DNA of 47,981 bases. Origin: Turneriella parva (GTDB lineage Bacteria; Spirochaetota; Leptospiria; Turneriellales; Turneriellaceae). Below the pieces are notes generated by a model that saw nothing but the letters and a program-made list of their open reading frames with translations, was not told the origin of the DNA and ran no database searches. The translations under genes were made by a program, and so were the position numbers. Below are positions 1 through 47,981 of the stretch, piece by piece (the first letter of the stretch is position 1; the number at the start of each line of letters is the position of its first letter). The DNA lies in NCBI GenBank assembly GCA_020719945.1, contig DYPL01000014.1:1-47981 (forward strand), given 5' to 3'.

Positions 1-91
1 ATAATCTGGGCTTTTTTGTTACCTAACAAACCATTGCCATGGGACATAATCTGGGATTTTTTGTTACCTAACAAACCATTGCCACCGGATG
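1..91. repeat. Two tandem copies of a 45-bp repeat
   Basis: The block beginning ATAATCTGGG at position 1 starts again at position 46. The two copies match almost perfectly up to about 84, with one C/A difference in the T-run. Each copy contains the palindrome TTTGTTACCTAACAAA. The array touches the window edge, so the true copy number is unknown. It lies just downstream of the histidine kinase gene. It could be an intergenic repeat, a paired operator or part of a larger array. No spacers or cas genes are visible. Confidence 0.8.
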
Positions 92-97
92 GCCGCT

Positions 98-139
98 CGC
101 GAAGCGATCCGCCGGCAACCTTTTTCAGACCTTACTTAA
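98..139. repeat. Dispersed 3'-end repeat, copy A
   Basis: This stretch shares the segments CAGACCTTACTTAA and CGCGAAGCGA with the hairpin at 45438-45495 and partly with 16248-16284. It overlaps the stop codon of the histidine kinase gene. All three copies sit at gene 3' ends, which suggests a mobile or duplicated terminator-like element. That role is inferred. Confidence 0.55.
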
Positions 140-2861
140 GATTGCGCTTCAGTATGAATGGAAGCTCGCGGATTTTTATGGGCTTGCTGACATAATCGTT
201 CATTCCAGCTAGATAGGCCTGCTCTTCAAACTCCGTCAGGGCATGGGCAGACAAGCCAATAATGACAATATCTCGATTCTGTTTTCCTGCACCACCCTCT
301 CTGATTTTGCGAGTCGTTTCAAGACCATCGAGTTCGGGCATTTCCATATCCATAATCACCAAATCAAAATTCTGGGAAGTTAATATTTGAATAGCTTCGA
401 GCCCGTTCCAAGCATGCACCACACTATGGCCAAGTTTTTCCAGGGCCAGGCGCGCGACTTTTTCATTGATGGGATTGTCCTCTGCCAGTAGAATTCGCAA
501 TCTCATAGAGGGAACAACATCATTTTCTTGAGACAATACATTTGTGGCGGTTGACACTCCGGCGACTGGTAATGGAATGCGACAAATAAACGTCGTCCCC
601 ACGCCTACTTCGCTTTCAATATCAATCGTGCCATGCATGTACTCAACGAGCCGCTTTGTAATCGCAAGACCAAGGCCCGTTCCACCATATTTGCGCGTAT
701 GCGATGCATCGGACTGCTTAAAGCTTTCGAACACGAGTTCAAATTTTTCTTTTGGAATGCCAATGCCGGTGTCTGTAATGCGCACGATTACGAGATCGTT
801 TTCGGTAAGGGCGTGGAGAGTAACGCCGCCATTTTCTGTAAACTTAATGGCATTGCTGAGCATGTTAAAAAATACCTGCCGCAGACGTGTTTCGTCACCC
901 CTGTACAGATTCGCAATGCTCTCTTCGATTTCTAAGTTGAGATACAGATTGCGGTTGGATGCGTGGTGCTGGAAAATTCTCTGTGTCTCTGCCAGAAGAA
1001 TGCGCAGAGAAAAGTCGCGCTCTTCAATCGTGATTTCGTCGGCCTCCATTTTCGAAAAATCTAGAATATCGTTTATGACGGCGACAAGATGATTGGTAGA
1101 AGAAATGGCCGTGCTTATATAGTCGATCTGCTCTGGAGAAAGCGAAGAATCCATCACGTGATCGAGCATCCCAATAATTCCGTTCATGGGTGTGCGAATT
1201 TCGTGAGACATAGTCGATAGAAAACGACTCTTCGCCTCGTTGGCGCTTTCCGCTGCATTCTTTGCCTCTACCAGTTCACCTTCGAGGCGCTCGCGGTAGA
1301 GGGCAACAGCGATCTGTTGCAGAAACATGTTTATGGATTCAGGATGCGACGACATATTTGCTCGGGGCAGCGCAATCAGAACTCCCATCAGGAATTTTCC
1401 ATCGCGATAAATACCTGTAGTGACATAACTTTTTACGGCAATAGGAAACGTGCTTTTCAGCGATCCGAATAGCCTGCGCAACAGAGAAGGCGGATATCTC
1501 TTGAGAAAATTTTCCGGAAAAAAGCGATGAATATTCTGTTCTTCCTGAACATACACGCTGTTTGTTTTTTGCAGAGAAACATCCGAAGGAAGGGAAAAAC
1601 CCGCCCAGGCTTCTATCTGCAGCTTTCCATTTGGAGGACGCGATAACAAAACAACGGGAGCTCCGAAGGCAAGGCGAGAAAGCTGATTTGCTCCAAACGA
1701 TAAAATTTCTTTTTCTGTGGTCAAACCAAAAAGGTGGGAAGCCCCCGATGCAAGAGACTTGAACTCTTCTCTCGATTCCTTGAGATCATTTTCTATGGCA
1801 CGGCGTCGCGTAATATCCTGCGCAATTTCCAGCCTCACTATGCTTTTGTCTATCCATTCAATCGCCTTGTCAAAAACAGACATCCACATTCCAGTTTGCG
1901 GAAAAAAGCGCTCCAGATGGACTCCCTCGGTAACCCGTCCCATTCTATCAACAAGCTGTTCGCGCCCACAAAAAGAGCAGGGTTCATTAAATCCATAAAT
2001 GGCCTTATAGCACGGCTGTTCCTGTTTGCCAGACAGTGAGAGAAGATTTTCTGCATAGTCGTTTGCAAAGAGTATTCTATTTGTCTTGAGATCGACGACA
2101 TAAACGATAGCTTCCATGCTATTCAAAATAGACTTCAGCATGGAATACGACTGCTGGAATTTCTGCTCGGCCTCTACCCGTTTGGTCACGTCTTCTTTCA
2201 TGGCTATGAAATTTTGAATCAGGCCATCTCTGGTTTTAATGGGAGAAATAACGGATTGTTCCCAGTAGGTTTCTCCGTCTTTCTTTTTGTTGTGAAAAAT
2301 GCCGCTCCAGGTTTTTCCCCGGGCGATCTGTTCCCACATGTTGGCATAAAAATCCTGGCTTTGCGCCCCGGATTTTAGAACTCTCATGTTTTGGCCCCGG
2401 ACTTCTTCTGCCGAATATCCGGTCATTTCTGTGAAGCGCGGATTGCTGTAATTGATAATGCCGCCTTCATCGGTAATCACGATCCCGAGCGGGGCGTCTT
2501 TCATGATAGTTTCGTAGTTCAATACCTTTGCCTGGATGGCGCGTAGAAACGTAATGTCGATGACAGTAATGAGATTGAGGTTAGCGCGATAGGGGCGCGC
2601 ATTGAGCTTAAAAAAAACGGCCTCGGTTCGCGAAGAAGGAGTTAAAATTTCGTATTGGATCTCTCCCCAGTCAGAAACGGGTAGCAGTCCTTCGGATGGA
2701 AATAACAGGGAAAAAGATTTTTGGTGTATTTCTGAGAATGTGTACCCTGTCATGCGGCAGAAGAAATCATTCGCAAAAATAATGACATAGTCCCGATTTA
2801 CGAGAAGAATACCAGCCTGTACGGCTTCGAGCATTTGTTTTTCGTCTTGTGACAATTCCAT
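132..2861 (-). CDS. Hybrid PAS sensor histidine kinase with C-terminal receiver
   Basis: The 909-residue protein is a hybrid two-component sensor. Two PAS domains (about 8-105 and 115-230) are followed by a third PAS-like domain (about 240-355) carrying a Cys cluster (PCYK, then PCSFCG) and by a GAF-like region (about 370-530). The HisKA H-box MSHEIRTP has the phospho-accepting His near 553. The ATPase domain has an N-box Asn near 670, G1 DTGIGIP near 697-703 and G2 GGTGLGL near 726-732. The receiver has acidic residues near 794-795, phospho-accepting Asp838 and Lys893. No transmembrane segment is seen, so it is probably cytoplasmic. It likely senses a soluble or redox cue and phosphorylates its own receiver. 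No output regulator lies next to it. It stands alone, with a CTGACT element 28 nt upstream of the start. Confidence 0.93.
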
Positions 2862-2891
2862 TTTATTTAGGTAAGCTCAAAAAACCGGAAG

Positions 2892-5108
2892 TCAGAAAAT
2901 GTCCTTTCCCCGGGTTAATTCTTTTAACTGCTCAAACGATCCGGATACTTCGGTTCCCGGTAAGTTGGAGAGAAGAATTTTACCATAGAATTTCGAATGC
3001 AACCGGCTGTCAAGAATTGCAACAACCCCGCGATCATTTTCTGAACGAATTAACCTTCCATACGCCTGGCGGAGCATGGTGGAAGCAAAGGGCAAGGCAA
3101 GTTCCATAAAAGGCTTACCGCCCTTTTCTTCTACGCGCGCAGACCTGTACTGAAAAATGGGATCATCTGGCGGAGTAAACATTAGTTTAGTTATAATAAG
3201 CATTCTAAGTTCTTTACCGGGTATATCCACACCCTGCCAAAAAGAAGCACTTCCAAGAAGAATAGATACATTGTTTTCAAGAAAAGATTTTAATGCATAG
3301 TTTGGACCAAGCTCAAGCTGTGAAAAAACTTCGAGCTCTGTATTTTCCAGCAGAAATTCATAAGCAGAACGCAGCATAGCATTAGAAGTAAACAAAACGA
3401 GGGTTCCTCCGCCGGCTAATTCTGCGAGCCTTATTATTTCCTGAAATACTTTTGTTTCGTATTTCTTTTTTTCGGGATATGGGGCAGAATGTTCGGGCTG
3501 GTCGAATCCCTGCGGAACGTATAAAACAGAATTTTCGCGATACCGAAACGGAGAAAAAAAGACATCCTGCATTAAACGCCTGCCCTCCCCACCCAGAATG
3601 GCCTCCGATAAAAAACTGGAAAAATAGCCACCCTGCAACAACTCTCCTTTCTTGCGAGGCAACTCCCCTTTTGGATAATAGCCCAGAGTGGCCGAGGTAT
3701 AGATGACAATCTCCGAGAGAGTATCTTTAAGTAAATTACTCAATAGCATGTTCGTAGCTTTTAGAGTAAACTGCCCTCCTCGCTTTTCTCCCCACACGGC
3801 ATGGGATTTTGTAAAATCCGTTTTTTGCGATTCAGCGAGAAATCGTCTCATCTCTGCAAGACGGCGATGGAGAATGCCCGCCAGAGAAATTAAACGTGAA
3901 TCTGCATTTTCCGGTTTTTCGTCTTCCAGTTTTGAAAGCAGCGGAAGGAATTTTTCAAAGACAGCTGTAGACGGGACCAGTACTCTGGTTGCACCAGCCA
4001 TCACTGACTTGTCGTCATCGTACAACAGGTTTAACTCAATGGTCCACTGCTGTATAAAAGCAGCAAAGCGGGAAAGACTATTTTCAAAGTCTTCGGCTAT
4101 TTCTCCAAAATCTTCTGGAGATACAGATGTTGCATGCTTTCGAAACGCGGTAAAAAGTTTGCGCAGCTCTTCCATAGTCTGCTCCGACCACGAGGAAGTA
4201 AAAATATCGTACGCAATAGACGGCAGAGAATGGCCTTCATCCAGAATGACAGCGCCATATACCGGCAGAAGTTTTTTGTCGTTCAAGAGATTAAATAAAA
4301 ATAGATGATGGTTGCTGACAATGAGCCTGCTGTTCTCCCACTTTTTTTTTACTCTGTAATAATTGCAACTGCTGTAATGATCACAACGGCTGACCGTGCA
4401 ACCATCAGAATCGCGGTTCATGAGACTCCAAATACGTCCCGGAACAGGCGGAGAAAAGTCGGACTGTTGGCCATCCTTCAAGCCTTCGCGAATTTTTTTT
4501 ACGACAGCAGAAATGCTTTCCAGTGCCTTGCTGTCGTATTCATTGCGGAGAGCTCCGTCGGCCAGTGAAAAATCGTAACGCAGGGAACAAAAATAATTTC
4601 CTGAACCCTGCGCCAGCGAAAATGAAATCGATGGATCCAGCGACTTAGCAAGAAAGGGAAGATCTTTCTCAAAAAGCTGCGATTGAAGGTTTTTTGTCTG
4701 GGTGGAAAGAAGAACGCGATTGCCAGATAAATAAGAATATGCCAGCGATGCAATCAAATACGCAAACGATTTTCCCGTTCCCGTTCCAGCCTCTATAACA
4801 GCGTTCCGATTAGTGAGAAGAGCTGTCAAAATCTGTCTGGCCATTTTTATCTGCTCTGATCGGGATTCGTATCGATCCATGGCAGAGGATATTCTCAAAA
4901 AAGCATCCTGAATAATTGTCTCTACAAGGGCAGAAAGTTCTTCGGGTTCGCGCACAAGCTCGGCTGCCTCGTCCGACTCTATTTTTTCACGAAGCTCTTG
5001 GGCCAGTTTTTCCAGTTTGTTAATGGCTGCGGGATCTTTTACCCACGGAGGAATTCTTTTGTCGTTTATAACAAAAGCGGAACCTTCCTGTTCACTCCAT
5101 TCTGCCAT
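2892..5108 (-). CDS. dinG: DinG/XPD-type ATP-dependent DNA helicase
   Basis: A 738-residue superfamily 2 helicase. Walker A AGTGTGKS lies at about 107-114 and the DEGH box at 290-293. Four cysteines (174, 237, 242, 248) are placed as the 4Fe-4S ligands of DinG/XPD proteins. C-terminal helicase motifs include GSASFWQGVDIPG and QAYGRLIRSENDRG. Family members unwind 5'-overhang DNA, D-loops and R-loops during repair. The gene begins 5 nt after the RNase H gene on the same strand, so the two are probably co-transcribed. Coupling an R-loop helicase to an RNase H is functionally sensible. The family assignment is firm; the exact substrate is inferred. Confidence 0.92.
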   Translation of the reverse strand: MAEWSEQEGSAFVINDKRIPPWVKDPAAINKLEKLAQELREKIESDEAAELVREPEELSALVETIIQDAFLRISSAMDRYESRSEQIKMARQILTALLTNRNAVIEAGTGTGKSFAYLIASLAYSYLSGNRVLLSTQTKNLQSQLFEKDLPFLAKSLDPSISFSLAQGSGNYFCSLRYDFSLADGALRNEYDSKALESISAVVKKIREGLKDGQQSDFSPPVPGRIWSLMNRDSDGCTVSRCDHYSSCNYYRVKKKWENSRLIVSNHHLFLFNLLNDKKLLPVYGAVILDEGHSLPSIAYDIFTSSWSEQTMEELRKLFTAFRKHATSVSPEDFGEIAEDFENSLSRFAAFIQQWTIELNLLYDDDKSVMAGATRVLVPSTAVFEKFLPLLSKLEDEKPENADSRLISLAGILHRRLAEMRRFLAESQKTDFTKSHAVWGEKRGGQFTLKATNMLLSNLLKDTLSEIVIYTSATLGYYPKGELPRKKGELLQGGYFSSFLSEAILGGEGRRLMQDVFFSPFRYRENSVLYVPQGFDQPEHSAPYPEKKKYETKVFQEIIRLAELAGGGTLVLFTSNAMLRSAYEFLLENTELEVFSQLELGPNYALKSFLENNVSILLGSASFWQGVDIPGKELRMLIITKLMFTPPDDPIFQYRSARVEEKGGKPFMELALPFASTMLRQAYGRLIRSENDRGVVAILDSRLHSKFYGKILLSNLPGTEVSGSFEQLKELTRGKDIF

Positions 5109-5113
5109 AGTTT

Positions 5114-5539
5114 TTAACCTCGAATGGCCTGGTTGGCAAGATAATCTGCAATGGCATTTTTTTCGCGATACACATGTGCAACAGTCGACTTTGTCTGCGA
5201 CAAAAGAATTTTTGTTTCCTCGTAATAGCTTCGTAGTCCCTCGCTCTTTACTTTGTAAATTCCATTTAACTGTTTTACAACGAGCTCAGAATCCAGAAAA
5301 ATTTTAACTCCAAAGTGCCCATTGTCGCTAATCCATTCCAAGAGACGCAGAACAGCTCTGTACTCTGCCACATTATTTGTCGCCGTTCCAATAAATTCAG
5401 AAATGGCATGCAGATGATTTGGCTCTGCTTTATAGGCGGTTAAATCAGGAACGCTCCCGGAAAAAATAACGCCCCCAATGGCAGCTGGTCCCGGGTTGCC
5501 TTTAGATGCTCCGTCTGCAAAGGCAATCAAATTACTCAT
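5114..5539 (-). CDS. RNase H-like nuclease (RNase HI family, short form)
   Basis: The internal ATG at 5539 was chosen because the RNase H fold begins there ([17 protein letters not shown]); the frame remains open further upstream without homology. The 141-residue product has the acidic catalytic set: Asp9 in FADGASKGNPG, Glu59 in NNVAEYRA, Asp83 in FLDSE and Asp132 near the end. It should cleave the RNA strand of RNA-DNA hybrids. Its start overlaps the end of the OppD-type gene by 8 nt and dinG follows 5 nt downstream, giving a tight three-gene operon. It could also act on other hybrid substrates. Confidence 0.88.
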   Translation of the reverse strand: MSNLIAFADGASKGNPGPAAIGGVIFSGSVPDLTAYKAEPNHLHAISEFIGTATNNVAEYRAVLRLLEWISDNGHFGVKIFLDSELVVKQLNGIYKVKSEGLRSYYEETKILLSQTKSTVAHVYREKNAIADYLANQAIRG

Positions 5540-6494
5540 AAGGATGAAAACACTCCGCAATATGGTTTTTTCCACTGCGCACTTTTGGCGGAACCGAAGA
5601 GCAGACAGAAGAGGCGCGCGGGCAACGGGGAGCAAACGCGCAGCCCTGCGGAATATCCTGCAAAGGAGGCGCAGATCCAGAAATCGATGGAATGGGACTC
5701 CCCGGTGGAGTGAGAGAAGGAATAGACTGCAAAAGCCCTCGCGTATAAGGGTGCAGAGATTTTTTAAGCACTGCGGCTACCGGACCGCTCTCAACAATTT
5801 TTCCCGCATACATGATGGAAACGCGATGGGCAAGCATGGAGACAATTCCAAGATCATGGGTAATTAATAGAATTCCCATTTCGGATTTTACATTGAGCTC
5901 TTTTAAGAGCGAAAGAATTTGCGCCTGGATAGTCACATCGAGAGCTGTTGTTGGCTCGTCGGCAATTAATAGCTCCGGAGAAGATGCCAGAGCCATGGCT
6001 ATCATCACGCGCTGTCGTAATCCCCCCGAAAGTTGAAACGGATACTGTTTCATTCTCATGGCGGAATCAGCAATGCCCACGCGCTCCAGCAATTCCTGGA
6101 TGCGATTTGTCCTTTCTGCGCCCTTTAGTCCCATATGCCGGGTGAGCACTTCTCCAATCTGGAAACCGACTGTAAAAACTGGATTGAGCGCAGTCATGGG
6201 TTCCTGAAAAATCATCGCTGCCTTGTTTCCGCGAAACCCCGTCCACTGCTCTTCGTTATAGGATGTAAGATTTTCTTCGCGGAACAGAATACTGCCGGCA
6301 GAAACGCGAAGGGGCGGATCAATGAGCCCCAACAGAGAAAGAGCCGTCAGAGTTTTTCCGCTGCCAGATTCTCCCACGAGAGCATGTATCTCGCCCTTTT
6401 GAATATCAAAAGAAATTCCGCGAACGGCAGACACTCTATTGGTGCCCCTGGCCAGATCAATATACAAATCGCGAACAGAAATCAGGGCAGACAT
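5532..6494 (-). CDS. OppD/DppD-type peptide ABC transporter ATPase, orphan
   Basis: A 320-residue nucleotide-binding subunit of the oligopeptide/dipeptide/nickel transporter class. Walker A GESGSGKT is at 41-48, the signature LSGG at 155-158, Walker B LLIADEP at 175-181 and the switch His at 213. The C-terminal oligopeptide-type extension carries four cysteines (285, 291, 298, 315). The start at 6494 was chosen over the longer frame because homology begins at [10 protein letters not shown]. No permease, OppF or binding protein is nearby, so its membrane partners must be encoded elsewhere or lost. It is the first gene of the operon with the RNase H and dinG genes. A TTTACA element lies 28 nt upstream of the start, with no Shine-Dalgarno. 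Confidence 0.88.
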
Positions 6495-6567
6495 GCGGCA
6501 GGTAGACAAAGGAAAGTCGGCTTGTAAAGCATTCCTTGTCAGCTTTGTTTTCTGGGCAGCTCCACAA

Positions 6568-6695
6568 ACAGCGATCACGGATTGCCTCGGGTATAACGCC
6601 CTGGTTATGAACAGAAAGCAGAACAAAATCCTTTTTGTCGCGCAGGGCGACCGTTAAGATTTCATTTTTGGTGCATTGCGAACGAGATCCCCAAA
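6568..6695 (-). pseudogene. Remnant of a histidine kinase ATPase domain
   Basis: On the minus strand one frame reads FGDLVRNA (6695-6672), similar to a kinase N-box. A shifted frame then reads VALRDKKDF and SVHNQGVIPEAIRDR (6651-6568), similar to the following strand and G1 box. Order and spacing match a HATPase_c domain, but stops and a frameshift separate the pieces. The rest of the 346-bp gap between the OppD-type gene and lpd (6495-6840) shows no intact gene. The call rests on short motif matches. Confidence 0.4.
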
Positions 6696-6840
6696 AGCTA
6701 TCTCTGCCGTAAAAGCGGCAGACAGAAGATCTACGAGATCTCCGTCTTTATCGACGACGAGGATATGCCGCTTTTTATTAAACTGTTTCTAAATGATTGT
6801 TACATAACACAAATCTTCCATAAAAAGAGACCCAGGCTAA

Positions 6841-8241
6841 TCAGAAATTGCAGCTTACACCTAAGGCTACACCCATGGATTCATGTACGGCTTCTGAAAG
6901 GGTCGGGTGCGGAAACACAGTCGCCAAAAATTCATGAGCCGTGAGCTCAGAAGTCATGCCGAGTGCATAGTTGGAGATGAGTTCCGTAACGTCTGCCCCC
7001 GATAAATGCGCCCCCAGAACTTCACCGGTCTGTGCATGCAGAAACACTTTGGCAAAGCCCTCGCCCTCTTTCATGGCCAGCGCCTTTCCAGAAGCAGAAA
7101 ACGGAAACGAGCCGGTTGTGTAGGGAATGCCTTTCTCTTTGAGCTCGGCCTCGCGGTAACCAACGGAGGCAACCTGCGGAGTCGTGTACGTGCAACCGGG
7201 AACCAGTCTCTGGTTCAGGGAATGTGGATGCAAACCAGCCGCATGCTCTGCCGCAATCACGCCTTCGTGGGATGCCTTGTGGGCAAGCTGCTTTCCACCT
7301 GTTACATCGCCAATGGCATACAGATTACGCGCTCCCTTAACCCGACACATTTCATCGATAGATACAAATCCTCTTTCCAAAATTCCGCCTGTGTTTTCAA
7401 AGCCAAAACCTTCCACATTGGGAGATACGCCAACGGCAAGAAGAGCTTTAGAATAAACTTCTTTTGAAGTTTGTCCCTTCCACTCGATCTCGGCCGCTAC
7501 CGATGTCCCTGTATCGACAAGACTTTTTACCATGGCTTTCTCGCGAATTTCCATGCCGCGCTTTTCCATGGACTTTTTGACGACAGATGCGGCATCTGCC
7601 TCTTCGAGCGGCAAAATGTGGTCGGCCACTTCTACCAGAGTCACGCGGGATCCAATTGCATTGTAAAAATCGGCAAACTCCATGCCAATGGCTCCAGCGC
7701 CAATTACTAGAAGAGTTTCCGGAATCTGCTGCTGCAACATGGCCTCACGGGAAGACATAACGTTGTCAGAAAATTTAAGGTTGCCTATCTCGCGAGGACG
7801 CGCTCCTGTCGCAATGACCGTATTCACTGCGTTGACGGTATCCGTTATCTGACCCGATTCATCTTTTACGAAAATTTTTCCTGAGGTTTCAATGTAACCG
7901 AGCCCGCGAAGCAGAGTGACATTATATTTTTTGAATAAAAACTCTATTCCCGACGAAAGCCGTTTGGCCGTTTTGCGGGAGTGATCTACCATGGCAGGAA
8001 CATCCGGCTTTATGCTGCCTTCAATGATGAGCCCGGAATTTCGGGCCGTTGCGGAATGGTAGAGATGCGCGGAGGTGAGCAGTGCTTTGGTTGGAATGCA
8101 ACCCCAGTTGAGACAAACACCGCCGGTTTCGGAGCGCTCTATTACTGCGGTCTTTAACCCAAGCTGCGCGGCGCGAATAGCCGAAACGTACCCGCCGGGC
8201 CCGCTTCCAATGACGACATAATCAAATGAATGTTCCTGCAT
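6841..8241 (-). CDS. lpd: Dihydrolipoamide dehydrogenase (E3)
   Basis: The 466-residue flavoprotein reoxidises lipoyl groups of 2-oxoacid dehydrogenase or glycine cleavage complexes with NAD+. It has the N-terminal FAD motif VIGSGPGG (10-17), the redox disulphide GGVCLNWGCIP (Cys43/Cys48), a second nucleotide-binding motif VIGAGAIGME and the C-terminal HPTLSE with the His/Glu pair of the active site. The start at 8241 is where homology begins. The frame is open 33 codons further upstream, but that part has no family resemblance. No E1 or E2 genes are adjacent. A TTGATA element lies 29 nt upstream with no Shine-Dalgarno. Confidence 0.95.
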   Translation of the reverse strand: MQEHSFDYVVIGSGPGGYVSAIRAAQLGLKTAVIERSETGGVCLNWGCIPTKALLTSAHLYHSATARNSGLIIEGSIKPDVPAMVDHSRKTAKRLSSGIEFLFKKYNVTLLRGLGYIETSGKIFVKDESGQITDTVNAVNTVIATGARPREIGNLKFSDNVMSSREAMLQQQIPETLLVIGAGAIGMEFADFYNAIGSRVTLVEVADHILPLEEADAASVVKKSMEKRGMEIREKAMVKSLVDTGTSVAAEIEWKGQTSKEVYSKALLAVGVSPNVEGFGFENTGGILERGFVSIDEMCRVKGARNLYAIGDVTGGKQLAHKASHEGVIAAEHAAGLHPHSLNQRLVPGCTYTTPQVASVGYREAELKEKGIPYTTGSFPFSASGKALAMKEGEGFAKVFLHAQTGEVLGAHLSGADVTELISNYALGMTSELTAHEFLATVFPHPTLSEAVHESMGVALGVSCNF

Positions 8242-8639
8242 ATGGGTAAAGGCGTTAATCTCTGTTACTGTATCAAGTAAGATTTTGCTATGCGGTATGC
8301 AACCCGCACCTCCCTGTATCACACCTAAGCAAGCCAACACACGACGGATTCACTCGAAATAAACTGCTTCAGGGCAAATTTAGATTCTCGCCGGAAAGTA
8401 TTATTTTTTCGCCAGAGTGGCTACAGTTCTATTGTCCGCTCTCCTGCTGTGGGCGTCTTGTTCTTATTAAATTGCGATATATACTTTGCTGTAATCTCTG
8501 GAAATTTATCTCCAAGAAGGGGGAAATTGCTTTGTGACATTGTATTCAAATTATCATCTCAGTATCTCGTTACATCAGTTTTTTGAATATTCAGGAATCT
8601 ATTTGACGGTTCATTGACCTGTATCGAATTGTCACAGGC
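8242..8639. other. Intergenic region with a possible lipoprotein-start vestige
   Basis: This 398-bp gap separates divergent lpd and the hydrolase gene. From GTG 8417 a 17-codon frame reads VATVLLSALLLWASCSY and stops at 8470. That resembles a lipoprotein signal peptide with a lipobox Cys, cut off just after the cysteine. A TTGACG element at 8603-8608 lies 31 nt before the hydrolase start. Nothing else is recognisable. Confidence 0.35.
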
Positions 8640-9539
8640 ATGAAGCTCAAGGTCTTTATTCTGCATGGCATGGGAGAGGCGCAAAGCGGCTACTCTGCTG
8701 CCCTGCAAAAAAACACGGCGCGCGAGCTTTCCAAACATGGTTTCCGATCCGGTATCGATTTTAAGTTTTACGAAATAAACTATGACAATGGTCTTTTGCG
8801 CCAGCTGCAAAACGAATACTACGCGTCCGTTCGCAAATACTTCCCGGAACTCATGGAATACCGCGACAAACTTGTCAAGCAAACGCTGGGTGCTGATTCC
8901 CTTCGCGAATTTATCGTAAAATTTATTGGCGATGTAGCCGCTTACCGCAAGCGATCAAATCCTGTAAAATCCCTCAAAAATGTTTACGAAAATGTTCACG
9001 ACCGAATAACCGAGGTTCTGGAATTATCACTTCTGGACGCGAGGGATGCAGTTTCTATCTTCATTGCTCACTCTCTGGGCGGCCAGGTTTTGTCCAATTA
9101 CCTTTACGATTATCAAAACCTGAATGCCAATGGAGAACCGCTGGTACTTGACCGCTCTCTGGCAGTTATCACCATGGGCACCATCCTTCCCCTGTTCCAG
9201 ATGGCTTACCAGAGTGAGGCCGAGCCAATCCTGCTGCCGGGAAAATCTGTGCCCAAAAATCTCTGGCGATTTGCCATCTGGCATAATTTTATGGATCCTG
9301 CAGATATCCTCGCTCTCCCCATATCGCTCATTAATTCCCGTTTTGCCGATGCCGCTGCTGAGGGAAAAATCCGCGACATTGTCCACAGCGCAACGCCACA
9401 AACAAACAATTTCTGGAACGGAATTACCAAATGGTTCAAGAAGAATACTCCCGCATCCCATAATGCCTACTTTGAGGAAGAATATTTTCACCGCAAAAAA
9501 ATTGCCCCTATTCTTCTCGATATTTTGAAATCTCTGTAG
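8640..9539 (+). CDS. Putative alpha/beta hydrolase (serine hydrolase fold)
   Basis: A 299-residue protein without a signal peptide, so probably cytoplasmic. The N-terminal KVFILHGMGE (about 4-13) resembles the strand and oxyanion-loop start of alpha/beta hydrolases. The nucleophile elbow AHSLGGQ puts a candidate Ser at 145. Asp219 or Asp222 and His274 are possible partners in the right order. The family is not recognised more closely, and esterase, lipase or thioesterase activity cannot be separated. The TPR-protein gene follows 16 nt downstream on the same strand, so the two may share a function. The start ATG is supported by the HGMG motif a few residues later. Confidence 0.7.
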   Translation: MKLKVFILHGMGEAQSGYSAALQKNTARELSKHGFRSGIDFKFYEINYDNGLLRQLQNEYYASVRKYFPELMEYRDKLVKQTLGADSLREFIVKFIGDVAAYRKRSNPVKSLKNVYENVHDRITEVLELSLLDARDAVSIFIAHSLGGQVLSNYLYDYQNLNANGEPLVLDRSLAVITMGTILPLFQMAYQSEAEPILLPGKSVPKNLWRFAIWHNFMDPADILALPISLINSRFADAAAEGKIRDIVHSATPQTNNFWNGITKWFKKNTPASHNAYFEEEYFHRKKIAPILLDILKSL

Positions 9540-9555
9540 ATTCCGATAAGAACTT

Positions 9556-10446
9556 ATGCGAAGATTTTTGTTTTTTGCTGTCTGGGTTCAGCTTTTTGCG
9601 CAGGACTATTATCCTCCCGAATACCACGAATTCTTACAGAGCCAGGGTCTCGACTTTACGGAAGAAGCTTTAGGTCTTACGATGAAAGAGCCCGACCCCA
9701 AAATATTTAATCGGGACGACTGGCTCTGGGCAGAAGGAAACGATGTCGCTGCCGAGCGAAACACAGAAGCTTTATTTTTTATCTTACAAAACGATATGCT
9801 TCGAGCTCAAGAAATTTTAGAAGAAATTGTAGATAAAAGTCCTCATTTTTTTCCTGCGCGATACAATCTGGGGCGCGTGTATCTATTCAATCATCTTTAC
9901 AAAAAAGCGCACATACAGTTTACGTTTGCCCAGAGGCTGGTTCCCGGTTATGCGCGAAATTATTATTATCTTGGCAAATGTTACGAGGGCCTGGGCGATC
10001 CCAACTCTGCGCGCCACCACTATCTGCTGGCATACCGCCACAATCCATACGACCTCTCTTCGCTTGTTGCGATAGGAGACATGCTCTACGAAAAAAAAGA
10101 TTACTCCGAAGCCAGGACAATATACGAAAGAGCGCTTAAATACGACGACGGCTACAACGATGCGCTCACGGGAATGGGCAAGATTGATCTTGCTCACAGA
10201 AGATATTATTCTGCCACTCTATGGTTTCGCTCTGTCAATACGACAAACCCGTATAAAAGAGAGTACCACTACTATTACGGCGAGGCTGCCTTTCTATCCC
10301 GCCTGTATAAACTTGCCGACGAACAGTTTTCGTTCATGCTTGGCTATCCCCAAGATGCCATTTTCGATAAGGTTTCTTTGTCGCGCATTCGGCTTCGACT
10401 GGAACAGGCACGGCGATTATCCCTCCAGAATACTGAAAATGAATGA
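9556..10446 (+). CDS. Secreted TPR-repeat protein
   Basis: The 296-residue protein starts with a signal peptide (cleavage predicted after about Ala15-Gln16). It then contains several tetratricopeptide repeats, for example ARYNLGRVYLFNHLYKKA, NYYYLGKCYEGLGDP, LVAIGDMLYEKKDY and ALTGMGKIDLAHRRY, covering about residues 90-285. TPR arrays bind partner proteins, so this is probably a periplasmic or envelope scaffold. Its 3' end overlaps the Nudix gene by 4 nt (ATGA), which indicates translational coupling. A GATAAG -10-like box ends 5 nt before the ATG and no Shine-Dalgarno is present. Confidence 0.8.
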   Translation: MRRFLFFAVWVQLFAQDYYPPEYHEFLQSQGLDFTEEALGLTMKEPDPKIFNRDDWLWAEGNDVAAERNTEALFFILQNDMLRAQEILEEIVDKSPHFFPARYNLGRVYLFNHLYKKAHIQFTFAQRLVPGYARNYYYLGKCYEGLGDPNSARHHYLLAYRHNPYDLSSLVAIGDMLYEKKDYSEARTIYERALKYDDGYNDALTGMGKIDLAHRRYYSATLWFRSVNTTNPYKREYHYYYGEAAFLSRLYKLADEQFSFMLGYPQDAIFDKVSLSRIRLRLEQARRLSLQNTENE

Positions 10447-10919
10447 CGTACCATCACCAGTTACAATACAGGAAAATGGGAAGAATACGAATACGCATAG
10501 CCGGAATTTACATTCAAAACGGGAAAATTCTTCTCGTAAAGCACAGAAAAGCAGAGCGGGAATATTTCCTTTTGCCGGGTGGCGGCCAGGAACCAGGCGA
10601 GACGGCCCGCGAAGCTCTCATACGGGAATGGAAAGAGGAACTGAATTTAACCATTCGCCCCGGAAATTTTCTTTTTGCCGGAGAATCTACTCCGCCCCGC
10701 AATGTACGTAAATCCCAGTTGATGCAGCTCGTCTTTGGCGTCCTTGAAATTCAGGGCAACATTGATGTTGTGCCAGACGGAGCCTTGGCCGGACACTTGT
10801 GGATGCCACTGGAAAAACTGGAATCCGTTGCTTTTTTTCCGGCCTGCCTTCCGCAGGTAATAGCCATTGCCCGCAATGAAAATCCCGAGCCATTTGCCGA
10901 ATACCGCTGGCTTCGATAA
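10443..10919 (+). CDS. Nudix hydrolase
   Basis: The protein has up to 158 residues and a clear Nudix box: GGQEPGE, seven residues, then REWKEELNL. It follows the G-x5-E-x7-REUxEExGU pattern, with Asn in place of the second-last Gly. Nudix enzymes cleave nucleoside diphosphates linked to another group, often damaged nucleotides or nucleotide sugars; the substrate here is not predictable. The first ATG overlaps the stop of the TPR gene. The Met at codon 12 (MGRIRIRIAG) is an alternative start with better family alignment. Confidence 0.9.
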   Translation: MTYHHQLQYRKMGRIRIRIAGIYIQNGKILLVKHRKAEREYFLLPGGGQEPGETAREALIREWKEELNLTIRPGNFLFAGESTPPRNVRKSQLMQLVFGVLEIQGNIDVVPDGALAGHLWMPLEKLESVAFFPACLPQVIAIARNENPEPFAEYRWLR

Positions 10920-10923
10920 TTTG

Positions 10924-10952
10924 TTGACCTGAGCAACCCATCTACCGATAAA
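10924..10952 (+). promoter_or_regulatory. Promoter of the propeller-protein gene
   Basis: TTGACC (10924-10929), a 17-nt spacer and GATAAA (10947-10952) resemble a sigma-70 promoter. The -10 box ends only 6 nt before ATG 10959 and no Shine-Dalgarno is visible. The transcript would therefore start at or very near the start codon. Confidence 0.5.
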
Positions 10953-10958
10953 AAGCGT

Positions 10959-13900
10959 ATGCGTGCGGGTTTCATGACTCTGTGGAATATTCCAAAGGCT
11001 GTCGTCCTTTTCAGTATTCTGGTTTCAGCCCTTAACGCACAGTCTACCGAACTGCGAAAGGTAAACTGGAACCTTCCATCGCTGTACATAAAAGATATTG
11101 CGACGGGAAAAGAGAATGTCTATGTTGCGACTGCGAACGGACTCGCCGTTGTCGATCCCAAATCAGGAAAATCTACCGTATACAATACTTCTAACGGGAT
11201 ACCCGATAATTTTATCACATCTGTCTCGCTTTCCGAAAACGAAACCGAAGTCTATCTAGGCACGCCGACTGGATTAGCCCTTCTCAATCTTAAATCCGGA
11301 AAGGCCACCGTATTCAACCGCGCGCGGCGGCAACTGAGCGACGACCGCGTAAACAGCGTTTTGTACGATAACGGAATGGTCTATATTGGGACAAGTCTTG
11401 GTGTTGACATTTACGACACGCGATCCAATGTGTTCCGGGCTTACACAGCCATTGAAGGACTCGCAGGAAACAATATACAAAACATTATTACAGCCGGGAA
11501 TATAGTATGGGCGGGCGGCGCAGACGGAATAGCCTATTACGATCGCAACGATGACTTCTGGGTGAACTACGGCAGCGACAATGGTTTTGCGGCGTCTCTT
11601 GCTACCACTCTCTCTCTCGATGCAGACGCCATATGGACGGGAACTGCCGGAGGCGGCCTGGGCCGCTTTGACAGAAACTCTGAGTACTTTGAAATGTTTA
11701 CATCGGATATTGGTCTTGTGGACGATACCATCCAGAATATTTCTGACGATGGAATATATCTCTGGGTGGGGACATTCAGTGGATTGAGCAGGCTCGAAAA
11801 ACAGAATCTCCGCTTTGATAATTTTGGAACCCAAAATGGATTAACAGAAGCATCGGTAACGGCCACTGCGATTTACGGAGAACTGGTTTTTGCCGGTACT
11901 GATGGAGCCGGCATTTTTGAACTCAAAAAAGATATTCCTCAGGTAAGTTTTTCTTACCAGGCTTCTGGCTATAAAAAACCCGGAGAAATTCTGATCGCAG
12001 GAACAGCATGGTCGCAGCGCGGCATTGATTCTGTATCTGCCGAATACAGATCTCTGGAAAACATTAATTCCACGTGGACAACAGAGGGGCTCTCGACCGG
12101 ATCATTTAAGACGGGGCGGGATACCGAAATTGGAACGCTCTCTGCATCGAGTCTCGCTGATGGCCGCTACCAGATAAAAATTTCTGTCAAAGATAAAAGC
12201 GGAAAAACCAACACGGCATACGGCAACGTCGTTGTGGACAATGTTCCACCCAAAATAGATTTGTTCTTTCGCAAGCCAGGTCCCGGAGATCGCGAAGTAG
12301 CCGTAAATGGCCGCTATCTGGACCTGAACCTCAATACCATTGATGTCTATATTGGCGGCCAAAAAGTTCCGGTAGAGATAGACCGGCAGCAGGCCCGCTT
12401 TCGATTTCGCTACCCTGTTGGTTCCAATAAAAAAATTAAAGTCACTGCGTTAGATATTGCGGGAAACAAGGCAGAAAAAGAAGAATCTTTTACTGTGGAT
12501 GAAGCGCCTCCAGAGCTCACTCTCAACGAAGTCAACCCGGATAAAATACAGGGAAACCTGGTCGAAATTTCCGGATTTATTATAGAAGAAAACCCCGACC
12601 AGGTTCTCGTGAATCCGGGGCAGATTCTGGCACAGCTCACACCGGCTGGCGATAAACGGTATGAATTTAAGGCACAGGCTCCCATTCGCAAAGAAGGTCT
12701 GTACACGTTTCAGGTTACGGCTTCTGACACGAGTGGAAAAACTACGACAAAGCCCCTGACTCTGAAATTTTATTCGGAGTATACGATTGTAGAGCTGGAC
12801 GATTCGCAAATCCCGGAATCCACGCTTCGCGACTTTGTCGTTTTTACGGGAGCTGTACTTGGTCCGCCACTCAAAGAACTCTATCTTGAACCGGGACGAC
12901 GCACAATCCCGCTTGCAGCAGATAAAACGTTTAACTACAAAGCAACTCTGCAGGAAGGCGAGAACGCTCTCACGCTCGTGGCCATCCACCTGAACGGAGA
13001 TGTAGACAAGGTTGACTTTAAGGTCACGTCTACGCAAAAAAATGTTTCTGCAAGAATTCTCTCTACTGCAAAAACGTTTTCAACTCCAGACGGCACTCTT
13101 CGCGGTGAATACGATCCCGGCATTACTTCCATTCTCGTAAACGGCAAAAAAGTGACGTTGAATCCGGCAGACAGAACCTGGACCTACGACATGAGACTCA
13201 AAGACGGCGCAAACCCGGTCACCATAACAACCGTAGATGAGCTCTCGCGCGTGGTAAAAAAAATAGAAACCATTTATTTAGACAATAAGGGCCCCGATAT
13301 TTTTCTGCGCACTCCCCCGGCGCAAACCGGACTACAGCGCATTACTCTGCGCGGAAGAATCTCAGATATTCTCCCCGTTCGCATTGAAGCCTTTCCCAAT
13401 ATTTCAATTACATACTACAATCCTGAAAACGGAGACTTTGAAGCTTCTGCAAATTTTAGCGAGGGATCCAATTCCATCCAGATAACAGCAGTGGACTCTG
13501 CCGGCAACCGAAGCGAAAAAACTTTTAATATTGAATACAGCGAAAAATATGCCAAAATAGAAGAAGCTCCCGGGGCAGCAAACGAGGCAGAAATTCTCGA
13601 GCTGAAACGACAGTTAGAGGAAATGCGCAAGCAACTTGCCAAAGGAGGAGGTCGCCCTGTTCCGGTATATTCCGATCCATCCCTGCCCAAAAGACCTTCT
13701 GTTCTCTCCATGCCTAATCCAGGCAAAAATAAATCGTATGCTCTCGCAGCAAGAACGTATCTTGGAAGCGAACACTTTGCAAATCTTATCGCATCGTACA
13801 ACGCCGGGCGCAGCTCTTCCGCATCCCGCCTTTTTGTCCCTACCCCGGAACTTTATAAAGTGGCAGAAGGATCGCGATACCAGACTACCTATGAGCAGGT

Positions 13901-14153
13901 TTTTATCCAAAGCTCACGGGCAAAAGCTTCTTCGGCCTCTTTATCTGTCCATCTGCTGGGCTACTACACGCGAACGCGCCAGTTAAAACGGATTATTGAA
14001 GGGCGCGGCTATACCATTCTTTTACTGAAAAACGGGGCAGCCATTGCAGTCAGCGAAGGTGCCTATGCAGGAACCATACAAAAAGCTTTTTCGGGTGAAA
14101 TATTGCTTGCCACCTCACAAAAGAGCGAAGTTGCTTTTATCCGGATACGCTGA
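10959..14153 (+). CDS. Large secreted beta-propeller / Ig-like / LysM-like protein
   Basis: The 1064-residue protein has a signal peptide (cleavage about 27, ALNA|QS). A beta-propeller of regulator-propeller repeats covers about 40-325 (for example GLAVVDPKSGKSTVYNTSNG, IWTGTAGGGLGRFD, LWVGTFSGLSRLE). Several Ig-like beta-sandwich units follow at about 340-860, with recurring VTALDIAGN / VTASDTSGK / ITAVDSAGN strands. A short coiled coil (about 875-895) and a C-terminal region come next; its ARTYLGSEHFANLIASYN segment resembles LysM. Such propellers normally form the sensor part of hybrid kinases. Here there is no kinase and no TM anchor, so the sensor is separate from any transmitter. The membrane-protein gene starts 1 nt after its stop, suggesting a protein pair. 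Met at codon 6 is an alternative start. Confidence 0.85.
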   Translation: MRAGFMTLWNIPKAVVLFSILVSALNAQSTELRKVNWNLPSLYIKDIATGKENVYVATANGLAVVDPKSGKSTVYNTSNGIPDNFITSVSLSENETEVYLGTPTGLALLNLKSGKATVFNRARRQLSDDRVNSVLYDNGMVYIGTSLGVDIYDTRSNVFRAYTAIEGLAGNNIQNIITAGNIVWAGGADGIAYYDRNDDFWVNYGSDNGFAASLATTLSLDADAIWTGTAGGGLGRFDRNSEYFEMFTSDIGLVDDTIQNISDDGIYLWVGTFSGLSRLEKQNLRFDNFGTQNGLTEASVTATAIYGELVFAGTDGAGIFELKKDIPQVSFSYQASGYKKPGEILIAGTAWSQRGIDSVSAEYRSLENINSTWTTEGLSTGSFKTGRDTEIGTLSASSLADGRYQIKISVKDKSGKTNTAYGNVVVDNVPPKIDLFFRKPGPGDREVAVNGRYLDLNLNTIDVYIGGQKVPVEIDRQQARFRFRYPVGSNKKIKVTALDIAGNKAEKEESFTVDEAPPELTLNEVNPDKIQGNLVEISGFIIEENPDQVLVNPGQILAQLTPAGDKRYEFKAQAPIRKEGLYTFQVTASDTSGKTTTKPLTLKFYSEYTIVELDDSQIPESTLRDFVVFTGAVLGPPLKELYLEPGRRTIPLAADKTFNYKATLQEGENALTLVAIHLNGDVDKVDFKVTSTQKNVSARILSTAKTFSTPDGTLRGEYDPGITSILVNGKKVTLNPADRTWTYDMRLKDGANPVTITTVDELSRVVKKIETIYLDNKGPDIFLRTPPAQTGLQRITLRGRISDILPVRIEAFPNISITYYNPENGDFEASANFSEGSNSIQITAVDSAGNRSEKTFNIEYSEKYAKIEEAPGAANEAEILELKRQLEEMRKQLAKGGGRPVPVYSDPSLPKRPSVLSMPNPGKNKSYALAARTYLGSEHFANLIASYNAGRSSSASRLFVPTPELYKVAEGSRYQTTYEQVFIQSSRAKASSASLSVHLLGYYTRTRQLKRIIEGRGYTILLLKNGAAIAVSEGAYAGTIQKAFSGEILLATSQKSEVAFIRIR

Positions 14154-14154
14154 T

Positions 14155-16191
14155 ATGAATCTCCGCAGAATTCTAATCGCTTTACTGCCCCTCGCTGGCG
14201 CCCTTTTGTTGTTCTGGACAGACGCGGCAGTTTTGCAACCAACCCGAGAGCGATCGGCCATGAACTCTGCGCTTGACTCCTTTACTTTTTCCATGCGACA
14301 GCTTTCAGAGACAGTGGCAGAATCCATGGACTCCGGCTATTTGTCGTCCTTTGCAAGCCAGACCAATCCGCCTGCTTCCGGGCTGCGCGAGATGGAATCC
14401 TGGAGCGGTTACATTCACTCCGCTTATATCTTAAATTCAGCGTATGTTCTAAAGGCCATGAGCGGAAAAATTGACAACCGAGATCTTGCATCGATTGCCC
14501 GCGAAATTCAAACAGAACGCCAAGAAAATATTTTCTATACGCTCACGCAGTCCGGCTTTTTCCTGACTGCCAAAATCCTTTCGGAAAACGGAAATGCCAA
14601 TTATCTTCTTCTTAAATTATCTCCACCCGTTTCTAATGGGATTGCTGCAGGCTTTTCCAAACCGGGCGGCACTCCCCTGTATCTGTATCCCGAAAACATG
14701 ATCGGCGGTGAAAACGCTTTGGGAATATCCCTGTTAGATTTCACGTCACGACACAAATACAGATTGCGGGAAACTTTCTGGAAAGAGGCCGGCTTTCTTT
14801 TTTTGATGGTCTTCCCTCCTCCCGGATTTCTGGATCTGCCAACTTTGCTTCTTATTCCCGTTGCTCTGCTTGCGGGTGCCCTTCTCTTTTTCAGGTTGAA
14901 TCCAGAGCGGCAAAAATCAGAAGAGGAGCAAAAAGAAACCATCCGCAAAACTCTGGAATCGCAGAAAAAGACTCTGGAACACTTGCGCAAAAATCTTGAA
15001 GAGCACCGAATACAGCCCAAAATTTCACTGGAAAAAATTGTAGAGAGTTTTCCTACAGACAGCGAAATGCCCGAGGCCGTTTTTAGTGCTGCCCCGCAAA
15101 AAGAAGGTGCACGCAAAGATATCGTGGAACTCATTGCCACAGAGAGAGAATTTATTTTTCCAAATCCTTTTTTGCCAGAATGGAATCCCTCTCCGTCTTT
15201 AACAGTTCCGGCGCTGCCAGAGAGAGCGGCAAAAATCCGGAACCGGGTTTTCAGCGACGATGCAAAGCAGCTCATTGCAGACTTGAGTTCCACGCCAGAA
15301 ACAGGAGACCCAAAGGCTCACGCTCTACTGCGGATTCGCAATTTGGAAAAAGAATATGCAAACCCAGACGTGGGCGAATGGACGACGTATCTTAACGAAG
15401 TATATTTTGACCCAATTACAATTGACGAAATTATGCATATTATGCAGATCATTAACGATGAACTGCGTGGAAACGGATCATTTCTGATGCGCTACAATCC
15501 CTACTATGGGTGTTATGAAACATTCGCCATAGCGAGAACAGAACCCGGATCGCAACTGTTTATGTATATGCTACAGAACGATCCCATTATGCCTTCGGAG
15601 CCAAAGGAAATGGTCTTCACGGAAATTTCGGACGAACTTCGAGAAGATCCCTATTTCAAGAAGAGATTCCTTCCTGAAACAGCTGATAGAATCGGTTCCT
15701 TTGCTACCATTTCTCTTCACCGCCATTTTCTAAACAGCTTTGTTGTTACCTTATTTAACAAAGGCAACAATGCTGCGAGAGGCTCTCTGGCCATACGGGA
15801 ATCAATTCACCACAAGCTGCACGAGGTAATGCCGGCCATACACTACTTCTTTAACGACCTGTCGCAATACAGCCACGCCAATCAGACTCAGGAAATGCTG
15901 AAGGAAATGCGTTCCATTACCGGCCATGCAAGAGAAAAGGCGACCGTTCTGCACGTTCAATCGAGGACAATGCTCAACGATGACATTTTCCGCTCCGTAG
16001 AACTTGCCTTTGCAAACGTACTTGGAGAAGACGAAAAACTCATGTTTAACACTCCGTCGCACTTTATCTTTTTACTCAGAGAAACCTCAGGCAGCACTGT
16101 AAAAAGCAGAATCTCAGAATTGTTGGACGACCTTGTGATAGAAGAACTCTCTTTTCCAGATTTGGGAAAAAATTTCTATTCGTATTTATGA
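14155..16191 (+). CDS. Two-TM membrane protein with GAF-like and degenerate GGDEF-like C-terminus
   Basis: The 678-residue protein has TM1 at about 4-27, a predicted periplasmic region (about 28-225), TM2 at about 228-248, then a charged coiled coil (about 250-290) and a long cytoplasmic part. About 430-560 looks GAF-like. The last 80 residues (TVLHVQSRTML, SVELAFANVLGEDEKL, SHFIFLLRE) follow the layout of a GGDEF domain, but no GGDEF motif is present, so it is probably not a cyclase. The start at 14155 was chosen because the TM1 signal anchor begins there, 1 nt after the upstream stop. The topology suits a receptor relaying a periplasmic signal, perhaps from the propeller protein. The domain calls are my inference from sequence pattern. 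Confidence 0.65.
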   Translation: MNLRRILIALLPLAGALLLFWTDAAVLQPTRERSAMNSALDSFTFSMRQLSETVAESMDSGYLSSFASQTNPPASGLREMESWSGYIHSAYILNSAYVLKAMSGKIDNRDLASIAREIQTERQENIFYTLTQSGFFLTAKILSENGNANYLLLKLSPPVSNGIAAGFSKPGGTPLYLYPENMIGGENALGISLLDFTSRHKYRLRETFWKEAGFLFLMVFPPPGFLDLPTLLLIPVALLAGALLFFRLNPERQKSEEEQKETIRKTLESQKKTLEHLRKNLEEHRIQPKISLEKIVESFPTDSEMPEAVFSAAPQKEGARKDIVELIATEREFIFPNPFLPEWNPSPSLTVPALPERAAKIRNRVFSDDAKQLIADLSSTPETGDPKAHALLRIRNLEKEYANPDVGEWTTYLNEVYFDPITIDEIMHIMQIINDELRGNGSFLMRYNPYYGCYETFAIARTEPGSQLFMYMLQNDPIMPSEPKEMVFTEISDELREDPYFKKRFLPETADRIGSFATISLHRHFLNSFVVTLFNKGNNAARGSLAIRESIHHKLHEVMPAIHYFFNDLSQYSHANQTQEMLKEMRSITGHAREKATVLHVQSRTMLNDDIFRSVELAFANVLGEDEKLMFNTPSHFIFLLRETSGSTVKSRISELLDDLVIEELSFPDLGKNFYSYL

Positions 16192-16247
16192 AAACATCCA
16201 AGTAGCCTATGTTCGGGCAGCGGCACAGCTAAAAGTCCATCGAGGAA

Positions 16248-16284
16248 TTTTTGCCTGCGGCTCGCTTCGCGTCCAGAGCTTACC
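16248..16284. repeat. Dispersed 3'-end repeat, copy C
   Basis: It contains GGCTCGCTTCGCG followed by CCAGAGCTTACC and overlaps the cysQ stop codon. Read on the minus strand, it matches the sequence downstream of rsmI, where the right arm of the 45438-45495 hairpin also overlaps the stop. Only one arm of the hairpin is kept here. Confidence 0.5.
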
Positions 16285-17074
16285 GATACTTCTTCCCGGC
16301 TATAAACCAGGGATTTAAAAGACTCTCTTTGTTGTAACGCAAAGGCTTCCCTTCGCCGTAAACAAATATGTCATATCCGTTTTCGAGTGCAATGGCATGG
16401 GCGGCTGCCGTATCCCATTCCATAGCGGGAGACATGCGGGGGTAGTAGTGGGCTTTGCCCTCTGCCACCAGGCAAAGCTTAATGGAACTGCCACTGCTCA
16501 CGAGTTCTACAACCTTGGACTCGCTGCGGATTTTTTCAATATACGCAAGCGTTTCGGGAGAGCTATGCGAGCGCGAAACGACGAGAATGGTTTTTTCGGA
16601 TTCCGAAACTTCGCTCTCTCCATAAAAACGAAATTCACCTTCGGGCGATTGTTTCCAGGCCCCCAGATTTTTTCCACCATAATACGTTAAATTTTGGACG
16701 GGCGCATATACGACGCCAAGAACGGGTAGATGATTTTCAATGAGAGCAATGTTCACCGTGAACTCGCCGTTTCTTTTCACAAATTCTTTTGTGCCATCCA
16801 GTGGATCCACAACCCAGAACCGCTCATAATCTTTGCGAACAGAATAGTCTGGCACGGGACTCTCCTCGCTGATATACGGAATATCGCCGAGCAGTCTCAA
16901 TCCATCTCGTATAACGGCGTCGGCCGCTTTATCTGCCTCTGTAACGGGAGAATTATCCGGCTTCATTTCTACAGAAAAGCCGGCTTCGTAAATGCGGAGA
17001 ATGGCCTCTCCCGCGCGGTGGGCAATTTCTACGACACTCTGCAGTAATTCTGCTGTAATTTCCAATCTATTCAC
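16280..17074 (-). CDS. cysQ: 3'(2'),5'-bisphosphate nucleotidase
   Basis: A 264-residue member of the inositol-monophosphatase superfamily, CysQ branch. Metal-binding residues are Glu70/Glu71 (SEES), the motif VVDPLDGTKEF (Asp90, Asp93) and WDTAAAHA (Asp221). CysQ removes the 3'-phosphate from PAP, the by-product of sulfate activation and sulfonation, and keeps it from inhibiting exoribonucleases. The start overlaps the end of the upstream lipoprotein gene by 8 nt, so the two are co-transcribed. Both encode phosphoester-cleaving proteins, but they act in different compartments. Confidence 0.93.
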   Translation of the reverse strand: MNRLEITAELLQSVVEIAHRAGEAILRIYEAGFSVEMKPDNSPVTEADKAADAVIRDGLRLLGDIPYISEESPVPDYSVRKDYERFWVVDPLDGTKEFVKRNGEFTVNIALIENHLPVLGVVYAPVQNLTYYGGKNLGAWKQSPEGEFRFYGESEVSESEKTILVVSRSHSSPETLAYIEKIRSESKVVELVSSGSSIKLCLVAEGKAHYYPRMSPAMEWDTAAAHAIALENGYDIFVYGEGKPLRYNKESLLNPWFIAGKKYR

Positions 17075-17975
17075 TCACCTTAAGCCATATATATACGGGA
17101 TTATGGTCAGAGATGGCAGAGTTTCCATGAGAGATAACCTCCACAATCTGCGATGTACCTGCAATTGGCTTTGCACGGTTTAACAACGCATCGCTCAAAT
17201 AAATGTGATCAATGACGGATGTCGATGAATGGTATGTATAGCGGGGTGAAGTTCCCATTCCATTGGCGGCTGTCGTAACAAACGCATAGCCTTCCCGATT
17301 TTCCAAGGCATACAAAGTATCGATGGAAGCACAATTCCCGTTCCCTGCAATCTGGTCGTTAAAGTCGCCTAACAGTAAAAAGTCCCCACTTTGCCCCTCA
17401 AGGTATTCGGTAACGTCTAAGACCTGCGACTGTCTCTTAGAACAATCTGTTGGATCCGAGAAAGCCTTGAGGTGCAGGTTGAGCAGCTTAAACGTATCGC
17501 CCGTTGCCTTTATGCGAAAATGGGCATACAGGGGCTCGCGCAGCACCCCCCAGGTGGTAGAATTGTCAAACGGAGAACCGCTCAGCTCCTCTCCCAGCAC
17601 AAGAGACAAAAAATTCTTATTGTAAAATATGGCAAGATTCTTTTCCGCTCCAGAATCTCCGGTTATATACGCAAACGAGGAGCCCAGCCGCGACGCCATG
17701 TCAGAGGCAACATCGTTCTGCATTTCTTGGAAGGCAACCAGATCAAATCCGTTGTCTGTAACAATTTGCGCAATCCCGCTTTTTTTCGCGGCATCCGAAG
17801 TGGTGAGCAAATTCTCCACATTAAAAGACGCAATCTGTATACAGTCGTCATCCGAATGCGAAGAGCAAACCCCATCGAGAGAAAATTCTGATTGAGTCTC
17901 TTGCGGATTTTCCGCAGCACACGAAAACAGGAACAGCAGGGAAAACAGGGGGAGGGTTCGCACGAGAAAGCGCAT
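17067..17975 (-). CDS. Endonuclease/exonuclease/phosphatase-family lipoprotein
   Basis: The 302-residue protein has a signal peptide with lipobox LFSC (Cys19), so it should be an envelope lipoprotein. The mature part follows the EEP fold: ASFNVENL (Asn52), FQEMQ (Glu84), NLHLKAFSD, LLGDFND and ISDHNPVYI near the end, giving the Asn, Glu, His, Asp and Asp-His residues of the DNase I-like active site. Extracellular nuclease or phosphoesterase activity is likely; the substrate is unknown. It overlaps cysQ by 8 nt. The gene starts without a Shine-Dalgarno, 6 nt after a promoter-like -10 box. Confidence 0.88.
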   Translation of the reverse strand: MRFLVRTLPLFSLLFLFSCAAENPQETQSEFSLDGVCSSHSDDDCIQIASFNVENLLTTSDAAKKSGIAQIVTDNGFDLVAFQEMQNDVASDMASRLGSSFAYITGDSGAEKNLAIFYNKNFLSLVLGEELSGSPFDNSTTWGVLREPLYAHFRIKATGDTFKLLNLHLKAFSDPTDCSKRQSQVLDVTEYLEGQSGDFLLLGDFNDQIAGNGNCASIDTLYALENREGYAFVTTAANGMGTSPRYTYHSSTSVIDHIYLSDALLNRAKPIAGTSQIVEVISHGNSAISDHNPVYIWLKVSE

Positions 17976-17981
17976 GGAACC

Positions 17982-18009
17982 GAATGCATCTTTGGAGCAC
18001 CTGCGTCAA
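17982..18009 (-). promoter_or_regulatory. Promoter of the EEP-lipoprotein/cysQ operon
   Basis: On the minus strand TTGACG (18009-18004), a 16-nt spacer and GCATTC (17987-17982) lie directly upstream of ATG 17975. Only 6 nt separate the -10-like box from the start codon. The -35 is good; the -10 is weak. Confidence 0.4.
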
Positions 18010-18324
18010 TGGGTTTTTGAACCAGGAGTATGCAACCCAAAGACATATCTGACAGATTATTGAAGGATTTTGCTTGAAAAGCAAAGTCAATTTCTTCAAT
18101 GCCGTTCACAAACTCAAGGAAGAGAAGCCAGCTCATTCTCAATATGGCTTTCTATGGAATGGCGATTGGGAAGCATCGTGAGAGAATCAAATAGCGCAAG
18201 TTATAGGATTTTTTCTCTGCTTCAAGACTTTCTGTAATGTCTCTAATAAAGCCAATATAGTTTATCACTATGCATTTTTCCAAAGTAGTAATCGCTGGTA
18301 TACTGGTGCCGCGCTTCGCAAATA
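18010..18324. other. Intergenic region without a clear gene
   Basis: This gap lies between the cysQ-operon promoter and the end of znuB. A plus-strand frame open from 18053 to 18181 contains NFFNAVHKLKEEKPAHSQYG and ends in a stop. It looks compositionally protein-like but has no upstream start codon and no recognised family, so it may be a relic. No terminator or RNA was recognised. Confidence 0.3.
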
Positions 18325-19194
18325 CTACCGCTTGCCAAATATCCAGACAAGGCCGGAACCAAGAGAAAACCAGACAATCAAAACAGGTTCTGCAGGCAGC
18401 GCCTCTAAAATAAAAGACATAACAAATCCGGATAAAGCAAGAAGAATAGAAAGCACTACGACAACAAGCATTCCCTGCTGCATGGAACGAACCTGGCCCA
18501 GAATGGAAAGCGGCGGAAGAAGAAGAGCAGCCAGACTAACATACCCTCCCAACGTGCGCGCTCCAAGGGCAATCATAAAACCGGCCCAAAAATAAAACAG
18601 AGTGTTCAGGGTGCGCTCTGGAATTCCGGCCAGGCGCGCCTGAACAGGATCAAAGCCACTCAAAAAAAGCGGGCGATACCAGATGGCAAAAACAAGGAGC
18701 AGCAGCAGAACGACGGGAATATAGTGCGCAAAAACTTCTGGTGGATTGTACAAAATTTCCGAAAAATATATTTTAGAAAGCACAATGTCACTGCCCCCAG
18801 ATAACGCATGGATAAGAGGCAGTGCCGCCATAAATACGACAAACAGAGCAGCCAGAAAAGCTTCCGTATTAATTTTTCTGTTTCGAATTATGTGCACCAG
18901 CGGCAGCAAAAAAAGAGCAATAATTGGCAGCAGATAAATATCGAGATGAAACAGTTCTGCGCGGTTAGTCTCTGCCTCGCTGATTACTTCGTAGGCGTCT
19001 GTGTTATGCACATAAAAATGCAAGGATGCTCCAATGAGCAGTGCCGCCTGGGATGCCCCCGTTGTCACCATGCCAAACAGAGAAGCTCTGCGCAAAATCA
19101 AAAAAAAGCCTGTTAGCGAAAGAGAAGCAAAATATACTAACGACAATACTATTTGCCATGCATACTTTCCAAAATAAAATACAATCTGTTCCAT
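18325..19194 (-). CDS. znuB: Zinc/manganese-type ABC transporter permease
   Basis: A 289-residue integral membrane protein of the ABC-3 (ZnuB/MntB) family with about eight hydrophobic segments. It has typical stretches such as GFFLILRRASLFGMV, FLAALFVVFMAALPL and LGGYVSLAALLLPP. It forms the inner-membrane channel for metal delivered by ZnuA, powered by ZnuC. Its start overlaps the znuC stop by 1 nt (TGATG), indicating coupling. A loop near residues 60-85 is long and acidic and contains His residues. Zinc rather than manganese is favoured by the His-rich neighbours, but this is inferred. Confidence 0.9.
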   Translation of the reverse strand: MEQIVFYFGKYAWQIVLSLVYFASLSLTGFFLILRRASLFGMVTTGASQAALLIGASLHFYVHNTDAYEVISEAETNRAELFHLDIYLLPIIALFLLPLVHIIRNRKINTEAFLAALFVVFMAALPLIHALSGGSDIVLSKIYFSEILYNPPEVFAHYIPVVLLLLLVFAIWYRPLFLSGFDPVQARLAGIPERTLNTLFYFWAGFMIALGARTLGGYVSLAALLLPPLSILGQVRSMQQGMLVVVVLSILLALSGFVMSFILEALPAEPVLIVWFSLGSGLVWIFGKR

Positions 19195-19820
19195 CAGTCA
19201 GTCTCCTGCAGAAGCCCGCCATCGATTTCCAGATGTCTGTCGTAAAAGCCTTTTGGCATAACGCCAAAATGGTCAATGATCAGGAGAGCAGCTTTTGTCT
19301 CCTGTAAAAATTTTCCAATCAAAAAAGAAATCTCTGCACGGCCAGCGCGATCAATAGAAGAAAATGGTTCATCCATGAGCACAAACGAAGGTTTCCCAAT
19401 AAATGCCCGGGCAAGAAGGGCCCGCTGCAGTTGGCCCCCGCTTGCCTCTCTCAATAGAATTTCGCCTGTTCCACTTAAGCCCATTTCTTTCAGCACTTCC
19501 TGCATCTTGGCCAGACAATCTTTATCTTTTCTTTTGGCGTAACCCGGGCAGCCGGCCTCTACAAGAGAGCGAAGCGTCACGGGATATTGCAGATCCTGCT
19601 GCGAGTTTTGCGGAACATAGGCCATTGCCTGCGGCATGATTTGCTTTCCAGAGAGAGGACTTTGCGAACCTAACAGAGTTTTCGCCAGCGTGGATTTTCC
19701 CGCACCGTTTGGTCCCGTGAGTAAAATTTTTTCTCCCGGAAATATGGAAAGACTGACCCGGAAAAGTTTTTTTCCGGGATAGCCTATTTCTGCGTCGATA
19801 AGCTGAATCAGAGGCTGCAA
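19194..19820 (-). CDS. znuC: Zinc-type ABC transporter ATPase
   Basis: A 208-residue ATPase with Walker A GPNGAGKST, signature ASGGQ, Walker B SFVLMDEP and the switch His in LLIIDHFG. The D-loop is SSIDRAG. It is short for the family and lacks the C-terminal extension of E. coli ZnuC. The start appears to be TTG at 19820, 3 nt after the znuA stop, with no ATG in a better place. It pairs with ZnuB, whose start overlaps its stop. Confidence 0.9.
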   Translation of the reverse strand: MQPLIQLIDAEIGYPGKKLFRVSLSIFPGEKILLTGPNGAGKSTLAKTLLGSQSPLSGKQIMPQAMAYVPQNSQQDLQYPVTLRSLVEAGCPGYAKRKDKDCLAKMQEVLKEMGLSGTGEILLREASGGQLQRALLARAFIGKPSFVLMDEPFSSIDRAGRAEISFLIGKFLQETKAALLIIDHFGVMPKGFYDRHLEIDGGLLQETD

Positions 19821-19823
19821 GTG

Positions 19824-20735
19824 TTACTGCTTTGCAAATGCTTCTGCGAGCATGGTTACAACTGTTTGCATCATACTTTTCCAGGTAACGGTATTTTTTC
19901 CCGATCCTGTTTGTATGGGCAGAACGACAAGTCGGGCTCCAGAATCAGCAGCCACTTTTTGGGCGGCACCCAGATTAGACCACGGCGCGGCAAGGATCAC
20001 TTTTATTTTTTGCGCTCTGGCCTGTTCCACGGCGCGGCGAATATCGGCAGGCCCAGGAGCAACGCCCGGCTTTGGTTCAATCTCTCCGGCTATTTCAAAT
20101 CCAAAGCGTTCAGCAAGATAATTAAATTCGCGATGGTACACCATTACTTTTTTTCCTTTGTAGGGAGCAAGCTGCTGCATCCAACGCTGCATCAGAGCAG
20201 CGACAGAAGAACGAAAGGCGGCATAATTTTCTTCGTACACGGACGTACCTGCCGGATCTGCCGCAATCAGGGCGTTCTTGATATTTTTTGCAACGACAAT
20301 CATGCGCATGGGATCGAGCCAGTAATGGGGATTTCCAAGAGCATGCACATCGCCCATGCCACGATTGATTTCTCCGGTTGGCACTTCCAGAAGCTGTATG
20401 TCAGCCGAAGCGTCTACATACCCGGACTGGCCTTTCTGGATTTTTCCATTGCGCGACTGGTTCAGCAGAACAGGAACCCAGCCCGCCTCCATATCCGCTC
20501 CAATCAGGACAAATATATCCGCCTTGGAAACATGCCGAATATAATCGGGTCGGGCGGAAAGGAAATGCAGATCGGCATTGCCTGGAGCAAGAGATTTTAC
20601 AGAGACTCTGTCTCCGCCTATTTCACGGGCAAGGGAACCAAGATCTTCTGTGGTGGCAACCACCTGTACATTTTTCGCAAACGCAGGCGCGGAAAGAATT
20701 CCCGCCATTAACATGGATACAAATATTTTTTTCAT
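19824..20735 (-). CDS. znuA: Periplasmic zinc-binding protein
   Basis: The 303-residue protein has a signal peptide (cleavage about AFA|KN, residue 20). It belongs to the cluster A-I metal-binding proteins. Candidate ligands are His57 (ADLHFLS), His137 (GNPHYWLDP) and His201 (VYHREF), a three-His pattern typical of zinc members. The His-rich loop of E. coli ZnuA is absent; only DVHALG remains before the second ligand. A good Shine-Dalgarno (AAGGAG, 7-nt spacing) precedes the ATG, 11 nt after the outer-membrane-protein gene. It passes zinc to ZnuBC. Confidence 0.9.
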   Translation of the reverse strand: MKKIFVSMLMAGILSAPAFAKNVQVVATTEDLGSLAREIGGDRVSVKSLAPGNADLHFLSARPDYIRHVSKADIFVLIGADMEAGWVPVLLNQSRNGKIQKGQSGYVDASADIQLLEVPTGEINRGMGDVHALGNPHYWLDPMRMIVVAKNIKNALIAADPAGTSVYEENYAAFRSSVAALMQRWMQQLAPYKGKKVMVYHREFNYLAERFGFEIAGEIEPKPGVAPGPADIRRAVEQARAQKIKVILAAPWSNLGAAQKVAADSGARLVVLPIQTGSGKNTVTWKSMMQTVVTMLAEAFAKQ

Positions 20736-20746
20736 GATAAATCTCC

Positions 20747-21946
20747 TTAATATTTATGCGCTGGGTGAAAACCTAAAATAAAATCGGCTTGGACATACGC
20801 GCGGTATTCGTCCTGCCCGGCGTATGGATCATAGCGCTCACCAGATAGGCGGAAATACGAAAACTCGGATGGCCTGAATGTAATCCAGATCGATTCCTCG
20901 TAATCTGCCATCCCCGATTCTGCATCGTCCATAAAAAAATCAAAACGGGCACCCGTACTCCAGTCAGAAAGAAACTTCCATTCTATAAAAGAGTAAAGTC
21001 CCTGGATACCCACAGATTGTTTGCCGGTTTCCTCTGTATACTGCTCGTCACGATACCAGTACTCGGTAGTCCACTCGACATACGTTTTACGGCCCGTCTC
21101 AAATTTATAGGTAATGTCTGCGCCGGCCATGTTCCAGTAATTGCTCACGTCCTCATTGTAGGGAAACCGCAAATAGGTTCCGCCAAACTGGATCCCCTGC
21201 CGCTGCCCCAGAGAAATAAAATTCTTGAGGCGAGCCGTATACAATGGTTGCGGCTTGCGAACGCCGGAGCTGTGCGAATGCCCCCAGGTTTGTCCGTTAA
21301 AGGCACCTAACTTTATTTCCTGGTAAAAGGGCATAAAGGGAACCAGCCAGCCAACCTCTCCGCCCGTATCAAAAACACCCTCTTTGTCAATCAAGCGTTC
21401 GTGGACTAAAGGCGCAACGGGAAAAGCCCAGTCGTGGCGGTGGAACGTGTTGAGCCTGCCCATGTCCAGAAAAAAGCGCCCCACTTTGGCATTGAGGCCA
21501 CCGGGCAAAACGGGAAAATCAAAATACAGCTCGTGCAGATCCGCATACCACTGCCCGGCCTCATTGTGCATGGCAATCAAAAGCGTTCCCTGCGACAAAT
21601 GATCCACGTAACCAGAATAGCCAAATTCTACCTCCCGAACCAGAAACTGATTGTCTTCTGTGGTTTTTTCCGTGTTGGGACCGGCATAGATGCCGAGCAT
21701 GTCGGCAGCCACAATCACATTGGGATTCGAAGCGCGGTCAATCACGTTTCCACCCGTGGAGCCATGGCCCTGCGAAGCCTCTACTTCAGAAAAATCTATG
21801 TCGCTGCTTTCCGTTTCCTGTGCAGAGATGGGGGATGCTATAATTCCCGTTAGAAGGCTTACAGCAATAAAACTTTTCAGAAAGTTTTTTGGCTGGAACG
21901 GCTTCCGTTCTATTGTCCTTGTTTGTCTTTTTGTATATGTCGTCAT
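20747..21946 (-). CDS. Outer-membrane beta-barrel protein of the zinc locus
   Basis: The 399-residue protein has a long N-terminal signal region (hydrophobic about 28-42, cleavage near ISAQ). The rest alternates amphipathic aromatic-rich strands as in porin-like barrels and ends in an aromatic residue (HPAHKY). Histidines cluster in TFHRHDWAFP, WGHSHSSG and the C-terminus. It has no TonB box or plug domain. Similar barrels sit next to znu genes in other bacteria and are thought to move zinc across the outer membrane; this is an analogy, not proof. The start has a Shine-Dalgarno (GGAG, 8-nt spacing). It lies 11 nt upstream of znuA. Confidence 0.75.
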   Translation of the reverse strand: MTTYTKRQTRTIERKPFQPKNFLKSFIAVSLLTGIIASPISAQETESSDIDFSEVEASQGHGSTGGNVIDRASNPNVIVAADMLGIYAGPNTEKTTEDNQFLVREVEFGYSGYVDHLSQGTLLIAMHNEAGQWYADLHELYFDFPVLPGGLNAKVGRFFLDMGRLNTFHRHDWAFPVAPLVHERLIDKEGVFDTGGEVGWLVPFMPFYQEIKLGAFNGQTWGHSHSSGVRKPQPLYTARLKNFISLGQRQGIQFGGTYLRFPYNEDVSNYWNMAGADITYKFETGRKTYVEWTTEYWYRDEQYTEETGKQSVGIQGLYSFIEWKFLSDWSTGARFDFFMDDAESGMADYEESIWITFRPSEFSYFRLSGERYDPYAGQDEYRAYVQADFILGFHPAHKY

Positions 21947-22074
21947 TATTTAACTCCATTGTATATTTGCCGCAATAGTTAGCGGCCATTTGTTCTATAA
22001 CTGTTTCCCTTGCGGGAGAGCATGGCTCTCAAGTCTCCGCGCGAAAAAATTTCCGTCGCAACTTCGCCAACCCG

Positions 22075-22105
22075 CCCCACCCTGCGCGGCACGCGCAGGG
22101 TGGGG
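22075..22105. other. Perfect 14-bp GC-rich hairpin between two zinc-locus genes
   Basis: Arms CCCCACCCTGCGCG and CGCGCAGGGTGGGG flank the 3-nt loop GCA. The hairpin starts 6 bp after the lipoprotein stop and precedes the barrel gene. No U-run follows on the minus strand, so it is not a classical terminator. It could stabilise the lipoprotein mRNA 3' end or set the expression ratio within the operon. Confidence 0.7.
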
Positions 22106-22111
22106 GAAAAA

Positions 22112-22867
22112 TCAATGCTCGTAACGCGGTGCTTTAACATGCAGCGTTCCCGTTACAGCAGAAGTGCCCGACGTAGCCTTGTAGTGAAAATGGGTACCGG
22201 ATACGCCAGCTAACAACAGCTTGCTTTGATCATCGTTAAAGGTAGAAGATGTATTGACCGCAAAACCGGCCAGCCAGTCCGCAGCAACGGAAGGATCACC
22301 CAATGGATACAGCGCTGCATCGGTGGTGCACTTGTCGCCTCTCCACAAAATCAAATGGGAATTGTCAGAGTCGTGCGTGTGTATGTCAAAACACCAGTCG
22401 GTAATTCCACTCATCACAATATTGTCATTGGCAGAATCGTAGCCCGTTGTACCGTCACCAAACGTCGCTGTTTTGGTGGTTCCATTGGCGTTGCTCATTT
22501 TGGAAACATTGTAATTTTGGGATTTGCCTGGATAGCTGATATCCATGGAAGCCGTAGCGGCGCCATTGATTTCGAGCACAATTCCATCGCCAGCATTTGC
22601 GTCGCTCACCCTCTCGTTAGGATTGTTAGAGCTGATGAGAATGCTCCCGCCATTTAAGGCCAGATCCTCCGCCCAAACGTGAACTTCGGCACTGTCTTCG
22701 CATTCGCCAAATTTATGCCATGCACCATCCGAGGTTATGGTAACATACTGGTCTCCCTCGCAACCATGGTGGTACTCGTCTTTCGGAACATCTGCATTGC
22801 ATGCGGTAAAAAAAAGCACATACAAAAAAACTCCGAAGGTGACATTTATTTTCGTAAAATAGTTCAT
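22112..22867 (-). CDS. Putative metal-binding lipoprotein of the zinc locus
   Basis: The start at 22867 is fixed by a strong Shine-Dalgarno (GGAGG, 5-nt spacing); the frame is open 8 codons further upstream. The 251-residue product has a signal peptide with lipobox FFTAC. The mature protein is rich in Gly, Ser, Thr and Asn and looks all-beta. Candidate metal sites are DEYHHGCEG near the N-terminus, FDIHTHDSDNSH in the middle and GTHFHYK near the C-terminus, plus several Cys that could form disulfides. No known family is recognised. Position and His/Cys content suggest a surface zinc-binding partner of the barrel protein. Confidence 0.72.
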   Translation of the reverse strand: MNYFTKINVTFGVFLYVLFFTACNADVPKDEYHHGCEGDQYVTITSDGAWHKFGECEDSAEVHVWAEDLALNGGSILISSNNPNERVSDANAGDGIVLEINGAATASMDISYPGKSQNYNVSKMSNANGTTKTATFGDGTTGYDSANDNIVMSGITDWCFDIHTHDSDNSHLILWRGDKCTTDAALYPLGDPSVAADWLAGFAVNTSSTFNDDQSKLLLAGVSGTHFHYKATSGTSAVTGTLHVKAPRYEH

Positions 22868-22880
22868 ACGATCCTCCAAA

Positions 22881-23109
22881 ATATAATCCAACCTAAGCTT
22901 ATAGAAATCCCGATGGCGTCGGAGCCAAACATGCAGTGGCTTCCCTCAGGCAAATCCACTGTACATATCTTGCTTGGGGATCTCTGCTCCCGTGAACCCC
23001 GCAAAACAACAAGGTTCACTTTGCGATGCTGCGAACACACATTCGCAACTGCGCATGCCAACGACGTGCCCCGCAAAAATGCTAAGCAAACGTCTAAGGC
23101 GTTTTTGTT
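22881..23109 (-). promoter_or_regulatory. Structured leader region of the zinc lipoprotein
   Basis: This 229-bp gap upstream of the lipoprotein gene contains three inverted repeats: TGCGAA/TTCGCA (23030-23035 and 23042-23047), GTGAACC/GGTTCAC (22992-22998 and 23013-23019) and CAGTGG/CCACTG (22934-22939 and 22956-22961). The first looks like an operator. The others could fold in the mRNA. A Zur site or a metal-responsive leader is possible, but no known consensus was matched. Confidence 0.35.
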
Positions 23110-23418
23110 TTAGATAGTTATTGGAGGAGCGCGAGCGCTGTTAGTAGAATATTTTCTGGAAAAAAGAATATTGTAAGGAGAGAATGGCTGCGCATCAGAC
23201 AAGGCAGCGGTGCTTAATGCGGTAAAGACGATCTGCAGCAGAGGTGTTTCTGATAGTAAGCGGTGAAGGGTATCGCAGGAGTTTGTGGAGACTGCCGCCG
23301 CATGGGGGGCTTCGTGAACATGTTCCTTCGCATGGGAGGGCACATGATAATGCCATGCAGAAAGCGTGCTGAATGTTAAAAACAGAGCTGTCTGAAAAAT
23401 GGCAATACTGCGGAACAT
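23110..23418 (-). CDS. Small His-rich secreted protein of the zinc locus
   Basis: The start at 23418 (Met 13 of the open frame) was chosen because a near-consensus promoter lies immediately upstream. The 102-residue product begins with a hydrophobic signal or anchor (MFRSIAIFQTALFLTF). A His cluster follows, WHYHVPSHAKEHVHEAPH, then a single Cys and a second hydrophobic stretch (about 55-75). It resembles small His-rich proteins encoded beside metal transporters. A role in periplasmic zinc binding or sensing is inferred. The remaining C-terminus has no recognised features. Confidence 0.6.
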   Translation of the reverse strand: MFRSIAIFQTALFLTFSTLSAWHYHVPSHAKEHVHEAPHAAAVSTNSCDTLHRLLSETPLLQIVFTALSTAALSDAQPFSPYNILFSRKYSTNSARAPPITI

Positions 23419-23425
23419 TGCCCGA

Positions 23426-23454
23426 ATAGTAATAAAGAAGAGACGCGCTGTCAA
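23426..23454 (-). promoter_or_regulatory. Promoter of the His-rich gene and possibly the zinc locus
   Basis: On the minus strand TTGACA (23454-23449), a 17-nt spacer and TACTAT (23431-23426) form the best sigma-70 match in the window. The -10 ends 7 nt before ATG 23418, with no Shine-Dalgarno between. The transcript is predicted to be leaderless or nearly so. Confidence 0.6.
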
Positions 23455-23461
23455 TTTTTTT

Positions 23462-23557
23462 TCAGGGTATTCCTATTTCCAATTTGCTGGCAGCAGTTAT
23501 GAGGGGTTTATCAAACGTCGCTATCCAGAAACTTGTATCGACAAGAATGCGCTGCAT
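23462..23557 (-). pseudogene. vapC toxin with a large internal deletion
   Basis: The frame reads MQRILVDTSFWIA, the start of a PIN-domain VapC toxin with the first catalytic Asp, and runs directly into TFDKPLITAASKL, which resembles the C-terminal PIN strand (PLLTAD). It stops at 31 residues where VapC has about 130. The middle acidic residues are gone, so no ribonuclease is possible. The start overlaps the vapB stop by 1 nt (TGATG), the usual vapBC arrangement. Confidence 0.75.
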
Positions 23558-23751
23558 CAATACCGCCTTCGGCGTGGAATTTGTATCTCCCGATTTTTAT
23601 CGGAGCCAAATAAATTTGCAATCTCACTGCGTTTTTTTTTGGCAACAAGCTCCCGCAAACCTTCTTCAATAGCTTCTGTTTTATAGCGAAACTCCCACAA
23701 CTCCATGGCCTCCTGCAATAGAACCTCGTCGATATCCAGTGTTGTTTTCAT
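23557..23751 (-). CDS. vapB: VapB-type antitoxin
   Basis: The start at 23751 was chosen because the family begins MKTTLDID. The 64-residue product has an N-terminal ribbon-helix-helix-like part (MKTTLDIDEVLLQEAMEL, then KTEAIEEGLRELV) and a basic, toxin-binding C-terminus (RRRRY). It would bind its own promoter and neutralise VapC, but the partner toxin is reduced to a 31-residue relic. It may survive by chance, act on a related VapC elsewhere or be decaying. A perfect TTGACA lies 29 nt upstream of the ATG. Confidence 0.78.
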   Translation of the reverse strand: MKTTLDIDEVLLQEAMELWEFRYKTEAIEEGLRELVAKKKRSEIANLFGSDKNREIQIPRRRRY

Positions 23752-23757
23752 GGATAA

Positions 23758-23786
23758 AGAATTTACATGCAGAAACAAAATGTCAA
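23758..23786 (-). promoter_or_regulatory. Promoter of vapB
   Basis: On the minus strand TTGACA (23786-23781), a 17-nt spacer and AATTCT (23763-23758) precede ATG 23751 by 6 nt. No Shine-Dalgarno is seen. The -35 is perfect; the -10 is weak. Confidence 0.4.
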
Positions 23787-23819
23787 TCTGTATTTTCGAT
23801 AATTTTTATACAGATTATT

Positions 23820-23923
23820 TTATAACCTTCGGAGGCACGGAATTTGTATCCGCCAATTTTTATCGGAGCCAAATAAATTTGCAATCTCACTGCGTTTTTT
23901 TTTGGCAACAAGCTCCCGCAAAA
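23820..23923 (-). pseudogene. Duplicated 3' fragment of an antitoxin gene
   Basis: Bases 23839-23923 repeat 23576-23660 (85 bp) with about three mismatches. The minus-strand frame reads LRELVAKKKRSEIANLFGSD and ends at a TAA (23822-23820). It is the C-terminal half of a VapB antitoxin without its start. The copy ends 5 bp before the -35 of the DUF2157 gene. Confidence 0.8.
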
Positions 23924-23927
23924 CGTC

Positions 23928-23956
23928 TTGACCCCGGTTAAAAAATTCCAATCACT
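23928..23956 (+). promoter_or_regulatory. Promoter of the DUF2157 gene
   Basis: TTGACC (23928-23933), a 17-nt spacer and ATCACT (23951-23956) lie 5 nt before ATG 23962, with no Shine-Dalgarno. The -10 is a poor match; the geometry is the same as at other genes in the window. Confidence 0.35.
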
Positions 23957-23961
23957 ACCGT

Positions 23962-25230
23962 ATGAATTTTCTCCAGAAACTCCGCGCAGAATTATCACGC
24001 TGGCAACGCGAAGGGATTATCACGCAGGAACAGGCGCAGGCAATCGAATCACTGTATCCGAACGAGCAACCGTGGTACAGGCGCATCTCGGTCATCGTGG
24101 GGGCTGTGGCCATCGTCTTCTTTTTTCTTTCGCTCTTGTTAATACTCTCCGAAAACTGGCAGCACATTCCTCGCAGCGCAAAAATTGTCCTGGTCGCGAT
24201 TCCCCTGCTCGCTGCGCATTTTGCAGCATGGAAAAACAAAGACAATAGAAACAAGGCAGATCTCTACCAGTTTTTTGCAAGCCTTGCATTGGGACTCAAC
24301 ATATATCTTCAGGCACAGACTTTCCAGATCGGAGAATATTATCCAGACGGGCTGTTGCTGTGGGCCGCCGGCGCCCTGCCCGCTGCGCTGTATTTTCGCA
24401 CTCCCATGCACATGTACCTGATTGCGGCACTGGGAATCGCTTACACGAGCGCGCAAATACAATACGACAAAATGAATCCGTTGCCGCTGTTCCTGTTCGG
24501 CTACGTGGCCTGGATCGCGCTGCGCGAAAGCGGCTGGTTCCGCTCTCTCATTTTATTAATATTTGGACATCTCCTTTTGTACGCCTACGTACCGGAAGCG
24601 GAAGACGAACATTTGTTTCAGATCTGGGGTGCTGCGAATTTGGCTCAATACGCCCTGTTTTACTTTTTAAAAGAAAAAAGAGACGGGGTGAGTGATAAAT
24701 TCTATAGAGAACTTTCCGCGTTCTTTCTGTTCCTGCCCGTATTTATTCTCACCTTTCCAGATGCATGGTCAGACTCGCCAAAGGGGAGCAGTTATAGTTG
24801 GATCACGAGTGCGTTGGCCGTTGCCGCAGCAGGGGTATTATTCTATGCATCGGCAAAGGCCATCGGTAAACAAAATCCAGAAAACAATAGTCTCCCGGAA
24901 ATTCTGCTTCCAGCTGCGCCTGTATTTGCATCTGGCGTTTTCTTCCTTTCTACTTTTGCAGCTCTGTGGAGCAAGCCATTGGGAACATTCGTGGCGAACG
25001 TTCTTTTTTTGGGATCGGCTGCGTTTTATATCTGGTATGGAATTCGTTTTATCGCAAGGTCGCGCTTTTTTCTGGGAATTGGATTTTTGTTCCTCTGGGC
25101 GGGAGCGCATTTTGTGGACTACTTCAAAGACTATATACTTTCTTCGCTGTTCTTTCTGGCGATCGGAGTTGCTTTAATCATGTTAAATAAATTCTGGGTA
25201 ATAAACATGGAGAACAAACATGAACGCTAA
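23962..25230 (+). CDS. DUF2157 multi-TM membrane protein
   Basis: The 422-residue protein has a cytoplasmic N-terminus with the typical LSRWQREGIITQEQAQAI helix (about 9-28), followed by about eleven hydrophobic segments starting at IVGAVAIVFFFLSLL. This is the layout of DUF2157 proteins, whose function is unknown. The last 11 nt overlap the next gene, which belongs to the GDYxxLxY family, the usual partner of DUF2157. Both are probably made together as a membrane complex. Confidence 0.85.
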   Translation: MNFLQKLRAELSRWQREGIITQEQAQAIESLYPNEQPWYRRISVIVGAVAIVFFFLSLLLILSENWQHIPRSAKIVLVAIPLLAAHFAAWKNKDNRNKADLYQFFASLALGLNIYLQAQTFQIGEYYPDGLLLWAAGALPAALYFRTPMHMYLIAALGIAYTSAQIQYDKMNPLPLFLFGYVAWIALRESGWFRSLILLIFGHLLLYAYVPEAEDEHLFQIWGAANLAQYALFYFLKEKRDGVSDKFYRELSAFFLFLPVFILTFPDAWSDSPKGSSYSWITSALAVAAAGVLFYASAKAIGKQNPENNSLPEILLPAAPVFASGVFFLSTFAALWSKPLGTFVANVLFLGSAAFYIWYGIRFIARSRFFLGIGFLFLWAGAHFVDYFKDYILSSLFFLAIGVALIMLNKFWVINMENKHER

Positions 25231-25756
25231 ACTGATTCTCGCAACTGCTCTATTCCACGTTTTACTTCTCGTCGGCATTTTTGCAGATTTTTATTTTCCC
25301 GTGTATTCCGGGAAAGATGTCGTTGTAGCAGCAACGGCACGCGATCCCCGGGATCTTCTGCGCGGCCAGTATGCCCGCCTCGATTATAGTTTTTTGAATC
25401 CAGATATCAGCAAACTCAAGAGCGATCTTCAACCAGGCAGCGAACTGGAATATGGAGATTTTCTATACGCTGTCCTTGAACCCGGCAAAGATGCCATGGA
25501 ACTTGCGGGCATCTACAAGACAAAACCAGAAAGCGAGATTTTTCTGCGCGGCAGACTGCAGGATGAATTTACCGTGCCAGCTAAATGGACGGAGTATTCC
25601 GAAAAGCCGCAAATTCGTTACCAGATAGAGGCGTGGTTTACCTCACCAGAGGAGGCCAAAAAACTGGAAGAGCGTCTGCTAAAAGAGAAGCAGGTTTTTG
25701 TTCGCCTGCGCGTAAGTCGTGGTGGCCGCGCCCGGCTGGTAGAAATTTTGCAGTGA
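25220..25756 (+). CDS. GDYxxLxY-family membrane-anchored protein
   Basis: A 178-residue protein with one N-terminal hydrophobic segment (about 4-25) and a probably periplasmic remainder. The diagnostic motif appears as RGQYARLDY (about 50-58), with Gln for Asp in the canonical GDYxxLxY. The C-terminal half has ARLVEI-type strands. The function of the family is unknown. The 11-nt overlap with the DUF2157 gene, together with the known co-occurrence of the two families, supports a joint role. Confidence 0.82.
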   Translation: MNAKLILATALFHVLLLVGIFADFYFPVYSGKDVVVAATARDPRDLLRGQYARLDYSFLNPDISKLKSDLQPGSELEYGDFLYAVLEPGKDAMELAGIYKTKPESEIFLRGRLQDEFTVPAKWTEYSEKPQIRYQIEAWFTSPEEAKKLEERLLKEKQVFVRLRVSRGGRARLVEILQ

Positions 25757-25822
25757 AGCTCCGCAAAATAAATATTTTGAAAAAAATTTAAGGGAACCTC
25801 GAAAAATATTGCGCACGGGATT

Positions 25823-25843
25823 TCTAAGGGCAGAGCCCTTAGA
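25823..25843. other. Perfect 9-bp hairpin
   Basis: TCTAAGGGC and GCCCTTAGA flank the loop AGA, about 65 bp after the GDYxxLxY gene. No U-run follows on the plus strand, so an intrinsic terminator is doubtful. It may still act as an mRNA 3'-end stabiliser. Confidence 0.5.
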
Positions 25844-25880
25844 GCCGCAGGCAGGCAGTCGCTATTCTCAGAGGTTGCTT

Positions 25881-25918
25881 TAAAACTAAAGCGGGAGAAG
25901 CCAGAAGCTTACTCCCGC
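25881..25918 (-). terminator. Rho-independent terminator of the delta-60 gene
   Basis: On the minus strand GCGGGAGTAAGC pairs with GCTTCTCCCGC (one bulge) and is followed by TTTAGTTTT. It lies 18 bp after the stop of the delta-60 repeat gene. Confidence 0.75.
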
Positions 25919-25936
25919 AAGAAGTTTTATTTGCGT

Positions 25937-27211
25937 TTAATAACGCTGCAAATAAATTCCAGCAACAATAAGGTTACCTTTCGCATCGAGGACAATGGCT
26001 TGGGCACCCCCCTCCACGTTCAGCACTCCATTGGGAGTACCGATAAACATTTCATCTTTGTCAAAGCTGGTGTCCAGGCTGCCATTTGCACTAAATCGCA
26101 ACAATTCTTGGTTGTTCTGGTTGCCGATAGCGATGAGAATTCTGTCACTGGCATCGATGAGCAGACCAGGAGTCGCATCGAATGATATTATGACCATATC
26201 GCTAAAACTTTCTTTGCCCAATACCAGTTTACCCTCTTTGCCAAAACTTTTGTCTAACTGACCGTTAGCGGTGTATCGCGTTATGGCAATGCCTGTGTCG
26301 CCTTCGTTATTCTTGCTTTTACCCGCTGCAATAATATTTCCCTTGCTGTCGGTGGCAACAGAATAGGCACAGTCTTCTACACCGAACTCGGTAGTGACAA
26401 TTCCCTTTTGGCCAAAGCTATTATCTATCTGGCCATTGTCGTTGAGGCGTGCCAAAAGAAAATGGCTTTTTGCGCTAAAGTCGGCACTGCTCTCTCCGGC
26501 CACAATTATTTTTCCGGCTTTATCGAGAACAACGGCATGGGCTTTTGGCTTATAACCAATTTCCAATCCAACAGCTCCTTTTTTGGCAAAGGTTGTATCT
26601 AACTGGCCCTTTGCACTGTAGCGCAGTACCACAACGCCATCCATATTTTCTCCTGCCACTACAATTCTACCCTTCTTGTCCAAGGTTACAGCGTGGGCTT
26701 GAAAAGCAAACCGTTCCTTGGCGTTAATGCCGTCATCGCTACTAAGGATGACAATGCCTCCCTTCCCAAATGTTGTGTCCAGTTTGCCGCCCGCAGTGTA
26801 GCGAACTAACGTGGATTGTACTCCACGCTCAAATCCGGTTACGAGAATTCCATCGCTACTGTCAATCGCCATGCCAGTGAGCGCGCTGATACCGTTGATT
26901 TGGGTCGGATTGACCACTTTCCCAGCCTTGCCAAAGGTTGTATCGAGAGTGCCGTCTGCATTGAAACGGAGCAGACCATGCCCTGCTTTAGGCCGGTCTA
27001 ATTCCTCTTTCCAGGCGACAACGATCCTGCCTTGTTTATCCAGAGCGGCGATTATTTTGTCTTTGGGGTAGCTACCACCCATAAGCTCTGCCAAAGGCAC
27101 TCTTCCGTCTGGACCAAAGCTCTTGTCCCGCGTACCAGTTGGTTCACCGTAAATGCTCACTGTCAGTAAGGCCAGCAGAGCATAACTCAAAATACTCATT
27201 GTTTTTTTCAT
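25937..27211 (-). CDS. Secreted delta-60 repeat protein
   Basis: The 424-residue protein has a signal peptide (cleavage near YGE, about residue 22) and about seven delta-60 repeats, recognised by the recurring LDTTFGKGG core: GTRDKSFGPDGRV, GTLDTTFGKAGKVV, GKLDTTFGKGGIV, GQLDTTFAKKGAV, GQIDNSFGQKGIV, GQLDKSFGKEGKL and GSLDTSFDKDEMF. These repeats form beta-propeller-like folds in secreted proteins of unknown role. A strong Shine-Dalgarno (AAGGAG) precedes the start and a terminator follows the gene, so it is a single-gene unit. Met at codon 4 is an alternative start. Confidence 0.88.
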   Translation of the reverse strand: MKKTMSILSYALLALLTVSIYGEPTGTRDKSFGPDGRVPLAELMGGSYPKDKIIAALDKQGRIVVAWKEELDRPKAGHGLLRFNADGTLDTTFGKAGKVVNPTQINGISALTGMAIDSSDGILVTGFERGVQSTLVRYTAGGKLDTTFGKGGIVILSSDDGINAKERFAFQAHAVTLDKKGRIVVAGENMDGVVVLRYSAKGQLDTTFAKKGAVGLEIGYKPKAHAVVLDKAGKIIVAGESSADFSAKSHFLLARLNDNGQIDNSFGQKGIVTTEFGVEDCAYSVATDSKGNIIAAGKSKNNEGDTGIAITRYTANGQLDKSFGKEGKLVLGKESFSDMVIISFDATPGLLIDASDRILIAIGNQNNQELLRFSANGSLDTSFDKDEMFIGTPNGVLNVEGGAQAIVLDAKGNLIVAGIYLQRY

Positions 27212-27582
27212 GTTTTTTCTCCTTAATCAGAAAGCCTTTTGTATAGCACAAAACAGGCCTTCGATTAAGCAAATACTAATACATTGCAAAAAAACAGCAA
27301 GTACCCAAATGGGTACAAAGTGAAGATCACGGTTTAATAAGAACGAAAAGCCCAGCACAGGTGAACGGACAAAAGAGCAGTTGCCACTCCGGCGACAAAA
27401 TAACCGCTGCCGGCGATCCATTGCCGCCCGCATAGGGCTATTATTTATAAAAACCATGCAAATTTCTTACGATTTGTGGACATATGTTCATAATTTGCTT
27501 TTCTTCTACGTGTAGGAATAAAAGAATGGACTATGCTGACGAATCTGCATAGCTTGTTTAAGTTTCATCAAAGGAGAAAGAA
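27212..27582. other. Divergent intergenic region with an operator-like palindrome
   Basis: This 371-bp gap lies between the delta-60 gene and ccoG. GTACCC-AAAT-GGGTAC (27301-27316) is a perfect interrupted palindrome and may be an operator. TTGCTT (27495-27500) with ATAAAA (27518-27523) at 17-nt spacing could be the ccoG promoter, leaving a leader of about 50 nt. AAGGAG before ATG 27583 is a clear Shine-Dalgarno. No protein-coding signal was found. Confidence 0.4.
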
Positions 27583-28938
27583 ATGGTAATAGCCAGACCC
27601 GTGAAAGGGAAAAACCGAAACCTGAAAACGCGCATCAGCTTAGCTCTGTTTGCGTTCTATTTTGCGCTGCCGTTTATGAAAATTAACGGAAACCAATCGC
27701 TGCTTCTCGACATAACAGAGCGCCGATTTTACATTTTTGGGCTAATCGTTGGTCCCAACGAAATGTACTTTCTGCACCTCACCCTTCTGTTTCTCGGAAT
27801 TATGTTGTTCTTTGCAACTGCCGTATGGGGAAGAATCTGGTGTGGTTGGGCCTGTCCGCAAACCGTGTTCACAGAAGCCTATGACTTTGTTGGCCGCCTT
27901 GTAGCCGGAAAAAGCTTTGGGAAAAAATCCATGACCTGGTTTGACTGGTCAAAAGTCTATGCCGCCTGGATTGTCATTTCCCTGGTATTCAACTACAACT
28001 TTATATCTTACTTTGCCGGTGCAGACTATATGTGGGAAAGGCTCTCTTCTCTGAACTTTTCCAACGATGGCGACCCATCGTGGCCTCTCGGAAACTGGGT
28101 CATGGGAACTCTGGCCACTGCTGCCATATCCTTTGGCAACATGTTTTACTTTCGCGAGAATACGTGTCGACTGGTTTGTCCCTACGGGCGCTTTCAGACA
28201 GCTCTTCTCGACAAGGACTCTCCCATCGTTACGTACGACATAAAGCGTGGTGAGCCGCGCCGCGCAAAAGGCCAAAAAGAGGGCGAAGGCGACTGTACAG
28301 CCTGTAACATGTGTAACGCTGTTTGTCCTACCGGTATCGATATTCGCGAAGGTCTCCAGATTGGTTGTATAACCTGCGGACTCTGCGTAGATGCCTGTAC
28401 CATCGAGATGGGCAAAAAAAGCAAAGGAACCCTCATTGATTGGAAAACGATTGCTCAATCAACCGATCCAACTGCAGTGCGCAAAATATGGCATCCCCGC
28501 GTCGTGATTTATGCGATTATCCTTGCCGTTATTGTGAGTTTGTTTACGTACCGCGTCGTGACGCGCATCCCCATCCAGGCGATTCCTTTTGCCGAGCCAT
28601 CTACGTTTAAGCAGTATCTTCCCACTGTCGGCATGAAAACAGACTATTCGATCACTCTGACCAATTTCTATCCGGAAACTCATAAGATCCGCATTGAGGT
28701 TGTCTCCGAAGATCCCAACGTTAAGCTCATGAGTGACCTCGTGGCCGGCCAGAAGTACTTTGAAGCCGAACTCGAAAGCACTAAAACGCTGAAACCGCGT
28801 CTGCCCGTTGTGTATGCAGCTCCCACCCCACAGGATATTCCTGCCGACAAAGAGTTTGCAAAATTTAAATTCAAGGTTTACGCTGTAGACAAATCCAATA
28901 ACGTAAAATGGGCCGATGCCCTAATACGGCTCAAATAA
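27583..28938 (+). CDS. ccoG: Cytochrome c oxidase accessory protein CcoG (FixG/RdxA)
   Basis: The 451-residue membrane ferredoxin-like protein has an N-terminal TM region, CGWAC (Cys87, Cys91) and CRLVCP (Cys195, Cys199). Two 4Fe-4S binding motifs follow, CTACNMCNAVCP (Cys238-248) and CITCGLCVDAC (Cys262-272). A further TM helix (about 305-325) leads into a C-terminal Ig-like domain. CcoG is linked to copper delivery and assembly of cbb3-type oxidase. A strong Shine-Dalgarno supports the start. The FixH-like gene follows 11 nt downstream. The ccoNOP oxidase genes are not in the window. Confidence 0.94.
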   Translation: MVIARPVKGKNRNLKTRISLALFAFYFALPFMKINGNQSLLLDITERRFYIFGLIVGPNEMYFLHLTLLFLGIMLFFATAVWGRIWCGWACPQTVFTEAYDFVGRLVAGKSFGKKSMTWFDWSKVYAAWIVISLVFNYNFISYFAGADYMWERLSSLNFSNDGDPSWPLGNWVMGTLATAAISFGNMFYFRENTCRLVCPYGRFQTALLDKDSPIVTYDIKRGEPRRAKGQKEGEGDCTACNMCNAVCPTGIDIREGLQIGCITCGLCVDACTIEMGKKSKGTLIDWKTIAQSTDPTAVRKIWHPRVVIYAIILAVIVSLFTYRVVTRIPIQAIPFAEPSTFKQYLPTVGMKTDYSITLTNFYPETHKIRIEVVSEDPNVKLMSDLVAGQKYFEAELESTKTLKPRLPVVYAAPTPQDIPADKEFAKFKFKVYAVDKSNNVKWADALIRLK

Positions 28939-28949
28939 GGAGGTAGAGA

Positions 28950-29435
28950 GTGTCTTCATCCATGAAAAAAGCGTTTGCGCTCATCATTGGTCTGTTCCTT
29001 CTGCTCTTTATTGGAACCTATTTCCTCCTTAGGTTGGCGTTTTCCGTATACACGCCACCCGTGCAGAAAGATTATTTTGAGCGCGGTCTTTATTACAAAG
29101 ACACTCTCAAGAAGATAGCCGAGGCTGAAGAAGCCGGCTGGACTCTGAGCATCCCGGGCAGTGAGCGCGGGGTGCTTCCTCAAAAGGGAACTCTAACCGT
29201 TGTTCTTGCCAGCCCTAAAGAAGAGCTAAAGACTGCCGAAGTAAAAGTGAAAATAGAACTTCCTGCTACCCAGAAGGGTTCCCAGTTGCTCACCATGGCC
29301 CCTGTCGATGGGAAGCCTGGCAAGTTTGCTGTTGCTTACGAAGTATCTATGGCAACTAAATACGAAGTATACGTTTCCGCTGCCTTTAACGAAGACAAAA
29401 TGCTTCGAAAAAAGATTGCCGTACACTTTCAGTAA
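28950..29435 (+). CDS. FixH/CcoH-like membrane protein
   Basis: A 161-residue protein with one N-terminal TM helix (about 7-28) and a periplasmic domain beginning VQKDYFERGLYYKDTL, as in FixH proteins, followed by a beta-sandwich. A GTG start at 28950 was chosen because AAGGAGG lies 6 nt upstream; the ATG at 28962 would be 18 nt away. FixH/CcoH is needed for cbb3 oxidase assembly and is usually next to ccoG, as here. The family match is moderate in sequence but strong in context. Confidence 0.78.
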   Translation: MSSSMKKAFALIIGLFLLLFIGTYFLLRLAFSVYTPPVQKDYFERGLYYKDTLKKIAEAEEAGWTLSIPGSERGVLPQKGTLTVVLASPKEELKTAEVKVKIELPATQKGSQLLTMAPVDGKPGKFAVAYEVSMATKYEVYVSAAFNEDKMLRKKIAVHFQ

Positions 29436-29446
29436 TTCGAATTTTC

Positions 29447-29486
29447 GTTTGTCCCCGGGAATACGGGGGCAAACAATCTTTTTTTG
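29447..29486 (+). terminator. Rho-independent terminator after the ccoG-fixH unit
   Basis: GTTTGTCCCC pairs with GGGGGCAAAC (10 bp, one G-U) across an 8-nt loop and is followed by AATC and a T-run. It closes the ccoG-fixH transcript 11 nt after the stop. Confidence 0.85.
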
Positions 29487-29519
29487 GACCATGGCAGCAG
29501 AATCTAAAATAACTATAGG

Positions 29520-30221
29520 ATGCCCTATCAAATGGAACAGTTAAACTCTCTTATATTGCTGCGGGGATTGAGCAAGTCCTACCGCGAAGGCAGCACAGAG
29601 AGAAGCATTTTCTCAGATCTCACTTTTTCACTGCCCAATCCGTACGCAGCCGCCATCATAGGTCGTTCCGGTTCCGGAAAATCCACTCTGCTCAATCTTC
29701 TTTCTGGAATCGATTTGCCAGATTCCGGTGAAATTGAAGTTCTCGGTTTTTCTGTTTCTGCCGCTACAGAAAAAGAACGCACTCTTTTTCGGCGCCGCAA
29801 AATTGGCTTTCTGTTTCAGTTTTTTAATCTTATACCCGTTCTCACTGTTTGGGATAATATTCTTCTCCCTTTATCGCTCAACAGCAAAAACGACAAAACT
29901 TCCTTGGCACGCGCCGAGCATCTGCTCGATCGCGTTGGACTCTTTGATCGGCGTTTTGCCTACCCGGACCATCTCTCTGGAGGCGAACAACAGCGGGTTG
30001 CCCTGGTGCGATCCCTCGTACACGATCCCGAACTGCTTTTAGCAGATGAACCGACCGGAAATCTCGACGAAAAAAACGCTACCATTGTTCTTGAAGCGTT
30101 GTCTTCTCTCTTGCGCGAAGAAAGAAAATCGCTGATTATGGTCACGCACTCGCGCGAAGCCCTTGGAATAGCAGAAGGCGTTTTTACCATGGAAAACCAG
30201 TCTCTGGTAAAAAGCTCATGA
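29520..30221 (+). CDS. LolD/MacB-type ABC exporter ATPase
   Basis: A 233-residue ATPase with Walker A GRSGSGKST, signature LSGGEQQR, Walker B LLLADEPTGNLD and switch His in MVTHSREA. The LSGGEQQRVALVRSL and DEPTGNLD motifs are typical of the LolD/MacB/FtsE branch, which powers lipoprotein release or extrusion from the inner membrane. It overlaps the permease gene by 4 nt. Met at codon 5 is an alternative start. A TTGGAC element lies 30 nt upstream and no Shine-Dalgarno is visible. Confidence 0.92.
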   Translation: MPYQMEQLNSLILLRGLSKSYREGSTERSIFSDLTFSLPNPYAAAIIGRSGSGKSTLLNLLSGIDLPDSGEIEVLGFSVSAATEKERTLFRRRKIGFLFQFFNLIPVLTVWDNILLPLSLNSKNDKTSLARAEHLLDRVGLFDRRFAYPDHLSGGEQQRVALVRSLVHDPELLLADEPTGNLDEKNATIVLEALSSLLREERKSLIMVTHSREALGIAEGVFTMENQSLVKSS

Positions 30222-32695
30222 TTCCCTCCATTCTAGCACGCTACATGTTCCGCGATCTTGCACGGCACAAAGCTCTGCATGCCATTGCCTTTTTAGGAAT
30301 CATGATCGGAGTTGCGGTTTCAGCGGCTATGGATCTCGCCATATCTGCCTCGAATCAATCTTTCCAGGATTCTGCCGACGCCTCTGCCGGCAAAACAACG
30401 CACCATTACACGCCAGGCGATTCAGGAGTACCCGCAGCGGATTTTTTTCTCTTGAAACAATCTGGTTTGTTTACCATGGCTCCTCTGCTCGAAATTCGGA
30501 TAGAATTTCAGAACTCCCCATATACCCTTCTCGGCGTAGATCCTTTCAGCGAAGCAGAGTTCAGACCGCCTTCTGCCTCAATCTCCGCCAATTCCTATAT
30601 TCTCGCCCCGGACACCGTGTTGCTGCCTAACGAAGAACGTTTTGCCACTGTAAAACCGGGGGATTCTCTGGAATTCAACATCTATGGCAACCTTAGAAAA
30701 CTCAAATCGGGCGGCACGCTGCCTGTCCAGACGGGATCTCTTCTGTTTGCCGACATTGCTCTGGTAGAACAATATAATCCAAACCCGGGCCGAATTACCC
30801 GGATAGACTTTATTATCCCCGAAGATAAAGAACAGCAAACGCAGGAAGCCATGGAGCGCATACTCGCAAAAAAAGTACAACTTTTGCCGGCAGCCAAGCG
30901 CAAGCGAAACCTCGTCAATTTGACGAGCGCCTTTAGAACCAATCTTACAGCCCTGTCTTTAATGGCCATGCTTACCGGCGCCTTTTTAATTTACAACAGT
31001 ATCAATTTTTCGGTTGTGCGCAGGCGCGAGACAATTTCCATATTACGCGCTCTGGGAACCACTTCCGGAGAAGTCTTTCGCATGATCCTCCTGGAAGCGG
31101 TTACGCTTGGATTGCTTGGATCGGTGGCCGGACTGGTGGCCGGAACCGCACTCGCAGTTTTTCTTCTGGATCTGGTTTCCGTAACGGTAAACCAGCTTTA
31201 TTACCAGGGCCATTCCGCGAGTACTTTTTCGATCAGCGCGACAGCTCTTGCAAAAGCACTCGCTCTCGGCACTGCTTCGTCTATCGTGTCTGCATGGTTC
31301 CCGGCACGGGAAGCAGCCGGTTTGTCTCCCGCGATAAGTCGATCCCGCTCTACCTATGAATCCATATTCCGCAAGCTTGCCGTCAGAGGCATTATATTTT
31401 CTCCCATATTATTAGTCGTCTCCGTTTTTCTGATCGCTTTTTATTCAGATTCTCTTTTCGTCTCTTTTTTGGCTGTCTTTGTTTTTATTGTTTCTTACAT
31501 TCTCACTGTCCCTGGTCTCACTTGGTTCACGCTCTCTGGAATACTGCGCTTACCACTTCCACCCAAACAGCGATTCCTTATATCCTCTGCGGGCAGTTCT
31601 CTTTCCCGGAGTGCACCAGCCATAGCAGCTCTCGTTTTAGCCGTTGCTCTTACAATTTCCATCTCTACCATGATACAAAGTTTTCGGCAGGCTATTGAGG
31701 AATGGCTTGCCCAGACTCTGCAGGCAGATGTCTATACGGGAGTCATGAATCCGGGACTTACCCTGTCTCCACTACCGCTTGATTTTGTGGAACGTGCCAA
31801 AAAACTTCCCCAAACACGCGACTATACCACATTCCATGCCACGCAAATAGAAACGCCAAAGGGCAGATTACGCCTGATTTCCGGACAGATCGCAATCGAT
31901 GCGCGCAAGGGGTTTCAACTCATTGATGCGCTGGAATCGCCCTGGGACAAATTTGTGTCTGGAAATATTTTTGTGTCTGAGCCTCTCGCACGCCGACAAA
32001 GTTTGAAACCCGGAAACTCTCTTACATTCTTAACTGACAAAGGGCCCGTTCCCTTTTCCATCGCTGGTATTTTTCGAGACTATTCGTCCGAAAATGGAGT
32101 AGTGATGATGGACCAGGCCATTTACCGAAACAACTGGAACGACAAATCCATTTCTTCCATTTCCATTTTTGCGAAAGATAATCCTGCCGAGCTGGCTAAA
32201 CAGTTAGAAGAAATACGCACTCCGGGAAGCTTTATTGTCGTGAGAGAACTTTCGGATATTAGAACCATGACCATGGAAATTTTTGACCGTACATTTTCAG
32301 TAACATCTGCCCTTCGCCTTTTGGCCATGATTGTTGCTTTTCTGGGTTTTTTGGGCGCTCTAAGTTCTCTGGAAATTGAAAAGCGCCGCGAGCATGCTGT
32401 ACTGCGCGCGCTGGGATTTACGCAGGCAAATTTAACCGCCCTGATTTTTTCGCAATCTGGAATCTTTGCAGCCTTTGCCGCTCTGCTCGCTCTGCCGCTG
32501 GGATTTTCGATGGCATGGCTGTTAATTTACGTCATCAACGTTCGTTCGTTTGGCTGGTCTATGCCCATGGCCACTGACCCTTCGTTTGCGATAGCAGCAT
32601 TTTTGCTGGCCATAATTCCTGCTCTGCTTTCCTCCGCTCTAATCACCTGGAAAATGCGAAGTATGAATATTTCCGCAGCGATTAAGGAAGAGTAA
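30218..32695 (+). CDS. FtsX-type ABC permease with two FtsX domains
   Basis: The 825-residue permease has an N-terminal TM helix (about 18-40), a periplasmic region and a first FtsX domain with three TM helices (about 240-375). Further TM helices (about 390-450) follow, then a second periplasmic domain (about 490-680) and a second FtsX domain (about 690-820). The duplicated layout matches DUF214/YbbP-like permeases rather than LolC/E. With the adjoining ATPase it forms a probable exporter; lipoproteins, lipids or peptides are possible cargo. No membrane-fusion protein is encoded next to it. Start and ATPase stop overlap (ATGA). Confidence 0.85.
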   Translation: MIPSILARYMFRDLARHKALHAIAFLGIMIGVAVSAAMDLAISASNQSFQDSADASAGKTTHHYTPGDSGVPAADFFLLKQSGLFTMAPLLEIRIEFQNSPYTLLGVDPFSEAEFRPPSASISANSYILAPDTVLLPNEERFATVKPGDSLEFNIYGNLRKLKSGGTLPVQTGSLLFADIALVEQYNPNPGRITRIDFIIPEDKEQQTQEAMERILAKKVQLLPAAKRKRNLVNLTSAFRTNLTALSLMAMLTGAFLIYNSINFSVVRRRETISILRALGTTSGEVFRMILLEAVTLGLLGSVAGLVAGTALAVFLLDLVSVTVNQLYYQGHSASTFSISATALAKALALGTASSIVSAWFPAREAAGLSPAISRSRSTYESIFRKLAVRGIIFSPILLVVSVFLIAFYSDSLFVSFLAVFVFIVSYILTVPGLTWFTLSGILRLPLPPKQRFLISSAGSSLSRSAPAIAALVLAVALTISISTMIQSFRQAIEEWLAQTLQADVYTGVMNPGLTLSPLPLDFVERAKKLPQTRDYTTFHATQIETPKGRLRLISGQIAIDARKGFQLIDALESPWDKFVSGNIFVSEPLARRQSLKPGNSLTFLTDKGPVPFSIAGIFRDYSSENGVVMMDQAIYRNNWNDKSISSISIFAKDNPAELAKQLEEIRTPGSFIVVRELSDIRTMTMEIFDRTFSVTSALRLLAMIVAFLGFLGALSSLEIEKRREHAVLRALGFTQANLTALIFSQSGIFAAFAALLALPLGFSMAWLLIYVINVRSFGWSMPMATDPSFAIAAFLLAIIPALLSSALITWKMRSMNISAAIKEE

Positions 32696-32715
32696 GCTGC
32701 GGGAAGATGCGCTTG

Positions 32716-32735
32716 CCCCGAGCGTAGTCGAGGGG
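32716..32735. repeat. REP-like palindrome between convergent genes
   Basis: CCCCGAGCGTAGTCGAGGGG folds into an imperfect stem. It lies between the convergent ends of the FtsX permease and the acidic membrane protein. Very similar palindromes are widespread as intergenic repeats in many bacteria. It may help terminate both transcripts. Confidence 0.5.
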
Positions 32736-32745
32736 CGCGAGGTGG

Positions 32746-33264
32746 CTAATCCTTTTCCTGATCCAGCAAATGGCGAATCGCATCGGCCATAACGGCGGGT
32801 TCATTTTTGATAGAGTAACCCTCTACCATTATATGGCCCTCCTTCGCTACCTGCTTTTTACGCGCTGCTGAATAATTTGACACTTTTGGACCAGAATCCA
32901 TTTCAGACAAATTGATCTCTAAGCTATCTGCGGTTTCCTCCGGCGGCAAGGGCTCATGGTCCGAGGGCTCATAGTCCGAGGGCTCTGCAGTGCCCTCTTC
33001 CTCATCCGCAGAAAACTCTGGATCCTCCGAAAACGGCGAGGCCTCTCCCCGCAGTGTTTCGTTTATCTCTGGTATAAAGATCGAGAATACAAAGAAGATT
33101 ACGGCTCCGAGTGCGCCCATCAAAACGGCAAATAGAAAAGCTCGCAACAGCAAACTGATAAAAGAAACTCCTACAATGATAGAAGCCATGAGAGAAATAA
33201 TGAAGCCTACCGCTGCAAGGGCAGAAGCAATTTTTATTAGAGCTTTGTCTTTCAAGAATTCCAA
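32746..33264 (-). CDS. Small acidic membrane protein at the end of the flagellar operon
   Basis: The 172-residue protein has two hydrophobic segments (about 10-35 and 37-65), then an acidic Pro/Glu/Asp/Ser-rich stretch with a short tandem repeat (EPSDYEPSDHEP), and a conserved-looking C-terminus (MVEGYSIKNEPAVMADAIRHLL). The start appears to be TTG at 33264. It begins 4 nt after flhG ends, so it is in the same transcript. No family is recognised. A flagellar or cell-pole role is suggested only by position. Confidence 0.7.
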   Translation of the reverse strand: MEFLKDKALIKIASALAAVGFIISLMASIIVGVSFISLLLRAFLFAVLMGALGAVIFFVFSIFIPEINETLRGEASPFSEDPEFSADEEEGTAEPSDYEPSDHEPLPPEETADSLEINLSEMDSGPKVSNYSAARKKQVAKEGHIMVEGYSIKNEPAVMADAIRHLLDQEKD

Positions 33265-33268
33265 AGAT

Positions 33269-34129
33269 TTATGCCCCTAACAATCTTCTAAAGAAATGTC
33301 CTATGCTTTCGTTGGTTTGAAAAGAATCCTCTGGAATGTTCAGCAGCCTTGCGCTTACTGCATTGAGACAACTGCTCGCCTTACTTTTAGGATACAGACT
33401 GTAATACGGCTGCTGTTTTCGCACCGAACGAGGAACATTTTCATCTTCGTAAATAAAGCCGATGTTTTCTACTTCTGCACTTAAAAACTGCCGGGTGATA
33501 TTGATTACGCGCTCTGCTACTTTTTTGCCCTCTAAAGACGAAGTTGTACGGTTTACAATCAGACGCAGCGGCTTGCCGGGAGAGGACATTACAATCGACT
33601 TGATTACACCATAGGCGTCCGTTATAGCGGTCGGTTCGGGAGTGGTCACCACGATCACTTCATCGGCAGGAGCAGCAAAACCGACAACGTTGGCTCCCAC
33701 ACCTGCACCCGTATCGATAATCATAAAATCGTATTCCGGAGAAATTTCATCAAACGATTCAATCAGAGAATGGCGCGCCTCTCCTTGAAGATCTGCCAGG
33801 GATGAATATCCAGAAGCTCCAGCAATCATGTCCAGTCCATCTGGCGTTGAGATTATGATTTCCCGCAGCGTTTTGTGACCTTTAATTACATGGTACAAAT
33901 TAAATTTGGGAATAATACCAAGGAGAACGTTAATATTTGCCATTCCTAGATCGGCATCGAAGAGCAATACTTTTTTTCCCGCCTTGACAAGAGCAAGGCC
34001 AAGATTCACCGAAAGAGACGATTTTCCCACGCCTCCCTTTCCACTCGTTATGGTAAGCACGCGGGCTCTACTCGTTCTTTTATTTTTTTCTGCCATTTCG
34101 CGCAATCCGGTTGCCTGATCTGCTACCAT
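33269..34129 (-). CDS. flhG: FlhG/FleN/YlxH MinD-like ATPase
   Basis: The 286-residue protein has the N-terminal DQATGLREM activator helix typical of FlhG, the deviant Walker A GKGGVGKSS (about 30-38), FDADLGMANINVLLG and DTGAGVG. It controls flagellar number and placement and stimulates the FlhF GTPase. An AGGGG Shine-Dalgarno precedes the start. flhF lies 104 bp upstream in the same direction. Confidence 0.92.
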   Translation of the reverse strand: MVADQATGLREMAEKNKRTSRARVLTITSGKGGVGKSSLSVNLGLALVKAGKKVLLFDADLGMANINVLLGIIPKFNLYHVIKGHKTLREIIISTPDGLDMIAGASGYSSLADLQGEARHSLIESFDEISPEYDFMIIDTGAGVGANVVGFAAPADEVIVVTTPEPTAITDAYGVIKSIVMSSPGKPLRLIVNRTTSSLEGKKVAERVINITRQFLSAEVENIGFIYEDENVPRSVRKQQPYYSLYPKSKASSCLNAVSARLLNIPEDSFQTNESIGHFFRRLLGA

Positions 34130-34233
34130 AGTATCCCCTGTTCTTTTACCCAGGAATCCGGGATTATGTTTCTTTATCGTTCTGTTTATTCACCTCTTTA
34201 AGTGTTTTTTAGGCAACCCGAGAAAAAGTCCCT

Positions 34234-35466
34234 TTATTCACTCTGATCTGTAGAATACGTCGACAGCAGCAGGGTAGCAATTTCTTTTCTATCTGCCTCC
34301 CGAATATTATCGGGCACATTCTGGCCATTTGTCAAAAAGGCAATGGGCAGATTATAGCGCATGGCCAGCTCCACCGGGGCTCCCAGCGTCATGGTTTCAT
34401 CGGTTTTGGTGATGATGACTCTATCTATACCGTATCCCGCAAAGCGGTTAAAAACACTTTTGAGATCGCGCGGTTTGGACGTGGCCGATACTGTGAGGTA
34501 TTTTTCCATATCGGGGCCAAGCTCTCTGAAATATTCCTTTTGGGTTTCCATGGCGGAATCGTTGTTCTGGCTTAGTCCCGTATTATCCACCAGAATAATC
34601 TCTGCTCTTTCGGATTTTACTTTCGCATTAAACTCTTCTTCGTCGTGCGCCACTTGCACGGGAATATTCATGATTTCTCCGTAGATCTTTAACTGTTCCG
34701 TTGCGGCTATGCGAAAATTGTCGAGAGTGATGAGAGAAATTCGGCGATGTTCGCGGAACGTAAGCCGCGCAGCAATCTTTGCCAGAGTTGTCGTTTTGCC
34801 AACGCCGGTTGGGCCAATGAGAGCGATAATGCGACGCGCTCCAAGAACACTGTTGGTGCGAATTTTGTTAGACAACAACTCCCGGGCATGCACATAAATT
34901 CTGGATGGATTGCTCCATTCATTACGCGGAATGGAATTTTTTAGTTCCGCAATAAAATCCTGCACCCACTCCGGACTAAAATCCTGCTCCACAAGTTTTC
35001 TTTCCAGTCTTGCAAAGTCCGATTCATTATGTCGCGGAGAAACCGTGCCAGAGACTATTGTCTCTTTAATAAGCTCAATATCTTTAGCGAGCTTTTCCAT
35101 ACCCTGAGCAGGCTCTTCCCGCAGAGATTTTCCCGGCACCATGCGCGGCGATTTTTGTTCGGATGGAACAATATCAAGCGACTCGAGTTTTCTCAAAAAT
35201 TCAGAAATATCGTCGCGACTTTTGGCAGGTGCGCGAACCGGCTGGGCTGGATGTCTTGTTTCTGCGCGAACTTCTTTAACCGGTTGTACTTGTTTTTCCC
35301 GAATCATCGCTTTGATGATAAACTGCTTACCACCGCGCATTCTCGAAAAAAAACCTTCTGCCGGTTTGGAATATTCCTCTACAATCAATGTGTTCGGTCC
35401 ATGCTCTTTGCGGAGTCTGTCTAACGCTTCGGCATGTGATTCGCCAATAACTTCTACGTAATGCAT
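34234..35466 (-). CDS. flhF: Flagellar SRP-like GTPase FlhF
   Basis: The 410-residue protein has an N-terminal basic and variable part (1-130), an N domain and a G domain. The P-loop GPTGVGKTT is at about 218-226, followed by TLDNFRIAATEQL, VDNTGLSQ (about 292-299) and ITKTDE. The G3 motif is DNTG instead of the usual DTAG. FlhF positions the first flagellar components at the pole. The gene start overlaps the flhA stop by 1 nt. Confidence 0.93.
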   Translation of the reverse strand: MHYVEVIGESHAEALDRLRKEHGPNTLIVEEYSKPAEGFFSRMRGGKQFIIKAMIREKQVQPVKEVRAETRHPAQPVRAPAKSRDDISEFLRKLESLDIVPSEQKSPRMVPGKSLREEPAQGMEKLAKDIELIKETIVSGTVSPRHNESDFARLERKLVEQDFSPEWVQDFIAELKNSIPRNEWSNPSRIYVHARELLSNKIRTNSVLGARRIIALIGPTGVGKTTTLAKIAARLTFREHRRISLITLDNFRIAATEQLKIYGEIMNIPVQVAHDEEEFNAKVKSERAEIILVDNTGLSQNNDSAMETQKEYFRELGPDMEKYLTVSATSKPRDLKSVFNRFAGYGIDRVIITKTDETMTLGAPVELAMRYNLPIAFLTNGQNVPDNIREADRKEIATLLLSTYSTDQSE

Positions 35467-37547
35467 TATCTTCTCACTCCTTCATTTAGTATGACATCGC
35501 CAACCTTAATAATTCTGGTGTCCGACGGCAGCTCTTCGTAAGCGAGCACGGCAAAATTGCGCGGACTCGTTTCCCTTTCCAAAATCATGAATAAAAAGGA
35601 TCTAACGTCCGCACTGGCAATAAAGACCGGAAACTCGCGACTCGCCTGCACTTCATTAAATGCCCTCATGAGAGCGTCGCGAATTTCTCCATACTGTGCG
35701 GGAGAAAGAGTTGTAACTCTCCCTTCATGGGGATCATAAATCTGATTCTCCCGAATAAGGCTTTCTATCTGCGGATCTAAATGAACAGCTTTCAGGCTGC
35801 CATTCTGTGCGTATTGTCCTACAATCTGGCGTGACAGTTTAAGGCGAACAAGTTCTGTCATGCGAACAGGATCTTTCACTGAATCAAAATGATCGACAAG
35901 AACCTCAAGGATGGTGACCAGGTTGAGTATGGGTACACCTTCCTTAAGCAGGTTGTGCAGAACCGATTGAATAAATCCTGCCGGGATTTTTTTGTTTTGA
36001 ACTTCTTCGCCCAGACTTGGAAACTGCTGCTGTATTCTATTGAGGAACAGTTTAATTTCTTCTCTGCCCATTATCTGCGTAGCATTAGCGCGTATGATAT
36101 CGGTCAGATGCGTGATGATGATATTGGTAGCATCGATAACGAGATAACCTTTGGACTCAGCATCTTTCTTCTGGTCGGGTGGAATGAGCACGCCGACAAG
36201 CTTATACGTGGGATCCCGGTACGCCTCCCCGGTCATTTTTTCTTTGACGTTTCCGCTGTCTAACGCTGCCAGTCTGTCTGGAAACACGGTCGCCCGCGCG
36301 ACTTCTACACCACGAATCAGAACACTATATTCGTTTGGCTCAAGATCTGTCATATTATCTTTTATATGAACAGATGGTACAATGAGTCCCATGCCAAGAG
36401 CAAGATTTTTGCGAAGTTTGGTGATTCTATCGACAAGCACACCTCCCCTGCTGGCGTCTACCAGTGTGAGCAGATTGTAACCAATCTCCAAACGCACTGT
36501 ATCGAACTGGATTTCTTCAACAAAGTTTCCGGGAGCAGATGCCGCTTTTGCCTTTTCGGTTTCCTGAGTTTTCTTTTTATCCAGTTCAGCCTGCTGTTCT
36601 TTGCGTGGAATAGAATAGGCGAGAAAACCCAGAAGCCCACCCACAAACCAGAGAGACAATTTAGGAAAGCCGGGCAGCAGAGAAGCAACGATCAGAGTAC
36701 CGGCAACCATCCACAATACTCTTGCATTGCTGAATAACTGGTTACCCATCTCCGCGCTGAATTCATCGACTGCGCCGGAACGCGTGACGACAAGACCCGT
36801 TGCCGTAGTTATAAGAAGTGAAGGAATTTGTGCCACCAGGCCGTCACCAATCGTGAGAAGCGTATATACTCCCATGGCTTCTGCAATATCTTCACCTCTG
36901 CTAAACACACCTATCGCGATTCCACCGATAATATTTACCGCAGTAATCACAAGGCCAACACGGACATCCCCCTGAACAAACTTTGTTGCTCCATCCATTT
37001 GTCCAAAAAAGTCTACTTCTCTTTCGAGATTTTTTCTGCGTTTACGGGCTTCTTCTTCAGAAATTAAACCAGACGACAAATCGGAATCGATGGACATTTG
37101 TTTTCCCGGCAAGGCATCTAACGCAAAGCGGGCAGAGACCTCACCGATACGCGTAGCACCTTTCGTGATTACCATCATCTGAACGAGCACGAGTATCAGA
37201 AAGATGATGACTCCAATAAAGTAATTTCCCCCGACCACAAACTCACCGAAAGCGCGAATCAGCTTTCCATCAAACGATGGGCCATCGAGTAAAATAAGGC
37301 GCGTCGATGAAATATTCAGTGCAAGGCGAAACACGGTCGTCACGAGAAGCAGCGTGGGAAAAACAGAGAATTCCGAAGTCTTGCGAGAGAACATGGCTGT
37401 CAGCAAAATTATGAGGCCTATCATGATCGATACGGCAAGCATGGAATCGAGGAGAAAAGTCGGGATGGGAATAATCATCATGGCGACAACGCCAACGACG
37501 CCTACGCCAACCATAATGTCGGGCTTTTCATACCATTTTTGGTTCAT
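35466..37547 (-). CDS. flhA: Flagellar export gate protein FlhA
   Basis: The 693-residue protein has about eight N-terminal TM helices (to about residue 320). The FHIPEP-type motif appears as ATRIGEVSARFALDALPGKQ, and the large cytoplasmic domain binds export chaperones. It is the main export gate of the flagellar type III secretion system, driven by proton motive force. Its start overlaps flhB by 4 nt (ATGA) and its stop overlaps the flhF start by 1 nt, so the three genes are tightly coupled. Length is normal for the family. Confidence 0.96.
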   Translation of the reverse strand: MNQKWYEKPDIMVGVGVVGVVAMMIIPIPTFLLDSMLAVSIMIGLIILLTAMFSRKTSEFSVFPTLLLVTTVFRLALNISSTRLILLDGPSFDGKLIRAFGEFVVGGNYFIGVIIFLILVLVQMMVITKGATRIGEVSARFALDALPGKQMSIDSDLSSGLISEEEARKRRKNLEREVDFFGQMDGATKFVQGDVRVGLVITAVNIIGGIAIGVFSRGEDIAEAMGVYTLLTIGDGLVAQIPSLLITTATGLVVTRSGAVDEFSAEMGNQLFSNARVLWMVAGTLIVASLLPGFPKLSLWFVGGLLGFLAYSIPRKEQQAELDKKKTQETEKAKAASAPGNFVEEIQFDTVRLEIGYNLLTLVDASRGGVLVDRITKLRKNLALGMGLIVPSVHIKDNMTDLEPNEYSVLIRGVEVARATVFPDRLAALDSGNVKEKMTGEAYRDPTYKLVGVLIPPDQKKDAESKGYLVIDATNIIITHLTDIIRANATQIMGREEIKLFLNRIQQQFPSLGEEVQNKKIPAGFIQSVLHNLLKEGVPILNLVTILEVLVDHFDSVKDPVRMTELVRLKLSRQIVGQYAQNGSLKAVHLDPQIESLIRENQIYDPHEGRVTTLSPAQYGEIRDALMRAFNEVQASREFPVFIASADVRSFLFMILERETSPRNFAVLAYEELPSDTRIIKVGDVILNEGVRR

Positions 37548-38689
37548 ACTCGTGCCCCCATTATTTCCTTAAAGATTGCGGCGAGTGCGGTATAAAACTG
37601 TTCTGGAATGCTCTGATCGACATTGACCCGCGCATACAGCTCCCGCGCAAGTGCCTTGTTTTCTACGATCGGAATTTCGTTTCGTTTGGCAATGCTTCGA
37701 ATAAGGAGAGCAAGATTGTCTTCTCCTTTAGCAACAACGATGGGCCCATTGTCCACTCCCTCAATGTAGCGAACCGCCACGGCATAGTGGGTCGGGTTTG
37801 TAATTACGACATTTGCCTCTGGCACTTTTTGCAGCATATTGCGACGCAGAAGATCGTGAGCCATGCGACGCTGCCTTTGTTTTACCAGGGGATCCCCATC
37901 CGACTCCCGGTATTCCTGCTTAATATCCTGCTTGGTCATTTTAATCGACTCTGTAAATTCATACCGCTGGTACAGATAATCGGGAAGCGACAAAAAAAAC
38001 AGAATCAGTGTGAGAATAAGTGCAAGCTTAAACGACAAAAAAGAAATGAGTCGTAAAGATTCTCCTACACCCATCTCGCCCGTTTTCATGACGTTCAAGT
38101 AATCATGCATGATGATGATATAACTGACCCAGCCTAACAACGCAAGTTTCAAAATTGTTTTTACAAGGTTTACCGCTACCTGGCGGGAAAAGAAGACGCG
38201 CTTCATCATATTGTCCCAGGTAAGCGCAATGCGGTTAAAGTCTGGCTCTAAGGGCTTAAGGGTAAACATGAGACCTGTCTGCACTACATTGCCAACAATA
38301 CCCATAATAGTAACGACGAGAAGCAGAGGAAGCATGAGAAGAGCTGTTTGAGCAGAAACAGATAATAAAAGAGGAATCATTTCGGTTTCGCTAATGGTAG
38401 ACAGAATAGAAAAATTTCCGACAAACCGGCGGATCATTCCGATCATTCCGGAGAGCATAAACCCACCCGCCAGAAACAGCACGACAAGCCCGCCAAGGGC
38501 AACGAGAGAAGATGGAATTTCCGGGCTTTTGGGAACGCGGCCTTTTTCCCGTTCTTTTTCCCGTCTCCTCTCTGTAGGTTCTTCTGTACGGCCTTCATCT
38601 TCCGCCGCAAAGTATAACCCAATCGAAGGAGAGAAAACAGATTTCAGGGGTAGAAAAATCCACCCGATTCTTTTTTGCCAGGCCTCCAT
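37544..38689 (-). CDS. flhB: Flagellar export switch protein FlhB
   Basis: The 381-residue product has the usual AAEDEGRTEEPTERR N-terminal motif, four TM helices and the autocleavage site NPTH in VVITNPTHYAVAVRY. Cleavage there switches export from rod/hook to filament substrates. The start was placed at 38689 because family similarity begins soon after. An in-frame GTG at 38698, preceded by AGGGG, is a good alternative. The frame is open up to 38860 without homology. Confidence 0.93.
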   Translation of the reverse strand: MEAWQKRIGWIFLPLKSVFSPSIGLYFAAEDEGRTEEPTERRREKEREKGRVPKSPEIPSSLVALGGLVVLFLAGGFMLSGMIGMIRRFVGNFSILSTISETEMIPLLLSVSAQTALLMLPLLLVVTIMGIVGNVVQTGLMFTLKPLEPDFNRIALTWDNMMKRVFFSRQVAVNLVKTILKLALLGWVSYIIIMHDYLNVMKTGEMGVGESLRLISFLSFKLALILTLILFFLSLPDYLYQRYEFTESIKMTKQDIKQEYRESDGDPLVKQRQRRMAHDLLRRNMLQKVPEANVVITNPTHYAVAVRYIEGVDNGPIVVAKGEDNLALLIRSIAKRNEIPIVENKALARELYARVNVDQSIPEQFYTALAAIFKEIMGARV

Positions 38690-38889
38690 GCAGGTCACAT
38701 TTCCCCTCATTCTAAAATGTGACATAACACATCCACGAGAGAAGCTGGCAACAACTTTAACAGCTGAAATCAATATCAACTCGAATGTTTCTAACAAAAG
38801 AGCGGTTGCCTTCTTTGGCGACAAATTTTTTCCCTTTGGCTGAACATACCCCGCGCGCAAGCGCCCGCCCTGTCAAAAAACAGAATCCA

Positions 38890-38918
38890 TTGACAGCATG
38901 TCTGCCATACTAAATTCG
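38890..38918 (+). promoter_or_regulatory. Promoter of argG
   Basis: TTGACA (38890-38895) is followed by TAAATT at 15-nt spacing (38911-38916), or AATTCG at 17 nt. The -35 ends 30 nt before ATG 38926. Only weak Shine-Dalgarno-like TGGAA is present. Confidence 0.4.
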
Positions 38919-38925
38919 ATGGAAC

Positions 38926-40137
38926 ATGTCCACCAATGTACAAAAAACAGTCCTCGCGTATTCCGGAGGATTAGACACTTCGGTTATTCTACACTGGCTC
39001 AAAAAAACCTATAACACAGAAGTCGTTGCCTATGTGGCAGATATAGGGCAGGAAGAAGAATTAGACGGGCTCGACGAAAAAGCCCAAAAAACCGGGGCCG
39101 TCAAACTGTACGTAGAAGATCTGCGGGAAGAATTCGTGCGCGACTACGTGTATCCCATGATCCGCGCATCTGCCGTTTATGAAATGCGCTATCTGCTCGG
39201 CACGTCCATTGCAAGACCACTCATCGCCAAAAGACAAATAGAAATTGCAGAAATGGAGAAGGCGGATTCCATTTCACACGGAGCTACGGGCAAAGGCAAC
39301 GACCAGGTTCGCTTTGAATTCACGGCCATGGCTCTGGCACCCCATCTTAAAATAATTGCACCCTGGCGCGAATGGGAATTTAAAGGTCGCGAAGATCTGA
39401 TCGCCTACGCCGCGAAAGAAAATATTCCCGTTACAGCAACTGCAGCCAAGCCCTACTCCATGGACCGCAATGCGCTGCACATTTCTTATGAGGGCGGAAT
39501 TCTCGAAGACCCGTGGAATGCTCCATCCGAAGACATGTTTCTTCTCACCAGATCTCCCGAGAACGCGCCGGACACGGCTGATATCATTGAAATCGTGTTT
39601 GAAAGAGGAAACGCTGTGGCCCTGAACGGCAAAACTCTTTCACCCTATCGTATGCTCAAAGAGCTGAATACATTGGGCGGTAAACACGGAATAGGACGCG
39701 TTGACATTGTAGAAAACCGTCTCGTTGGAATAAAATCGCGCGGCATTTACGAAACTCCGGGCGGAACAATTCTCCAGATAGCGCACCGCGATCTGGAATC
39801 GATCACTATCGAAAGAAACCTGCAGCACATGAAAGACGAATTTTCCATGCGCTATGCAAGACTAGTCTATAATGGCCAGTGGTTTTCTCCTGAGCGCGAA
39901 GCACTGCAAAGAATGGTAGACGACTCGCAAAAGAGCGTAAACGGAACCGTGCGGCTAAAGCTGTTTAAGGGCAATGCCATGGTAACCGGCAGAAAGTCTC
40001 CCAATTCCCTGTACAACTCTGCTCTAGCATCCTTCGAGAAAGAAGAAGTCTACAACCAGGCAGACGCGGCTGGTTTTATACGGCTTTTTGCTCTCCCGGT
40101 TCGCGAAAGCTATAAGAAGCTCAAAGAGCTCGACTGA
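38926..40137 (+). CDS. argG: Argininosuccinate synthase
   Basis: The 403-residue enzyme joins citrulline and aspartate with ATP in arginine synthesis. It has the PP-loop [10 protein letters not shown] (about 11-20), the [17 protein letters not shown] motif and the TSIARPL segment, all characteristic. The length is normal. Its stop overlaps the next start by 1 nt (TGATG), linking it to two small genes of unknown function. No other arg genes are in the window. Confidence 0.97.
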
Positions 40138-40595
40138 TGCAGCGCTACGATTCCGCAGATGGATTGTACCAGTTGTCCTATCCAAGACACTGGGATTTTG
40201 AAATCCACGAAGGGATTCCTGCTTTTTTTGACCCGCTGCTCCCTAACCCGGGAGTGCTTCAGATTTTTGCAGCGGATCTAAGTAAGGTAGACATGCAGAG
40301 CGAAGCGTACCGCTCTTCGCCTTTTCTGGACGGCGACACATTGCGCGAAAAAATGCTGCTCTTTTTGGGAAGTCAAATTTCCTATAACGATGAAGATGTA
40401 ATGCAGGAAGCAATCGTTAACGGGTCTTCTTTTATCGCCCATGAATATTATTCTGATGGGCATTTTTTTCTGGCTGCCATGCAACAGCAAAACAATTCTT
40501 TTGTTCTGGCTTTGTACAACCGCGAAGGCGTACCCGAACGCGAAGAAATAGCAGAACTTTCTGCCACATTAAAATCCCTGCAAATAACTCCATGA
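40137..40595 (+). CDS. Small uncharacterised protein after argG
   Basis: The 152-residue protein begins YDSADGLYQLSYPRHWDFEI, a pattern seen in PsbP/DUF1795-like small domains that start with Y-P-W. It has no signal peptide or TM segment. A C-terminal LSATLKSLQI stretch also fits that fold. The function is unknown. It overlaps argG by 1 nt and the DUF2062 gene by 4 nt. Confidence 0.75.
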   Translation: MQRYDSADGLYQLSYPRHWDFEIHEGIPAFFDPLLPNPGVLQIFAADLSKVDMQSEAYRSSPFLDGDTLREKMLLFLGSQISYNDEDVMQEAIVNGSSFIAHEYYSDGHFFLAAMQQQNNSFVLALYNREGVPEREEIAELSATLKSLQITP

Positions 40596-41167
40596 AACAA
40601 CATGTAATTAGAATTCTCGAAGAAAAAATAATCCGCCATTTTCGCGAAACAAAAGCCCCGGTAAAAGAGGTGGCCTTGGGCACTGCCGTTGGCGTCTTCT
40701 GGGGCTTTACTCCCCTTATTGGCATCCAAATGTCTCTGGTTCTTCTCCAGTGGTTTCTGTTCCGCCTTGCGGGGATTCGCTTTACCGTTCCCATTGCTGT
40801 TGCGCTGGTCTGGATTACCAATCCTGTTACCGTGCCCTTTTTCTATTCTCTCTTCTATGTCATTGGAAAATATGTGATTGAGTTTGTTTCTCCCGGTACG
40901 GATATGATGAGTTTCGCAGAACTCATGGTTCTTTTGAAAAAGGTAGAAGGGATGGGATTCTGGGAAGGCTCTATTTTCTGGGCAAAACTGGTTCTCAACG
41001 AAATGGGTTTCCCCATGATGGTTGGCGGTATTACGCTCGGAACGCCTTTGTCTGTAATTTCGTACTACGCCATTCTACCCATTCTGATACGCCACCGGCA
41101 CAAGCTGGCACAAAAAGAAGGCCTCAGCTACGAAGAATGGAACGAGAGACATGTCCGAGTTCGATAG
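40592..41167 (+). CDS. DUF2062 membrane protein
   Basis: The 191-residue protein has a short basic N-terminus and the typical DUF2062 core: ALGTAVGVFWGFTPLIGIQM, ITNPVTVPFFYSLFYVIG and a later hydrophobic pair near LGTPLSVISYYAILP. About three to four TM helices are predicted. The family is of unknown function and often sits near lipid or glycan genes. It overlaps the upstream gene by 4 nt. Confidence 0.85.
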   Translation: MKQHVIRILEEKIIRHFRETKAPVKEVALGTAVGVFWGFTPLIGIQMSLVLLQWFLFRLAGIRFTVPIAVALVWITNPVTVPFFYSLFYVIGKYVIEFVSPGTDMMSFAELMVLLKKVEGMGFWEGSIFWAKLVLNEMGFPMMVGGITLGTPLSVISYYAILPILIRHRHKLAQKEGLSYEEWNERHVRVR

Positions 41168-41236
41168 ATTTCTGTGAGTGCATCTGCACATCATCTGCAT
41201 GACTTCGCAGGTGGAGCCTTTGCTTGCGGCAAGCGG

Positions 41237-42331
41237 CTAAAACCGATGGCGGTAAAAAAACCAGCCACTAATGGCAATCGATAAAAAATTGGCCAGGTTG
41301 GCGGCCAAGGATGGCGGCAGAGTTCCATTGCCACCAAGGGCCGTTCCAAAATACATCACAAAAAAATAGCCGATCGTGTAAATGAGCACTAGGCCAATGG
41401 ACGCAGCAAGAGAGGGTTTTGCCAGCTGCATTCCAAGATACGCTCCAATATACGTGACAAAGAAAATAATAAACGGATAACCGAGATGCCAGTAAAATTC
41501 GGTTTGAAAATTGCGGTAATCCAGACCAATCAGTTTTCTCTCTTCAATCAATTTTTTCAAAAAGAAAATACTCCGCTGTTCTCCATCTGTGTCCATATCG
41601 TAACCGAGAGTAAAGGATTCCAGAGTTTCTGGCAGTTCTATGGCCAACTGCGGCTGTCTGCGCGTAGTGGAAACTTTTTGTCCGCCCGTATTTTTGATTT
41701 CTGAAATTTCTGCATTAGCAAGATTAAAAAGATGTCCCTGCGCTGTTCCACTCTCTGCATAAATAATCTGCTGCCCATCCCTCTCCATGCGCGAGAGGAA
41801 AAAACCCGTAAAATTTTTATCTTTGTAAGACAGACTCTGAATGGCATAGGTTCTGTTCTCTATCTTTAACTGGTTAAATGCCCCTAACTTTCTGTAGCGA
41901 TGCGTTACCGATACCTTGCGAATCTGGTTATAGACATCCCCGCTGGCATAGTTTGCCGGAAAACTCACATACTCATTATAGACAAAAAACAGTACAGAGA
42001 GAACAAGCGAAAACACAATCACTGGCTGCATAATCCGCCGGAACGAAACTCCGGCGGCCATCATGGCAGCCATCTCCATGTTACTGCGGATTCCAGCCAC
42101 TGTATAAGAAACGGCAATCATGACAGCAGAAGGAAGGATATAGGTTACAAAGGTTAGACCCGACAAACCAAAAAACTGCGCCATGAGCACGCCGGACGGT
42201 TCGTATTTTATGAGAGCGTTAGAAGATTCATGCACTTTGGCGATGAAGGCAACGCCAAACAAAAGAATAAAAGTGCCAACAAGGGTAGACAGATATTTTC
42301 GCAGAATATACATGTCGAGAGTACGGAGCAT
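41237..42331 (-). CDS. LptF/LptG-type lipopolysaccharide export permease
   Basis: The 364-residue YjgP/YjgQ family protein has N-terminal TM helices beginning YILRKYLSTLVGTFILLFGV. A periplasmic jellyroll domain (about 130-265) is followed by three C-terminal TM helices. LptF and LptG pull LPS from the inner membrane with LptB. A single gene of the pair is present, and sequence alone does not say which. It stands alone on this strand. A TTGCCG element lies 28 nt before the start. Confidence 0.9.
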   Translation of the reverse strand: MLRTLDMYILRKYLSTLVGTFILLFGVAFIAKVHESSNALIKYEPSGVLMAQFFGLSGLTFVTYILPSAVMIAVSYTVAGIRSNMEMAAMMAAGVSFRRIMQPVIVFSLVLSVLFFVYNEYVSFPANYASGDVYNQIRKVSVTHRYRKLGAFNQLKIENRTYAIQSLSYKDKNFTGFFLSRMERDGQQIIYAESGTAQGHLFNLANAEISEIKNTGGQKVSTTRRQPQLAIELPETLESFTLGYDMDTDGEQRSIFFLKKLIEERKLIGLDYRNFQTEFYWHLGYPFIIFFVTYIGAYLGMQLAKPSLAASIGLVLIYTIGYFFVMYFGTALGGNGTLPPSLAANLANFLSIAISGWFFYRHRF

Positions 42332-42590
42332 ACAGGCAAAAGCACAGCTATAAACTGTCCGGCAATTCTAAAATCTGCGCTTGCCCGGAAAAAGCAGATA
42401 CAGCAAATCGCTGATTCTCTCGACATGGCGAATAGAGCGCGGCTCCAAGTATACAATTCTTTCTTGAGGGGAACAATCCGCAGATTGCGTTTCGTTCTGC
42501 TCTTTCTCTTTACCCTGCCCCATTGGTACATTATCGAACCTGGCCGGGTACTAACTTGAAAGTAACAGGCTGTTGAAAAACGACAATCTG

Positions 42591-43394
42591 CTAAGGTTTC
42601 GCGGACCCAGGTGGATTTAACTCTTCCAGTGGAATCGTGTGGAAAAAATCCCATTTCCCCGGACCAAGTCCGCCATAGGCATCTGCCTGATGCGTTTCAT
42701 AGTGATAGGTATCCTGGAAAAGGTCTCTGCCCAGCATATTCACCAAACGGTAGTTTTGTATCTGAAACTGCGTCCGGAGTTCTTTTTCGGTTTCCTTGTT
42801 CAGGGCTTCGTCCAACGTCTGGAGCTGAAAATCTTTTTTATCGAGTAAAGGCGTATACAGCTCCATGAGAGCTAAAAATGCATAGCGTTTGGCCTGCCTG
42901 GCATACTTAATGGCTTCAATATAAAGATGAATCTTGATTGCCTTGAGATTTTTCTGATAGTAGCGCGCCTTGTTAGCCTTTACCCGCGCAGTCTTTAAAT
43001 CGCGGTACCCAAGCTCTAACAGTTTCATGGCGCGTTTATCCTGCCGGGAAATCACAGATGCGGAATGCTCATTCAGCAGAAAGAGCGTATCTTTCTCGTA
43101 ATAGTCGTAAAACAGGGTCTCGTAGAGATTGACAATCTTCCCGCGAATAGCCTCAATATCGCGAAAGCATTGATTATAACGGCCAGACAGATACAGTTGG
43201 TACGATACAAAGTCCAGCCGCGCAATTTCTGTCAGTTTTTTCTGGATGGCCTCGTCGCCAAAATTGGATATGCCTGTATTGGCAAATTCCATGTAGTAGC
43301 GGTTTTCACCTAAATGCCGTTCTATTTCTATGCGGTCTGGCACATTAGACCAGAGCGGAAATACAAGCATAATCAGGAAAAGAAACCGGGGCAT
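42591..43394 (-). CDS. Secreted helical protein of unknown function
   Basis: The 267-residue protein has a signal peptide (cleavage near LWS/NVP, about residue 16). The mature part is strongly helical and rich in Lys, Tyr, Leu and Glu, with RYYQKNLKAIKIHLYIEAIKY-like heptads. No family is recognised. It may be a periplasmic or envelope scaffold. The start follows a GATACT box by 5 nt and has no Shine-Dalgarno. The 259-bp gap downstream (42332-42590), before lptF/G, shows no gene. Confidence 0.7.
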   Translation of the reverse strand: MPRFLFLIMLVFPLWSNVPDRIEIERHLGENRYYMEFANTGISNFGDEAIQKKLTEIARLDFVSYQLYLSGRYNQCFRDIEAIRGKIVNLYETLFYDYYEKDTLFLLNEHSASVISRQDKRAMKLLELGYRDLKTARVKANKARYYQKNLKAIKIHLYIEAIKYARQAKRYAFLALMELYTPLLDKKDFQLQTLDEALNKETEKELRTQFQIQNYRLVNMLGRDLFQDTYHYETHQADAYGGLGPGKWDFFHTIPLEELNPPGSAKP

Positions 43395-43399
43395 GCTAC

Positions 43400-43428
43400 A
43401 GTATCGGCTGTTTTACCCAAAAGAACAA
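43400..43428 (-). promoter_or_regulatory. Promoter of the secreted helical protein gene
   Basis: On the minus strand TTGTTC (43428-43423), a 17-nt spacer and GATACT (43405-43400) precede ATG 43394 by 5 nt, without a Shine-Dalgarno. The same GATACT-5-nt-ATG arrangement occurs at 47131. Confidence 0.5.
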
Positions 43429-43430
43429 GC

Positions 43431-43459
43431 TTGACAAAATAAAACGATTCATCATTCTC
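43431..43459 (+). promoter_or_regulatory. Promoter of the DUF190 gene
   Basis: TTGACA (43431-43436), a 17-nt spacer and ATTCTC (43454-43459) end 5 nt before ATG 43465. The -35 is perfect; the -10 is weak. It is divergent from, and nearly touches, the 43400-43428 promoter. Confidence 0.4.
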
Positions 43460-43464
43460 TCAGA

Positions 43465-43848
43465 ATGATCATACACGACACGCGAAAAAAAGTCAGCATT
43501 TATATCAACAAAAAAGATAAATACGAAGGCAAACCTCTGTACAAAGCTCTCGTAGAGACATTTTTTCGCATGGAAGTTTCCGGAGTAAGCGTGTTTCCAT
43601 CCGGCATCAGTTACGGCAGCAATTTTATTTTGCGTGGCGCTCTCGAGTTTCCTTTCTTTAAGAACAGAGGATTGCTGGTGCAGGTAATCGAAACCGAAAA
43701 AAAGGTGCGGGAAATTCTGCCCGTATTAGAAAAGATGATCCCAAACGGAATCATCACCATAGAGTTAGTAGATATGATCCGCATCAACAAGCCAGCCGGA
43801 GAAGCAGATCTCTCCATGGCCGACAACTCTGCACGAAGATTAGACTAA
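43465..43848 (+). CDS. DUF190 (PII-like) protein
   Basis: The 127-residue protein has the DUF190 signature near the N-terminus, VSIYINKKDKYEGKPLYKAL, and the IVELVDMIRI strand near the C-terminus, as in small PII-like trimeric proteins. Some DUF190 proteins sit with ion transporters or CrcB and are thought to bind nucleotides. The stop overlaps the stop of the convergent ADH-fold gene by 4 bp (CTAA read both ways). Confidence 0.85.
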   Translation: MIIHDTRKKVSIYINKKDKYEGKPLYKALVETFFRMEVSGVSVFPSGISYGSNFILRGALEFPFFKNRGLLVQVIETEKKVREILPVLEKMIPNGIITIELVDMIRINKPAGEADLSMADNSARRLD

Positions 43849-45008
43849 TACGCAGATAAAAGAATCGACTCTATCTCGTTGCGGGAAAGCTGGCGCGGAG
43901 CATTATTAACATGAGGAAACAAAGAAGTCGCGCGCGCAATGTCTCCCAGCGTTTGCTTCTTCACGTTAAACTCAGAAAGGCGCGTTGGCAAATTCACTTC
44001 CTGAAATAAACGGCGAACGCCTTCTACGGCTTTAATGGCCGCCTCAATCACAGAAATATCTTTCACGTCCTCTCCCAGACTTCGGGCAATGCTGATATAC
44101 TGTGTAGGTGCCGCCGTAAGATAATACTCCATCACGTGGGGTAACACGAGCGAAAGGGCATCGTAAAAATTTACGTCGGCCATGGTCTTGAGAGATAAAG
44201 CAGCCGCATAGGTTACACCCATGGGAGAAGAAACAACGGCAATCGCCTGCATCACATAGGCCCACATCATCGTAGTTATAATCTTCTCGTTTCCGGGATC
44301 CTGGTACAGATCAAAAAGATTCCGGCGGATAATGTCAATCGCCTTGAGAACGAGTGCTCCGGAGAGAGGATTATGGCTCGGCGACAACTGGCTCTCAATG
44401 GAAAAAACCATGGCACCACCACCCACCCGGGCAATGTCGTCGGGCTTCATATAGGACATAATTTTAGGATCATAGAAAGTCGCCACGGGAAACAGACTCT
44501 CATGCTCATAGTAGCGGCGCATTCCATCGCGCGAATCTATCAGCGTAAAAGAAGGAGAAATCTCCTCTCCGAGAGCAGGCTCTACCGGAATGCTGACAAC
44601 GGGAAGAGGCTTGTGCTTAATCTTTGCTTTTCCGGAAAGAATATCGGATGCAAAAAGAGAATTCGTAGCGAGCAGAGAGACAGCCTTGGCAGAAGAAAAC
44701 GTGTCGATAGAACCATACGCGACAATCACATCCGCGTGCGATTTTTTAGCAAAATAGGTAATGGAGTCCACCTGATCACTCGTCGGTTCGGATTCAAAGT
44801 CGTCGTACAGAATAACACCCTCGGCGTGCTTCTGGAGACCGTTCTTGAGGATGGCAAGCTCATCGGGGTTTTTGTTGTCAGAGCGCAGATTGAGCAAAAG
44901 AACGCGGGAGCCGAACTCCCGCACATACGAACCTATTTTATAGGTGGTATCCCGTTCAAACTGGATTCGGGTCGGCAGAAAAAACTGAGCCCAGTTTATT
45001 CCTATCAC
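43845..45008 (-). CDS. Iron-ADH-fold protein lacking metal ligands
   Basis: The 387-residue protein aligns over its length with iron-containing alcohol dehydrogenases: dinucleotide region with VAYGSIDTFSSAKAV (about 96-110), VSIPVEPALGEEISP and C-terminal helices with LSLVLPHVMEYYL. The canonical GMDALTH is replaced by GGGAMVFS (196-203), and the His-bearing segments are replaced by SPMGVTYAAA (261-270) and VNFYDALS (279-286). The four metal-binding residues appear to be lost, so alcohol oxidation is unlikely. A structural, regulatory or different enzymatic role is possible. The gene follows flgM by 6 nt. Confidence 0.75.
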   Translation of the reverse strand: MIGINWAQFFLPTRIQFERDTTYKIGSYVREFGSRVLLLNLRSDNKNPDELAILKNGLQKHAEGVILYDDFESEPTSDQVDSITYFAKKSHADVIVAYGSIDTFSSAKAVSLLATNSLFASDILSGKAKIKHKPLPVVSIPVEPALGEEISPSFTLIDSRDGMRRYYEHESLFPVATFYDPKIMSYMKPDDIARVGGGAMVFSIESQLSPSHNPLSGALVLKAIDIIRRNLFDLYQDPGNEKIITTMMWAYVMQAIAVVSSPMGVTYAAALSLKTMADVNFYDALSLVLPHVMEYYLTAAPTQYISIARSLGEDVKDISVIEAAIKAVEGVRRLFQEVNLPTRLSEFNVKKQTLGDIARATSLFPHVNNAPRQLSRNEIESILLSAY

Positions 45009-45014
45009 GGATTA

Positions 45015-45311
45015 TCAGCCAAGCAGAGAGCGGGCAATTTTGTCGGCGATTTTCTCGAGCAGCTCGTCTCCCGGATTGTCGTACTCGCCGTTCATTAATT
45101 TTTCGCGGACTTCGCGCACTCTTTCTGAACGGACATCTGGCGTAGCGCGAACCTGGCGGGTAGCCGCGGCCATTTCCTGTGCCTTTACGGCCTCAGAGGA
45201 GATGGATAGAGTCTCTGTGCCCATGGACACGGACTGTTCTACGCCACGAACCGGCTGGTTACGCCCGGACTGGATAATTTTACCAGCGTTGCTAATTTTA
45301 TCAATATTCAT
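45015..45311 (-). CDS. flgM: FlgM-like anti-sigma-28 factor
   Basis: The 98-residue protein has a flexible N-terminus and the C-terminal FlgM core VRATPDVRSERVREVREKL followed by NGEYDNPGDELLEKIADKIA. FlgM holds the flagellar sigma factor FliA/WhiG until export after hook completion. An AAGGA Shine-Dalgarno precedes the ATG. The ADH-fold gene begins 6 nt downstream. It is separated from the other flagellar genes in the window by about 6 kb. Confidence 0.85.
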   Translation of the reverse strand: MNIDKISNAGKIIQSGRNQPVRGVEQSVSMGTETLSISSEAVKAQEMAAATRQVRATPDVRSERVREVREKLMNGEYDNPGDELLEKIADKIARSLLG

Positions 45312-45437
45312 AACCTTTTCCTTAGCGCCTGAGACGCTACCTCAGTGCAATTATCGTCTATTCCGGGAATTCCTTGAGTACTTTTTCCCTTAGTCTGCTT
45401 CCCTGTACAGCAATTATCGGAAACCCGAGAGGCAGAG

Positions 45438-45495
45438 TTAAGTAAGGTCTGAAAAAGTTTGCCTTCGGCTCGCTTCGCGTTCAGACCTTACTTAA
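45438..45495. terminator. Long hairpin between rsmI and flgM (dispersed repeat, copy B)
   Basis: Arms TTAAGTAAGGTCTGAA (45438-45453) and TTCAGACCTTACTTAA (45480-45495) are a perfect 16-bp inverted repeat around a 26-nt loop containing GGCTCGCTTCGCG. The right arm overlaps the rsmI stop. It probably ends the rsmI transcript. Related sequence occurs at 98-139 and 16248-16284. Confidence 0.7.
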
Positions 45496-46193
45496 AGGAC
45501 TTTTCTTTCTGCATCTGCCGTTCCCGGATTCCCGGCCAAAATCGCAAATTCACCCTTTTTGCCTTTCGCCCAGGCCACAGCACTAGCTGGATCGCCCAGA
45601 AACAGTTCCTCGTGTGTCTTGGTAAGTTCTCTACCTATCAGAAGTTTTCGGTCTTTCCAGGCCAATGCTATTGCCTCCAGAGTTTTCTCTATCCTGTGTA
45701 CCGATTCGTACAATACAATCACTCCGGGAAAGGCGGTATACTCTTCTAACTCCCTCATCCTGCGGCCCGATTTCACCGACAAAAAACCGAGAAAAAGAAT
45801 CGGCTCGGAAGCAAAAGGAGATACTGAAAGGAGAGCCGTAACAGCAGAAGCACCCGGTACGGGCGAAAGCGCAATACCGTTGTCCCAGGCAGCGCGAATG
45901 AGAGAGTACCCGGGATCCGATACGCGTGGCGTGCCGGCATCGCTCACGAGAGCGACAATGGCACCCTCGATTAACCGGGAAAGAATCCCTTCGGCAGAGG
46001 CGCGCTCATTGTGGGCATGATAGGCAAATACATTCCCCTGCACCGAAAGACCCGCCCGCGATGCAAAATCATAAAACTTGCGCGTATCCTCGCAGGCTAT
46101 AATATCGGCAGTATTCAAAATCTCCCTAGCGCGAAACCCCAGATCCTGAACATTGCCGATGGGAAGGGCAACGGAAAATAGTTTTCCGGCCAT
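45492..46193 (-). CDS. rsmI: 16S rRNA (cytidine1402-2'-O)-methyltransferase
   Basis: The start at 46193 was chosen because it overlaps the upstream stop by 1 nt and the RsmI motif begins there: GKLFSVALPIGN, then ACEDTRKF, HNERASAEG, ALVSDAGTPRVSDPGY and ALSPVPGASAV. The 233-residue product modifies C1402 of 16S rRNA together with RsmH. It is somewhat shorter than E. coli RsmI at the C-terminus. It is coupled to the DUF4015-type lipoprotein gene. Confidence 0.95.
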   Translation of the reverse strand: MAGKLFSVALPIGNVQDLGFRAREILNTADIIACEDTRKFYDFASRAGLSVQGNVFAYHAHNERASAEGILSRLIEGAIVALVSDAGTPRVSDPGYSLIRAAWDNGIALSPVPGASAVTALLSVSPFASEPILFLGFLSVKSGRRMRELEEYTAFPGVIVLYESVHRIEKTLEAIALAWKDRKLLIGRELTKTHEELFLGDPASAVAWAKGKKGEFAILAGNPGTADAERKVL

Positions 46194-47131
46194 TAAAAAT
46201 TGCCATCTTTTTTGGCGAGGGCTATGGCCTCCCACGAGGCAGAATAATCGTTGCGGGCATTCCAGATAATCCAGCCGGCACCAGAAGCGTCCTTGACAGC
46301 CTTCATCTGTGCGTGGATGTAGGCGGGAAATGAAAGGCCCGACGGCTTTACAGAAATTTTAAATCCCTGTATGTAGGCGACCACTTTTGTTTGCGGCAGA
46401 CGCCCGACGGCACTGCTAATCCCTTCTTTCACGGTTTCGTAAGGAGAAGAAATTCTCTCTTTGTCGTTTAAATAGTGCGAAGGATACACCATCGGGTACA
46501 GAGCATGCACGTGCTCCGCAAAATTTTCTAGCTTTTGGCCAATGTGGTCGTGCTGGTTAATAGTGATGCGCCCAAATATGTCGGCAGATAAAACGACGCC
46601 AGAGACATCAGCCTGCGCGCGCGCGAGAGAGAGAAACTCGCCAAGCTCGGCGTACTTGCGCTTGAGAGAAAGCTTCTGCATGGCAACAGAATCTGCATAG
46701 CGAATATAGTCGAGCTGAACTTCCTTAAATCCCTGGCTGGCAGAATCTGCAATGGCGGCAAGAATTTTCTGAGCCAGCGACTCCGGCAGATCCACAGTCT
46801 CCAACCCGCCCTCAAAAACAACTACGCGGGCAACCGGATAAATTCCGGCATCTATCACCTTCTGGACATGCTCTTTAGAAACCATTTTCTTCTGAACGTC
46901 AATGACAAATGTATTCAGCTCATGCAGTTTAGCCTTTTCAATGAACCCGGTGAGAAGTTTCTCGTCACGGGCTACGGCGTTAGAAATATAAATTCCCCGC
47001 ATATAATTAGGGCGAGTGAGAACTTTTTCTTTGGGCACATCCACGTGCAGTTGCAAACCACTTGCCAGCTGCGGCGCACAGGAGACAAGAAAGAGAGGAA
47101 GGAGAAAAGAGAAGACAAGTATTCTACGCAT
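46193..47131 (-). CDS. DUF4015-type putative glycoside hydrolase lipoprotein
   Basis: The 312-residue protein has a signal peptide and lipobox LVSC (Cys near residue 18), then a TIM-barrel-like domain starting VLTRPNYMRGIYISN and containing LQLDYIRYAD-like and YPMVYPSHY motifs. These are typical of the DUF4015/GHL putative glycosyl hydrolases. The start at ATG 47131 follows a promoter by 5 nt; a TTG two codons upstream is an alternative. It probably acts on envelope or extracellular glycans. Substrate and activity are unproven. Confidence 0.82.
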   Translation of the reverse strand: MRRILVFSFLLPLFLVSCAPQLASGLQLHVDVPKEKVLTRPNYMRGIYISNAVARDEKLLTGFIEKAKLHELNTFVIDVQKKMVSKEHVQKVIDAGIYPVARVVVFEGGLETVDLPESLAQKILAAIADSASQGFKEVQLDYIRYADSVAMQKLSLKRKYAELGEFLSLARAQADVSGVVLSADIFGRITINQHDHIGQKLENFAEHVHALYPMVYPSHYLNDKERISSPYETVKEGISSAVGRLPQTKVVAYIQGFKISVKPSGLSFPAYIHAQMKAVKDASGAGWIIWNARNDYSASWEAIALAKKDGNF

Positions 47132-47136
47132 GGCCA

Positions 47137-47165
47137 AGTATCGTAATTTTTGAAAAAAAAATCAA
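47137..47165 (-). promoter_or_regulatory. Promoter of the DUF4015-type lipoprotein/rsmI unit
   Basis: On the minus strand TTGATT (47165-47160), a 17-nt spacer and GATACT (47142-47137) lie 5 nt before ATG 47131, with no Shine-Dalgarno. The predicted transcript starts at or next to the start codon. Confidence 0.55.
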
Positions 47166-47496
47166 CCACTTTACGGAAGCCTTACCCAGGCGGGGCTGTA
47201 TTGCCGACAGACAATATTTTGTCGTTAAAGGCGGCTACCGATCTATTTTCTTTGGCTCGTCCATTGGGCGGATAGTTGTAAAAGTTTACAAACCTGCGGA
47301 ACTAACTGAATTTGGTACCGGCCGTCAAACGCTAAGGACATTGTTAATATGTACATAGCAGGTCGGAAATATTGCGAAAAAATGGAAGCCACATTCAAAC
47401 AGGCAAGAACCATTAAGATCGTGAAATAATCGAAACGCCCCACCACCATCCCCAAAAAAACTTGACGCGCACCCGGCAAAAGAGCAAAATCTCAAC
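47166..47496. other. Intergenic region with no clear gene
   Basis: Plus-strand text here translates to protein-like segments (SIFFGSSIGRIVVKVYKP), but no start codon, signal or known family supports a gene. The whole right end from 47138 appears to be eroded coding DNA. Confidence 0.3.
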
Positions 47497-47643
47497 ATGA
47501 AAAAAATTATCATGCTGGCCGTCGCATGAACCTCCCTCTGGACACAAAACTGCCCGGATGAAACAACCATGCAAAAGGCTATTTTATTCAACCCGTTGCA
47601 GGAACGAACTATTTCCCGGGAATGTTTCACCAGATGCTGGTAA
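47497..47643 (+). pseudogene. Broken secreted-protein ORF with in-frame stop
   Basis: The frame reads MKKIIMLAVA, then TGA, then continues in frame TSLWTQNCPDETTMQKAI to a TAA at 47643. The beginning resembles a signal peptide. The premature TGA and short length point to a decayed or truncated gene. The original family is not identifiable. Confidence 0.45.
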
Positions 47644-47706
47644 AATAATGGCAGACGCATGGTGTAAGGCTCACAATCTGAGCAATCCAATCAACGGGTA
47701 AGTTGC

Positions 47707-47802
47707 ATGAAACACTTTATTCTGCTGGCACTGCTCTCAGGAAACCTTTTTTCACAAACAATACAAGACGCCGCTCCGCGCACTCCGGAAGAATCACCAT
47801 AA
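47707..47802 (+). pseudogene. Truncated secreted-protein start fused to antisense ROK sequence
   Basis: MKHFILLALLSGNLFSQTIQ is a good signal peptide start. From about 47768 the frame runs through sequence that is homologous to a ROK kinase on the opposite strand, and it stops after 31 codons. The junction marks a rearrangement or deletion between two unrelated genes. Confidence 0.5.
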
Positions 47803-47981
47803 GCAGCCTTGAGAAGTACTGTATCCACGGAATCAGAAAAAACATGGCGCCCCCATTTTTGTGGAATCAGCGTGTAGAGCATTTCCATGTTAGAAACCCC
47901 GCCCGCAAGCACAATGGCATCAGGTTGTGCCCCCATTCTCCCCCAATGCTGTTAGCACCTCGCAAAATCGTTTTTCCGATG
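47769..47981 (-). pseudogene. ROK-family sugar kinase relic with internal deletion
   Basis: From the window edge one minus-strand frame reads LRGANSIGGEWGHN, the ROK motif around the metal-binding His. A few bases later a shifted frame reads PDAIVLAGGVSNMEML and continues to YGDSSGVRGAA, the C-terminal ROK segment. About 100 residues between these, including the zinc-binding Cys motif, are missing and the frame is broken. The gene continues beyond the window. It would have been a glucokinase/fructokinase-type enzyme. Confidence 0.7.

Follow-up and report, generated by a model that had tools for sequence, protein, structure and literature searches.

The question raised by this locus of Turneriella parva, which lies in the 47,981-nucleotide stretch of DNA analyzed here (the window), is how zinc might cross the outer membrane on its way to an ABC importer. 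In the available part of PMC10393844, this passage is ascribed largely to TonB-dependent receptors in shortage, and to passive or facilitated diffusion in sufficiency. The answer that we favor, with a probability of roughly 0.6, is that the locus takes zinc through both membranes independently of TonB, by way of a zinc-preferring porin that feeds ZnuA. A sequence-only reading had placed a barrel, a lipoprotein and a small protein ahead of znuA, znuC and znuB on the same strand, and the ORF list contains all six ORFs on the minus strand at 18325-23454, in the order small His protein, lipoprotein, 16-stranded barrel, ZnuA, ZnuC, ZnuB. The features of the locus are as follows:

23426..23454, minus strand: promoter-like TTGACA-17-TACTAT upstream of the gene for the small protein (agrees with the consensus at 10 of 12 positions)
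23110..23418, minus strand: small His-rich protein of 102 aa, with a hydrophobic N-terminus, WHYHVPSHAKEHVHEAPH, one Cys and a C-terminal ARAPP (family alignment A2)
22112..22867, minus strand: lipoprotein of 251 aa, new family, lipobox Cys23 (alignment A4, 27 members)
22328..22393, minus strand: proposed metal motif of the lipoprotein, C159-x-[DE]-x-H163...H171...C180 (column check, 27 members)
22075..22105, minus strand: GC-rich hairpin just past the lipoprotein stop (RNA fold -39.5 kcal/mol, z -3.13)
20747..21946, minus strand: predicted outer-membrane 16-stranded porin with conserved His (AF2 model and VIA fold match)
21368..21475, minus strand: beta5-beta6 loop of the barrel, residues 158-193, with HRHDW and H182, counterpart of porin L3 (strand limits from the AF2 model)
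19824..20735, minus strand: ZnuA-type solute-binding protein (PF01297, E 1.2e-59, 202 bits)
19194..19820, minus strand: ZnuC-type ATPase (PF00005, E 1.9e-22)
18325..19194, minus strand: ZnuB-type permease (PF00950 (ABC-3), E 1.7e-11)

The earlier proposal of one locus holds for the barrel, znuA, znuC and znuB, which are separated by 11, 3 and 0 bp. The case for a single transcript is weaker at the first two genes, because gaps of 242 and 165 bp follow the small gene and the lipoprotein gene, respectively, and the second gap contains a strong hairpin. This hairpin has a 9-bp perfect inverted repeat, with no T-run directly behind it, and is not among the terminator-like sites. The promoter-like site is weak, as the region contains 13 such sites versus 7.1 in shuffles. 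The more likely starts of the small protein and the lipoprotein are ATG 23418 and ATG 22867, where the respective family profile matches begin. Antisense ORFs inside the genes were taken as chance.

The AF2 model of the barrel (pLDDT 74.2, pTM 0.72) has 16 strands and aligns with OprP (2o4v_A) at a VIA Z of 27.4 (rmsd 3.0, 301 aligned). OprP and OprO, the phosphate and polyphosphate porins of Pseudomonas aeruginosa, share with the model a 16-stranded single-chain porin fold at Z about 27, and many ordinary porins score Z 22-24. The sequence identity to OprP/OprO is about 10%; no PDB match to this family was obtained with the single protein, and none of relevance with a 25-row profile. BBP2 (PF07642) matched 7 of 25 barrels (best E 3.5e-6), the window barrel weakly and below the cut-off (E 0.016), and the Pfam scan of the window barrel gave nothing over the cut-off. 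TonB-dependent receptors have 22 strands and an N-terminal plug domain, whereas no plug was matched, at E up to 0.5, in any of the 25 barrels scanned (the window barrel and 24 aligned relatives), in agreement with the original description of a barrel without a plug. Judging from the model, the barrel is most likely an outer-membrane porin of the general OprP/OprO shape.

The L3 loop is the pore-lining constriction in such porins. The barrel contains 11 histidines, 9 of which are conserved at a level of at least 95%, versus 48 of 399 positions overall (alignment A6); on alignment A1 the conserved histidines are 6 of 11. In the beta5-beta6 loop, 51 of 53 barrels of the family have retained the NxxHxH motif, and HxH is present in all 19 barrels aligned. 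The position of this conserved His corresponds to that of the arginine ladder in OprP (named in the PDB title). H127, H138 and GHxH are missing from the Vibrio and Sulfurovum barrels, in which position 182 is Y and position 189 is H.

The sequence-only reading would have been refuted by a lack of co-occurrence with znuABC in related genomes; the comparison gave the opposite. Among 48 genomes of the class Leptospiria, ZnuA lies directly downstream of the barrel in 31 of 34 barrel loci. Two of the three exceptions are explained by contig ends (in G012 the locus stops at the contig edge, and in G004 the barrel tail and ZnuA are at the start of another contig), while in G019 the barrel is apart from ZnuA. 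Split barrel fragments were merged in this count, and a weak fragment (G002:C32) and a sub-cut-off ZnuA fragment (G027:C48) were left out. Per genome, 32 have both genes, one the barrel only, three ZnuA only and 12 neither, so that their presence is tied (Fisher p 8e-8, kinship ignored). Outside the class, ZnuA is downstream of the barrel in 14 of 16 loci and divergent in one, and the pair is also found in records of a Bdellovibrionaceae MAG, Sulfurovum mangrovi and Vibrio campbellii. Relatives of the barrel are neighbors of zinc importers in four bacterial phyla. Because relatives keep the same neighbors, the grouping is more than chance.

These data bear on the strongest alternative, that the barrel is a general porin merely co-transcribed with znu, that the small protein and the lipoprotein are periplasmic zinc buffers only, and that zinc enters mainly via other porins or TonB receptors. 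The ordinary porin fold would suit this explanation, as would the fact that the two smaller proteins are not universal partners. The organism's own genome has seven plug-domain matches, six of them over the cut-off; therefore, a TonB route could still be in use. We nevertheless regard this explanation as unlikely, since co-location with ZnuA persists across four phyla, and there is no evident reason for a general porin to keep NxxHxH at the constriction-loop position.

The importer was assigned to the ZnuABC type (cluster A-I) from three adjacent domains, all over the Pfam cut-offs. The best NCBIfam models were AztC for ZnuA (133.9 bits, cut-off 350) and AztA for ZnuC (121 bits, cut-off 220), yet all scores are below the Azt cut-offs; the MntC and ZnuA models gave 115.9 and 79.2 bits with the window ZnuA, both also below their cut-offs. 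The genome encodes a second ZnuA-family transporter, without barrel, lipoprotein or small-protein partners. As the substrate of binding proteins from cluster A-I is Zn, Mn or Fe (available part of PMC7731109), and an MntC-type model reaches 116 bits, the same machinery could handle a divalent metal other than zinc (manganese, iron, nickel or cobalt). This is improbable, because the binding protein and the ATPase both match the zinc AztABC type best and the ligands are His-rich; Fur-family genes in some barrel loci and Zur-like palindromes in Vibrio point the same way, although none of these proves zinc. The substrate metal is therefore probably zinc, as far as can be judged from family matches and ligands.

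No Zur-type palindrome was found in the window, and no shared Zur box across the barrel loci. In V. campbellii, two Zur-like palindromes precede the barrel gene, and two further matches lie elsewhere in the Vibrio locus, near 1279-1300. Isolated palindromes occur in L028 and L033, the latter an exact one, TTGATAAT-GC-ATTATCAA; at the mismatch level searched, 28 of 200 shuffles give at least one match. The locus may respond to zinc starvation.

The dense His run seen earlier in the small protein comprises H23, H25, H29, H33, H35 and H39. In the A2 alignment of 13 sequences C48, P98 and P99 are invariant, and the own-genome profile match covers 23116-23418 (E 6.4e-27). His..Cys..PP proteins were found upstream of 30 of 53 barrels, versus 4 of 2043 other ORFs used as a control. 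They precede 15 of 34 Leptospiria barrels and 15 of the 19 from outside this class; by this strict pattern they are absent from 19 of the 34, some of which have little upstream sequence. The Pfam scan of the window small protein and lipoprotein gave nothing over the cut-off. Proteins of the DUF2946 kind are found near metal-resistance genes, and DUF2946 weakly matches 3 of 13 small proteins (best E 0.0062) and not the window member. That the upstream genes serve zinc or heavy-metal efflux or resistance, with a DUF2946-like small protein, is very improbable, given that the constant partner is an importer and that no efflux pump was noticed among the recurring neighbors.

In the sequence-only reading no family was recognized for the lipoprotein, and the window protein indeed has no Pfam or NCBIfam match. 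Its His clusters are HTH at 163-165 and HFH at 226-228. In the A4 alignment, which is numbered one higher than the window protein, C24, C160, H164, H172 and C181 are invariant in all 27 members, and C57 is kept in 26. Both motif histidines are kept in the Bdellovibrionaceae lipoprotein L069. A single-sequence search recovered 2 of 61 relatives, and profiles many more; the counts rest on 33 rows at E < 1e-12, with two G035 fragments merged, and leave out most matches at E 1e-6 to 1e-3, which cover the signal region only. The suggested neighborhood search located the lipoprotein near 26 of 34 Leptospiria barrels, but it is absent from the other 8, and profiles detected no relative at the 16 barrel loci outside the class. 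None was found in viral contigs, or in plasmids with the Bdellovibrionaceae lipoprotein as query. The AF2 model (15 sequences) had a pLDDT of 40.8, too low for a fold search. AztD, ZinT and ZrgA were absent among the Pfam and NCBIfam matches of the 27 lipoproteins at E up to 0.5, in libraries which may lack some models. The leptospiral lipoprotein family LIC20153 was rejected, as in two members scanned singly it covered N-terminal stretches only (residues 11-64 and 12-49; 11.5 and 13.5 bits, cut-off 120); a third, better match among family members had E 4.6e-4.

Three off-locus lipoproteins adjoin SCO1 copper genes. All three are Met-rich, and two have lost both motif histidines. Such copper pairing is rare, because profiles detected no lipoprotein or barrel relative in 20 PCuAC loci.

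The conserved gene neighborhood agrees with the proposed path from the cell surface to the importer; the binding and transport of zinc along it, the placement of the lipoprotein, the side to which it and the small protein face, and a response to zinc are what we infer. In the favored zinc route, HxH and a third His in the beta5-beta6 (L3) loop would make up an eyelet with a preference for zinc; Zn2+ would diffuse through it, drawn by tight binding to ZnuA, before import by ZnuB/C. Both the lipoprotein, through its H...H site framed by cysteines, and the small His/Cys protein, which is probably tethered to a membrane, may capture Zn2+ close to the pore mouth or pass it to ZnuA.

OprP and OprO are substrate-selective porins encoded beside the ABC importer for their substrate. 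No description of a porin encoded beside znuA was found in the literature searched (open-licence PMC papers). The TonB-dependent receptors ZnuD, PA1922 and CntO/ZrmA have the job proposed for the barrel, moving zinc over the outer membrane in shortage (available part of PMC10393844). AztABCD, in the partial account available, resembles the window locus in that the importer is accompanied by a further zinc protein of the periplasm or surface (in its case the zinc chaperone AztD), while the window lipoprotein matches no family. The mycobacterial envelope is unrelated to that of the barrel carriers. A porin tied to zinc supply without TonB is MspD of Mycobacterium smegmatis, an Msp porin highly similar to MspA (available part of PMC13098993). 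The Anabaena exoprotein ZepA is an extracytoplasmic zinc protein with a His site, sometimes encoded near znuA and a Fur-family gene, and is reported from Cyanobacteria, Proteobacteria, Nitrospirota and PVC; the available text of that paper mentions neither spirochaetes, Bdellovibrio nor a porin (PMC10957091). ZepA has a PEP-CTERM end and an H-X2-9-H-[FY]-H motif (PMC10957091, available part), whereas the window lipoprotein carries C-x-[DE]-x-H...H...C (here C-x-D-x-H) and ends in ...HVKAPRYEH without a hydrophobic tail.

A wider reading is tentative, and we would not yet bet on it: the barrel may represent a widespread family of zinc-selective porins, undescribed so far, in which HxH and H182 or H189 make up a three-ligand His site in the constriction loop. 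In Leptospiria it would be paired with metal-ferrying lipoproteins of a new family, the ligands of which would change with the metal (His at ZnuABC, Met-rich beside SCO1/PCuAC copper genes), in a modular TonB-independent transport of metals over the outer membrane. For such a change of metal within one family, the copper-side lipoproteins are a natural test case. If the zinc route is true, zinc would have a dedicated path without TonB, through a His-site porin whose gene immediately precedes that of ZnuA in four phyla. Two unnamed protein families would gain a likely role, and the barrel makes the question of zinc at the outer membrane directly testable.

Six minus-strand ORFs of the window make up the zinc locus, in the order listed below; the start positions of the first two (23418 and 22867) are the probable true ones.

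23110-23418, minus strand, small His-rich protein
22112-22867, minus strand, lipoprotein
22075-22105, strong hairpin without a T-run, directly past the lipoprotein stop codon and before the barrel gene
20747-21946, minus strand, porin-like outer-membrane barrel
downstream of the barrel gene, minus strand, ZnuA, ZnuC and ZnuB, in this order

Domain matches identified ZnuA, ZnuC and ZnuB as ordinary parts of an ABC importer. Because the successive intergenic gaps are 242, 165, 11, 3 and 0 bp, the barrel, znuA, znuC and znuB genes look like one transcription unit, while the small-protein and lipoprotein genes may have transcripts of their own. Attenuation and an mRNA end are candidate roles for the hairpin. 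The window is one contig (C132) of a 2.42-Mb genome in 146 contigs; another contig, C47, carries a second ZnuA-family ABC transporter (L076:1682-4062) with no barrel, lipoprotein or small protein adjoining.

The same locus was found in the congener G001, with protein identities of 71-91%. In a 61-genome sample of relatives the barrel was present in 33 genomes, every one inside the class Leptospiria, and the search of the class detected it in 33 of 48 genomes and a ZnuA-family gene in 35 (both in 32, barrel alone in 1, ZnuA alone in 3, neither in 12). ZnuA was encoded within 1.5 kb of the barrel in 31 of 34 class loci, always downstream and on the same strand. As to the remaining three, the barrel of G012 is cut off at a contig end, the barrel tail of G004 was found on the ZnuA-carrying contig, and G019 is a true exception. 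In G019, the only such class genome seen, the small protein, lipoprotein and barrel are encoded on a different contig from znuACB (L043, L081). A second, independent set covering the phylum gave barrel matches in 46 of 296 genomes, 13 of them outside the class; in the 16 outside-class loci ZnuA was downstream in 14, divergent in L117 and lost to a contig end in L123. Beyond spirochaetes the pair was observed in a Bdellovibrionaceae MAG (L069), Sulfurovum mangrovi (L115) and Vibrio campbellii (L114). These data make the pairing of the porin with ZnuA well supported.

Some of these loci have features of their own. In a public cave MAG filed as 'Caldithrix sp.' (DYKF01000070.1, L056) the locus shares about 90% identity with that of the window (barrel 89%), so the MAG looks mislabelled or its bin mixed. 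On a 395-kb replicon of S. mangrovi (NZ_CP087125.1, L115:3842-7148) a small His/Cys protein, the barrel, a zinc-binding protein and a permease are encoded, the first two annotated merely as 'hypothetical'. The V. campbellii barrel (L114:7836-8978) has a His-rich insert, HDHGHADEHGHDHSHG, and is followed directly by ZnuA and a permease.

The AlphaFold model of the window barrel has 16 strands (pLDDT 74.2). Its closest solved folds are OprP (Z 27.4, rmsd 3.0, 301 aligned residues), OprO (27.2) and OprB (24.9), at about 10% sequence identity, and PDB sequence searches with the single sequence and with a profile returned nothing relevant. Porins with 16 strands fold the loop that joins strands 5 and 6 inwards, into the pore. 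The corresponding loop in the model is predicted to span residues 158-193 and to contain H169, H171, D172 and H182. N166, H169, H171 and P179 were identical across all 19 aligned barrels, including those of Vibrio, Sulfurovum, Bdellovibrionaceae and one copper-side relative (encoded near SCO1/PCuAC genes); the Vibrio, Sulfurovum and copper-side barrels have Y in place of H at 182 and H in place of E at 189. The NxxHxH motif was present in 51 of 53 barrels; the L024 barrel keeps HxH with Asn absent, and the L042 barrel, by alignment, has serine at the second His position. In one alignment (A6) at least 95% conservation was seen for 9 of 11 window barrel histidines versus 48 of 399 positions overall (hypergeometric 1.2e-7, which ignores shared ancestry), and in the wider A1 for 6 of 11 versus 50 of 399 (8e-4, likewise ignoring shared ancestry).

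The window lipoprotein matched no family in Pfam or NCBIfam. A profile made from neighbouring genes gave 33 strong hits, of which 28 had a barrel no more than 2 kb away. Of the 34 class barrels, 26 had a lipoprotein relative, which was divergent rather than co-directional in three genomes. Among 27 lipoproteins C23, C159, H163, H171 and C180 (window numbering) were invariant and C56 was present in 26, a pattern that could possibly reflect two disulphides or a Cys/His site. The Bdellovibrionaceae lipoprotein keeps both His, with the two framing Cys absent; at the 16 spirochaete loci from outside the class the profile gave no match. Members of the divergent small-protein family begin with a hydrophobic stretch and carry a cluster of His, a Cys and a C-terminal PP motif, most often APP. 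This pattern was found ahead of 15 of the 34 class barrels and 15 of the 19 others, and in 4 of 2043 other ORFs of at most 180 aa in the same loci. Resemblance to DUF2946 was weak and confined to 3 of 13 members.

Five strong lipoprotein hits were located away from a barrel (L071 to L075), of which those of L074 and L075, on short contigs, were uninformative. The others are on the copper side.

L071:6381-7181, L072:6751-7437 and L073:6177-6983, lipoprotein relatives beside SCO1/SenC genes
L071:3025-4557 and L073:7596-9089, fusions of a PCuAC domain with a C-terminal part that is Met-rich and weakly matches the barrel family PF13557

The fusions, which also adjoin the lipoprotein genes, could possibly join a periplasmic chaperone to an outer-membrane barrel; in the genome of L072 a PCuAC gene lies just beyond SCO1. 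Both conserved His are lost in the L071 and L073 lipoproteins, and both are retained, in a slightly shifted form, in that of L072, where a His-type barrel relative adjoins. Met makes up 3.2-4.0% of the mature lipoprotein in the three copper-side members versus 0-1.44% in 27 encoded beside ZnuABC, and 8.0% of the C-terminal part of the fusions versus 0.9-3.4% of znu-side barrels. There are hints here, with n=3 for copper-side lipoproteins, that ligands follow the metal. None of 20 other PCuAC loci had the lipoprotein family.

A search of the window for Zur-like palindromes found none, and the two Fur-family genes of this genome are elsewhere than the locus. Fur-family genes occur in some related loci (L030, L049, L050, L053, L069, L125). 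Set against an expectation of 0.12, V. campbellii L114 has two Zur-like palindromes a short way upstream of the barrel (7769, 7803) plus a further pair of overlapping matches near 1279-1300. Genes upstream of the L030 locus (2695-4821) encode a CobW-like GTPase (assigned by eye), a coiled-coil lipoprotein rich in His and a Fur-family protein, and together resemble a zinc-starvation island; in L051 (5189-5737) a gene for a comparable His-rich protein, also coiled-coil, overlaps the start of the barrel gene.

Published accounts describe TonB-driven active zinc entry in Pseudomonas (PMC10393844), a Zur-regulated ABC transporter, vca1098-vca1101, in V. cholerae (PMC8248653), an OprD porin among Zur-linked genes (review, PMC6103462) and four Fur-like regulators in Leptospira interrogans, one resembling Zur at its metal sites (PMC8638967). 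Nearest in spirit is ZepA (PMC10957091), which differs from the window lipoprotein in family, anchoring and range. Our search of open-licence PMC papers found nothing on a porin encoded beside znuA. The sequence-only observation, a six-gene zinc locus with three unusual envelope proteins, holds, and the recurrence of the gene set makes it stronger than could be told from the sequence alone. Most likely, the locus encodes a putative dedicated zinc porin and two putative helper proteins feeding ZnuA.
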